Assembly (NCBI GenBank): GCA_002794785.1
Contig: NBBA01000011.1
Coordinates: 930,001-994,000 of the forward strand
Direction of reading: 5' to 3'
Origin: Coniferiporia sulphurascens
Taxonomy: Eukaryota; Basidiomycota; Agaricomycetes; Hymenochaetales; Hymenochaetaceae
DNA: 64,000 nucleotides
Below, one piece after another: positions 1 through 64,000 of this stretch. A model generated the notes under the pieces. That model did not search any database. It was given only the letters and a program-made list of their open reading frames with translations, and was not told the DNA's origin. Each line of letters starts with the position of its first letter. The stretch's first letter is position 1. Made by a program: the position numbers and the translations under genes.

Positions 1-1476
1 ATACAAATCTTAGATTTGTCGACGGAAGGAACGCGAGGACAGACGATGGTGTTGTCGGCCCAGTTGATGTGCATAGTGTGACGTGGCACGGTCACGTGAC
101 CAGTAAACGTGACCCGAGACATCCGAGGAGGCGCGTCCTTCCCCAGAACGTGGGAATAATCTCCAATTCATGTTTCGCTTTTTTCGCGAGACTTCCACTG
201 TCCTCGGTCCCGAGTCCCGAGACACAAATTCGAAAACAATAATGTCTTAATTCTCCCCGTTCTTCATCGCTCAGGCCCTCTGAACTGGCGTGAGTTGCCC
301 GTCGTGCCCCACTGCAGGTCAGGCGACGCTCCCGGGTGTTTGGCCGCTGGGGGTGGCTTGCGTTTATATTCGCCGTCAAGACGGTCGCGTTCTAACGCAT
401 ACATACACACCGCTGAGGCACTTGGAAGACCAAGGCGACGGCTTCTGGCTTGCAGCAGACGGTGACGTCATCAAGGCCAGGCCTGCAGGAAAGAGGGTCT
501 GCCAGCCTGAGCGGAGAAGCAGCTGCAAGCGTATGAGTCGGAGTCGTGTGTTCACGCAGAACGGCCTCGTTTTTGTCCTCGTCCTTCTTCGAGATTACGG
601 AAGGAATTCAAATACGCAAATAGAGTTTGGCCTGGAGGCAAATCGGTTGATTCCGAGGGTAGATCGCTACCTTTGGCTGGGGGATGAGAAGCCTGCTGCT
701 TGCGTGGCATGTGCTTCAAGAACCAGACTTAGCTGGCGACGGCGGCGAGGCCCGTTGAAGAGGCGCCGCTCATCCAGACTAGCTTCGTGATCTTTGGGAG
801 GAACTCCAGAATCAGACATGTTGACCCGGCTCTTCCGATGGGAGTGTCGCGCCGCCTCCGATCCAGGAGCGTACGTGGCGAGTGCGAAGCGTTGGATACC
901 ATGCATCCTGGAATCGTATGCTGAAGGGCCGTTGGAGCAGAAGGCGCCTTGTTTAGTCGTCAATGCGTATTCTGGGACGGCAGAAGCGTATCGGTACTAT
1001 AGCATGGCCACGAGTGCTCGACTTTGTGAAGTTCTCAAACGAATCCTATCTGGCTCGGAGACAGCCCCATATGGGTGTAACTCATCTTGTCCTCGAGGCG
1101 AGTGACGCTAAATGAGCTTATTGTCTCCGAGGGAATAAACTTGTGTGAGGTGTAACAAAATGAAAACGCTCCATCTTGTCGTCCAGGACGTGTGGGTCGG
1201 CGAAAACAAGACATCGTATTGGGGTCGCAATTGAGATTTATTGAAAGAATGACTACCCGAGTAGCGAGTGAGGAGTCCATGTGTCGGCTTTGATGGAGTA
1301 AATACATTTCGGACCCCGTAAATACAGAAGAAATCAAAATAGTAAAGAAATATGCAAGTTTGACAGTCCCCCTTGAGCCCTGCTACAAAGAGCCGTATAC
1401 ATAGACAGAAGTCCACTGGCAGAAGTACAGGCTGTGAATGTCCGAATGTCCTGAGAGATCCTGGAACGAGTGACCA
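1..1476. other. Left edge, no gene I can support
   Basis: Short open frames occur on both strands, the longest at 290-790 on the plus strand (about 166 codons, Arg-rich towards its end). None shows a recognisable domain, and they overlap in competing frames. The sequence may hold the 3' flank of the minus-strand gene that ends at 1477 and part of a gene lying further left. I make no coding call. Confidence 0.4.
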
Positions 1477-2332
1477 TCACGCATTGAATCTGCCCTTAAT
1501 CGCGGTCCATGCAAGGGCGGCGGCCGGGTACTGGAGCACGAAGCGTTCCATGTCCTGTTCGGGGATACGGTTAATGTCGACGCTTTGCCAGTAGCGCGCC
1601 AGGACCCATAGGATATCTTGTGCATCGTGATCAAGCCCGCGACTGTTCGGTGTTAGCCTTCAAAAAGGTGACACGGATCAGCAAGTAGATCCGGACGCAC
1701 GTTGTCCACGCCTTTACTTTCGACCGCAGAAATTCGGAAACAGTAAGGAAAGGGACGCCGCTAATGCGCGCAACGGTAGTATCGTCTAGACGCCGTGGGC
1801 CTTCTTCGCCAGCAGGTAGTATTTCGATCTTGGAAACAGATACATCAGATAAAACTGATATGAAAAAAATGACCGTATATTGGTTATGAGACCGACTGAC
1901 AGTGACAGGTGGAATCGGCTCGTGGAACGTGACGTGCAATCTGATGATAATAAGGCATGTAGATGAGCTCGTGATCACGACCAAAGGGGGAAGAATCAAA
2001 GGCAAAAAGTGCAAGCAATTGTTCAGCGTACCGATTCGTCCAAGGCGAGTTGGTCACACTCAGAGACTGGTGACCCTCGATGGCTTGGCGGACGCGGCCG
2101 AAGGGGTGAACGGTACCCCCTTCGACGATACATAGTACTTCCTAGAAGACAAGAATGTGCGCACGTAAGCGTAAGCTTGATAGTAGCTCGACGCCCGACG
2201 TACGTTACACTGAGCATTGCTTGACAACAGCGCAATTAGCAGAGTACCATGGAACGCGTGAGGGATGCCGCTTGCAGTGAGCGCCTGCGAGAGCACTGAG
2301 GCGGCCTCCAAGAGACGTGAGGTCTCTGCCAT
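1477..2332 (-). CDS. Small nucleotidyltransferase-like protein, 5 exons
   Basis: A 190-residue product is obtained by joining 2332-2204, 2141-2032, 1940-1901, 1828-1701 and 1642-1477. All four introns have GT-AG ends and the phases agree. The start MAETSRLLEAA leads into a helix and then the segment GIPHAFHGTLLIALL, which resembles the first helix-strand of minimal nucleotidyltransferase folds. Later segments are RLHVTFHEPIPPVT, IEILPAGEEGPRRLDD, GVPFLTVSEFLRSKVKAW, and a C-terminal DAQDILWVLARYW helix. From memory, agaricomycete genomes carry hypothetical proteins of this type. I do not see a clear GS or DxD catalytic pair, so enzymatic activity is uncertain and the fold assignment is an inference. 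The gene is divergently placed relative to the magnesium channel gene, about 1 kb away. Confidence 0.7.
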
Positions 2333-3352
2333 GTCGAGCAGGAGGGTGAGGTGAGCTGGAGCGAGACATTGAGGTTTTGTAGTCCTCTGTAGTCCGAAAA
2401 GAAAAGAAGAAGAAAGTGTTCGCCGACAATTCATGAGAGTCTCGATCCAAGAACACGGACACAGATGAGTCACTTGAGCATGAGCAACACTACCGACAAG
2501 CTAATGGGGTGCAGGTGCGCGTGAGTCAATATACGAGGAAGAGGTTTGTGGGGGTGAAGAAACTGTGATGTTCTACGATGCCGCCGGAGAGTTGCAGTAT
2601 TTGTTGAATGTATAATGTGGGGGAGGCCCTTCTTAGATCACATCCCTGAGGCCTAGTAGGCGCCCCGCATCAGATTCAAAACAGAAGGTTAATCTGGGTC
2701 TCCCCGTGCCGGAAAACAACGTACCTACCAGCACCATGGCTAGAGCCCAAAGGCATATCCCGATGGTTCTCGCTTTGCCCCCCGGCAAGTGTTTGCGCGT
2801 GAGCAGGATTCAGACTTGCAATGCCGCACCGCAGTTGAGCTTCCGAATAAGACCACGAGACTAAGCTCTAACTTTGATCAGAGATATGTGAAAGAAGGTT
2901 TGTGAAGTATGCAAAAGCTGCGGGCATGCTGCCACGAGGATCAAGTCCAATCGCCCAGATATCTCTTGACCAAGAGCAGTGACTATGTGAGTTTGGCACA
3001 GATCCAGGCTAAAGTCGCGAGACTTGGAACCAAAGACAGAATAGAGTGCTGAAAGGAGAGGCCCAAGATACTTTCCGACAAAGAATCGTTACGTTAAGTA
3101 AAGGCAAATATAATCTGCGCAGAAGAGAGGGACGAAGTGTTGGGTGGCGCGGCAATAACTAATGATCGTGAGAAGATTATTCCAGTGGCGCATCGGTAAG
3201 AGTTCTGCAGCGAGGCCGATGACCATGAAGTACGAAACCGAAACCATAGACGGTCAACTGGCGAGCTCACTTGTGAGCAGTACGTCCACCCCCGATATCC
3301 GAATGAACTGAAGCGAGCTGACTTCCGGCTCTAGTCTTTGTGTTGAAAGCGA
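2333..3352. other. Intergenic, divergent promoter region
   Basis: About 1 kb separates two divergently oriented genes. No frame in it gives a coherent spliced product. It presumably carries both promoters, but I could not single out a TATA box or binding site with confidence. Confidence 0.5.
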
Positions 3353-5424
3353 ATGCAAGGAGCTAGCTTTTCAGGATCACAAAGCCATGTAATGCTTCTC
3401 GTTCGCAACTTTCGGTTGCAACGCAGTGTCCCTGTATACCCTTCTCGTCGGACAATTTTCACGCGGAATTGCGGGCCCCGGTCACTTCTACATCCTCCTC
3501 GGACTGTTTGTTCAGCAAGAACTGATCACACCGGCGGTATACATGTTCATGCGCGGAAAATTTCGTGGTTCAACAAAGGCCGTGACGCCCGAGGTTCAGA
3601 ACCCTCGTCGTCAGTTTCTGATGGGCAGGACGAGGCAGCGCGGTCTGCAATTTTGGAAAAGGTCATGAAGGGCCGGCAACCCACGGATCTGATGCTCCGA
3701 TGTACGTGTAAAGTCATCTCGTGTGTAGGCGAAGCTTACACCTGACCATCCCTGACAGGTACTATCCTTAATGCTGAAGGTAAATTACCCTAGTATGAAA
3801 AGATTGTAGGGTCGTTAACTGCTGTGAATAGGCGATGTGAAAACGATTTCCGGACAATTCAAACGGTCCGACTTGTGTTCGGAGCACCAACTTAATGTGA
3901 GTCTGCTTCCCCCGTGCGCGTCCATGCTGCTCACCTGCCTTAATATCAGCCTCGGGACCTCCGTAAAATCGACTCAAGGATACCTAATTTAGTCCCGACG
4001 ATTCTTGCGCGCAAAGAATCGATCTTGGTATGTCGACCTCGTGCGCAAATACGAGGCAAACTCACTCCATCGATTCGGGCAGGTCAATATCCTTCATATT
4101 CGTGCCCTCTTGAAAGCGGACACGGTGCTGCTGTTCGACAGTTATGGGTCTGCTGATTCGCGCTTGCATTCAATTTTTTTGTATCATCTGGAGGTTCGTC
4201 CCTTCTTTGGCTAAGCCTGATTCACATATCTTGAAGGTAATCTATCCAGCACAATCTCAAAACGAAGGGCCATGGCCTGCCTTACGAGTTTCGGTAAGTC
4301 CATTAATACCGTGCGTAGCTTATTCTTGTTTTGAACCTAGGACATTAGTGCTCTGGAATCTATTCTCCTGTCTGTTCTCAGCGCGCTAGAGGCGGAGATG
4401 GTGTTTACACGCAATCTAATCGGAGGGTTACTTGCCGAATTGGAAGACGATATTGATCGTGATAAGTTCAAGAGGTTACTGCACTACTCACGACGACTCA
4501 GCGCCTTCCAAAATAGAGCGAAATTGGTTCGTTTTTACTCTCTACTAAGTTAACCCGAATTCCTAACATAACATCACCTTAGGTTCAAGAAGCGCTGGAG
4601 GAAGTGCTGGCGCAAGGTAATTCTTCTGTTCGAAGACGCACGTTTCGGTTACTAATAAACTAGCACATGTTCCTCATCAGATGAGGATTTGGCGGCTATG
4701 TATCTTACCGACAAGAAGAACGGCAACCCTCGGAGCTTAAGAGATCACGAAGAGCTTGAGGTACTTCTGGAGTCTTTTTCGAACCAAGTGGAGGAGATCG
4801 TTAACGAATCTGAGAGCATCTCTGTGGGTGTTGTCCGAAGGGGATAATCTTACTTTTTTAATGACGCATTTCTTCGCTATCTAGGCAAACGTACAGTCGA
4901 CGCAGGAGATTGTTGAACTTATACTTGACTCTAATCGAAACCAGCTTTTGGCATTGGACCTTAAGGCGAGAAATGTCCGCCGCCTGTCTCACTTGATGAT
5001 TTTAATGGTGTTGATCTAGGTTTCCATTGGTACAATGGGCCTAGGAACTGGTGCCCTTGTCGCTGGCTTATTTGGTATGAATGTAGGTGGCAACTACCGC
5101 TTCCGTCTGGAAGCCTGATTATTAACGCGTTTGAGGCATTTAGTTGCAGAACCACCTAGAAGAAAGTCATTGGGCATTTGCCGGAATGACCGCGCTTGCG
5201 ACCTCCGTTTCACTATTGATTTCTTGGCTGGGCCTTCGCAGGTCGGTTCTTACATCCCCGCTGCCCCACTCTTCGGGATGCATGTATGAACTTACTTTGC
5301 GTTCCTTTCTAGGCTCGCCAAAATCCGAAAAGTTGGGTTGTCCACCAACGCACAGCGCAAACCGAACCGAAGACCGTGGCTTCCCCTGCCTCTTCGTAGG
5401 CGAGGCCTGGATGACTGGTCTTGA
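3353..5424 (+). CDS. MRS2: MRS2-type mitochondrial magnesium channel, 13 exons
   Basis: Member of the CorA/MRS2 family, which forms pentameric Mg2+ channels in the inner mitochondrial membrane. The spliced product is 456 residues, the usual size. Exons: 3353-3701, 3759-3779, 3832-3896, 3950-4027, 4083-4193, 4250-4293, 4349-4526, 4583-4616, 4681-4823, 4885-4965, 5020-5082, 5150-5241, 5313-5424, with all phases consistent. The N-terminus is Arg/Ser-rich, as in a mitochondrial presequence. Family blocks follow: RCTILNAEG, PRDLRKIDSRIPNLVPTILA, HIRALLKADTVLLFD, LPYEFRALE, YLTDKKNG, then TM1 ending in the signature GMN, the loop NHLEE and TM2. A very basic tail follows TM2. The intron at 4966-5019 begins with GC. 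The start could be a later Met (about 3392); fungi also have the paralogue LPE10. Confidence 0.95.
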
Positions 5425-6127
5425 CCCTACCCTCCACCCGCACCCAAGCTGACCTTGATTGGCATAGATCCCCACTTTTCTCATCCCAGCATTTCACCGT
5501 TTCCGACAATCGAAGCATCTAAATTATTTTCAACTGGATTTGTATGCAATATACTGGTATGCAACAGCGTGCCTTTCATTCCACCCCCACTCGGCTTCAT
5601 ATCCGCCCCTCGGCTTTTGGTTCTGTCTTTGCCAGGGCATCTAGACTTGGTGGAACTTGCCAGACGTATATTAAACCCCTATCCTTTTGGGAGGAATCGT
5701 TGATCTTCGCACAACACCCGCGAAAGTTCGCTAAGGGGACTCTGACTCATGATCTTAGTTAGTTCGATTTTGAGCAGCAGGGCGGCTCAAATGATCCCGC
5801 AAATTGCGGTTATAATTTTTTAAAATCAATAACCTCATCCTTGGGCTGTCATTTCAACTGTCAACGTCTAGTGTTGTGTTCAAAGCATATCGGGCTAAGT
5901 GAAGTGACCAGGTGGCTTGCGCCTCGGACAGAATTTCCTTACCACGTGTGAATTACTCACCGGTGATTCAGCGCAAGTACTAGTGCTTCCAAGCGTCCAT
6001 CCGGACCTGTTCCCGTGGTTCGTTATTAGTTTGAATTCGCTCTAGAACACTTCTACTCAACACCTCATCCTTGCCGACGTCTGGTCCTTGTCCTCCTGTA
6101 CCCCGGATTCTGCATTAAATCGACAAT
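5425..6127. other. Intergenic, no gene seen
   Basis: This is the 3' flank of the magnesium channel gene. It is pyrimidine-rich around 5440-5640 and then AT-rich. No coherent frame or repeat is visible. Confidence 0.45.
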
Positions 6128-8604
6128 GTGGTACCAAGTCCCCTCATTCTTTTTCGCGCGGAAGAGTCCGCCCATCGGTCGATCTACTACGATCTAGAAG
6201 TTGCTCCTCAGTCCCATGCAAATATGGCTTCGGTACTCAGTGATCTCCACTCATCAATATTTATGATTTTTCCTGCCTCCCCTCGACCCCTACTCCGTTG
6301 TGGCCTCCGCCGACACGCAAGACACGTCCTGGACATCTTCAGCATCCGAACATACGCATGTCCGCAACTGAACCTTTCTTTTGACTCGGTACTCCATGTG
6401 TAACCTGCGCAGAGAGGAGCTTGGGGATCGGACACCGAACTGTCCCGAGTCAGCTCGTCCAAAACACAACCTGTCGAGAACGTAGAAAAGGTGGCGAGGA
6501 GCAGTGCTGTCGCCGCGGTCAGTCGCTTAACACTTGAATGCATTCACAGACGACAGAAAACAATTATGGGTCCCTTCTCTGCGACCTGTGCCTTATTTCC
6601 GACCGGGTCGTCGAGCTCAGCTGCGTCTTCCTGAGTGTCGACGATCGGGCCGCTATCCCTGGATCAGTAGTACTAACATCGATTACATCTTGGCGATAAA
6701 TCATTGGTCAGATTTTTAATTTGAAAAGGAGCAAATTTACGTTATTTACATCGTAATTTGTTCCGCTACGAATCTAGCACGGAAATTTTGAGGTCGAACC
6801 GGCTGGGAAGCATCTGCGCGCGTATTGGTTGTAAGCGAACGGAAACAACAAGCGGACTCAAAAAGTCCGGACACGCCAGCCGCCAGCTCATCGGCCGTCT
6901 CGGAACGGGCACACTGCCCCAGTTCTCTCCCTTCCGATACGACAAGCCTTGTTATTTGCTATTAACTCGCTCGGCTAGCCACTCGGACTTTTGGAAAGCT
7001 ACTTCGCGACTCTGTGCTCCCTCATCGTTCTCTGGAGGTTTTGTGAGTCTATTCTGTACAGGCACTGTTCATCTTGTGACCCACCATACTCGTTGCGGTT
7101 CGGAGGTGTGCGGACAATTCATTGCAGGGCGCCCAAAGGCTATAAGTTATACCAGTACCCCCCCTGTATTCGGGGGAATTAGCAGAACTCAAGTACATTC
7201 GGCAATCCAGAGTACCTTTATGAAAAGACGGAGGTCGACTTTCGTCGGCCGGCTGAACTTTCGTACATCTATTTCTCACCCTTCGTCATACTTGTTCGGC
7301 TTCTTACATTCACTGCTACGGCTGACTGGGCACGAGTCTCGGACTTCCTTCATGGACCCCTTGCCTTCCCACACCAACCCAAGTTCGGTCACCGCGGTCT
7401 ACCCGCTTTTGAATGTACCCAGAACTCCAAGTGCATTTACAGTGGAATACCCGGATAATGTCAACAGTAAGTGGTTTTAATTACTTCGTACCTGTGTCGA
7501 TGGTCGCTATCGATCTACTACTTCAATTATAAAAATGATCGTGCTAGCGCCTGGAAGGCCGTCAAGCGGATGTAAGCGGTTGAACAGGCCAGATACTGGG
7601 AACGCATTCGATGTTGGGATTAATAATCGACTGTACGGTTTACCTCGAGCGCAAGCTTCAAGTAAATTCAAAGGGGCCATTAACGGTAGTAACTCCGCAG
7701 CTTTCGTGGATGGACACCTTACTTATTCGGCCCGTATTCTCGGCAGGTGGTTCTAGGCGATATCACGGACCGCCATCACGGCTTCCGGTGGGCACAGAGC
7801 CACATGATTCTCTTCAAAGGCTCTTCTCTGGTGCAATAATTACAGAGGACCGTCCAGCAAGTCCCCTACGGAAGTTGCAGGTGCATTCAGAATGTCATGA
7901 GATTTAAAACGCCGCAGACACCTGAGATACTTCGTCGAGGAGAGAATAGACAAACTTGACCAACCGCCCGCTCCCTGCTGGCCAAACGAACTCATAGGTC
8001 TCCGCATGACATCTACCCCGATTTTTTGGCGATTCCAGAGAATACAATACTTCAAGTATGGGATGACGTGAAGAGCGGAGAGGAGCTGCAGATGTTCCTG
8101 TATCATTTGTATGGGATGTAGACATCTGTTGTTGGTGACTGCTCGCCCTCGGTGCGCTTCCTCGGTTCTACACAAACCGGACTTTGGGGTCAGGCACTGA
8201 TGTTGTCCGCCATATAAAGCATTCTTCTTTCAATACGCGTTGACTGGCCCCATTCGGTAAATGGGGAGGCACCAAGTTGCGGTATTGAATGAAATTCTGC
8301 TGATGCCCATCTGCCTGTGATCGGTGTAATCTTGCAGGCGCTTTTTCAAGCGGTAATTTTCCCCGGGGTCGTCTGTACCGATTTGGTCGTCGTTCAAGCA
8401 AGAAATCTGGATCTCCCCCCGTCTGCTTCAGTGGCCTTCACATGGACCAAAAACGTGGTCAAAGGGAATGCGAGCATACCATTTTTGCTAGTACGATCGG
8501 AAGGTCATAGACTTATTTCTTCTGCGAAAGCGCGCACTTTAATGGAATCCCGCCGCTTTAGGATCGATCAAGACCGTGTTTCGGGAGCCCGGGGAGTCCC
8601 TTGA
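6128..8604. other. Possible unrecognised or decayed gene
   Basis: Several stretches have coding-like composition, but I could not join them into one product. On the plus strand, 6412-6640 reads open through a segment containing VEKVARSSAVAAVSRLTLE. At 6758-7480 there is a 240-codon open frame, while a competing frame over 7180-7460 reads a hydrophobic segment (FSPFVILVRLLTF). Fragments at 7990-8110 and 8317-8604 are also open. On the minus strand, 6543-6400 begins with a signal-peptide-like hydrophobic run. No domain is recognisable. It could be an intron-rich orphan gene, a secreted-protein gene on the minus strand, or relics. Confidence 0.25.
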
Positions 8605-9981
8605 GTACTGTATTGTGTCGTCTTCCTCCCCGAAGCAAAAATATCTGCATTCCTGAAGCCTGACTAAGGTCCACAACTACGCGCGTACTTCCCTCGGGCT
8701 CCTGACTCCGACACTACGTAGTAAACATTCGATTGTGATCATACGTTATCGGTGAACTGGTTAAATGCGTGACTTAAATATTACATGCCGCGACCTTCCG
8801 CATCGCATTCTAATCCGCCTCCAGTCTTTCCCAATTGATTTATAAGAACATAAAGCCGATCTAGCCGGTTAGATATTTTACAACTTCGTTAGGCGTGCAC
8901 CTGATTAAATATGTAAGTGGACATTCTATTAGTTATTCCCTTGTGCACAGTTTTCTTTAACAAGTCATTCTAATAAGAAAAGCCCCCACACAATCCTTAT
9001 TCCTGAGCCTCAAATGTTGTTACCCACCGACTCCACATACAGAGTGAACCCGAGCCTTCAAATTCAGAAGCCTTAGTTAATGTCTACAGACGCCCCTTCG
9101 TAGTACAACGGTATGGAATGGCTCCGCGCTTATTTATAACAGAAACGGCAAATTTATGTGATCTCGGGAGCCTCAGAGTTCCTAAATATACCATCAGACG
9201 ACAACTTCCTGAAAACGCATGCAGGAGACCGTCGAACACTACTGCCGGGTTGCCAGACGATGGGTGCTTGTGCAAAACCACAAAAACAAAGCTGTTGTGC
9301 GCAAGTGGAATACGCTCTTCGGGAAGCCGGCGGACCTCACCGAAGGCCTCTATTAGTAACTATGTGTTTTGTGTGTAAGCATTTTCTAATCTTCGGTGCG
9401 TAATCCAAAGCATATGATTAGCTATTGATTTATTTGAAGAATTCAAAAAAAAAGATAAATAAATTTTGACTTGACTCGGAGCCCAGTAGATGGACGTGAG
9501 TTTGAAGAACATTATTGTCAACGATTAGCATCATGATAGGCTTGGCAGGTCCCAGTGTCTCCTACACTGAGTGACTGAAATTATATATTTAAAAAATGAC
9601 TAGAAAGACGAAACCAGACCATGCATCCTGGAAGGCGATTGATTTCAAGCAGCAAGGGTCACAGTGAAGATGCCAGGCAGGCACGAGTTTTCTCCACATT
9701 GCAATCCACGTTACATAAGCGGCAGTGTTGCGCGTCCGTCACAGTAGTGTGTCACAATAGCTTATGTCACACCTCACGAATCACGCCCACGCGTCGCGCC
9801 AGCCTCGGAGACACACAACACACCCAAGGTGTGTGCCCTTTGTCTCGTGTTCCGTATTCTGTGCCTTCGTTGGCAATTATGCGCTTTTCCACCGACCATG
9901 CGAACTCTGATGGCAGCGATGTGCGAATCTGAATTATTGGAGTTGAACGACACACTCACGCCGGTGTTTGGCCACTTGTAG
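8605..9981. other. AT-rich intergenic region
   Basis: Nearly 1.4 kb without a supported gene, noticeably AT-rich around 8750-8990 and 9400-9600. Short open frames at 9084-9403 overlap on both strands and look random. The last few hundred bases should contain the helicase promoter. Confidence 0.5.
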
Positions 9982-12900
9982 ATGGAGGCCATTCTGGAGT
10001 ATAGTCTGAGTTTCCAAGGCGCCGCGGACAGTTCTGGTTCTCATGGGTCAACAAAAAAGGGTGAAGTGCCCGTCGGAAATAAGCCTAGTTATGCTGTTCG
10101 TCAGGAACTAAATGGTCGTCTCGCGGGTCTCGACACCGAGCTTAAAGAGGTCGACGAACAAATGGAGAAGCTCAAACATCTTCGGTTAAAGATACTTGAT
10201 GAAAGACAGACAGTCTTGAATATGCTCAACGCGGATGAAGGAAACCGGAACTCAGCCCGAACGTCCTTGGCTTCCGGCAAGGCAAAAGCAAAGACTATTG
10301 TCGAGACAATCGATTATATGAAAGGAGCCTTCGAATGGTCAGGAGAGCTGAAAGCGAGGATGCGAGACGTCTTCGGAATCCAGAACTTTCGCTTGTGTCA
10401 AGAAGGGTAAGCCCTTTCGCCTACTCTTCTTAAGCATAAACCGTCGGACGTCCTTCGCAGAGTTTGCAATGCCAATATGGACGGACGGGACATAGTGTGT
10501 GTCATGCCCACCGGTAGGCTTGTGAAACGAAGTCCTAAATTGGCTTGCCTCATGCATCTCATTCAGGCGGCGGAAAGTCACTTACCTACCAACTTCCGGC
10601 ATTGCTGAATCCTGGCTGCACCCTCGTCATTTCGCCATTAATATCACTTATTACCGATCAAATACTGCATCTTCGGGAGTTCGGAGGTAGATCTTTTTTT
10701 ATTACATACGCAAAAACATCTGACCCGTTCAACGAATTGCTGTAACCTCCGCTCATAGTGGAGGCCGTAAAACTAACGGGCTCAACAACCAAGGAAGAGT
10801 CACGTAACATTTTCTCCCGACTTGCGTTGGCAAGTGGTGTCAAAAGCAGAGGCAGCTATAACGATGTGCCCGCGGGCCCTGAAATCAAACTCTGCTATGT
10901 AACGGTATGTACCTGCCTAGTACACCATTGATCATCTTAACAGTCTTCTTAGCCCGAAAAAATAGCGAAAAGCAAAACATTTACGTCAATGCTCGAGAAA
11001 CTAGTCAATGCAGGAAAGCTAGGTGTGCTATCCCTATTAATGATTCATAGATGCGTCTGACACAGACACAAAGCGAGAATCGTTATTGACGAGGCCCACT
11101 GTGTCTCACAACTCGGTCATGATTTTAGGTATGGCATGATTTGATTGAATTATAGCCTCCTAACAAGCAGGCGATGTAAGGCCTGATTACAAGAAACTGT
11201 CTATTTTGCGTCAACTATTTCCGCGTGTGCCGATTCTAGCACTTTCTGCAACCTGCCCTCCCAAAGTGCTCAAAGATTTGATCTTTACACTACGTCTCAA
11301 ACCTGTGGTAACTGGAACAGGTGCGTTATGACCTTGGTACAATTTCAAATAACTGAAGCAAGTCGCATATGAAGCTGCAAGTAGTGATGGAACTGTTTAC
11401 TTTTCCGCTCCATTGTATCGTAAGAATCTACACTACCAAGTCCTACCGAAGCCATCCTCTGCAGGTGCGGTCATCAAGGTCATGGCGGAGTACATCTTGA
11501 AGTATCATAAAGATGACAGCGGTATCGTCTACTGTCTAAGCAAGAAGGTTTGTTAATTTCCTTGAGCACACATCAAAATTTAATGCCATTTGAAACAGGA
11601 TACCGAAACTGTTGCACAGGGGCTGTCAGATGAGAGCGGAGGGAAAATACGCACGGGTGTGTATCACGCCGACGTACACGATAGGGAGAAAGAAGGTCTA
11701 CACCGGCGATGGCGTAATGGCGACGTCAAGGTAGTGTGTGCAACCATTGGTGGGTATCTAATTTCTTGAGTTGCTTCGTCTCGGGGCTAAATGAGTTATT
11801 CATCAAGCATTCGGGCTCGGAATCGATAAGGGCGATGTACGGTTTGTACTGCATCATTCTGTAAGTGACGTTCCACTAGCTATGCTCGTGAATCAGAAAC
11901 CTGATAACTCCTCAAGATGTCGGTAAGATAGCTCTCCAAACCCAGACCGTGATACCATGTCGAACACTACCTCCAATTATTTTTTGTAAACAAGAAATCC
12001 CTAGAAGGGTATTACCAGGTAAGCCACAATCTTTGCACGAGTGTAAATTAGTTCCTGAATTTACCCAGGAGTCTGGTCGGGCTGGGCGCGATGGAAAAGA
12101 CTCAGACTGTATATTATATCATCGGCCACACGACTCCACGCGACTCAGTGCCCTCGTCTGTGGGGAGATCGAGGGTCAGGATAAATGTAGAAGTCAATTC
12201 GTCATCTTTTCCTGCAGATAACCGAATCTCTTTCAGTGCAGGACATGGTTCGCTTCGCTCAGGATGTCGAGGAGTGTAGGAAACTGCAGTTTGCGAAGCG
12301 CGTTTAACTTCTCGCTAAGGAAGTGACGATAATTAATATGGGTAAAAAATAGGTATTTCTCGGCCGCATCGTCATTGTCCATGTCTGCATGGGGAACGGC
12401 TGAGTCGGACGCACATGCCCGGTGCGGACACTGCGACAATTGTACGCGGCCTCCGGAGACCGTAGAGCGCCGGGACGTTACTCTAGCAGCATGGCAGGTC
12501 CTTCAAATTGCAGAGGCGATCGAGCGAGACGGAGGTCGTGTGACCCTTGGCATGCTTGCGGATCTTGTCCGTGGGGCAGGTGGGGGAGCTTTTGGGGTAA
12601 GCGGAGGCGGTGGCAAACGCGGGAAAGGCAAGGCGAAAGAGAAGGTTGGACTGGACCTTGGCAAAATTGCAGGAGGCAAGGTCGCGCTCGGCAAAGATGT
12701 ACGTGTCTTGCCCTTAAGCCTTGTTTTCATGTTAGGCGCCAGTGATATTAAGCTACACGTGCTATCTTTTCTAGGAAACGGAAGTATTGCTGGTAAACCT
12801 TCTGTTGTCGCAACATTTGAAGGAGTCGTTCCACAGCACGGCCTATGCGATTAACGTTTATGTACTTCCTGGCCCCGGTGCAATCCGTCTTGCTCGATAC

Positions 12901-13428
12901 TCTAGGGAAGACGTCGAAGCTGGTAAAGGTCCGCGCATTACCGTCGCATTTTTAAAGAAAAAATCAAAGAAAGGGGGAAGTAGTAAAGAGGGTGCACGCG
13001 GTTCGGGTAGCCGGAACAAGGAGAACGATACGGGTGAAGATTTCTTTGACAAGGCAAACGGGAAAAAGAGAAAGAGGGGCGAGGGGCTGGGGGCCGAGTC
13101 GGAGCTCGAAGACGACTTCATCGTGGACGACGAAAATGTGATGAGTCTGTACATTGACGACGACGAACCCGAAGAACCGAAGAGGTGGGCCGACCAAGGA
13201 CGGAAGCGAGTGCAGGCGAGAGTGTTGTCCGAGGATGAGGAAGAGGTGGATGACTGGGAGTTCACACTTAATGGGGGATCCGTCCCGAAGACAAAACCTA
13301 GAAATAACCCTCGGCCGAGAGGTGGAGGGGGAAGCGGGCACTCTTCAGGGTTGGATGGACGGACACCTTTAGTGAAAGCACGGATGCCAGCAGGCGACAG
13401 TGTGATTGAGATTTCTGAGTCCGAATAG
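9982..13428 (+). CDS. RecQ-family DNA helicase, RECQ1-like, about 16 exons
   Basis: ATP-dependent 3'-5' helicase of the RecQ family (genome stability, nucleus), about 860 residues after splicing. An N-terminal coiled coil ([19 protein letters not shown]) is typical of RECQ1. The helicase motifs follow: Walker A MPTGGGKS formed across the intron after 10511, DEAHCVSQ (Walker B), LALSATCPP (motif III), [17 protein letters not shown] (motif V), and [12 protein letters not shown] (motif VI). The RQC region has the zinc-binding pattern EECRK...CGHCDNC, then a winged-helix segment. The C-terminus is acidic and disordered. Unusual: the aromatic-rich loop reads SQLGHDFR instead of SQWGHDFR; a 6-nt exon lies at 11917-11922; the intron at 12298-12352 is GC-AG. 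The upstream ATG at 9899 is cut off by a stop, so 9982 is the start. Convergent with the next gene. Confidence 0.93.
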
Positions 13429-13630
13429 CTAACCATGACACATACACACGGATGCTACGCACGCTAAATGTTTAACTTATTGCTGTATTCATATACATCT
13501 GTACTTATGGGAGAAGGCTCGCTTCTCCAGTTACTCTACAAAGGCTATACTTTCCAAGAAAACGAACAAACAATGGAAACAATGAAGAACGAAGGGCGAA
13601 GAAAAAATGGGCAAATGATAAAGATAGTAG

Positions 13631-15694
13631 TCAAATCTCCTCGCGAATGCTTGCGCTGGAGTAATATCGATTCTCGGGTCGTGCCATCGCCATCTGTTGC
13701 TGCTGCTGCTGCGTCATGCTCGATGTCGAGTTTGAGGTGCTCGAGCGTTTAAGGGCCGGGCGAAGTGGAGGTTTCGGAACGAGACGGTGCTGCATGTCGA
13801 TACGGATGCCTTCTTCGTTCATCCATCCAGTGCCCACGTCCGGATATTCGTTTAAGTCGATAGGATACTCCTCCTCGGGATCAACCGGGACAAATACACC
13901 ATCATTAGTCCATAATTGATCCCTGCACGATTTCCATGTTAGTATTGAAGTCTCAAATGAAAGGGGGAAAACGCGAGCTCACCCCCTCTTATTGAACCAG
14001 CCCTTGCGGCGCTTATCCAGCGGAACAGGAGAAGGGCAGATTAGTCGCTCCGAGAAGCGGACGGTGCGATTCGGGCCTTGGATTGACATGTCCATACCGG
14101 CAATAACAATTTGCCTCGGAGCTTCGTCTCTACGGCTGCTCGACAGTGTTCTGCTGCGAATCAGTGTGGTCGCCGGCGGACGGGGGACCTCCTCCTGTGG
14201 GGACTGCCTCTCACGCGGCGACACTGATCCCGAGCGGGGCATGGACGGGTGTTGGTGCTTAGGCACCTGCGATCTTTCGCGCTCGAAAAAGCCTCCCTGC
14301 GGCTGAGGTATGGGAACAGAATTACTAACTTTTCGCTCGAGTGTGACTTCCTGACTGGGGCTGACTTCTCTCTCGGGAGAATATCGTTCGCGTTTTCCAT
14401 CGCTGGAAGGCGCACTGCGCATTCCTAGAGGCGGGACCTCACGAGCATTTGGCGGAGAGGAACGTTCACCAGGCCCGTAACCAGGAGGGATAACTGCGCC
14501 ACTGAGGCGTCTGCTCCTCGGTGCATCAACTTGCATGCGCGAATCCGAGTCACGGCGGGATCGTGTAGAGTCTCGGGGAGGGACTGTAGAAGTAGGAGGG
14601 GCACCCGGAGCTCCATATGGTGGTCGTGGATCGGAAGCCTCCGGGAGAAAGCTATCACGAGGCTGTCTTTCAGCTATTCTGCCTACGACGCTCGCCCTAG
14701 GAGGACTCGAGCGAGAGGGCGAGGGTCCAGGCGGGGGGATTGTGGGCTTTTCAGAATCTGAGCCGCTGCCTCGCCGACGACTAGAACTAGAGTCACCGCT
14801 TCCGCTCCTTGGACGTATTGCATATCCGTCATCGCGAGAAAGGGTCCGGCCCTGGGAATTGGAGGTAACAGTAACAGAAGAATTTGATGACGGTGGTGAA
14901 ATACGAGTAGGAAGTTGAGGTGATGGGGGAGGAGAAGGAACAGAGCTAGAGGTAGGCACGTCACCTGGACTTGCATTAGTGATCATCAAAACGGAGTTCC
15001 TCCGACCAGTCATTTCGGGTCTAGGGGTATTATTTGATGTCACCGTCATCATGGATTGCGTAGTAGTATCAAGGGACGACGTGGAATAATTTGTGAGCGT
15101 ATCCGACCGAGCATCCTCGGAGCGTTCATAGATAAAAGCGTCAGGGTCATGAGTGGGTAGTATTTTGAATGAGCGACTTGCAGGGCCATTTTTTGGGTCG
15201 CTGCGATCGACCGACAAGGTCTGCTGTGTGGATGAGGAATTCATATATTCTGGTCGAGTGGTGCTCGATGATGCTGGTACGTTTTTCGACGATGCACCCT
15301 GAGCGTAGACGGGCGTATTTTTTGTCGCAGGCTGCCCGGTGTACCCGTACTGCGGGCGTTGAGAGTCAAGAACATAGGAGGCCGTGCTCGAGAACGCATA
15401 ATACGTGGGGGCAGTTTGTGCGGGCAGGGCATGGGGGTTTTGTGTGGCGATGGTCCTGGGGACATGTGCCACAGTGCTCTGCTGGAAGAAACCCGCCGTC
15501 AGCGTCTTGAGCGTACGCTCACCATATCGACGGACCTTCTGGGCCTTCAGTTGAGCCTTTTTCCCGAGAGGCTGAGGAACATTATTCCAGCCAAGCATCG
15601 ACAGCATTCCGGGGATGAAGTTGGGCGGTAAGGGCGAAAGGTTTGTAGAAATGACGGGTACCAAGGATCGCCTTCTTTTATGGAGGATAGACAT
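13631..15694 (-). CDS. Disordered Ser/Pro-rich hypothetical protein, 2 exons
   Basis: Exon 1 runs from 15694 to about 13983 and exon 2 from about 13930 to 13631, giving roughly 665 residues. The N-terminus (SILHKRRRSLVP, then a segment with MLSMLGWNNVPQPLGKKAQ) and the C-terminal exon (DQLWTNDGVFVPVD, PIDLNEYPDVGTGWMNEEG) look ordered and are probably the conserved parts. The roughly 400 residues between are Ser/Pro/Arg-rich and low in complexity. The frame is open to an upstream Met at 15832, but MSILHKRR at 15694 is the more natural start. A short CAG run encodes six Gln near the C-terminus. I do not recognise the family and propose no function. The 3' end is about 200 bp from the convergent helicase gene. 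Confidence 0.8.
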
Positions 15695-16724
15695 AGAAGA
15701 TGATGAGTTGCCACATTGAACCTGTTGGTTTCCGCGCCACTCGCATGAGCCCCTGAGGAGGGTGACAACACGAGGGGAAGACACAACTAGAGAAGCGTGT
15801 TGGTGACGAAAGTGTGTACACACACTGCACACGTGTTGAGCCGGGGCTCAAAAGGGGAGAGCTTCTTGATTAACCTTCGTTCTGGAGAAACGGTACGCTT
15901 CCCGGCGATGTCATGGAGAGGCTAAGTAACGAGGTCAAATATGAAGCACCATAAGGAGGTCGATCACGAAACCTACACTGGAGATGTTGGAGAATTCGAA
16001 GGGCCTGGTTTTGAAGACCGCGGGTTCTTGAAATACTAGTAGGGCGGAGGGGCAGCCGCCGGAAACCGTGCGCCAGACACCTTAAATGCTTAATACGTGC
16101 GCGTGCCTGCGACATCAGAAATTCGTAGGCGTCTGTAAGTAACCGCGGAAATAAATAAACACAGGTTCAAAGGTCCGGAGAGGCGCTGTGGGCGCTTTTT
16201 ACCCAGGGATACAATGGCCATAGTAGCTTAGATTGTGCGCGGGAACCAGCCATCGTCCTTGGGAGCACACGGTGGGGCGCAGCGGGGGCAGGACTAGGGG
16301 TGGTGAGGTACAATATTATGAAGTCTGGAGCACCCTTAAGAGATATAAGATAGATCTTAGTGATATATGCCGGCCGCGACTAAGAGCTCAGCAGACTTGT
16401 CTATCGAGATGTTTTCCAGGAAAACGTTCTTCGTCCTCTCGGTGCGTATCGGGTATATGTTGGTGAAAGGTGCATCACGCAGTGACTATAAATCAGGGTA
16501 GCCTGCTAGCAGTAGTGACTGTAGAGAAGGTGAACATCACAAGAGTACTGCAACACCGTGTTTACTTGGTGTTTGGCAGAAAATCGTGAGAAACATTCTC
16601 CTTTCTCCCCGTTCGTAAAGGACTTTCAACAACACCTCTGGTCCTCAACCGACCTCCCTGGCGTTCCGTCATTTTGGCCTGTCCTTTAGACAAGCTAACG
16701 ACGGTGATCGGACATCACCACCGA
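15695..16724. other. Divergent intergenic region
   Basis: About 1 kb between a minus-strand and a plus-strand gene. No supported coding sequence is visible. Both promoters and 5' untranslated regions should be here. Confidence 0.5.
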
Positions 16725-19700
16725 ATGCAGGCTTTACGAAGTGAACTACTTTCTCCGAGCGGGGTCGAGTACGTGACCAGTCTCAAGCTACTTCCGTCGA
16801 CTGTCAACACACGACGCTCTCGAGATGTGGACGGAACTTCCCCCAGAGCACTTTGCAATGTGGTTGTAGCGCGGTCCAACTATCTTCGTATCTATGAAGT
16901 GGTTGAGGAAAGCGCTCCAATGCAACTTCTTAAAGCCCAGGGGAAGGGAAAGGACGGCTGGTCGCGCATGAGGAAGGACACTGAGGCGGTTGAAGGGGAA
17001 GTCGAAATGGACGCTCAAGGTGAAGGGTTCGTCAACATGGGCACAGTCAAGGTAGTTCCATTACATATTTTGTTACCGCAGCTCCTGTGACTATAAAAAC
17101 AATTCAATAAACGTTTTGACTTGCTGTGATATATTCTAGTCTGCATCTGCAGTAACGCAAGCCTCGGCATCGACACTACGTTTCTACTTCATTCGCGAAC
17201 ATCGACTCCATGGTATCGTTACTGGGATAGAAGCCGTGAAAATAATTTCAACTGCTGAAGACAACCTTGACCGCCTTCTTGTGTCCTTTAAAGATGCAAA
17301 AGTCAGTGAATTCCTTGGTTAGTGGCTTCCGCCAAGAATTAAAAAAATATTATAGGTTGCCTTGTTAGAATGGTCCGAGCCAGTGCATGACCTCATAGCA
17401 CTCTCGATACACACGTATGAAAGGGCACCTCAAATGGTATACTCAGATATCAAATATCTTCTTCATTTTAACATTATCCTTTTCAGGCATCTATAGACAC
17501 AATATCATTCAAATCCGAGCTGCGAGCAGACCCTAGTTCACGTTGCGCCGCGTTGTTGTTGCCAAAGGATTCCCTTGCCGTTCTTCCGTTCTATCAAAGC
17601 CAGGCTGACCTCGACCTCATGGATTTAGACCATTCACTTGGGAGGTTGGAAATTATAGTATCTATCATTTGGAAATTGCTAATTATGGGCCAGGGATATG
17701 CCATACTCTCCGAGTTTCATCCTCGATGTTCCCACTGAAGTCGACCCCCGGATCTTAAACATTGTCGATTTCGCTTTCCTTCCTGGATTCAATAACCCGA
17801 CAGTTGCCGTTCTTTTCCAAACGCAACAGACATGGACAGGGTATGGTCATTTCGCCCGGCTCCAATTGTCGCTCTGACTCAAATGCCTTGACAGACGCCT
17901 TAAAGAGTTTAAGGATACTTGCCACCTGTTCATCTTCACCCTCGACCTGGTCACCCGCAAATATCCCATTATCATTTCCGTCGAAAACCTCCCTCATGAC
18001 TGTTTCTCCATCCTCCCCTGTGCCGGGTCACTTGGCGGCGTTGTTGTTCTTAGTTGCAACGCGCTCATTTACGTCGATCCGGCATCACGCAAGACCGCGC
18101 TCCCCGTTAATGGTTGGGCCGCGCGTGTATCAGACATGACCATGCAGACTCTCCGTCCGGATGAACAGGACCGAGATTTGCACCTTGAGGGAGCGCGTGC
18201 CGCCTTTGCCGACGAACGGACGTTCTTTTTGATTACCCGGGATGGACTAATATTTCCCGTCGAAATCGTGATGGACGGGAGAATTGTTACTCGACTTTCG
18301 CTGGGCCCTGCTATGTCGCAAACGACGATCCCTTCTGTCGTAAAAAGCCTTAGGTTAAATAGTGCCGAAAGCGAGGGTGTCCAGGGTGATGTTTTGTTCT
18401 TAGGGAGCACTGTCGGGCCGTCCGTTCTTCTGAAAATAACAAGGGTAGAAGAGGAAATCCAGAAAGACGAAAAGAAGGATGAGGCACCCGCGGCTGTTGT
18501 CGATATGCCGATGGCCATCGAAATCGATGATGAAGATGGTGCGTAATTGTTTGTTGTGTTTGCTGTTGGGTATATAAATAACTTGAGTATGAAAGATATA
18601 TACGCTGGTGTGGTTAACGAGGCCCAATCAGCACCCGGTCTCCTCCCAGGTGGTCATCCTTCTACTGTCGAGACCAGGTCAGTCATACATTTGTCCTTGT
18701 ATGACTCGCTGTACGCGTATGGGCCAGTCAACGACATGGTCTTCGCACTGACTAGAAATGGGGTACGTGATGCCCTCTGTCAACATTAAGGAATCCATTA
18801 ATGTAAGACCCTCAGGATCGACCGGCAGCAGAACTTGTCGCGGCAACGGGGTACGGAAGACTGGGAGGGTTCACGCTGTTCCAGGTACACATTCCTCCAT
18901 CTTATCCATCATCTAGTCCCAGGGGTTTTACTGAGTTACAATCTGCGCCCCTCACCCCCGTCATGAAAATTACAGAGGGATCTACCAACGCGTGCGAAAA
19001 GAAAATTGCATGCTGTCGGAGGAGCTCGAGGTGTATGGTCATTACCAGTACGACAGCCTTTGAGAATTGGAGGTTCCTCGGCAGATCGTATTCGAGGGCT
19101 ACCTCACGCATTGTCCGAAGTATACGATACAATCATCGTGAGCACGGATACAAACCCTTCACCTGGTCTGACTAGAGTACGCAACTTTTATTTTTATTTG
19201 TGTTTCAATGACACTGTCGTTATATTTTATGACGACTTTTGGAAACTGATTGTTGCCGGTTGTTGAATTTGCAGTTCGCTTCTCGAACGTCGCGGAACGA
19301 CATTACTATTACTACACGGCGGACTGAAACAACTATTGGTGCCGGGTCGTTCTTCCAGCGGACTGCAATCCTACATGTTACTACTGACCTTATTCGAGTG
19401 CTCGAGCCAGGTACGACTTTAAAAAAATTTTCAACATGTTCTGGATGATTGATATTTATTGCTATTATCAACGTTTAGATTGTACCGAACGCCAGTGTAT
19501 CAAAGACATGGACGGGGTCGTCAAACGGCCGAAAATTCGATATTGTAGCATATCTGATCCCTTCGTCCTTATCATCAGGGAAGATGACACACTCGGCCTC
19601 TTCGTTGGCGATGCCGAGCGTGGTCGCATTCGGAGGAAGGACATGACGCCAATGGGAGAGAAAGTACGTTAAGATCGAGTTTGTACCCGGTTTTTCTCGC

Positions 19701-22538
19701 TGCTAATTTAAATCATTCCGATGATTTTCAAGGTATCCCGTTACTCCTCGGGTTGTTTCTTTTCCGACAAAAGCGGGATATTCGAGCTGCACACAAACCC
19801 GGCATCTGCAAACGCTGAAACGGCGGACGCTAAACAAAAGAATGCATCTGCCTCGCTTGAATCAGCAGTTGACACACAGCGCGGAACACAATGGCTCGTC
19901 CTCTGCAGACCGCAAGGTGTCGTTGAGGTCAGGTTCCCTTATTTTCTTTTCACTTTTTCTTCGACTCAATCCGGTTGATTTTCTTCTCTTTTTGCAACCG
20001 AAAGATCTGGACCCTGCCAAAACTAAGCCTCGTATTCTCAACGTCGATTATCAAAGATTTGCCGGTCGTACTGTCCGACTCGTTTGACGCGCCAGCGTTA
20101 TCCTTACCGGAGGATCCATCGCGAAAACCATCAGAGCTCGACATAGACCAGCTACAACTAGCTCAGATCGGCGAGGCATCCCCTCAACCACATCTTATAG
20201 TGAGTACTCAACTGCATCGTCAGCTGTTCGATTCTGAATTAACATATTCTAGGTTTTGTTGCGTTGTGGGCAAATGGCCATCTATCAAGCGATCTCCATC
20301 GAGAAACCTGAATGGCCAGACTCTACTTCGCGCAGCACCACCCTCCAGCTCAATTTTGTGAAAATGGGGTACCGGACTTTCGAGCCGCGCCAGAACGAGG
20401 CTACGGAGAAGTTGTCGTTAATATCGGAGCAGAGGCGGGCACTTCGGAACCTCGTACCATTCACGACGTCGCCCACGCCCGAGTCTGCTCTCTCGGGCGT
20501 GTTCGTCATAGGCGATCAGCCGGTCTGGATCGTAGGCACGGACAAGGAAGGCTTGAGGATCCACTCTTGCGGCTACCAGGTTGTAAACTCATTTACAACA
20601 TGTTCGATCTGGGACTCGAAGGGCGATTTCCTGATGCACACTGACGAGGTCCGTATGGACTACTTTTGCCTACTTCTGCTACGTATTAACTTCTTGCCTT
20701 GGATATTTTTATTTACCCCTGTCTGTAGGGCCCGTGCCTCCTTGAGTGGATACCTAACATAAACATCGGAACCAACATGCCATCACGTTCAGTGCCCCAG
20801 CCACGAACATATACGAATGTAGCGTTTGACGCAGCGACTGGACTTATGGTTGTCACTTCCTCATTGACGAATCCGTTCACAATCTTTGACGAAGATGGAA
20901 ACAAATCATGGGATCCGGATGGTCGGTTGACTTGAAATTTATAATGTCCTGGCCAGAAATTAACGGTACCCCATGGCAGCATCAAATGTGAACTACCCCG
21001 AGTCCGAGATGTCAACCCTAGAACTTTTCCCGGCAGACTTTTCTTGCATCATGGATGGGTCAGGATTTCTTCTTTCCGTACTGTTCCTTTCTGATACAAA
21101 TTTACGGCTTAGTTTCGAATTTCAACCAAATGAGTTCGTCAATGCTCTTGACTGCATTTCGCTTGAGACGCAGAGCACGGAAAGTGGTATGAAAGAGTTT
21201 ATTGTCGTCGGGACGACGGTAAATAGGGGAGAAGACCTCGCTGTAAAGGGCGCGGTAGGTATTCTGTTCTTCTTTTTTGTGGAATGTTTTCATTGAGGGC
21301 TTTCTGCCTACAGACATATGTGTTCGACATAGTTGAGGTTGTACCCGATCCAGAGAAGGTACCCGTGAGGAGCTTCAAGCTACGTCTTCTGTGCAGGGAC
21401 GAAGCGAAGGGACCTGTCACAGCGCTGTGCGGTATGAATGGGTACCTTGTTTCTTCTATGGGCCAGAAGGTATGTGTGATGCTACCAAGAATAAAGTTGA
21501 GATTCATGATATAACTTCACGGGTAGATATTCGTCCGTGCACTCGACTTAGATGAACGTCTCGTGGGCGTTGCCTTCCTTGACGTCGGTGTATACGTCAC
21601 GTCTCTGCGTACCATTAAAAACCTCCTCCTCATCGGTGATGCGGTGAGGAGCGTGTGGTTCGTTGCTTTCCAGGTACCACCCCTTACTTTACTTTCATGT
21701 ATACGTTCTTGGGACTGACTAAAGTCATACATAGGAAGACCCCTTTAAGCTCGTCGTCCTTGCGAAGGACGTACAGCAGCTATGCGTTGCCACTGCAGAT
21801 TTCCTCTTTTCATCCACAGGTCAATTCTACATTGCGGTGGGCGACGAGGAGGGTGTCATCCGGCTGCTTGAGTACGATCCATCAGGTTTGTTTTTCTCTG
21901 CTTGTAAAGGGTACTCTTAGCGTTCGGGACTGATGTCTGCGCCGCAGATCCCGAAACGCGAAATGGGCAATGTCTTGTTCGGCGCACGGAGTTCCACGGG
22001 CAAGTAGAGAGCCGAGCCACTGCACTTATTGCGCGGAGGCAGCAGGGCGATGAAGGTCTTATTCCACAGGCGCGCCTCATCAGTGGTATGTGTCCTTATC
22101 TCTTTAAGTCTTTTAAATTGCCGTTTTGACATCCTTATGTCATATTTTCTCGCTTAAAGGGGCGACGGATGGATCGATGTATGCCCTAACACCTGTCGAT
22201 TCTGAGGAGGCTGCCAAGAGACTGCAGTTGCTGCAGGGACAGCTCACGCGAAACATGCAGCACGTTGCAGGCCTCAATCCGCGTGCATTCCGGTAGGCAG
22301 CTTTAATATTTTACAATGAAAGTTGGAATAATCTCCGCTAACTTAAACAAACATTACGAACAGGATTGTCCGCAATGACGCTGTGTCAAGACCGCTGACG
22401 AAGGGGATATTAGATGGAAATCTACTAGCCGCATTTGAAGAGCTTCCGATCCCGAGGCAAAACGAGATCACGCGACCTATTGGTGCAGAGAGACTGACGA
22501 TGTTGAAGGACTGGACGGGTTTGAGCGGTCCATGGTGA
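16725..22538 (+). CDS. CFT1: Cleavage and polyadenylation factor CFT1 / CPSF160
   Basis: Largest scaffold of the pre-mRNA cleavage and polyadenylation complex in the nucleus, built of three WD40-like beta-propellers. The product is about 1,400 residues in more than 20 exons. The N-terminus MQALRSELLSPSGVEYV followed by VVARSNYLRIYEV matches the first propeller blade of the family. Internal blocks include ALLLPKDSLAVLPF, SLGGVVVLSCNALIYVD, DSLYAYGPVNDMVFAL and GYRTFEPRQNE. The C-terminus includes GATDGSMYALTPVD, LNPRAF and a helix ending in LKDWTGLSGPW before the stop, like the CPSF-A domain. Segments read in frame with GT-AG introns and no break was noticed. I chose the ATG at 16725 because the family block begins there, although the frame is open slightly upstream. 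Convergent with GPN2, 218 bp away. Confidence 0.93.
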
Positions 22539-22756
22539 TTCTCGCTGGATTCTCGCTGTAGTTTACTCTAATAATTTTATAAGATTGCATCGTTTTACTA
22601 CATATTTGTTACCGTTACGAGAAGCAAGCATTGAAGCGCTCCAGCTCCATCGGGAAAATGATGGGAACTTTTGATCGTATAAATCGGCATGTTCGCATTA
22701 CACACACGTAGCGTCCTTGAAGTATTAATTACATGCGCGTTTTCAACGGTCTGCAC

Positions 22757-24132
22757 TTATGGCTCGGAGCCATTTGCCGGTCCGCCTCTTATTCGGATTT
22801 TACTTTTCACCGCGCCACTCGTTCCAGGACTCGCGGAGTTGTTTTCTGCTTCTTTCCTCACCCTCTTTTCCTTCTCCGCTTGCTCCCGCGCTCGTGCGTC
22901 CCGTATTGTTTCACCCTCACGGCGCCACTCACGGCGCTCGAATGCGTCCCATTCGTTTCGTGCATCGATCCAGCGTTCCTGCACGTCGCGCACGTCGCTG
23001 CGCTCGCCCGTGAGCGGGCCCGCGGCGGTTGAAAAGAGTGCGTACGTGTTTGGACGCTGCGCTCGCGAAGGTGCGGAAGGGTCGGACGGGTCGGATGGCA
23101 GGGGTTTAGACGGGTCGACGGGGTTAACAGTGCCCGGCGGAGCTGAACTAGTAGAGGGCTGCGCATAAACATACCCCGTCGCACGATCGATTGCGCGCGT
23201 GAGGAGAAGCATTGAATGTTTATCCTAGAATTAGCGAGAAGCATCGTCATTGTGAATATTCCGTAACAGCTATTGCCTATTCTCATTGCGAACACATGCA
23301 CACTTACTTCAACTGCAAGTGTCTCAAAGACGACGAGCGCGTAGTCTTCAATAAGCGAGGTAATGGCCATGTTCAAAGCGGCGTACCGCGGTGAGGCGGA
23401 AGAGAGGAGGTTTTCAAGATGCGAGAGGTCTTGTACTTCGGTATAAAAGTCTAGATTGAAGTCTATCACGAGGACATGTCAGCTGTCTTCACAACAGAGC
23501 AAAGCAAAAGGCAGAGACAGGCGCGTACCAAGCTCCCCGTATTGAGGGATAAGATCGACTTTGGACAGCACGTTGATATGCGGTAGCTCCAGATGCAACA
23601 TCGTCCGTAGAGACAAAAGAAGCACTGACACGTATTTCGACGCGTCAGTCACATAGTGGGCATCGCATAGGTGTACACATGCTAACTGGCTGATGAGTAT
23701 TAAGATGTATATCCACATATATGCGGGTTAGTCACGCACTCGGAACCCGATTTTCGTGAGTTTCTCGACGATACGCTTGAGGCTCTCATGGTTCGTGCTG
23801 AGTTCGACTTGTCCAGGGAGATCAAATAGAACGTATGCATCCTTGCCGAGCGCCTTCAGTCCGTCCTCGAGCCAGTCGAAGTTCGCCTCGAGATACTCCA
23901 TACAGTAGAGCATGGCGCCATTGGGACCGAGCTCATGCTCGGCCATCGCATCTTCTAGCGTAATCAGCTCGGCGATATCGAGTGCACATGGATACGGTAT
24001 GTTCTCGTTCGCGGGGTCGAGGTTGACAATGGAAATAGGTCGGTCAAGTGCCGTGAAGAGCTGGTGTTTGCCGTACGCATATGTCGACTTTCCGCTACCG
24101 GGTGAGCCTATTACGATCTCTCCGAATGGCAT
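22757..24132 (-). CDS. GPN2: GPN-loop GTPase 2, 4 exons
   Basis: Small GTPase of the GPN family, needed for assembly and nuclear import of RNA polymerases II and III. Exon 1 starts at 24132 with [18 protein letters not shown] (P-loop). The family insertion [14 protein letters not shown] and the G3-like DLPGQVEL follow. After introns, [16 protein letters not shown] carries the NxxSKxDL guanine-specificity motif, and [15 protein letters not shown] and [20 protein letters not shown] are typical of GPN2. The last exon ([16 protein letters not shown]) continues into a polar tail of about 120 residues, likely a lineage-specific disordered extension. The total is about 380 residues. It shares a 400-bp divergent promoter region with SEC31. 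Confidence 0.94.
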
Positions 24133-24540
24133 TTTGCCTGTACTGCCTTTCTAACGTCGTATCCCGGACTGTTTTAACTATGAATTAGTCTGGAGGTGAT
24201 GAGGCGTTGGTCTCTGAAAGAGAAGTGTGCAGTGCGCAAGAAAGGTATTGAGACGACCTGTGTATGAGCTCTCAAATGTCCGAGGCCTCCTCAGTAATCG
24301 TTCGTAGCCAGTCCAGCTATTAGGTATTTCTCGCCGGCGTGCTCTTGGGTTTTAGAAAACGGTTTTTTCTAAAGCAGTGTGTACTGCCAGATTTAAGAGT
24401 GTCTATTATAATACCTCAAGTCGCAGTGAATAGATGACGACTGCGTCGTGAGATTAGGGCCGGCCTTTGCGTACTACAAGGCGCGTCACTGATATTTACA
24501 CGTATACCATACCCTTCCTCTCCCCTCGTCTCCCACCCAA

Positions 24541-27500
24541 ATGAAACTCAAGGAGATACATAGAACGGCGACTTTCGCCTGGTCGCCGTCCCCGTCGGTA
24601 CCCCTTCTGGCATCGGGAACCGTCGCAGGCGCCCTCGATGAGTCGTTCAGCAACGACAGCCAGCTCGAAATATGGGCACCCGATTTCATGGACAAGTCCG
24701 AGTATGATCTTGGTGGTTTAGAGCAAGGTGGCCCCAGAGCCTTTATTTCGACGACGTCGAGGTGCTTGATTTTTCCAAATAGATTATTGAGTTAACTGAC
24801 CGCATTCAAAGGTTCAACCGCATTGCTTGGGGTCCCCCCACGAACGGACGCAGCCAGGGTATTATAGCTGCCGGCATGGAGAACGGCGAGCTAGGTCTGT
24901 GGGATCCGGAGAAGATTGTCAAGACATCGGAGTGAGCAATATATACTAGAACATATGCACTGTGCTTAGCTCATACTTTCCATAGTGCCGCGGAGTCCCT
25001 CATATTGCGTAACACAACTCATCAGGGCTCTGTCCGTGGACTCGATTTCAACCCCATCCAGACGAACCTTCTTTCCTCTGGTGCCGTTAACGGGGAGGTG
25101 CGCCATTCTGTATTTATCTCAAATTCAGTCAAGCCATACGCGACATGCCACAGATCTACGTGTGGGACCTGAAAGATCCAAGTAAACCGTACTCACCCGG
25201 GGCGCGCTCTTCAAAACTTGATGAAATCACGTCACTCGCATGGAATAGACAGGTCCAGTATGTCCTTGCGTCATCTAGCAGCACTGGATACACCGTCGTT
25301 TGGGACTTGAGGAACAAGCGAGAGGTTGTTGCGCTGGCATACGGAGGTGCTTCGCAGGGCTTGAATGTCATGGGCGCCGGTAGTAGAAAAGGCATGAGCG
25401 ATGTTGCATGGCATCCTGATAATGTGAGACAAGTTTCTTCAAACAAGTGTTAAAGCAAAGTGTTGTTGACCATTATAAAGGCCACCAGACTTGTCACGTC
25501 TTCTGAAGATGATGCTTCCCCGGTCGTTATGGTTTGGGACTTACGAAACGCGCGTGCGCCCGAGAAGGTATGCACAACTCGGATGGGTCAGAGTAAATGT
25601 TTGGCGTTAACGGTATTTAGATTCTCAGTGGGCATGAAAAAGGCGTTCTTTCTTTGTCGTGGTGCAGACAAGATGCTGATCTCCTCCTATCATGTGGCAA
25701 AGATAATCGTGCACTCTGCTGGAATCCGCAGACTGCCGAAGTGATTGGTGAGGTATGTTGCGTTTGTTGTATATTATAGTGATACCTCATTGATTGTGAA
25801 TTGTGCAATCAGCTCCCATATGCGGATAATTGGGCATTCCAAGTACAGTGGTGTCCCCGCAACCCCGATCTGCTCGCGACCGCGTACTTTGATGGAACGA
25901 TAGGGATTCACTCGTTGCAGACGACCAATGAAACAGCAGATTCGCAAGCTATCGCGCCCACGCCCAAGCCAGATGGTTCCGACGTATTTGATGTGCCAGG
26001 ATTTTCCCGCACAACGCAAGAAACCTTGTCATTAAAGCAACCCCCTAAGTGGCTCAGGCGTCCAGTGTCAAGTTCCTTTGGCTATGGCGGCAAACTAGTT
26101 TCCGTATCAAATCTCCCGTCTGCTAGCGGTAAAAATCAGAGTAGTGCCGTGCACCTGCGCAAGGTAGTGACTGAGCCGACGATAATCGCACGCGCAAAAG
26201 AGCTACTGAGTGCTGCGGATGGACAAACACTTAGTGCATTCGCTCAGGAGAGGTCCGCGGATGCAGAAGCGCGTGCGGAGCACGATTCCGCGAGCTGGAA
26301 GGCTCTTACGAGTCTTTTCCATACCGACTCCCGCGAGGAGCTCGTTACCCTGCTTGGCTTCTCTAAGGCTGAAATCTCCGCACGCGTCGCCGAAGCGGTC
26401 GAAAAGATCAGAGTGGCTGCAGCGCCAACCCCAACGCAGGCACCAGTGGACGAATTGACATATGAGGACAATAAGCCTCATGAGCCTGTCGTATCGTTCG
26501 CTGAGCCTGAGACGGAGCAGGAGCCAGAACATACGCCGTCCGAACAAAGTCCGAGTGTCGCGTCCGACCATACGGATGTTACCAAGGCTGCCGATGGAGA
26601 GTCCACTACGACCGCGCCCTCTTTGTTCGACGACGAAATTGGTACACCTCAGATGGATGCGGAAGCGGACTTTTTCAGTTCGATGAGCACTACTATCAAC
26701 GCGGTTCCAGAACGTGTACGAATTCCCCATCAAAATTACGCCCAGGACTCGTCTGTGGCGGCGACCGTGGGTTCGCGTCCATCGTCTGCTGCATCTGAAG
26801 TCACGAGAAACAACACCTTCCGTATATATCCTTCGGAAGAGTCTGAGATCGATCGCCTCGTTACTAAGTCGCTCGTCTTGGGTGACTTCGAGTCTGCGGT
26901 CACGTTGTGTTTGTCTGCGGAACGTTACGCTGACGCCATCCTTCTGGCCGTGAAGGGTGGGCCGAAGCTCTTGCAGAGCACTCAACAAGCATACTTCGAG
27001 AAGCGCACGATCAACCTTCCTTATCTCCGCCTTTTCCAGTCTATTGTTACAGAGGACCTTGACGATATCGTGCAAAATGCAGATTTGCAGGAGTGGCAGG
27101 AGATTTTCGTTGTATTGTGTACTTTTGCAAAACCTGACGAGTTTGCCAATCTCACGGAGCAGCTTGGCCAGCGCCTTGAGTTCCGAGCAAATATGGTAAA
27201 AGACTCCGAGGCGGCAGATGCGGAAGAGTTGAGGAAGAATGCTACGTTGACGTACCTCGCCGCGGGCCGGCTCGAGAAGGTCGTGAACATCTGGATCGAA
27301 GAGATGGCCGAAGAGGAGAGTCGTTTGTTAGCGGGCGCGGACGAGAAGAGCAGCTCGCGGTACCCTGCTCACGCGCATGCTCTGCAGACGTTTATGGAGA
27401 AGGTTACAATTTTCCGCGGCGCAACAAATTACACCGATGCAGATCTGAACGTGGTCCCGGACCCTGTGGCGATACGCACCTACAAGCTCTCGAACCTGTA

Positions 27501-29357
27501 CGAACGCTACTACGAGTACGCCGATCTCCTGGCTACCCAAGGTCTCCTCCAGGAAGCAGTTAGTTTCCTAAAATATATCCCATCGGACTACCAAAGTATC
27601 GCTAGTGCAGACATCGATTTCTCAATGGCTCGCGAGCGCTTGTTGGCCGCCTCAGGACAAACGCCCGCTCTTCCTTCATCTGCAGAAACTGGCGCATTGG
27701 CGCCAGCATCAAGTAACCCGCCCCAGGCAGGCAATTACGGATACCAGGCATATAGTGCCGATCCGGTTACTGTTTCTTCAACCGCTTCTGTCGGAGATCG
27801 TGCACCTACAACGCGCTACATACCATACGATTCGACCAGCACAGCAGCTCCAGGTCAGTCTACGAACCCCTACGCCCCGGTAGCTCCAATGGTGCAGCAG
27901 CAGCAACACTACCAGCCCACGGCAACGATGCAGTCATACGGTGTTGGTCCCTACGCCCCTACGCAAGGTGTCCAAGTTTCCGCTCCGCCTCCTTCAATGT
28001 CGAGCACCTCCCAGCCAAGTGTGCTACCGCCGCCCCCGCCTCCGAAGAAGCGTGATAATAGGGGATGGAACGATGCACCTGTTCTGGACCGCCGCACGCC
28101 CGTTGGGTCAAACAAAGCTAACGCAATTACGTCTCCGTTCCCGAACGCGTCACCGTCTTCCGGCTCCGTTCCTGGTTCGCCTGCCATGCGTGGTCCTACG
28201 CAGAGCCTTCCGCCGCCTCCTCGCCCCGGGAGCGTTAATAAGGGACCTGTACAAGCCATGCAAGGCCCCCCACCTCCCGGCCATCATCGTCCGCCGTCTG
28301 TCCCCCTGCATGGCCCCCCTCATGGTGGTTATGCACCGCCGCCTCCAGGAAGGGCTTACTCCCCTCTCCAACAAGGTCAATCCACTCAGGCCCAGGTTGG
28401 CCCTCCCCAGTCTCGCGGACATCAACAACATGCGCCGCCTGGACGTGTCTTGTCTCCGTCGCAGTCCCAGGGACCCCCACGACAAATGCCTCCTCCCCAG
28501 GGCCAATTTGCGGGAACTCGTTCTGGAATGCCTCCGATTGGTGGACCAAGCGTGGCAGGCCAATTCGCACGGGCGACGCCGCCCCCGGGCTGGCCTGGTC
28601 CTGGATTCCCGGGAGCACAGCAGCAGGCGAACAATGCCGGTCCGCCACAAATGCAGCCTCCTCCGGGTCCGTATGGCCCGCCGCCGACTGTAGCAAGACA
28701 GATGCCTCCACCTGGCGCCCCTAACCAACAATCACAAGCTGGGTTGTCCGCTCCACCGCAGCACGCTGGGTCGGCACCCTCTCAAGGACCAGCACCGGGC
28801 TCCGTAGGTGGCTCGCGTCCACCTCCGTCGAGGCAAGGGCCGCCGCCGCCTAAATATCGTACGTTTAATATCTTCTTAAGTTACGTTTCCCAGTTGACGC
28901 TGGAGAAACAGCGGCTGGTGACCGATCACATATCCCTGACGCATCGAAACGTGCGTACGAGATCTTGCTGCAGGCCCTTGGCCACTTGAAACAAACGAAT
29001 CAAGTACGTGGTCTTCATTATTTGTTACCGATGAGACCTAAGTTGTGCTAAAAATACGATATAGCCTAAGCGTATGGTTGATGATACAGAGCGCAGGCTT
29101 AACGCGTTATTCGACGCGCTTAACTGTGAAACGCTGTCACCGCCAGTAGTCAGTCAGCTCGGTGACCTCACGGAAGGTATGTCCTCGTCTTGGCTAACGG
29201 TAACTATGACCTGTGCTGATGGTTGTATATAGCGATGGCGGCGCGGGACCAGCAGCGTTCGCTGGCGATTCATGCTGAGCTATTAGTTCAAGGGTCTCGT
29301 ACGGACGATATTGGGCTGTGGATGTCTGCCATTAAGTTGCTCATTATGCGGCTGTAG
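24541..29357 (+). CDS. SEC31: COPII outer coat protein SEC31
   Basis: Outer cage subunit of COPII vesicles, pairing with SEC13 for ER-to-Golgi transport. The product is about 1,290 residues. The N-terminal WD40 propeller begins [16 protein letters not shown] and shows blades such as [20 protein letters not shown] and [14 protein letters not shown]. The SEC13-binding insertion blade and an alpha-solenoid (ACE1) follow in the large exon from about 25801. It contains [38 protein letters not shown] and [20 protein letters not shown] Pro/Gln/Gly-rich region of about 300 residues (27.7-28.85 kb) is the SEC23-binding and activating linker. After two short introns a C-terminal helical domain ends in [13 protein letters not shown]. 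All parts read through. Long open frames on the opposite strand are by-products of GC-rich codons. Confidence 0.95.
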
Positions 29358-29576
29358 TAACTTAAAGCTCTATTGATTGATCGATGATTGCTGTCGTCAA
29401 TACCATATGAATGTAGAGAATCGGATCTCCTTTTCTTTGTTGTTTTTTAAAATTCGGCACGCTTATAGTATAAAGTTTAAACTCTTTGATGAGGAAGTCA
29501 TACCGGCATATTGCGAGACGCGCTTCTTGGACGCGTCGCGTCGTGTCGCATTTGGTCAAACTCCCTTGTCTATACC

Positions 29577-32261
29577 ATGTCTGACTCAAGCGAGGAAAGC
29601 AACGCTGATATCATATCACTCGTCAAGTCAGTTTACTGCGATGTCTGGGACGAGTTTTACGTCTGGGAACAAGCCCACTCGGAATCTGTCATCAGCTCTC
29701 TACGTCGCAATGACATGGGTCTTCTTAAAAGCACTACTATTGAGCCACAGGGCGCTAATATACCAAACCCCAACTTTAACTGGGAGTTCTTGGACTCGAG
29801 AGAGCCTACCATTGTTAAAGCTCCAAGGCTTGAGCCGACCCCCAGCTACGAGTCCTGCGCGCCCATGTTCAGAAATTATTTTGTCGGTGACGATCCAGAC
29901 GACTTGCATTTTCTTCCCTTCCCCAATGACTCGAAATTCGACCTTGTTGGGTACCAGAGCCACTATCGGTCTTTCGAATGGCAGCACCGCACTTTAAACC
30001 CAGATCGTATGTTCGCCTGCCTTACCGATTCATCTACCTTAAAGAACTCACCTTGCTAAAATTGGGGTCCAGTTGAGACCATAATCTTGGAAACCGTGAC
30101 TAGATTAAATTCCTACCATGAGATTTCTCTTGAGGACATACAAAAGACGCGTGTATTCCCAGAGGTAAGTATGTGGAAACTTGGAGAAAGGTAAATATCT
30201 CTCAGCAGTTCTGAGGGCGGCGGAAACTCATGTAGGCAACCTTCAGAGATCTCTTGCAGTGGCTTGTTTTCCCCGTCCTGCATAAAAATATCCCAAAGTC
30301 CACCTTAACGCAAGACCAAATGAGCATACAGGCACGCTTCGAACGCGAAGTCGGTGCATTTTGTCCGAGTTTGAACTGTACCGAGCATTTCTGCTGTTCT
30401 CATGGTGAGTGGCTGGGTAAATGCTGATTCATTATCTACTGAGCAAACACCTCGACAGAGAACGATTCGAAGATTGGGCCCCCAAATCCGTCATCTGATA
30501 TACAGGAACTGCAAGAGGCGCGGAAGCCATGCGGAACTGCCTGTTACTACATATCATCTACTGAAGAACACTTCGACTCTAGTGAGGTACGCTGGCGAAT
30601 CCACCGTTGGTACTTTTGCGGCTTGAGCTTGCTTCAGATAGACAATATAGACTACAACTCAGACCTTATGGCTACCCTTACCACCATCTTGTCCGTCTGT
30701 CCGAACCTCGATGCTTGCCACTTGGCAACTGCCTGTCGCCGGACCTGCAAGGAGGTACAATATGAGTTTACCTGGGCGGGATTTTTGCAGTTTCCACATA
30801 GCTGAATTGGGCTAAAGGTGTTCTTAGCTATGCGAAAGTTGCAAGAGCGAAAGCCGCCTCTCGACGAAGGTGACGTATTCAAAAACTCCATCAAACCGGT
30901 GGGTCCGATCGAAATACGTGAGTCAAGAAGCTCCCGATTTTCCTTCATCCCGTCGTTTTGACAATATCACAGTTGAACAATTTACACTATCATACGCACC
31001 GTTAGTCCTTTTCCGCCGCAGGCTACCTCGATTAATTCTGGCATTAATATTCGTCTGAACTAACGATCCCCAAGCGGTGATCCCTGCCACCATGAGGGGC
31101 CGTGTGACAGCACAGTAGGATGCCCATGCTACACGAATAAGGCGTACTGTGAAAAGGGATGTCGCTGTTCACCAACGTGTATTTGCCACCTTCCGCTCAG
31201 ATCTTGAATTGTTCATTCTGAAAAGAGCATATATTTATAGGCAGACGCAGATACCGTGGCTGCAGGTGCAAGGTTCGGAACAAGCTGAAGGCCCCTGCAA
31301 CGTGCGGATCTACCGACAAGTGCCCGTGTGTTATGGCAGGGAGGGAGTGCGATCCGGAAGTCTGTGGTCCTTGTAAACCGACGTACGTTTCATAGACAGA
31401 TCTCCTTATACGTCTTGTTCAAAATTTACGTTAGAGGTGAGACTCATAGTTTTTCATCCGGAAGACATCTTACACAAGTGTCAAACAAGCGGACGGGGAC
31501 AGTCTATGCTGGAACTCACAGATCCAGCGTGGCAAGCAGAATGTTAGTGGTTATTTGCGTGCGGGAGGATGTTCTAAATGTCCGGGGAATGTTCTCGTAC
31601 GTTGCAGGGGACTGCGGTAATGGGTACCCGGCATGGACAAGGGCTATTCGTCACTGAGAAAGTCAACGAAGGGGATTTCATTGCCGGTGAGAATCACGGT
31701 TGTATTCCCTAAAACTCCGTAAAAACAATCCTCTGTCCCTTAAGAATACGTTGGGGAAATCATCCTCGAGCCGACCGTGGAAAGCCGCGAGTACGTGCCT
31801 TCGTCTTCAGGTTTTCCGGGCTCTCGGTCAGGCCAAGCGCACACACTGATAAAAACTTACTACCATCCTCATGATTTCAAAGCTTCGTGAATGCGCATCG
31901 CGGCCGCAACTACCTCTTCGCACTGAACAGTGTACTCTCGGTTGATGCCTCAACTATCGGGAACGAGTCCCGCTTCATCAACCACGCGAAGGGGAAGAAA
32001 GCAAACTGTGGAGCTTTGTGTAAGTCTAAATATCGATTTCTCTTCGTTGAGAATTGATGAACATATCGCATTCCTATTTCTAAGGTCGCCTTGTTAACGG
32101 GGAACATCGGATAGGTATCTTCGCCAGTGCGTGTCGTCACTTCCTACTTGTTGACTTAATCGGAGCTGATTCCGATTGATACTTTGGTCAAATTAGCAAA
32201 AAACTTGAAGGAGGGAACGGAGCTTCTTCTAGATTATGGCCGGTCCTTCTTTGTGAACTAG
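29577..32261 (+). CDS. EZH2-like histone H3 Lys27 methyltransferase
   Basis: Catalytic subunit of Polycomb repressive complex 2. It starts with MSDSSEESNADIISLVKS; the N-terminal half is divergent. The pre-SET CXC region is clear: GDPCHHEGPCDSTVGCPCY, EKGCRCSPT, then across an intron RRRYRGCRCKVRNKLKAP and CGSTDKCPCVMAGRECD. The SET domain follows: FVTEKVNEGDFIAEYVGEII, NYLFALNSVLSVDAS, RFINHAKGKKANC (NHS is NHA here), VNGEHRIGIFA, GTELLLDYGRSF. The catalytic Tyr context (LDYG) is kept, and the protein ends three residues later, so the post-SET part is minimal. It lies 219 bp behind SEC31 and convergent with kinase K1. Its last exon has a diverged copy at about 35.15-35.33 kb. The exact exon borders in the first half are not resolved. 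Confidence 0.88.
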
Positions 32262-34860
32262 GTAGGGGTTATTCTGTATGTTTTGTACTATTGTCTGTGG
32301 GCTCCGACGTGCGCTTCGCGGTATGGATATGGGATTTTTTTAAATGGAAAAGATAATTATAACTACTAGCCTCCATTCGCGGATTTTTCTTGCGATCGTT
32401 TAAGGTATTTTATAAGTCGAATACATGGTATATGCAATGATAATAGCTGTAAAAGCGTTGCTTTGTAAGGGGTGTGTCGGAAGGACTTGTCTGAGTCCAT
32501 AGCTATGTCCGTGAAGCCGGCTGAAAGCCTGCACCTGCGACACTCTGAAGGCGTCACTAACGTCCCTCATGACCTCTATCCAGTGTAAGCGCTGGGTGCG
32601 GTCTTCCTGGGTATACACGTGCTGCGGCCTAACTCACTGCACTTGAGGCACAGTGTCCATCCTATCAGCTCGCACTGGGAGGTTGAATAAAAAGCGATAT
32701 GTATCATATTAGCTGCACGCGCAATCCAAGAGCATAGAAGCGGAAACCCACCGTTTGATTAAAGTGCGTACAGAATCCGCATCGATCATTATGATTGCGC
32801 TTAATCCGCTTCTCGGGGAACTCGAGTGACATCTTTGTGCTTCCTAGGAGGGTGGGAAGACTCGGACGGGCGGGAGGAGAATCAAAGTCCCGGCCGTAGA
32901 CGTTTGTAGAGATGGGGAAGGGAAGAATAGTAGGGGGGTCATCCGTCCAGGGCTGGAAGCGGGCCGACAACCGTGAGTGGTTGAAGTACCCTGCAAGGTG
33001 GGCGGGGCGTTCATTCACGGGAGCCGGCGCGCGAATATCCCAGGCAGTCTGAGAATGATGGATCGTCCTGAGTTTACAGGCGATGGTAGACATAGAAGGC
33101 CGCGCCGATGGCGAGCGAGCCCAGCAGCGGTTGCATAATTTCCACAAGTTCCGATGTAGATCAGACCACGAATTTGAATATTCCTCGGGAATTGTAGGAA
33201 GCCCGCCAGACATGATGGCGGAAACAATACCGATATCATTCTTGATATGAGAATACGGCGGCTTCTTTGTCAATAATACCTTTTTGCAGGAAAGAGTTGA
33301 GCACACACTCGGTAAATCTCTGGTACTATCGAACTACTTACAAGAACTGTCATCCCGAATGCCCACACATCAGACGCCTTTGAGTAAATGTCGGACTGCT
33401 GATCCATTGGATAGAGCAGCTCAATCGACGTGTACCGGATAGTGCCTCCGATACCGCCAGTTGTCGAACTGAAGCTGAAAGTTTTTGAAGCAGCGAGCAT
33501 ACGGGATATACCGAAATCGCAGATACGAGGTTCACCTGAAGAAGATATTAAGATGTTCTCCTGTTGTGGCATGAGAAGATAGTCTTTAGGTAATTCCGAT
33601 ATTGACACTGACAGGTTTAATATCGGAATGTATGATGCCTTTGTAATGAAGGTAGTCAACACCTTCCGCGACACACAGTACCTGTCATAAATACAGTATA
33701 AGTAAACATGCTTTTCTACTGCCTATGGAGTGTCGCTCACTAGTTTCTGGAGATCACAATCCGGATGTGATTCTAGGTACGTCAGGACAGTACCATTCTC
33801 CATCCACGCCGAAACCAGAGATGGATAATTGCTATCCTCAAAAAAGAGCCCATGAAGCGGGAGGATGTATGGGTGGTCCAATTTTGTCCATATGTATAGC
33901 TCCTTCACTAGTTTCTGGACGCCGAACGTTAGGCACGGGTAGTACAATTCATAAACAAGCAAGAAATGTGCACCTTTTGGAGTTTTCCGTCTCCCATCGT
34001 ATGCACACGAAGCCTCTTGATCGCTACCTTCAGGTTCCCGTTTCCACCTGATAGTACAACTGAGCAATAACCGGTAAAGATGTCGCTGTAGCCTCCATAG
34101 GCTTTCATTACAGGACTGATATCCCTGATCTTCCCCGTAAGGTTTAGATGTGCGATGCGAGCGAGGAGCCTCTGTAGCATCCCCTGGGTACCGGGCCGGG
34201 ATTGTGAGACCATGAGCCTTGTTTTGGTGGCCAGACTACATTGGCGTCCGAGCTTTTTACATTCCAGGCAGGCCCCTTTGAAGGTTAGGCGACACTACAT
34301 GAACGAGACATACATTCGGTCAGCAACGTTGAGACAGCCTCGAGGAGTCGGCAGACGTCTGACCTCCTGACGACGTAGCCTGCATTTTGCGCAGTGGTTG
34401 TCATTTCTATGCTTACCATTGGCTTTCGGTTGGTTCAACAGACGGATTAGCAGAGGATGAGACATTGTTTTCTCCCACTATAGCATGGGATGGGGATGGT
34501 TAACCGAAGTGTTGAGAGTCTGCTTCTCGCATGCACATCTTATGTAGCTGTGGTAAGAGTAGTTGGATCAATGATCCTGATTCCTCGGATGAACACAAGC
34601 ACGGCAGTGGTGCGGTGATATCCTTCTGTCATTGAGAACCGCAGGGGCAGTGCAAGTATAAAAAAAGGATGGGTAGGGCATTTTCAGTAAGTAGAAATAT
34701 ACCTCACATCCTGCATCGCCGACGCAGAAAAATCGGGACGGCAGGTGTAAGCAAAACCGATCCAACTTGTTGTGCGAATACAACCTTTTCTCTCCGCAAA
34801 TCCGGCGGGGCTGAAAAATAAAACCGGAGCTCAAAAATATCGGAAAATTCCGCTAACGGA
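32120..34860. repeat. Tandem segmental duplication, unit A
   Basis: This unit comprises the last exon and 3' flank of the methyltransferase gene, kinase K1 and the K1 upstream region. It matches 35140-37960 (unit B) in the same order and orientation. Similarity begins close to CCAGTGCGT (about 32126) and runs past the block TCCGCAAATCCGGCGGGG upstream of the kinase. Coding parts are the best conserved. Confidence 0.85.
32576..34213 (-). CDS. K1: protein kinase with C-terminal Zn2Cys6-like module
   Basis: Spliced from 34213-33974, 33914-33741, 33681-33613, 33560-33342, 33279-32752 and 32674-32576, giving 442 residues with all phases consistent. Kinase features: a Gly-loop-like GGYSDIFTG (about residues 40-48), the ATP lysine VAIK (Lys66), catalytic loop HSDIKPEN (Asp158, Asn163), DFG at 176-178, and SDVWAFGMTVLV in the C-lobe. 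It is therefore a probable active Ser/Thr or TKL-like kinase of a family expanded in agaricomycetes. After the kinase come about 120 polar residues, then Cys401, 404, 411, 419, 422 and 430, spaced C-x2-C-x6-C-x7-C-x2-C-x7-C as in fungal binuclear zinc clusters, preceded by basic KRIKRN. The last intron splits the cluster just before Cys411. Function and substrates are unknown. Confidence 0.88.
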
Positions 34861-35041
34861 CCGTCGGAACGACTTGAAAAAGGAAAATGTTGCACTGTTC
34901 CTACAACACCTTTTTTCGATTGCTCACTTGACAGAGAGAATATAATACATAGTGTGGAAATGCCACTCGGCAATACACATACATGTGTTTCATTAAAATA
35001 ACATTTTAACGGCGACGACACTTGGAGTAAGTGTCGGACTA
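34214..35041. promoter_or_regulatory. Upstream region of K1 with block shared by the kinase cluster
   Basis: No gene is seen. The stretch 34630-34825 matches blocks upstream of K2 (37690-37885), of K3 (40585-40780) and, inverted, of K6 (59940-60180). Shared landmarks include CGGTGCAAG-like and CGCAAATCCGGCGGG sequences. Conservation of non-coding sequence beside each duplicated kinase suggests co-duplicated promoter sequence. Any regulatory role is inference. Confidence 0.6.
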
Positions 35042-35125
35042 CTACCAGTGAGTGATCAGCTCAACTGACATAGCCCTACCGAACGGTGCAGTCGGTGCCA
35101 CTAGTTGTTGAGTGGAAGCTGAACG
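35042..35125 (-). pseudogene. Kinase exon relic
   Basis: Read on the minus strand, this short piece gives TFSFHSTTSGTDCTVR and, after a stop and a frame change, MSVELIT. It matches the activation-segment stretch of the neighbouring kinases (TFSFSSTTGGIGGTIR, then TSIELL). It is isolated, with no other kinase exon around it, so it is the remnant of a lost kinase copy at the junction of the tandem duplication. Confidence 0.6.
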
Positions 35126-35149
35126 TACCTGTAGCGGTGAGCACGCGAG

Positions 35150-35330
35150 ATAACCTAAGTCGCTATCTTGTTGCCAGTGCGTATGGTCTTTTCCTACTTG
35201 TCTACCGAAACTGACCTGATTCCGATTTGTATCCTGACTCAAATCAGCGAAACACTTCAAAGCGGAGACATAATTTCTTCTCGACTATGGCCGATCCTTC
35301 TTTGTGAACTAGGTCGGAGTAGTTCTGTAT
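35150..35330 (+). pseudogene. Duplicated 3' end of the EZH2-like gene
   Basis: A diverged copy of the final exon and 3' flank of the methyltransferase gene (32130-32330). The final residues LLDYGRSFFVN and the stop are still readable, followed by the same non-coding flank (CTGTATGTTTTGTAC). No upstream SET or CXC exons are present, so it cannot encode an enzyme. It was carried along by the tandem duplication that created K2. Confidence 0.85.
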
Positions 35331-35640
35331 GTTTTGTACCATTGTCTATGGACTCCAACTTGCGCTTCGTAATATGGGTACAGGTTTTTTTTTTTGAATG
35401 AAATACTGTAAGTCATTTTCTGACTCTATTCGCAGCATTTTTATACAGCCCTCGCGGCACGATCATTAAAGGTATTCTAGGGGGTCAGATGCATGGTATA
35501 CGTAATGATAGCTGTGAAAGCGTTACTTTGTAAGGGGTGTGCCAGAAGGACCTGTCCGAGCCCATAGCCATGTCCGTAAAACTGGCTGAAAGCCTGCACC
35601 TGCGACATCCTAAATGTGTCATTAACGTCCCTCACGACCT

Positions 35641-37274
35641 CTATCCAGTGTAAGCGCTGGGTGCGGTCTTCCTGGGTATGCACGTGCTGCGACCTAACTC
35701 CCAGCATTTGAGGCACAGTGACCATCCTACCAGCTCGCACTGGGAGGTTGAATAAAAAGCGATATGTACCATCTTAGCTGCACGTGAAACTTAAGAGCAT
35801 AGTAGCGGAAACCCACTGTATGATTATAGAAGGCACAGAATACGCATCGATCATTATGGTTGCGCTTAATCCGCATCCCGCGAAACTCGAGTAGCATCTT
35901 TGTGCTTCCTGGGAGAGTGGGAAGACTCGGACGGGCGGGAGGAGAATCAAAGTCTCGGCCGTAGAGATTTGTAGAAATGGAGAGGGGAAGATCAATAAGA
36001 GGGTCATTCGTCCGGGGCTGGTAGCGGGCCGACAACCGTGAGTGGTCGAAGTACCCTGCAAGGCGGGTGAGGCTTTCGTTCATGGGAGCCGGCGCGCGAA
36101 TATCCCAGGCAGTCTGAGGATGATTGATCGTCCTAAGCTTTAAGGCGATGGCAGACATGGAAGGCCGCGCTGATGGTAAGCGAGCCCAACAGAGGTTGCA
36201 TAATGTCCACAAGTACCGATGTAAATCAGACCACGTATTTGAATATTCCTCGGGAATTGTAGGAAGCCCGCCGGACATGATGGCGGAAACAATACCGATA
36301 TCATTCTTGATATGAGAATACGGCGGCTTCTTGGTCAACAACACCTTTTTACAGGAAGGAGTTGAGCATACACTCGGTAAATCTCTGGTACTGTCGAACT
36401 ACTTACAAGAACTGTCATCCCGAATGCCCACACGTCAGACGCCTTTGAGTAAATGTCGGATTGTTGATCCATTGGGTAGAGCAGCTCAATCGATGTGTAC
36501 CGGATAGTGCCTCCGATGCTGCCAGTTGTCGAGCTGAAGCTGAAAGTTTTTGAAGCGGAAAGTATACGAGAAATACCGAAATCGCAGATACGAGGTTCAC
36601 CTGAAGAAGATATTAAGATGTTCTCCTGTTGTGGCATGAGCAGATAGTCTCTGGGTAACTCCAGGATTGACACTGACAGGTTTAATATCGGAATGTATGA
36701 TGCCGTTGTAATGAAGGTAGTCAACACCTTCTGCAATACACAGTACCTGTCATAAATACGGTATAAGTAAACATGCTTTTCTACCGCCTATGGAGTGTCG
36801 CTCACTAGTTTCTGGAGATCACAATCCGGATGTGATTCTAAATACGTCAGGACAGTACCATTCTCCATCCACGCCGAAACCAGAGATGGATAGTTGTTAT
36901 CCTCAAAAAAGAATCCATGAAGCGGGAGGATGTATGGATGGTCCAATTTTGTCCATATGTACAGCTCCTTCACTAGTTTCTGGACAGAACATTAAGTAGG
37001 AGGGTACGGTCATAGACACACAGGAGATGTGCACCTTTTGGAGTTTTTCGTCTCCCATCGTGTGCACACGAAGTCTCTTGATCGCTACCTTCAGGTTCCC
37101 GTTTCCATCTGATGATACAACTGAGCAATAACCAGTAAAGATGTCGCTGTATCCTCCACAGGCTTTCATTACAGGACTGATGCCGTTTATCTTCCCCGTA
37201 AGGTTTAGATGTGCGATGCGAGCGAGGAGCCTTTGCAGTATCCCCTGGGTACCGGGCCGGGATTGTGAGACCAT
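35641..37274 (-). CDS. K2: protein kinase with C-terminal Zn2Cys6-like module
   Basis: Tandem paralogue of K1 with the same exon structure (37274-37035, 36979-36806, a short exon, a 219-nt exon, 36344-35817, 35739-35641) and the same predicted length of 442 residues. It retains VAIK, HSDIKPEN, ICDFGISR and SDVWAFGMTVLV, so it should be catalytically competent if expressed. The six cysteines of the C-terminal module keep the C-x2-C-x6-C-x7-C-x2-C-x7-C spacing. The residues between the first three differ from K1 (CVFCAFYNHT instead of CGFCTHFNQT), while the second half, CELVGWSLCLKC and GRSTCIPRK, is conserved. Keeping all six Cys after divergence suggests selection on the module. Confidence 0.88.
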
Positions 37275-37990
37275 GAGCCTTGTTTTGGTGGCCAGACTAC
37301 ACTGACGTCCGAGCTTTTTACATTCCAGACAGGTCCCTTTGGAGGTTGAGCGACACTACGTGAACGAGGCATAAATACGGTCAGTTACGTTGAGACAGCC
37401 TCAAAGAGGCAGCGGACGTCTGACCTTTCGACGATGTAGCTTGCATTTTACGCAGCTGTTATCGTTTCTACGCTTGCCGGTAGCTCTTGGTTGGTTCACG
37501 AGACGGATCGGCGAGGGATGAGGCATACTGCTTCACCCCTTTGTGATGTGGGATTGAAGTTGAAAGCCTGCTCCTCGCACCCACATATGAAGGTGTGATA
37601 AGTTGCAGTGTAGATCAATGTTCCTTGAATGCACACAGGCATCAATGATCCTTGAATGTGCACAGGCATGAGGCGGTGACTCTGTCCTTAAGACCTGGGG
37701 CGGTGCAAGTAAAAAATGAAAAGGACAGGTAGTCCCAGTCAATGGTACTGTACCACGGTACCTCCCATTCCGACTCAGAATTATCGAGGCTGCTGGCACG
37801 AGCAAAGTCTGACTTGCCGCTGAACACAAACATAAGCTCAAGTTTTCCTTCCGCAAATTCAGCGGGGTCAAATTGTTTGGAAACTCCAAAGGCCGGCCCG
37901 GGAAAGCTCTGTTACCGGCTGCAGTTTCGCGCGCGATTTTCCCCGCCAAATGATCTCGTGAGAAACTGTAATTCTTGACAGTACTGTAGT

Positions 37991-38206
37991 ACTATCGTAT
38001 GACCCCTATTACAAAGTCACATTTTCAGACAAAACTTGGGTTTCCAGCCTCCACATCGTGGGTATGGGGTCGAAAAAATCCTTCTGAACTGTTGTACAGT
38101 ATATAAACCTTTCTTGCCATTTTTTTCGGCAAAATTTAGAGATGCCTCCCGTTTGAGACAATTTTTTGTTTTGTAAGTGACTTTGTAATAGGGGTCATAC
38201 GATAGT
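37991..38206. mobile_element. MITE-like element with 30-bp terminal inverted repeats
   Basis: Positions 37991-38020 and 38177-38206 are perfect reverse complements over 30 bp. They begin ACTATCGTATGACCCC and enclose about 156 bp of AT-rich, non-coding sequence. Size (216 bp), perfect termini and no coding capacity fit a miniature inverted-repeat transposable element. The family and target-site duplication are not clear; a TA-type duplication is possible. It lies upstream of K2 and behind K3. Confidence 0.75.
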
Positions 38207-38548
38207 AGACCTGCTTGGCTGCAAAATCTTATTCCATAATTTCTTGAGAAAATCACGATTTTCCCACGAAAACGAGATACTGCTCAAAAAATTTTTACAG
38301 TAATAGTCGTAGTAAATTGGACCCTTTTTGGAATCGCAAAAACGTGCATGATGGATATAAAAGTCGACTCCGAACCTGGTCTAATTAGTTCCAAGTCCCT
38401 GAAGTCTCTTTAAACTAAGGACGTGGTCGGCTACGATATCGCGCGCGATCATGATTCAGTGTAGAGTGGGTGCTACTTAAATGACTCTAGCAATATCTAC
38501 TAGTTGTTATATCCACTACATGTAAATGCCAGTATCCACTTACAGCTA

Positions 38549-39945
38549 CTACCTTTGTGGGCTTCCGGCCGTACCTGCTGCGGGAAACTGGGGTTCTGAT
38601 AGCGATGCTCCGTCCTTCTCAAGCGGAGCCACGCCTTCCCGGGCCATTTGAGAGCGTAAGACCTCCCCGAGTTCTAAGACTATGGTGGACATGGAAGGCC
38701 TCGCAGACGGCGACAAGGCCCAGCAGCGGATACACAGCTGCCACAGATTTTGATAAGGCTCGGACCGTGCGCTGGAATTTTCATCAGGAACAGGAGGACG
38801 TTCTCCAGACACGATGGCAAACATAACTTCAGCATCTCCCTTAATATGAGGGTACGGGTCCTTCTTGGTCAACAATGCCTTTTTACGAAAAAGAATTGAG
38901 CATGATGCACTTGGTGGCCCCTGACATCGGTGGACAACTTACAGTAACGGACATTCCAAATGCCCACACATCGGAGGCCTTCGAGAAAATGTCGGGCTGC
39001 AGATCCGTCGGGCCAAACAGTTCAAATGCCATGTACCGAATGGTGCTTGTAATGTCGTTTTCTTCTAAGACAGTGTCGGACGTCCTTGAAATGCCGTGCA
39101 TGCGGGAAAGACCGAACCCACAAACACGCGGTTCACCCGAAGTAGAAACTAAAATGCTTGACTATAGTGGTATAAGGGATCAAAGAAAATTTAGATAAGT
39201 CTGGTATTGACACTAACAGGATTGATGTTGCAATGTATAACACCGTTGTTGTGAAGATAGTCAATCCCTTCCGCAATACGCACTGCCTGATGTAGATGCG
39301 AAGTGAGTGAAGGTAATCCATTATTTACGCATCACTGCTCACCATTTGCTGAATGTCGCATTCTGGGTCTGATTCAAGATACGCAAGGACAGTACCATTC
39401 TCCATCCACATTGAAACCAGAGAAGGGAAGTTGTCATCTCCAAAGAAGAATGCATGGAAAGACAGGATATACGGATGACCCAGTTCCGGCCATACGTGCA
39501 GCTCCTTTACTAATCCCTGAACACGAAATCAAACATGATGGGTAGTACAGTCATAAAACATGCGGAAGATATGTATGCACCTTTTGAGCCTTTGTGCTCC
39601 CTTTCATATCCATACGGATCCTTTGTTGAAGTTCGAGCTCGATGCCGAGACGGCGTCGGAGTTTGAATTACTTTTCGTAGTATTTTTTCCTGTTGTATGC
39701 GCGCTCGGTTTCCCTCGCGCGATTATCTACTGGTTAAACGATATACTTGGATACGGAGTGCATTCGCTCGCGCCGCGAATTGCTGAATTCCAACATCCTT
39801 TTGATCGCTACCCTCAAGCTCACGTTTCCATGTGGAATTACAACAGAGCAATAGCCGGTGAAGATGCCGCAGTAGCTTCCATAAGTATTCCTTACATGAC
39901 TGATGTCCTTGATCTTCCCGGGGCCTTGTTTTGGTGACCACATTA
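38549..39945 (-). pseudogene. K3: broken pseudokinase
   Basis: Kinase-like exons are recognisable: a start-less N-terminal piece (GKIKDISHVRNTYGSY), VAIKRM, an N-lobe exon, a catalytic-loop exon, and a C-lobe exon ending in the segment with KKDPYPHIKGDAEV. The catalytic loop reads HCNINP instead of HSDIKP and DFG is GFG, so catalysis would have been lost before the gene broke. Exon 1 is interrupted by a 170-bp insertion at 39625-39794 that introduces stops. Its 5' end joins directly to the upstream region of a K1/K2-type gene without a start codon. It is closely similar to K7 in inverted orientation. Confidence 0.85.
39625..39794. mobile_element. 170-bp MITE-like insertion in K3 exon 1
   Basis: The insertion is seen directly by comparison with the uninterrupted copy K7 (61860-61910). 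It is flanked by the 7-bp direct repeat ATCCTTT (39618-39624 and 39795-39801), which is present once in K7. Its ends, GTTGAAGTTC and GAATTCCAAC, are imperfect inverted repeats (8 of 10 match). A 7-8 bp target duplication and short inverted ends fit a hAT-like or related non-autonomous element. Confidence 0.82.
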
Positions 39946-40762
39946 CACTAGCGTCCGAGCGCTTTACATTCCATCCAGGTTCCTTTGGATGTTAGGCGAC
40001 ACTGAATAAGACGCACCTACGATCAGATACGTTGAGACAACCTCGAGGACTCAGCGGACGTCCGACCTTTTGACGACGTAGCTTGCATTTTACGCGGCTG
40101 TTGTTGCTCATGCTTGTCGGTAGCTTTCGGTTGGTTCAAGAGACGGATAGGCGGAGGATGAGGCATATTGTTTCATCTCACTGTAACGCGGGATTGAAAT
40201 TGAAAGCCTGCTCGCACGCACATATGCAGGTGTGAAAAGAGCGGTTGCGGTGTGAATTAATAATGATCTTTGAATGGACACAAGCTTGAGGCAGTTGACG
40301 CTCTATCCCTCTGCAATTAAGTGTGAATGTATGCGATTGGTAAGCGAGTGGTCAGCTCGCGGTGATCATATTTCCTTCTTAGATAGTCCACATCATAAAC
40401 TGTACAGTCGGGCGCATATAGTTGCGCCCGAGGCATCTGCGCACCTCAGTCCTTTTGACCCGGGCTGAGGTGAGCGAACTTCCATTCTTCTTTGTGTAGG
40501 CGCCCGTATTGACGCCGTATGATTGGATATTTGCACAGGTAGTTAATATCTAATACAGAGTCCTTTTGACCCGGGCTGAGATATTTGCACATTAAGACCC
40601 AGGGCGGTGCAAGAAAGAGACGAAAAGGATTGGAGGGTAATTACATTCAATGGTAGATTATACATGTAGTATACCTCCCATCTTGACTTATAGAACCCGA
40701 GGAGCAAAACCGCGGTAATACGTGACATTGACTCGGATTTTCCCTCCGCAAATCCGGCGGGA

Positions 40763-41581
40763 TCAATTCGTTCGGAGCTCGAAAGTGCCGAAATCTGGAA
40801 ATATCCTCACTGTACTACCATTCCCGCCAGTACTAGCTCTATCTGAGTCGCCTACCGTCACTATTGTAGGGGACCCGCATTTCAATTCATGGTTCGCAAT
40901 ATCCAGGTGGTGAATGGTTTCTTGCCAGGTTTTGCGTGAGGCAGACGCATCAGATCCGCTCAGCCACATGCCTTTACGAATCGTTATGTCAAGGTTCAGC
41001 ACCTTGTGTGAAGCCTGGAACGATGTCAACGACTCTTTCGCGCTTTCCAAGGCCCGTGGGATATCGTCTCGGAGATAACAAAGTACCGTGTCGAATGCAG
41101 TGTCTTCACAATAATCTGCTAAGGCGAAGTATTTAGCCCAAGCTATTACATGGAAAAACCCAAACGGAAACGATCACACCAACTGGCGGAGCGAGCTGTG
41201 TCACAGCTGAGTCCATCCCAGACGCAGCTTTCGGGACTTTGAGCGAGTTCTCCATCCCGAGTAGGAACTTGCGTAGAATTATAATTTTATGCCCTTCATC
41301 CTTGGCGTTTTCGATCATTTTTACAAGTTCGCGCAGCTTGTTGCTAATGGTACGAACGCAGACGGTGATCTCCGATAAGAGGGCAGTGATTTTGATGCCT
41401 AGCCCTTGAGTGTCTCGGTATACCGGAGTTTGCCCCCATGCAAGAATACGATTACATGTAAGAGTTTGTCGAAGGCATAGATGAAATTGCGGTATTTCCT
41501 AACGATTTCCTCTGATTTAGAGAGAGAAAGTGTGGCACAATGCTCAAGTATCTTGATCGTTATCAAGGCATCTCGCTCCAA
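40763..41581 (-). CDS. Unrecognised helical protein, possibly frameshifted
   Basis: Three consecutive minus-strand pieces look coding. 41581-41399 starts MERDALITIKILEH. 41395-41180 includes LLSEITVCVRTISNKLRELV and KIIILRKFLLGMENSLKVP. 41120-40763 includes AKYFALADYCEDTAFDTVLC and ends in FGTFELRTN. Predicted structure is mostly helical. Between the first two pieces the frame changes without a convincing intron (stop at 41401), so this may be a damaged gene or one with an unusual splice. The stop codon lies inside the left arm of the inverted repeat. I recognise no family. Confidence 0.5.
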
Positions 41582-41668
41582 GCTTTTCCTGTGAAGTGGC
41601 TCGTGACTAGAAAGGCTAGGAGATTTTTGGGTGAGGAAAGCTATACATCATTTGAGGACGATGACGAC

Positions 41669-43385
41669 TTACAGATCGTTAGCAAATTGTTCAGACCATT
41701 TGCAAACTATTGTCTTGATTATCTCCATACATTGGATAGCAGATACAAGCATTGAGCAACTGGCAATATCAAGACCTAACTCATTCACACCAATCACACT
41801 ATGTCGCTCCTTAATTGGAGAGTGCAGAAGGCCATTTTCGCCGATATTGAATGTGTGCGGTGAGTCCACGTCCTGTTTGTCATATGCGAATGGCCTAGCT
41901 GCGTCTAAATAGCTCGGAAGAGGATAATAGAAAGAATGGACACTAGGGAGGATACCGAGGCCCAGGGGAGGCCATTCCGAGGGAGAGGCTGCTGTCATAT
42001 ACATAGTCCCGGGTTTGGCACGCGCTTGTAACATTATTAAGTTAAGCCATCGCACTGCGGACTTCGGGGTCAGTGACAGGGCGGACGGACCACCCCTCTT
42101 TGCATCTGGCCGAGTTGACAATTCGATTTTCCCGTCGGAGTCCTCGTGCCTTTGGAGGTGGCTATATGATGTTGATGTCTCCTGATGAGTCGAGAACGTC
42201 TCGAGAATTGAAATTATAGTCGACATGGAGGGCCGCTCCGATGGCACTTTGGCCCAGCAGCTCATGCATAGTTGCCACAAGAACTGATAGAGCTCTGACC
42301 ACGTTATAGAGTGTTCCTCAGGAAGGGGGGGAAGTACTCCAGACGTGATGACAGAAACAAGTTGAAAATCATTCCTGATGTTAGAATATGGTGGTTTCTT
42401 GGTCAATAATACCTTTTTACGAGAATAACTGACGTTTATTCAGGAGTCTCTGAGACCGGAGACTTATGCACTTACAAGAATGGTCATTCCGAATGCCCAC
42501 ACATCAGACGCCTCGGAGTAAGGGTCGGACTGTTGATCCGCAAGAGTGAGTAGCTCAATTGACATATACCGAACGGTGCCTTCAACCTTGCTGGTTGTCT
42601 GATTGAGGGTAAATGATCCGGAAGTGATGAACATGCGGGATATTCCGAAATCGCAGATGCGGGGTTCACCCGAAGATGATATTAAGATATTCTCCTGTTG
42701 TAAAGTGAGACTCGGAGGATGGACTTTATGTGATTCCAGCGTTGGCACTGACAGGCTTGATATCGGAGTGTATGATACCTCTTTGGTGAAGATAGTTGAT
42801 CCCTTCTGCGATATGCAGCAGCTGAAGAACATTCGGTGTAGATGAGGAAAATCTTTTAAAATCTGTGAACCACCATCTACCAATTGTTGAAGGTCGCAAT
42901 CCGGATGTGGTTCAAGATACTTGAGGACGGTACCATTCTCCATCCACATTGAAACCAGACAAGGGTGATGGTCGTCTTCAAAATAATAACCGCGAAGGGG
43001 GAGGATGTACAAATGGTCCAGTTTGGACCATATATGCAGCTCCCTTACCAGTTTCTGCGTACGGAAAGATAAAGATAGCCAATAGCGACATAAAATACGA
43101 AGGAGGACGTACATTTCGGAGTTTCCTGCCATCCATTATATGCACACGGAGCCTCTTTATTGCTACTTTCATATCCTTATCCGAGTCTTCGTCCGATGGC
43201 ACAGTGGAGCAATGGCCGGTAAAAATGTCACCGTAACCTCCATGGGCTTTCATCGCAGGGCTGATATCGCTGATCTTCCCTGTAAGATCTAGATGGGCGA
43301 TACGGTCAAGAAGCTTCTGCAATTTGCCCTTGGTAGTGGACTGAGACTGTTTGTCGGAGGCCGAAGTGGACCCAGATTTCCCCAT
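41669..43385 (-). CDS. K4: protein kinase without zinc module
   Basis: Six or so exons, beginning MGKSGSTSASDKQSQS (an earlier Met lies at 43400). The order is GGYGDIFTG, VAIKRLRVH, an N-lobe exon with KLVRELHIWSKLDHLYILPL, IIHSDIKP, ENILISSSGEPRICDFGISR, SDVWAFGMTILV and VLLTKKPPYS. The catalytic Lys, HSD Asp and DFG are all present, so activity is likely. The C-terminal roughly 150 residues differ from K1/K2 and lack the cysteine cluster. The closest relative in the window is K5, in opposite orientation, which shares the N-terminal STSASD/EQS segment and similar 5' sequence. Confidence 0.85.
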
Positions 43386-44534
43386 TATGGGCCCGTGCAA
43401 AAGGGGTTGCTCGAAAGGTTGAAAGCCCGTATACCGCAGATATATAATGAATGTAAGTGAGTGCGATTGCGGTATGGATGAATGGAACTTGAGTGTGCAC
43501 TGCCATGAGACAGGGGTACCCGTTTAGTATTGTCCTTAAGGCACAAGCATGATGAAAGATAAAAATAGAGACAGCGTAGGAGGGGTGGCAGTATCACTCA
43601 TTGGAGATATCCTTTTAATACTGATTGCATGAGCAAAAAGCGTGGTGTGTTGATCAGCTTGTGTTGTTGACGCAGGCCCGGGGTTGCGCCGCCAGCGGCT
43701 CATTCAACCTCACTAGGCATGTTTTGCAAAAGCTACAGCACCAAGAACCTGCACGTCTATAAGTCCCGAAACGGCTAAAAATTGTACCGTATCATCTACT
43801 CCACGAATATACCCTGTATATCAATGAAACTTAGTGCAATGGATCATAGCCATGACTCGGAGGTACCTTTATAGAAGTTGCTGATTAGATTCACGGTATT
43901 TGAGGGAGTGAAACCTTTCCCTGTAAAATTTGACACATAACTATTAATTTAAACATGTAATTTGATTCGAGTTGAAAGAAGAGAGCAAACTTGCAACTTG
44001 AAGCTTGAAACTCATCACGTACTCTGGCTATCATGAACGTTCGTGTGACTCGGGTTGCGTTATTCTCCTTCTACGTTCCAACTCGGAGTCGCATGCCAGC
44101 GTTGTGTGCTGACACTGGCAACATGTACTTGAATATTAATGTCCGAGTCGCATCCCGGGCCCATTGGACAATCCAGCAGAAGGGAAGGTGTACCGTACGT
44201 AATCTGGAGCATCCCGTGAAATCCAGAAGAGGAGCTTTATGTAACCCTCCTGGTTATACTGTCGATCCCTTTCCCCTTTCCTCTACTTTTTCCTTTTGTA
44301 GATACGCATATAAAGAGCAACTTGAAAACCTGTATCGTGATATCGAGGGATTCGAGGCTCTCATTAATTCCGACTCCCCGATATACAGGATTTAGTCTCG
44401 TTGGCATTTGAGTGTTTCGTTTCCACTTTAAGCCTTTAACCTCAGCCCGCGCCTCAGGCTCGACTCTGGGTATCCGCCAAGTGGTCAAGTGGTTCAGGTT
44501 ATTCGTCATGACTCAAAGCCCCAGTCCCTTCCGC

Positions 44535-44565
44535 TCAGGCTCAGGCTCAGGCTCAGGCCTAGGCT
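44535..44565. repeat. Hexanucleotide repeat (GGCTCA)n
   Basis: Several consecutive copies of GGCTCA, with a degenerate last copy. A CTCGGAGTCCGAG-type palindromic stretch lies about 170 bp further right. Confidence 0.8.
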
Positions 44566-45120
44566 GCTAACCGCAAGTCCGGGCAAGACAGCAAGAGCTC
44601 CCAAGTTCCGAGTCCTCAGACCCTCCCTCGGGCCAGTCTCGAATCCCTGAACCACCCTTCCGTGACAATGACGAGGAAGTTGAAGGAAGCAGAACGGTTG
44701 AGTCAATCTGAGTCCCCCCACCTCTGACTCGGAGTCCGAGTCGGAGGAGTCGACGTTCAAAGTTCAAAGTTCAAGTAAGTTCAAGGAAAGGGAAATACAC
44801 AAATCCACAAACCCTACAAACTCACAAACTCACCAAGCCACAATCGCCGAAACTCCCTCCACCAACGGGAGCCCACAAAAACAGAGAGAGAAAAGAGAAA
44901 GAAAAAACTTAAACACCCAAGAATATATTACATTTACATTTGTTTCCGGGCACCAATACTAGCTAAGCATCGGGTACTGGCATCTCCGGCCGGGCGGGGT
45001 GGCAGTACTAGTACTAGTGGCGGGAGGCGACTCAGAGTGTCCTGCACCCTCTCGATCTGTGACTGTAGCTCTACACCTCTCTAAGAGTATGCGTCGAAAG
45101 GAGGGAAGAAAAGGGAACGA

Positions 45121-45152
45121 ATGGAAGGAAGGAAGGAAGGAAGGAAGGAGGA
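45121..45152. repeat. Tetranucleotide microsatellite (GGAA)n
   Basis: A run of GGAA/GAAG units, followed by GA-rich sequence. Confidence 0.85.
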
Positions 45153-45213
45153 GCAGGTGGCGCTATCTACAGCTTGTCTATTCAGATCGCGTGCGCGTGT
45201 TTAATGTTTATGT

Positions 45214-45300
45214 GGCTTGTGGATGTGGCTTGTGGATGTGGCTTGTGGATGTGGCTTGTGCAAGTGGATGGATGTGGATGTGGATGTGGATGTGGATGCG
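45214..45300. repeat. Minisatellite of TGTGG/ATGTGG units
   Basis: Twelve-base units of the form GTGGATGTGGCT are repeated about four times, then shorten to a GTGGAT hexamer run. A strongly purine-rich tract follows at about 45400-45730. Confidence 0.8.
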
Positions 45301-45871
45301 TGATAAGGACAGAGATCGGATCGGATCGTCAGGGTCGGGGCCAGAACCATGGTCAGGTCAGAGTGCTGCAACTGGTCGATGGTCGACGATGAAAATTTGG
45401 GTGGGGACGAGACAAAAACGGGAGAGCAAAGGGAGAAGGAGGGGAAAGGGAAAGAATGGAGGGAGAGAGAGAAGGAGCGTGAAAAGAAAAGGGTTCGAAA
45501 AAGTAGTGGTACTGTTACAAGAGAGGTCAGAACGGGAGGGAAAAGAAGGGGGGAGAAAAAGAAAAAAGAAGAGAAAAGAAAAGGGACAAAAAGCGCAGAA
45601 ACGAAGAAACGAAGAAACTCAAAAAAAATAATGGTACACCAGAGAAAGAGAAGGAGAACATGGAATATAGTATAGACGTATCATGCATATGATGTATGTA
45701 TGTACTCGAGAAAAAGAAGAAAAAAAGTGAAAGGAGCTAGAACTCGCTTCGACGAGATCGCCGTGTCTATCCAATCGACGCCCGCCCCTCAGGAACACAT
45801 GGGTCGGCCGGTAGCTGCAGGTCCACTTAACGACCCAAGAGCCCAAACGAATGAGCAAGCCGCAAAACGCC

Positions 45872-47258
45872 CTACGCGTTCGGATCCTTCCCGCGGAAGT
45901 CCGGGGTTGTGCCGTACGCGTTCCTTCCATCCGTATTATATCCCCACTGCGGGTACGCAGACGCCGACGCCGACGCCGCGCCCCCCTGCATCGACACCGG
46001 CAGCTGGCTCCGCGCGTTGTGGTAGTTCCCGCTCCCGCCGCTGCTGTGTATAAAAAAACAAGACAAGTTAGCGTGGGTCGAGCGTAACTCGAGACGTAGT
46101 GATAGGACGCACCCAGCGCCTGACAACCAATAATTCCCTTGCGCCTGCACCTCCGCCTGAGCTTGAGCCTGCGCATGGGCTTGAGCATGGGCTTGAGCTT
46201 GAGCTTGAGCTTGTGCGGACTGACGCGCGAAGGTGATCCCGAACGCTGTGTTCTGCGTCATCGACACGTCCGCTCCAGACGCCCTCGGGCTCACGTTCGC
46301 GTGTGAGTGTGAGTGTGGGTGATTGTGCTGTTGCGAGTGCGAGTGCATGTCGAAAGGGTGCGCAGAGAGCGGCGGGGACACCGTTACGCCCGTGCCCGTC
46401 GTCGAGGCGGGGCTGTGCGCCTGAGAATGCGGCCGCGAGTGCGACTGCGCTTGTGCCATCTCGGGGGTGCGCCGGAGCAGCTCGGACGTCGACGTCGACG
46501 GTGTCGGTGGTTGCTGATGCTGCTGAGGTTGGAGTTGGAGTTGTTGTGGCTGAGGTTGGACCTTCGTTTCCTGCTAGAGGGGTGTCAGATGAGGGTTTAC
46601 ACAAATCGACGACGAGAATAATTAACAGTACTCACGTCTCTCGCGAGGTCCATCAGAAACGGATCGACGTCAGACGTGCTTTTCTTCGGTATGCACGTGC
46701 TGCGGCCCATATCTCTGCACTTGAGGCACAGCGACGGCCCCACGAGCTCGCACTGACCAGGTTCAAACAAAAAGAGAGGCGAGAAAATTAGTAAGATGTG
46801 AGAAACGATGAGAAAGGAAGACGCACCTTCTGCTTGAAATGCGAGCAGAATCCACAGGGGTTCGGGTTACGCCTAGGCCTCTTCCTGCGCAAGAGGAACT
46901 CGATGGAGTTGGAGCTGTTCCCGCCTCCCGCACCCGATGCGCCGGCATAGTCCCCGCCCAAATTCAAGTCCAAACTCGAACTCGGATCGGGACCCGGGGC
47001 TGAGTTGGCGAAGTGACGGAGAGCGAGGAGGGCCTCTCTATCGGCGGCGAGCGCCTCTGCGGCGTTGGCGAGGGGCAGCAGCCTGCGGGCGAGGTCTGCG
47101 AAGCGTGCGGCGGCGGCGGCGTGGGCCTGAGCCTGGGAGTGGGCGTCGTCTGAATCCATTGGCATCCGTTCGGCGTCGGCGTTGGCGTTGGCGGGAGACA
47201 GACCGAAGATCGAGGATCGTGTATCGGGCGTTGGAGGCCGGAGAAGTCGGGGGGTCAA
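45872..47258 (-). CDS. Gln/Ala/His-rich protein with Zn2Cys6-like cluster, 4 exons
   Basis: Exons 47258-46827, 46752-46636, 46570-46113 and 46040-45872 give 391 residues; starts at 47165 or 47159 would shorten it to about 360. The N-terminus is Ala-rich and helical (AAAAARFADLARRLLPLA). A basic run RRKRPRRNPNP leads into Cys135, 138, 145, 153, 156 and 164, with the spacing C-x2-C-x6-C-x7-C-x2-C-x7-C of a fungal binuclear zinc cluster. A long low-complexity part follows, with QPQQ, HSHS and about ten QA/HA dipeptides. A basic zinc cluster plus activation-like Q-rich tail suggests a transcription regulator. The cluster, including GRSTCIP and the phase-0 intron before Cys3, is nearly the same as in kinases K1 and K2. 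Confidence 0.82.
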
Positions 47259-49532
47259 GATCGGCTCAGGGCACGGTCAGGGCTCGACGGAAGAGCAGGA
47301 ACGGAGGACGGGCTGGGGTTTTATACGCAGTAGCATCGTCCAGATGCATAGCAGACATATATCCCGACACGACGGTGTGAGGATAAAGATTGGAAAGAAA
47401 AAAAAGATGTCGAGGGGTCCCTTGTAGCGTGGCCGCCATCATCATCATCGGAGGTACAAAAAGATCGGCCGTCAACGTTTGATCTAGTCCTGCTTGCACT
47501 GCCGTCCGGATTAGTCAGCAAACGCCCGGGCGTCTGTCCTTAGGCGCCTGTGGCTAACCGCCCGTGGTCAACAACGCCAATTACTGCGGACCCGGTCCGA
47601 GAGGCGGACGATCGTCCGCCACCGACTGCGAGAAGCAGAAGCCCGATTGGGTGATAGACCCCAGCTGGGGGAAGCAAGCCCACGTGATGGCAGTACCTCT
47701 TTGGGTAGCGCGCGGAGGAGTTTTCCCACCGGAAGCGAACACAGTTCACAGCTCTCCCTCACCTCTCTTTAATCTATCCTCATTCCGCACATCCAAAAAA
47801 ACACCTATCATCCATCCTCATCGTCGTCGTTGCCATAGCTGTCGCCGCCGTTACCAAGGCGCCCCCCCGCACTCCCGCTCTCTCGGATAATACTCCAAAA
47901 GGCAAGTCTTGTCTTCCTTCGGGCGTTGCATGGTCGGGAATACAAGGTTGCGGCATGCACAGCCACGCGTCTCCATCAACGGGCACACAGCCATAGCTGC
48001 GCTCCTTGCCCTTCGGACGCATTGACCCATTACATGCACGTTGATGCCCTTCCTTTCAAACCGCAGGCTCCACCGCCCCCCACATTCTTCTTCTCCTCCC
48101 CCCTGGCAAACTCGTTTAAGCTTTGCGCTTTAGGCTCTCGGGCACCACCACCACGCCCTTAATTGTCCTCGCTCGACTCTGTTGCTATGGAGATTGAGTG
48201 CATACACACGGACTCTAAGAAAAGATCTTCATGGTTTGCTTTTGCTGTACCGGCGCGGGCTATCGATCGCTGCGTTCCACATTGCGAGGTCGTGTTCGTG
48301 TTCCTCCCGTCTTCGTCATGTCGGACCTCGTGCACTGAATCTGATTGGCGTATATCGACATGGAAGACTCGGACTCCCTTTCAACAACACTCACAGCAAT
48401 TCCGAACTTCGCATATGTGCGTTTTTCCTCACGAACCCCACGCCAAGAGGAAATAAGCACGGTATATAATTCCGGACTGCAATGGCCAGTGATTAGCGTG
48501 CCCGCTTCTTTCGCTCAGAAGCAAAGACAGATCGACGATCCTGGCTCCGGTGCAGTAAACGCCACGGAAGCAATTTACTGTGTACTAAGATCAGATCAGA
48601 TCCCCTGTACAGAGTACATACTGTACAGTATTTGCTAACGTGAATTGCTGTTTCGGGTTAGCGCTCAATAGGCATTATGTAATGGGTCTGGGATTTCGGA
48701 GCCGCGCCGGCACCGCCACTGCCACGCGGTAGAGAAAAAAAAACGGAATTGTACAGTACTGACAACCCGAGCTTCGACCTTTTTGGAAAATAAACAGACT
48801 CCCTTCCAGGTTCAAAGGACAAAAAGAGGAGATTGAGAGAAGGCTGCGACGACACGATGTAATGGCGACGGAGAGAAGGGAGGGAAAAAAAAAGTGGTCG
48901 GAATTTGGAATATAATGACAACTGGCACTGGCACTGGCACTGGTACTCCGGAGTTATACTAGTGGGTCTGGCCACGTGCCAATAGCAAACAATCAATTCT
49001 GTGAAAAAGAAAGAAGAAAGGAAGAAAAGAAGAAGAAGAAACCTGAAGGCGCTGAGGGACTCGGAAGACTTGACTTGTGTGTTGCAATTTGCAATTCAAG
49101 TTTGAACAGGGGAAGTTACTGCCGGTACTACTACTGTCTGAGAGTAGTACGTGTAATGTTCACATTCGGAATATCATGTCATGTGCTAAACCACAGTGCA
49201 CTACGCCAGAGCGTTTTTTTTTTTTCACGTTCAAGTTCACGGTCGGGATATTTAATATTTACGGTATTACACGGTATTATACACCCCCCCACAAGCCACC
49301 AGAGTCGCTACTATGGAAATCTGCTACTCTGCCGGGGGGCGAGTAGCAAGTAAGTCAGGGAATGAATAGGGTCCCTTCTTCGCCCCTTGTGGGGCAGTCG
49401 GCAGTTGGGAGACAAGGCTATGTTTTACAGTTGAAATATACACACGAGTACATTGTTCAACAAGAGGTAAGAGGTAAGAGTGGGTATATACTATATACGT
49501 GAATGTTGTTTTTTGTTTTTGTTTTCCCCTCA
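47259..49532. other. Intergenic, no gene seen
   Basis: About 2.3 kb with several short overlapping open frames on both strands and no recognisable product. It contains purine-rich tracts (about 48990-49045), a 12-base T run near 49206, and a (CTGGCA)n hexamer repeat at about 48919-48945. Confidence 0.5.
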
Positions 49533-52049
49533 TCAGCTGTAGAGTTTCTTGATCTGCTTCTCCACTTCGTCCGGGGACGATTTGATATCTGTAAAAGATA
49601 AAAATATCCAAAAACGTGCGTCAGACTGCGTGATTATATCGATTAAACGGGGCTATCATCGGGTCCACTCACACTTTTGCGGATCTAGAAAAGAGAAAAT
49701 AAGATTAAATCGTTAGCCCCGGCATAAAAACGCAGACCTAAAAGAAAGAAAGAAAGGGAATCCACGCACTCTTGCTGAAATCCTTATTCTTCTGCATGAA
49801 CCGCTGCAAACTCGGCACTACCAACTTCACCGCCTCCTCCGCAATCGCCTCCCTCGCACGTGCATCGTCCGGCAACACCCTCACCGCGCGATGGCGCTCG
49901 CATATATCCTCCAGCAGCTCATAAAACCTCGTAAACTTTTCCTTCACAGCCGCCTTCCCGCCTCCGCCTCCTCCGCCCCCAATTCCACTTATCCCGCTGA
50001 TCCCGCTGCCGCCGGACCCGGGCGGCGGCCCGTCCCCGAGTGCCTGGAGCAGCGGAGAGAAGTTCGCGTCGAAGTAGCCCGCTTTGGCGGTCCGGAACGC
50101 GCTTTGGAGTGCGTTGCGCGCGGGCGGGGCGAGGAGGGCTTCGGCGGGGAAGGTTGTGGAGGGCGGGAGGAGGGAGCCGAGGAGGTAGGAGACGTTGTTG
50201 AGGAGGAAGATCGCGCCGTATGCGGGTCGGCGGGAGGATCGGGAGAGCGCGGTGAGTGTGGAGAGCGTGGTGAGTACGACGTCGTCTGTGCACGGTTCGT
50301 CAGCCTCTGGAAATCGGTGTGCTGGGGAAGTGAGAAGGTTGACTTACAGAAGTAGTGCTCAATTAGCGTGCTCTCGTCGCCTTCGCCGAGCTTTGCGCCC
50401 TTCGAGATTTGTGCCCCTTCGCCCATTTTCCAGTTCCCGTCTCCGAGAGTCAGGAGGGCCGTACCGACAGCATCCTGCACCGCAGGGATAGCCGACATGT
50501 ACTTAATAACCTATTTTCCCCCGTAAGTCATCCAGAACAACATCAAAGAAAGTGAACTCGCACCGTTTCCGTGATCTCCGCAATATCCGTGCCGAGTTCG
50601 CCACTTGTGCCCTGCACGGACGCCGCCCGGACGTCCGCAAGAAACTCGGGGAAACTGCGCAGGCACACCGCGCGCAAACTGTGCAGGCCCTCTTTGAGTG
50701 CATTCACACCCTCCCCTGCAGCTGCGCCCGTGCGCCAGCGCACCGCGTCATCCCAGCGCCGCGCAACGTCCGCCCGCACGAGGTGCGCGTATGTAGAGAG
50801 CGCGAGGAACGCGTTGCGCTGCAGCGCACGCTTCACGCGGCCTGTGAGCTGCGTGAAGGACCCCTGTAGGAGCGTGAGGAGCGATGAGATGAGCGCCGAG
50901 AACGTTCCCGTGAGCTGTTGGTTCGATGGTAAGAGTGCGAGCTCCGTGAGGAGGTTGTACTCGCTCTGCGGAGATAAGTCGGGTTAGCGGCGTTATTGGT
51001 GTTTGAAGAAGGGATAGGATGGACCTCTGCGACGTCTATGACGCCCTCGACCCACGCTCCGAACTCCTGGCCCTCCCGGATCCCTGCCTCAGCCGCATTC
51101 GTATCCTTTCCACTCGCATATCCGTCCCCACGGCCCTCGCCAGCGCGCTTCGCGTCCGCCTCGAGGCACCTCTTCACCCACGCGCCGCGCATATCCGCGT
51201 ACCCGCGCTGCGCATCGAGGAGCACAGCCTGGATCGCGGCCGCTGCGGGATGAGACGGGTGCGTCGCGGGTAGCGGCAGGGTGCGCAGAAACGCGACGAG
51301 CGGGCGCAGCTCCTGCACGATGCTCGGGTCGAAAGGCACGAGAATGGCGTAGGCCTGCCCGTCGAACGAAACGCGCGCGGGAGGCTGCCCTGAAGATGCC
51401 TCGGCGACAAGCTTGGTGTAGAGCTGTGTGAGCTTCCTCGCGCCTGTTTCGACAAGGCGGGCCTGGTGGGGGACGCGAGTAAGTAAGATGTGTGAGATTT
51501 TCGGAGTGGTTGGTGAAACGTACGGAGTCTTGCGAGTCTCCCGAAGATCCCTTGAATGCGATGCTTGCATTCATGCGTTCCAGTGCATCGATGTATACAT
51601 TCAGTTGAGTCGCTTGAGGACTGAAAGTTTACGCTACGTGACAGTCTCAGGAGACGCGCAAGATCCGCTGTTCTGCTTACCCTCTTACGATAAGTGCCCC
51701 CTCCTCCGCGAGCCCCTGCTGGCTAGAGGCGACCTCATCAATAAGCTGCAGCGTGCCATCAATATCTGCGCAGAGGCCATCAGAAAACACTGCAATGCGT
51801 CACAGCGAAGACGGAGTGCCTGACTCGCAGCTCTCCTGAATAACAGTTGCGTCGAGTTGTGCAGCGGTAGAATCGCTTTCTCAAGCTTCACGAGTCGGGT
51901 GTCGAAGTTCGTGAGGATCGAGGTCATCCGCTGGGATATTTGACGCGTCTTGTTGAGATTTTGCTCTAACTTGTTGGCTAGGTCAGTACGGTTCTGGCAG
52001 AGGAAGTTGTGAGTCGCACCAGCTCTATTTCTGCCGCTTCGTCCTCCAT
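49533..52049 (-). CDS. EXO70: Exocyst complex subunit EXO70
   Basis: Subunit of the exocyst that tethers secretory vesicles at growth sites by binding phosphoinositides and Rho3/Cdc42. The product is about 650 residues in several exons. The start is MEDEAAEIEL at 52049; splicing a 50-bp intron continues into LEQNLNKTRQISQRMTSIL and LVKLEKAILPLHNSTQLL, the N-terminal coiled coil of the family. IDGTLQLIDEVASSQQGLA follows. The middle exons contain RLVETGARKLTQLYTKLV and LRPLVAFLRTLPLP. The C-terminal exons contain FTRFYELLEDICERH, then end in DIKSSPDEVEKQIKKLYS before the stop, the usual terminal helix. Polar Gly-rich sequence between domains is likely a loop. Divergent from the next gene across about 310 bp. 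Confidence 0.92.
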
Positions 52050-52358
52050 CGCACAATTTGAGCGTAGCGGCCGTCTCGTCGTCAGCAAGCGGAGGCCTCG
52101 TCCGTCGTCGCCCTGGCCGCTACTATGTCACGTGAGTATACGCAAATCACTTCCTAAAATAGATGCCGGCATCCTTCCGCCATTCCACGCGAGTGGTGGC
52201 CCGGCATAGCAGAACGCACCTTCAACATTTACCTCGTGTTTTTGTGTACCTTCCGGCCGGTCTTTTTTCTCTCTTGAAAGCGCCGCTTGGACTTGGGGAG
52301 CTCGGCGTCTAGCTTGTACTACTTTTCTCTTTCCCTCAGAGACGACAAACACACCGGG

Positions 52359-53795
52359 ATGGACTCGTTCTCGTGGACTGATGGAATACGTGCCGCAGTT
52401 GGTGCCTGTCTCCCGTGCTTTGCCTCCGCCCAGCGCGGCCGCCCTTCAGACGATCCGACACAGTCTGAAAACGAGGGGCGGACCTCGCGCACACGTCAGT
52501 CACACTATGACGAGCTCGAGGGACTTCTGGGTGACGTGGATGACACCGACGCCGACGCGGAGACGATGTCGCTCCACTCAAACGTCGGCGATGGCCGCAG
52601 TCGCGGAAAGAAAAACAGGAAAAGGCGCGGGCCGGCGAAGACGATTCGCCTGTTTGGTTTCAACCTCTTCGGGCGCCCGCCTGTCCAGCTCTCCGAGTCT
52701 GAACATGAGGATGACGGCGATTCGGATTCGGCTGCTCGCCGTCGGGGCATCGGCCGTCTCCGAGCCGCCCACTCGTCATCGTCCATCTCCGCGTTTGACT
52801 CCGATGCTTCACCTCTCGATGCGTCACTTATTGCACAGCTTTCAGCGGAGGACGCCGCAGCTCGTGCGGCCCATGAAGCCATGCTGCACGCCGCGGAGGA
52901 GCAACGTCGTCGCGAAGAGCGCGAGGAGAAGGAAGAACGCCGACGCCGTCGGCGTGAGCGCCGCGAGTTGAAGAAGGTCGCGCAGGATCTTGCAAGAGGC
53001 GTGACCAAAAACGGCGATCCGGAAGACTTTGAGGGATTCCAGGGAAGCGGGCAGCTGCGTTCGTCGCTCGGCACGGATCCCGCGGCGTCGGTGGCGCCAC
53101 CACTTGTTGCGCCGACTATGCACGCGGACGAATTCGGTCCATTCGTAGCTGGCACAAAGCCTATTTCAGGCGCGGACGACGACCTGCCCGATGGGGAGAC
53201 GGACTTTGGTGGTGAAGCATACGCGCGCACGGCGCGGTCGCGCGGATCAGACAGTTCGCGTTCGCACACGCACTCACAGACGTCCACATCCCAAACGCAA
53301 TCGAACGTCGGCTCTTCTCATTACGTCCACAGCTATAATCAGAATAACTTTGGCTCCCCACTTCCCTCTCCATCTGTCCTCAACCCGGGCATCGGGCTTC
53401 AGCTTAGTCCTAATATGACAAGCCCCTTTCCCGGAGCCCCTGGCCCTTTAAACCTAATGGGAGTTCCCCGTCGAAACAAACACTCGAAACGCTCTTCTGC
53501 TTCCCAGTCCACCGGTAAAAGGTCATCGAGTTCGCCAACTTCACCGTCCGCGTCACTGCCTTCGTTCGAATCGGTTTCGACCACCTTTGCGCCCGCGGAG
53601 CCGCACATTGTCGAACACGATTCCGAGTCTGGGGTTGGCGCCAGCGTGCCGCCGCTGTCACCTGGTGCACCGCCGTTCAGTTTCGAAAAAGGGCTGCAAG
53701 GCGCGGCAAAGTTTCCAAGTGCTGGATTTGGAGGGGTGAGACGGACAAATAGCTCCGGGAGTGGCGTGTTTTTGGCGAGGAGAGGTGATGATTGA
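52359..53795 (+). CDS. Disordered hypothetical protein, single exon
   Basis: An uninterrupted 478-codon frame; the frame is open to 52287 but MDSFSWTDGIRAAVG at 52359 is the likelier start. The N-terminus carries ACLPCF, two Cys close together near a hydrophobic helix, which could be lipid-modified (inference). Acidic DDTDAD-type sequence follows, then a conserved-looking KTIRLFGFNLFGRPPVQLSE, a charged coiled-coil stretch of Glu/Arg (about residues 160-210) and a long Ser/Pro-rich tail. Codon usage is GC-rich at third positions, supporting a real gene. I do not recognise the family. Long antisense open frames here are shadows. Confidence 0.8.
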   Translation: MDSFSWTDGIRAAVGACLPCFASAQRGRPSDDPTQSENEGRTSRTRQSHYDELEGLLGDVDDTDADAETMSLHSNVGDGRSRGKKNRKRRGPAKTIRLFGFNLFGRPPVQLSESEHEDDGDSDSAARRRGIGRLRAAHSSSSISAFDSDASPLDASLIAQLSAEDAAARAAHEAMLHAAEEQRRREEREEKEERRRRRRERRELKKVAQDLARGVTKNGDPEDFEGFQGSGQLRSSLGTDPAASVAPPLVAPTMHADEFGPFVAGTKPISGADDDLPDGETDFGGEAYARTARSRGSDSSRSHTHSQTSTSQTQSNVGSSHYVHSYNQNNFGSPLPSPSVLNPGIGLQLSPNMTSPFPGAPGPLNLMGVPRRNKHSKRSSASQSTGKRSSSSPTSPSASLPSFESVSTTFAPAEPHIVEHDSESGVGASVPPLSPGAPPFSFEKGLQGAAKFPSAGFGGVRRTNSSGSGVFLARRGDD

Positions 53796-54067
53796 GGTTG
53801 CCGATTAGGCTGGAATGACCTAGACGAATTTTTCTGTCTTCACGATTGCTATGTACCCCTTCTATGTTAATACCCTTAACACCCCCGGATTTTATATACA
53901 CTGTAATTTATGTAACAACTCCCTTGTCGAGTGCATACCCTTGGGTGTCCGGGAGGCGATGCAGCTTATCTTATTTGGAAATTGCTGTACTACGTAAGCA
54001 CACGGCTCGCACGCGATTCGCTGCTTGTTCCAACATCGACATTCGACGACCGGAAAGCCCATAAGCC

Positions 54068-54807
54068 ATGTCTGAAATTACACCCGCGAATATTGCGCCG
54101 GGACCGTCTGCGGATGGCGGCGCGGCGGCTGATGCGCCTGATGATGTGCCCGAGGCGAAGGCCATTAGCGACCATGAGGTCGGCGAGTACCGTGAACAGG
54201 ATCGCTTTCTACCAGTGCGTTTTCTCACTTGCAGCCGTGACTTGTCGTCTGGGTCGCTCACGTCCGCTGTTCTCTCACTTAAACTGATCACTTTATGTCC
54301 TGGCGACTCAACGCGTACGCCCACACGCTCATGCGACGTCTGAGACAGATCGCAAACGTCGCACGCATCATGAAAGCGTCCGTGCCTCCGACAGCGAAGA
54401 TCGCGAAGGACGCAAAGGAGTGCGTGCAGGAATGCGTGTCCGAGTTCATCAGCTTCATCACGAGCGAGGCTGCGGAGAAGTGCCAGCTCGAGAAGCGCAA
54501 GACGATAGGAGGGGAGGATATTTTGTACGCGATGATTAGCCTTGGGTTTGAGAATTACGCGGAGACGCTGAAGATACACCTTGCGAAGCTGCGTCAGGTG
54601 AGTAGATTTATTTTGGCGAATTTACTACTACTGCTACCACAGCTGCGAGCCGTGAGCTGCGGTATACGCGCATTGCGCGTTGCCTATAATCTTGAATCGT
54701 GGCTATACCTGTTGAGCTTACGTTTCTTTTTTTCCCTTCCCACGCAGCACCAGACGTCCGCTGCGGCAAGTCGGGCTGCGGAGGCAGGAGATGGCGATGA
54801 CGAATAA
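54068..54807 (+). CDS. HAP3: CCAAT-binding factor subunit NF-YB / HAP3, 3 exons
   Basis: Histone-fold subunit of the heterotrimeric CCAAT-binding complex, which dimerises with HAP5/NF-YC and recruits HAP2. Exons 54068-54214, 54349-54597 and 54748-54807 give 151 residues. The histone fold runs from [17 protein letters not shown] through [20 protein letters not shown] and [14 protein letters not shown] to the last helix ([12 protein letters not shown]). These match the strongly conserved family core, including the Cys in VQECVSEF. Tails are short: an acidic/Ala N-terminus and a small acidic C-terminus. The first intron lies after FLP, within the conserved core. Confidence 0.97.
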
Positions 54808-57083
54808 CGGGTCGCCGAAGTTGATTACGGGAACAGGAGGAACGGGACGGTTTTTAGCAGCTGTAGCATCACGACATGATTATCTAATTGGGTGTATTTT
54901 TATTTGATGTTTTTATACAGCCTTCATGGCGGAACTTGCACACTCAATATCTTCTTTATAGGGCTGAGTGGTCTCTTTTGATAAGTTTGGATAGGCTCTC
55001 TGAGCCACACAGGCAGGCTCATTAAAATATTTCTACGTGGCGAACCTCAAACCTCAAATAACAGAAGAGTCTTTCCGTCCGACGCGCGAGGAGGGGGCTC
55101 TGGTTATAATCGAGAAAAGGGATTATCCCGGACCCAACTTCCTGGTTCTTGGCTGATAATTAACCAGGGTGTCAACCGATGTCGGTGTCATTTCTGTTCA
55201 TTAGCGGGAAATAACTGTATGCACTGCTCATAAAGATGCCTATGGCGCTGCTCCCTGCTGACGAGATGGTTTCTGGATAGGAAGGCCTATATGGACCCAA
55301 CGACTACTATTTGTTTTCTTGGATGGGTTAGGAGTTAACTTGGTCGCTAATTATTCTATAACATATGACGGTAGGGGTGAGTACGACACGTCTACAGACT
55401 AATGTACCATCGTGTTTCCACACGAAGGGACCGCATGAGTAGGGTTCTGTCGATTCGTAGCCCGATGGGTTTTCCGGCGTAACACCATCCTCGTATTCCC
55501 AAGTGTTCGTTCTACTCTTTTGACCTTTTCATTTTCCTCTTCTCTTCTCTTTCTTTTCTTTTCGGTTTGATCTGTCTCCAGTTCTCCCCCTGCTTTATTT
55601 TTTCATCTTCCAATTTTCCTCTGTTGTCGACTAACTGTAGTACTATGACCCCGTGCCTGACTCTGGCCCTGACTCTGGCCACGGCCCTGGCTCCGTCCCC
55701 ATGCTGCCTCCACGTTCACAAGCCACATTTGAATCACATGCGCGCACTGCGCATATACGGCACGGTGTTAATAGCGCTAATATAAGTGCTTCCCTTGTAT
55801 GAAGTTAGGGGTGTATGTAGAGGTAGAGAGCCTGAGACGTGGGTCAAGACATTTGCTTCCCGCTGGCAGATTCCAGCACCGGTTCTGTACCTTGATTCTG
55901 GCGCCCAAATAATGAATGTAATTTATCCATGTATGTATTGATTTTCTTTTTAAAGATTAGTAGATTTTGTAAGTTTGTGGATGTGTGGTCTTTGCTGAGT
56001 GCTTCTTGAGCATCCAAGTTGAGCTTCAAGCTCTGAACTCTGGCTTCCGCTCTGGGATTCGGATGAAAGTGGGACTCAGAATTGCCAATGATTTGGCAGG
56101 GTTTTTAAACATCCTTGTGGTTAAAGCTCTGAAATTCCTGAGCGAGCCTAAAGACTCCGGAGTCAGGAACACTATCCTGCCCTCTACCTGCAGGAGTGAT
56201 TGAGCTTTGAGTTGGCGCTTGTAGACCCCTACTACTAGAGTGTTCACCGGAGATGCATCATTCATGGACACACTACCTGTCGCCGCGTGTAACCCCATGC
56301 GAACTACTACAGAGCAGTCTAATTGATGCCTTGCTCGAGTTTTTTTTAATGCCATAAGGTGTTGTGGACGGTCCTACTAGTATTTGCTAGTGTAGAGTAG
56401 GCCAAGCTCTTCATGACTTCTTTGATTCCACTCATGCAACGTTTAACAATTGAGTTCATTCTTTTTTTCTTTTTTTCTTGTGTGCAGTACTGGGATTTGC
56501 CGGGCTTGGAGGAGTCTTGTATTCCTACCTGGATTCTATAGCCGCTGGGGAATATGCTTCGAACTTCCTGTTTCCAGCCTGAGGCAGACGACCGTCTTGG
56601 CTTCTACTCACATACACAAGACACATCGTGTAGGTAAAGTCCTTCAGTGAATACAGCATCGTGCAGCCCTACTTGTTTCAGTACTCGTGTAAGGGCAGCC
56701 ATGGTAAGGTCCTGGTTCAATTGAAAAGTAATGGAGAAAATCTGGCCATGATATCTGAGCTGCGGCAGCCTTTTTATGTCGACTGCACAAGTTGAACAGC
56801 ACCACAGTCTTGCTTATGTCAGTGGTTCCAATCAACATTGGAAGGATATCACAACGGCCACACTTCCCGCCCTTCTATTTAATCTTGCATCATGCTTGAG
56901 CCTCAAGGACTTAATGGGCGCCAGCGCTGCCTCATGCCACTGCCAGTGGCAGTGTCCGTTCAAATCCCATCAATTCACATTGCAACCGCATTTAATTGCA
57001 TTGTGCCTATATATGTATGTACGACAAGCAAGCCCTCAACTCCACCTCGAGAAACCCCTCTTACCTCCACTACAAAGTCCATT
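54808..57083. other. Intergenic, no gene seen
   Basis: About 2.3 kb lacking a convincing gene. A CT-rich stretch at 55520-55630 is followed by a short open frame with CTGACTCTGGCC-type repeats (55650-55700). 56880-57083 resembles the sequence upstream of K4 in inverted orientation and is likely the K5 promoter. Confidence 0.5.
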
Positions 57084-58632
57084 ATGTCGCAATCTGAGTC
57101 TACTTCGGCCTCCGACGAACAGTCTCCGCTCGCCGCTGAGAACAAGTTGCAGAAGCTCCTTGACCGTATCGCCCATCTAAACCTCACAGGGAAGATCAGT
57201 GATAAAAGCTCAACGATGACGGGCCATGGAGGCAATGGCGACGTCTTTACCGGATTTTATTCTATTGGATCACCGGATGAAAATACGAAACTGAAGGTAG
57301 CGATCAAGAGGCTCCGCATTCATACAATGGGAGACAACGACGCACAAAAGGTGCACCCTCTCTCGTAGCCTAGTGTTTATTACGGCGCCACTGCTCATGT
57401 CTAATATCATACCCAGAAACTGGTAAAGGAGCTGTACATATGGACGAAGCTGTACCACCCGTACATCCTCTCCCTTCAAGGGTTTTACTATGAAGACGGG
57501 AATTATCCCTGTCTGGTCTCAGAATGGATGGAAAATGGTACTATCCTCGCGTACCTTCAATCATATATGGATTGCGACCTACAGAAGACGGTAAATAGTG
57601 CCCCATGAATATTGAAGGAGTACCATAATCTGAACCGGATTTACACTAGGTGCTACATATCGCAGAAGGGGTTAACTATCTTCACAAATGTGGCATCATA
57701 CATTCTGATATCAAACCGGTCAGTGTCAACGTTAGAGTTGTGTGGAGTCCATCCCCTCACAATACAGCAGGATAATATTTTAGTATCCTCTTCGGGTGAA
57801 CCTCGCATCTGTGATTTTGGGATATCCCACATGGTCGTCACTTCCGGGACATTCGACGTGAACTCAACAGCTGGAAATCCTCGAGGCACCTATCGGTTTA
57901 TGTCAATAGAGCTGCTCAAAGTTGCGACCGGCGATCAGTCCGAGTCCCATACATACTCAGAGGCGTCTGACGTGTGGGCATTCGGGATGACCGTTTTTGT
58001 AAGCACATAATCCTCTAGTCTCAGAGGCTCCTGGATAAACATCGATTTTTTCTGTAAAAAAGGAATTGTTGACCAAGAAGGCGCCGTATTCCCACATCAG
58101 GATTGATCTACAAGTAATTTATGCCATCACGTCTGGGACACTTCCTGAACAACCCGAGGAATACTCTACGACATGGTCCGAGCTCTACAGGTTCTTGTGG
58201 AAACTATGTGACAAGGAATGTTGTTGGGCTCCGACTCCATCGAAGCGGCCTTCCATGATAAAAATAATCTCAATCCTCGAGACATTCTCGACCCCTCAGC
58301 AGGAGACACACTCAACCCCTCAGCAGGAGACGCTTTCAACCCCGGCCAAGCAGAAGACATCTTCGACCCACCGGCAGAAGAAATCCTCGACCCATCAGCA
58401 GGAGACACCTACTGACGACTCCTTGAACCAGTTGCCACAGCCTCAGTGGGGGTCTCATATTGGTGCATCTGTCAGTAGATTCGGTTTAATCTTCGACATT
58501 AGACCTTATATTCGCCTTCATTTTTGGACAGAGCTTAAATTTTACGCCTGCTGCAATGGCTTATGGGCAACGGGTAATTCCCGATCCAAAACATCCCCGC
58601 AGGTTAGTGAAACCGACAGGGTCCTATTATAA
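57084..58632 (+). CDS. K5: protein kinase without zinc module
   Basis: Begins MSQSESTSASDEQS at 57084. It shows GGNGDVFTG, VAIKRLRIH, KLVKELYIWTKL, IIHSDIKP, DNILVSSSGEPRICDFGISH and SDVWAFGMTVFV, then LLTKKAPYS. The catalytic residues are present. A five-residue insertion (GDQSE region) sits before the SDVWAFG helix. The C-terminal part contains five imperfect 7-9 residue repeats such as HSTPQQET (58285-58415), then sequence of no known domain. No cysteine cluster is found. It is related to K4 at 41.7-43.4 kb and faces the opposite way, forming part of the mirrored arrangement. The last exon boundary is uncertain, and the gene may extend to about 58822. Confidence 0.82.
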
Positions 58633-58639
58633 TGAACGT

Positions 58640-59224
58640 GACGAGTACTCGCTCAACATGGACTCACACAACGAGGACTCCGAATCCAAGGACCCAGGCT
58701 ACACAACCAATATACGCTCAGAACACCAGCTAGGGCAACGCCGACTGGCACACTATGGTGATCCGAGAAAACAGCAGTACAGACATTCCCGCCGGCAGCG
58801 TGTCCTAGGCAGTCTAACCTAATGGGCAATATAAATTGGATGACCTTGCACCCGCTGTTAATGTGGGATTACAGGCAGTGGGCATGAAAAGAGGTGCCCG
58901 ATCCTTCTCATTCGAGTTGCGGTTGAGTTAGTAGCGGCGGGTCAGCGGGAAGATTGGTCCAATCCCATGTACTATATATATGCAGTCTATACAAACCTCT
59001 TTTTCCCGGAAGCCTGAAGCACAATTATTAGGGATATTCGAAGTAAACATAATGTGTCATCTTGTGTCTTGTATTTCGAGACATCGGAATATTAATGAGA
59101 GTCCCAAAATACTGGGAATTACTCAACTTATATGCACGTTTTAAAAAGGCACTTTGTGATAAGGGTTTTTATCTACAAAGGGGGTAACCCGCCGTGAGGT
59201 TACAATTTACTGGACCAGGATCAA
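58640..59224. other. Spacer behind K5
   Basis: A short open frame reaches 58822 and might be a 3' extension of K5. The remainder to 59224 is AT-rich, and I see no gene in it. Confidence 0.4.
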
Positions 59225-59635
59225 AGTCGATTATCATATCCTGTATATCGTTTTCTTACCACGACATAGCAGAAGCACCAGCATAGAGGACAAGAGGATA
59301 ACTTGACTCGGAAGACCAATTATAAATACAGTAAGAAAGAGTAAGCTTAGTATCTACTATCCCGCAGAAATTACACACGGTGTACGAGTCAAGAGTCAAG
59401 ACCTCTTGTGCCTGGGAGTCCAAAGCGGATGAGTAAGCAGCTGATCGCCGCATTTAGACCTGGTTGGACTAACGCGCTCGTCCACGGACTTCGAAGTCGT
59501 TTATTCACTCCGTCCTGACATCGTCTCGTAAAAGCACGTCCAATGCCATGAAAGGCCTTGAGGGGGGCAGGTCAAACCTCAGCCTAACCGGTAGAACAAG
59601 CCATCACAACAATGGCGATGTAGTTGAGCCGCACA
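59225..59635. repeat. Direct repeat, copy 1
   Basis: About 400 bp similar in the same orientation to 63139-63535. Shared landmarks are GTTTTCTTAC, GCAGAAGCACC, AATTACACAC, TCTTGTGCCTGGGA, GATCGCCGCATT and GAGGGGGGCAG. It follows K5, as copy 2 follows K7. No common reading frame is kept, so it is probably duplicated 3'-flank or relic mobile sequence. Confidence 0.8.
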
Positions 59636-60614
59636 ACCAGTGAGAGTACTTACAGACGGCAGGAATGCACACACTTCCGCGTAGAAGGACTCGCACGAAG
59701 TAGAGTTCTACAGCTTGCCGATCCGTTGGGCCGCGAGCCGGCCGGCCGCATAGACTGGCACTGCCAAGTGATCGACGCAATCCGTCCCGTCAAACGAGTT
59801 CCAGTTTCCTTCCTTTCCTATATTTTTCTGTGGCTTTTTAAAGAGGCTATACAATAGTATACTCACATCTCGAGCAACCAGTTATATGAAGTGTGTGCAT
59901 GTATTTTTGCTTTTATCTGAGATTAAAAGTGGCGGGGCTTTACGGATTTTCGAGCTCCGAACAATTTGACCCCGTCGGATTTGCATAGGGAAAATCAGGT
60001 TTGTTTTTGTCACGTTTAGCGACACGTCAGACGATGATGTGTACCACTCAGTGGCACTTTTCGCTCATTCCAGCGGTCCCGATTTTTTCTAAGTCGAGTT
60101 GGGAGGTACACTACTATTGACTGCAGCTACCCTCCCTGTCCTTTTCACTACTTACTTGCACTGCCCCAGGGTCTTGAGGGCGGAAGGATAGAGTCACTGC
60201 CTCATACTTGTGTACATTCAAGGATCATTGATCCACACTGCAACCACTCTTTTCACACCGACATATGTGCGTGCGAGGAGCAGGCTCCTAACTTCAATCC
60301 CAAGTTATAGTAAGATGAAACAATATGTCCCATCCTCCGCCGATCCGTCTCTTGAACTGACCGAAAGCTACCGGCAAGCATAAAACCGACAACGGCTGCG
60401 CAAAATGCAAGCTACGTCATCAGAAGGTCAGGCGCCTGCCGATTCTTCGAGGCTGCCTCAACGTTACTGATCGCATGTGCGTCTCATTCATGTAGTGCCG
60501 CCTAACCTCCAAAGGGGCCTGTATGGAACGTAAAAAGCTCAGACGCCAGTGTAGTCTGGTCATCAAAACGAGGCTCATGATCTCACAATCCCGGCCCGGC
60601 CCGGTACCTAGCCC

Positions 60615-61221
60615 ATGTTACAGGAACTCCCCACTCGCATCGCCCGTCTTAATCTTACAGAGAAGATAAACGACAATTGTCCTGAAGGCTACAGTGACGC
60701 CTTTACCGGTTATTGCTCCGTTGTACCATCGGATGGAAGTGGGAGCCTGAAGGTAGCGATCAAGAGACTTCGTGTGCATACGATGGGAGACGAAAGACTC
60801 TAAAAGGTGCACATCTCTTGCTTGTTTATAACCGTACTGCCCGTACCTAACATTCGCCGGCGTCCAGAAACTAGTGAAGGAGCTGTACATACAGTATGAA
60901 CAAAATTAGACGATTCTTCCGTCCTCCCGCTTCATGGATTCCTTTTCGAGGATAACAACTATCCATCTCTGGTTTCGGCGTGGATGGAGAATGGTACTAT
61001 CCTAACGTGCCTTGGATCACGTCCGGACTGCGACCTTCGGCAACTGGTGAGCGACGCTCCATAGGCAATAAGGAATTATATTTGCTCACACTGAATTTAC
61101 GGCAGGTGCTGCGTATTACGAAGGGGATTGACTACCTTCATAGCAACGACATCATGCATTCCGATATTAAACCTGTCAGTGTCAATATCGGAGTTACCTA
61201 AACCTAAAGACTATCTTCTGC
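60615..61221 (+). pseudogene. K6: truncated K1/K2-type kinase
   Basis: Starts like K1/K2 (after MVSQ-like sequence whose ATG has become ATGATC) and keeps GYSDAFTGYC and VAIKRLRVHTMGD. The exon end is broken by an in-frame stop (CTCTAAAAG in place of CTCCAAAAG). The next exon has frameshifts after KLVKELYI. Parts of SLVSAWMENGTIL and DYLHSNDIMHSDIKP are readable. Similarity to the kinases then stops abruptly near 61221 within the following intron. DFG, the C-lobe and the cysteine cluster are missing. It is a non-functional relic. Confidence 0.88.
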
Positions 61222-61658
61222 CCGTTCGCGCCGCGTGGGTGGTAGCGCAGCGGCTTCGCTTTCTGCTTCCTCTATTCGCCTGAATACCCGTGTCAGTTTA
61301 TGATTTTTGCAGACTGGGGAGAAAAATCTGGTAGTGACTGCAATATCCCGGCAACAAAGTTGAATATTACTAATATGATCATGTTCGCACAAACTGCTAG
61401 TGTCATCCGGCAACCCCCCATCAGCGCTGGAGGTGATATCATCGCTACCGCTGACAAGTTGTGCTGTCCCCCCTATCCTTTCTTGTTTTTATCTTGCACC
61501 ATATATGCAAGAGATACCACTGCATCATGTCGGTGCCTAATCAACACACAATGCAACCACGGTCTCTTGCTTTACGCTCATCATATAGTACGTGCTAGAA
61601 GCAGGCTCAGCCTTCTAAATAACTACTCTCACCAATCGCCGGCGGTATAGGGGCTATA
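61222..61658. other. Spacer between K6 and K7
   Basis: No kinase similarity up to about 61440. The part from about 61460 resembles the sequence upstream of K4 (a TTTTTATCTT segment, then GCAACCAC-like sequence), so it is likely the original promoter region of K7. No separate gene is seen. Confidence 0.45.
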
Positions 61659-62914
61659 ATAGAGTCACAACCCGCTTCTACTTCTGCTTCTGATGTACTG
61701 TCCCAGCCCGATACCGAGAACATATTACAGAGATTTCTAGCTCGCGTCTCTCATCTGGACCTTGCGGGGAAGATCAAGGACACCAGTCATGCAAGGAATA
61801 CTTATGGAACCTACTGCGACATCTTCACCGGCTATTGCTCTGCTGTACTTCCACATGGAAACGTGAGCTTGGGGGTAGCGATCAAAAGGATCCGTATGGA
61901 TATGAAAGGGAGCACAGAGGCTCAAAAGGTGCGTACATATCTTCCGCATGTTTTATGACTGTACCACCTACCCATCATGTTTGATTTCGTGTTCAGAGAT
62001 TGGTAAAGGAGCTGCACGTATGGTCGGAATTGGATCATCCGTATATCCTCCCTTTCCACGGATTCTTCTTTGGAGATGACAAATTCCCTTCTCTGGTTTC
62101 AATGTGGATGGAGGATGGTACTGTCCTTGCGTATCTTGAATCGGTCCCGGAATGCGACATTCAGCAAATGGTGAGCAGTGTTGCGTAGATAGTGCATTAC
62201 CTTCACTCATTTCGCATCTGCATCAGGCACTGCGTATTGCGGAAGGGATTAACTATCTTCACAACAACGATATTATACATTGCAACATCAATCCTGTTAG
62301 TGTCAATGCCAGACTTATCTAAATTTGATCCCTTATACCACCATAGTCGAGCATCCTAGTTTCTACTTCGGGTGAACCGCGTATTTGTGGGTTCGGTCTT
62401 TCCCGCATGCATGGCATTTCAAGGACATCCGACATTGTCTTAGAAGAAAACGACGTTACAAGCAACGTTCGCTACATGTCATTTGAACTGTTTGGCCCGA
62501 TGGATCTGCAGCCCGACATTTTCTCGAAGGCCTCCGATGTATGGGCATTTGGAATGATCGTTATTGTAAGTTGTCCACCGATGTCAGGGGCCACCAAGTG
62601 CATGCTCAATTCTTTCTCGTAAAAAGGCATTGTTGACCAAGAAGGAACCGTACCCTCACATTAAGGGAGACGCTGAAGTTATGTTTGCTATCGTATCTGG
62701 GGAACGTCCTCCTGTTCCTGATGGAAGTTCTGGTACACGGGAGCCTTATCAAAATTTGTGGCAGCTGTGTGTCCGTTGTTGGGCCTTATCGCCGTCTGCG
62801 AGGCCTTCCATGTCCACCGTAGTCTTAGAACTCAGGGAGGTCTTACGCTCTCAAATGGTCCGGGAAGGCGTGGCTCCGCTTGAGAAGGACGGAGCATCGC
62901 TATCAGAAGCCTAG
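61659..62914 (+). pseudogene. K7: pseudokinase copy with lost start codon
   Basis: Exons follow the kinase family order. The expected start codon position reads ATA (61659) before the segment ESQPASTSASDVLSQ. Then come GTYCDIFTGYC, VAIKRIRMDM, RLVKELHVWSELDHPY, IIHCNINP, GEPRICGFGLSR, SDVWAFGMIVIV and LLTKKEPYPHIKGD, to a stop after SLSEA. Catalytic Asp of HxD is Asn, the following Lys is Asn, and DFG is GFG; the ATP lysine is kept. The exons are otherwise open, so it may be a recently silenced or alternatively initiated pseudokinase. K3 is its inverted, more damaged copy. Confidence 0.8.
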
Positions 62915-63138
62915 TCTCCCGCAGCAGGTACGGCCGGAAGCCCACAAGGGTAGTGGCTGTAAGTGGATATTGGCATTTAGTGGATATAACAACTAGTAGG
63001 AGATATTGCTAGGGTCATTTAAGTAGCACCCACTTTACACCGAAATATGATCGCGCGTGGTATCATTGTAGCCGGTTACGCTCTTAGTTTAAAGAGACTT
63101 CAGGGACTCAGAACTCATTAGACCGGGTTCGGAGTCCG

Positions 63139-63535
63139 AGTCGACTATCACTGCATACCCTGTAAACCGTTTTCTTACTGCGACATGGCAGAAGCACCGG
63201 CATAAGGGGTAAGAAGATACGTTAGGATCGATCATAAGCACAGGAAGAGTACAGGTTTTATATCCCCCGGAATTACACACGACGTACGAGCTCTTGTGCC
63301 TGGGAACCTGAAGCACAATTGGTCCAAGATGGTTGAGTAAGCAGTTGATCGCCGCATTCGGACGCGCTTAGAAGCGCTCGTTTACGGAGTTCGAGGTCGT
63401 TTATTCCACCCTCTCTGTGTCGTCCCGGAAAAGTGCGTCAAATGCTATGAAAGTCCTCGAGGGGGGCAGTTCAAGCCTCAGTCTAGCCGGCGCAACGAAC
63501 CATAAGGACGATGGCGAACCTTGGCGATGCGCACT
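63139..63535. repeat. Direct repeat, copy 2
   Basis: Second copy of the roughly 400-bp element at 59225-59635, placed immediately after the right arm of the inverted repeat and behind K7. Similarity fades near 63535. Confidence 0.8.
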
Positions 63536-63754
63536 AACCCCGTATTCGCATTCTATTCTGCTGTTCCTCAGTGCTCGGCAAGGGACGTAGAGTTCGCGTG
63601 CATGTGCAAGGGCCGGTGCGTGTATGATATATCAGGGGAGCTAGCATAGACGCCCGGCTCCCGAGCACGCAAACTACTTAATCATCATGAATATCGACGA
63701 ATAGCTTCCGCGGTTCCCCCCTTGCTCTGTCTTTATCCAACACTGAGCCATACT

Positions 63755-64000
63755 ATGCCCCCGCCCGCCCCCAGGGCCAAGCAGGCCGCGCCCTCCGCAA
63801 ACGCGAATCCAAACGCAAACGCGACAGCCAAAGCCCGCGCAGCATGCCGCAAACCCACGACGGCGGCGACGCGCGTAGCGCACGGGCGCACGCGTCGGCC
63901 AGGATGGATTATCGAGACGGACCCAGCGCGGTACGACCGCCGTGACCCCTTCGCGGCGTTCACAGCACTGCGCCGATTACTCGTCGCGCTCCCCGCAAGT
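63755..64000 (+). CDS. Partial gene, Ala/Arg/Asn-rich N-terminus
   Basis: From the ATG at 63755 a frame with GC-rich codons stays open to the window edge (82 codons). The first 45 residues are Ala/Asn/Arg-rich and repetitive (PSANANPNANATAKARAA), then RPGWIIETDPARYDRRDPFA suggests the start of an ordered domain. The family cannot be recognised from this piece. The frame is incomplete at its 3' end, and an intron beyond the edge is possible. Confidence 0.55.
   Translation, partial: MPPPAPRAKQAAPSANANPNANATAKARAACRKPTTAATRVAHGRTRRPGWIIETDPARYDRRDPFAAFTALRRLLVALPAS

Follow-up and report, generated by a model that had tools for sequence, protein, structure and literature searches.

Two tandem kinases of Coniferiporia sulphurascens with zinc-cluster-like motifs at both ends and a tail probably captured from a nearby gene

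Two tandem genes of the fungus Coniferiporia sulphurascens, K1 and K2, probably encode chimeric kinases that combine an N-terminal Zn2Cys6-type cluster with a C-terminal zinc-cluster-like module, the latter captured from a nearby regulator-like gene (hereafter the donor) before the fused gene was duplicated in tandem. Both lie on the minus strand of the window, the 64,000-nucleotide stretch analysed here. K1 (34465-32576) has seven exons (34465-34364, 34294-33974, 33914-33741, 33681-33613, 33560-33342, 33279-32752 and 32674-32576) and 503 codons, with a frame open through all exons. K2 (37526-35641) is parallel to it, again with 503 codons in seven exons (37526-37425, 37355-37035, 36979-36806, 36746-36678, 36625-36407, 36344-35817 and 35739-35641). 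The six introns of K1 are all GT-AG and in phase 0, at codons 34, 141, 199, 222, 295 and 471, and those of K2 stand at identical codon positions. The first-pass annotation had begun both models at an internal methionine (M63, hence its end of 37274 for K2) and overlooked exon 1 and the N-terminal cluster. Its last intron of K1, 32751-32675, proved correct (GT..AG, 77 bp, phase 0), and the equivalent in K2 is 35816-35740.

Pfam Pkinase (PF00069) scores 149 bits in K1 and in K2. Both translations contain the motifs VAIK, HSDIKPEN and DFG, and with them the catalytic lysine, the HxD, the asparagine and the DFG. Judging from these residues, K1 and K2 are probably active protein kinases. Among kinases of solved structure, EGFR and RIPK1/RIPK2 come nearest in sequence.

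Both tails carry six cysteines spaced exactly as first described, C-x2-C-x6-C-x7-C-x2-C-x7-C, at residues 462-491 of K1 (CGFCTHFNQTCELIGWTLCLKCSELGRSTC; 32781-32615, minus strand) and of K2 (CVFCAFYNHTCELVGWSLCLKCWELGRSTC; 35846-35680, minus strand), and the basic run RIKRNHNDR precedes the cluster in each, also as claimed. The last intron splits each cluster directly before Cys3. Since one unbroken exon encodes Cys1 and Cys2 together with the C-lobe of the kinase (33279-32752 in K1, 36344-35817 in K2), the fusion does not depend on the splice alone. Chance spacing was rejected on the own-genome search described below and on a splice-aware scan, which found five six-cysteine candidates in the window and a single one among 10 first-order Markov windows taken together.

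Direct DNA contact by the tail is doubtful, because the lysines and the proline of the donor loop between Cys2 and Cys3 are gone from both K1 and K2 and because Pfam Zn_clus does not match: an HMM search with each of the two 59-residue tails matched nothing in Pfam up to an E of 10. The loop holds two basic residues in the donor and none in the C-terminal clusters of K1, K2 and P0002, a relative from Coniferiporia weirii. PROSITE pattern PS00463 includes a basic or polar loop position, at which these three clusters fail, whereas the donor and the N-terminal cluster of K2 pass; the N-terminal cluster of K1 passes except for the residue before Cys1. The first-pass annotation had proposed that a kinase with such a C-terminal cluster could act directly on chromatin or be brought to DNA. 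The zinc-cluster-like motif, homologous to the cluster of the regulator-like gene, supports that proposal in part, but the lost loop residues and the missing Pfam match weaken it. We infer that K1 and K2 may nevertheless have a role at chromatin.

The six shared cysteines had also been read as a mark of selection. They are indeed all kept in K1 and K2, but the two copies alone are weak evidence: only 8 of the 30 columns of the core differ, and the hypergeometric chance of sparing six cysteines is 0.13. With this value and a K1-K2 dN/dS of 0.58 for the tail (residues 450-503), we reject the shared cysteines as a stand-alone proof. Adding the donor lowers the chance to 0.021 and adding P0002 to 0.0008, with 19 of 30 columns varying and no cysteine among them; because the compared rows are related, both values are nominal and not true probabilities.

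One alternative, clearly less probable than the main reading yet the strongest of its competitors, is that the fusion is real and the tail a functionless, decaying passenger that survives because the kinase is selected. It would account for the dN/dS of the tail, which with 0.90 for the linker contrasts with 0.15 for the kinase domain, and for the loss of the loop lysines and proline. It would also fit P0002, which ends in a related cluster and is the only one of 120 listed K2 relatives with the full six-cysteine pattern: its second gap has five residues, one fewer than six, and the AlphaFold model (49 sequences, zinc-free) has a mean pLDDT of 72.4 but falls below 50 over residues 332-461, the C-terminal cluster included. 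However, the cysteines are invariant in the donor, K1, K2 and P0002, and the frame and splice sites of K1 and K2 are open, whereas other kinase copies within the window contain stops.

The N-terminal cluster occupies residues 25-53 in K1 (CAKCRLRRQECRLTFKGACLECKKLGRQC; 34393-34238, minus strand) and K2 (CVKCKLHRRKCRSTSKGTCLECKKLGRQC; 37454-37299, minus strand), where introns 34363-34295 and 37424-37356, respectively, split it directly before Cys3; its second half shares one exon with the kinase N-lobe. The spacing C-x2-C-x6-C-x5-12-C-x2-C-x6-8-C is found in the N-terminal clusters of K1, K2, L039, L040, L041 and L042. Within this genome, the cluster belongs to a small group of cluster-kinase paralogues; a further annotated relative, P0056, keeps only five of the six cysteines. 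Two of the five N-terminal pieces tested score at or over the Pfam Zn_clus (PF00172) cut-off of 21 bits, namely those of K2 (its first 68 residues score 22.7 bits, the whole protein 17.4) and the diverged paralogue L041 (25.8 bits). K1 (17.2 bits) and L039 (13.4 bits) stay below it, and L042 gives no Zn_clus match. Against solved structures, the N-terminal piece had just two matches, APC11 at E 0.18 and, at E 0.49, a protein unrelated to it, neither significant. The loop between Cys2 and Cys3 has three basic residues in K1 and four in K2, and the K1-K2 dN/dS of the cluster is 0.45. On these sequence features, the N-terminal cluster, and not the tail, is the likelier candidate for binding DNA and anchoring the kinase.

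We consider it unlikely that mature K1 and K2 lack one or both clusters and are plain kinases that start at M63 and retain the last intron. Annotated C. weirii proteins P0001, P0002 and P0003 all start at or past the internal methionine, P0002 and P0003 exactly at its equivalent, and P0001 ends in the first half of the tail cluster followed by an apparent intron read as protein, as if the last intron had been read through; these models are automatic annotations. In contrast, M1 is the first methionine downstream of an in-frame stop, the N-terminal cluster scores high enough for Pfam in K2 and in L041, and its cysteines are constant in K1, K2 and L039 while 16 of 29 columns vary (nominal chance 0.0036). 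The public model of P0002, moreover, includes the full C-terminal cluster.

A probable origin of the tail is legible in the same window. The donor gene (47165-45872, minus strand, the same strand as K1 and K2) is modelled with exons 47165-46827, 46752-46636, 46573-46113 and 46043-45872, the acceptors of exons 3 and 4 being uncertain by 3 bases, and would encode about 360 residues with a single cluster at 104-133 and a Q/H/A-rich C-terminal part. Its cluster reaches only 9.5 bits against Zn_clus, below the cut-off. Residues 80-160 gave three candidates in a homologue search limited by protein length, none with E ≤ 0.001, and the best solved structure, CBF3 subunit B (E 0.67), is not significant.

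As the alignments indicate, the tails are homologous to the donor at the DNA level, intron included. The homologous stretch (46903-46630, minus strand) runs from the end of exon 1 through intron 46826-46753 and exon 2 into the first bases of intron 2, and its counterparts are 32825-32556 in K1 and 35885-35625 in K2, about 270 bp. Local DNA alignments with the donor score 136 for K1 and 112 for K2, against shuffle maxima of 36 and 37 (100 shuffles each). Searched against its own genome at E up to 10, the donor cluster gave four matches at three loci only, the donor, K1 and K2, and the K1 tail returned the identical three. The distance from the donor cluster to those of the kinases is about 11-14 kb. 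Copying from donor to kinase, and not the reverse, is suggested because kinases elsewhere in the genome lack the tail and the donor is otherwise unlike kinases. On the kinase tree, a single change suffices for K1, K2, P0001 and P0002, although support there for a single tail-bearing clade is weak (77/26). That the tail is instead an internal duplicate of the kinase's own N-terminal cluster is very improbable, and we rejected it, preferring the donor as the source: the two clusters do align (protein score 70-78, z 9.5-12.3) and both are split by a phase-0 intron before Cys3, but the donor matches the tails far better in protein (162, z 28, for K1; 138, z 26, for K2) and does so in DNA through the intron, and the intron position does not discriminate, as it is common to all nine clusters of the scan.

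We then propose the following model for the capture. An ancestral kinase gene would have carried the N-terminal cluster first. The C-terminal cluster would be the later gain, made when some 270 bp of the nearby regulator-like gene (the end of exon 1, the intron and exon 2) was copied at the DNA level onto the 3' end of the kinase gene. The fused gene would then have been duplicated in tandem to give K1 and K2. If the proteins bind zinc and are located in the nucleus, as we suppose, the N-terminal cluster may tether the kinase to DNA or chromatin, and the C-terminal cluster, with no basic loop, may mediate protein contacts or dimer formation or be in slow decay. It is tempting to speculate, although we consider this improbable, that the two clusters form a dual anchor, in which the N-terminal one would recruit the kinase to DNA and the captured tail would meet the partners or sites of the regulator, so that the kinase is steered to the circuit of the donor factor. 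The donor factor or its partners would in that case face competition from the tail or become substrates of the kinase.

Kinases normally reach transcription factors via docking or cascades, and to our knowledge the kinase expansions of mushroom-forming fungi have no known function. K1 and K2 would offer a testable case of kinases that may act at chromatin directly in these fungi. They would also represent domain gain via partial duplication of a neighbouring gene, with the birth of the fused gene still readable in its donor, intron and segment boundaries.

Both clusters share the six-cysteine spacing of Zn(II)2Cys6 transcription factors (PF00172), and the N-terminal one also their basic loop; unlike those factors, K1 and K2 have a fused kinase domain and a C-terminal cluster with neither a basic residue in that loop nor a Pfam match. 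The initial remark that such clusters normally sit near the N-terminus needs qualifying, because a title cited in PMC8224235 places a Zn2Cys6 cluster at the C-terminus of yeast Ume6, a precedent for the position of the tail. Among the literature records listed, none described a kinase that carries a Zn2Cys6 cluster, which is no proof of absence in print. A single mention, in the accessible text of PMC2838846, concerns a fungal kinase with a Fungal_trans domain, which like K1 and K2 joins a kinase to a transcription-factor-type domain, although a different one; the word zinc occurs 0 times in that text. The TKL/FslK-type kinases of Agaricomycetes, as far as the accessible part of PMC3937382 describes them, form a large lineage-specific expansion in a mushroom-forming fungus, a setting shared by K1 and K2. 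Additional domains occur in 16 of 241 FslK members and not in the rest, so that K1 and K2, at most candidate members, differ from most of them by their two cluster modules (same part of PMC3937382). The CW(X)6RPX motif, matched to the description in that part alone, is common to K1, K2 and FslK.

On sequence evidence, the tandem minus-strand genes K1 (34465-32576) and K2 (37526-35641) appear to be cluster-kinases that carry a second cluster taken from a neighbouring gene. Each has 503 codons, open once six GT-AG introns are spliced, and all six introns are phase 0 and lie at the same codons in both genes. The tail part of the first-pass models holds: the C-terminal six-cysteine pattern is exactly as given there, and the K1 intron at 32751-32675 agrees. 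A single exon encodes the C-lobe of the kinase and the first two tail cysteines. The proposed start, however, is the internal M63, and an additional six-cysteine cluster (residues 25-53), encoded by exon 1 and continuing into the first part of exon 2, was missed. The second half of this N-terminal cluster lies in one exon together with the kinase N-lobe. Since VAIK, HSDIKPEN and DFG are all kept, both kinases should be active.

In the 39.3-Mb genome (31 contigs; the window is C11:930001-994000), four other kinase loci (L039, L040, L041 and L042) have a cluster of this type ahead of the kinase, with the intron at the same position. Against Pfam Zn_clus (cut-off 21 bits), the first 68 residues of K2 score 22.7 bits, while whole K2 (17.4) and the first 68 residues of K1 (17.2) fall below. 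Among the paralogues scanned (L039, L041 and L042), L041 reaches 25.8 bits and L039 13.4, and the profile scan gave no match for the L042 cluster. The L042 copy may be broken, because its open frame runs only 23 codons past the cluster. Across the N-terminal clusters of K1, K2 and L039, 16 of 29 columns vary and the cysteines are invariant (nominal value 0.0036, the rows being related). P0056, an annotated Coniferiporia weirii protein of 287 residues, keeps five of the six cysteines (the second is tyrosine), followed by an acidic linker of ~150 residues and the opening part of a kinase domain.

The tail clusters are homologous to that of a regulator-like gene on the same strand, the donor (47165-45872; four exons, ~360 residues, cluster at 46856), whose cluster, CGFCSHFKQK continuing as CELVGPSLCLKCRDMGRSTCIPKK, is near-identical to the K1 tail. 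By BLOSUM62, the K1 tail scores 162 (z 28) against the donor versus 70 (z 9.5) against its own N-terminal cluster, and the K2 tail 138 (z 26) versus 78 (z 12.3). The DNA also aligns, donor 46903-46630 with K1 32825-32556 (score 136; 100 shuffles ≤36) and donor 46892-46634 with K2 35885-35625 (score 112; shuffles ≤37), and the homology spans the intron and runs as far as the 5' end of the intron that follows in the donor. With the best candidates scored, the donor cluster has four genomic matches at E ≤10, in three loci (donor, K1 and K2), and the K1 tail finds the same three. In a splice-aware scan covering the window together with 20 loci from the genome, some of which overlap the window, nine clusters were found, the donor cluster among them, each split by a phase-0 intron directly 5' of the third cysteine. 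The simplest account of the homology is a DNA-level copy of ~270 bp, and we infer the direction donor to kinase because kinases elsewhere in the genome are without the tail cluster. In the Pfam Zn_clus check proposed in the first-pass annotation, neither tail reaches the family; the donor, at 9.5 bits, does not either. One restricted search found no donor relatives; the gene is a putative transcription factor, judged solely from its cluster and Q/H/A-rich C-terminal part.

Among the matches listed, the closest to K2 are proteins of C. weirii, a hymenochaetoid basidiomycete. P0001 (81% identity across 80% of K2, which points to a related but probably distinct species) ends in RCGFCTHFNQT and then VGLLL, as though an intron had been translated, and P0002 ends in CALCLHSGDCKLVEPSLCIKCMEMGYRTC. 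Only P0002 among the 120 relatives listed has the full six-cysteine pattern. On a 21-row kinase tree, the tail in K1, K2, P0001 and P0002 takes one change; the branch joining them is weakly supported (77/26), the truncated C. weirii protein P0003 adjoins them, and K1 pairs with K2 at 93/88. By these tails and placements, the tail is probably older than the split from C. weirii, and the K1/K2 pair is younger.

Between K1 and K2, dN/dS (Nei-Gojobori) is 0.15 in the kinase, 0.45 in the N-terminal cluster, 0.33 in residues 59-94, 0.90 in the linker and 0.58 in the tail. This pair had been taken to suggest selection on the tail cysteines, yet by itself it does not demonstrate such constraint (0.13); the value is 0.021 with the donor added and 0.0008 with P0002 as well, all nominal and from related rows. 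DNA-binding Zn2Cys6 domains have a basic loop, and so do the N-terminal clusters (KLHRRK in K2, RLRRQE in K1). The donor loop SHFKQK has become THFNQT and AFYNHT in the kinase tails, and the proline of donor GPSL is tryptophan in both; the P0002 tail retains the proline and its loop has no basic residue. Because the basic loop is present in the N-terminal cluster and absent from the tail, we favour a model in which the former would tether the kinase and the latter would either serve as a module for contacts other than DNA or be decaying. AlphaFold modelled the P0002 tail at pLDDT below 50. The earlier observation of a kinase with a zinc-cluster-like tail is confirmed and its interpretation partly supported: that tail has a non-basic loop, and the N-terminal cluster did not enter the interpretation.

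Other kinase copies lie nearby. A minus-strand gene at 42173-43349 has 40-47% identity to K2 (introns and exons combined), and the splice-aware scan found no six-cysteine cluster in it. A degenerate minus-strand copy (38624-40166) between K2 and the donor has a K2-like N-terminal stretch interrupted by stops. On the plus strand, the copy at 60325-61189 has N-cluster-like exons and stops, and that at 61701-62878 is without the N-terminal part. Upstream of K2 is a 218-bp MITE-like element (37990-38207) with perfect 31-bp terminal inverted repeats, most of its length matched at at least about 40 genomic places at roughly 73-100% identity (best 40 of 51 candidates). Past the K1 and K2 stop codons, a second frame is open (32400-32633 and 35477-35773) with similar text (IEVMRDVSD.. 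and IEVVRDVND..), as part of the donor-homologous stretch.
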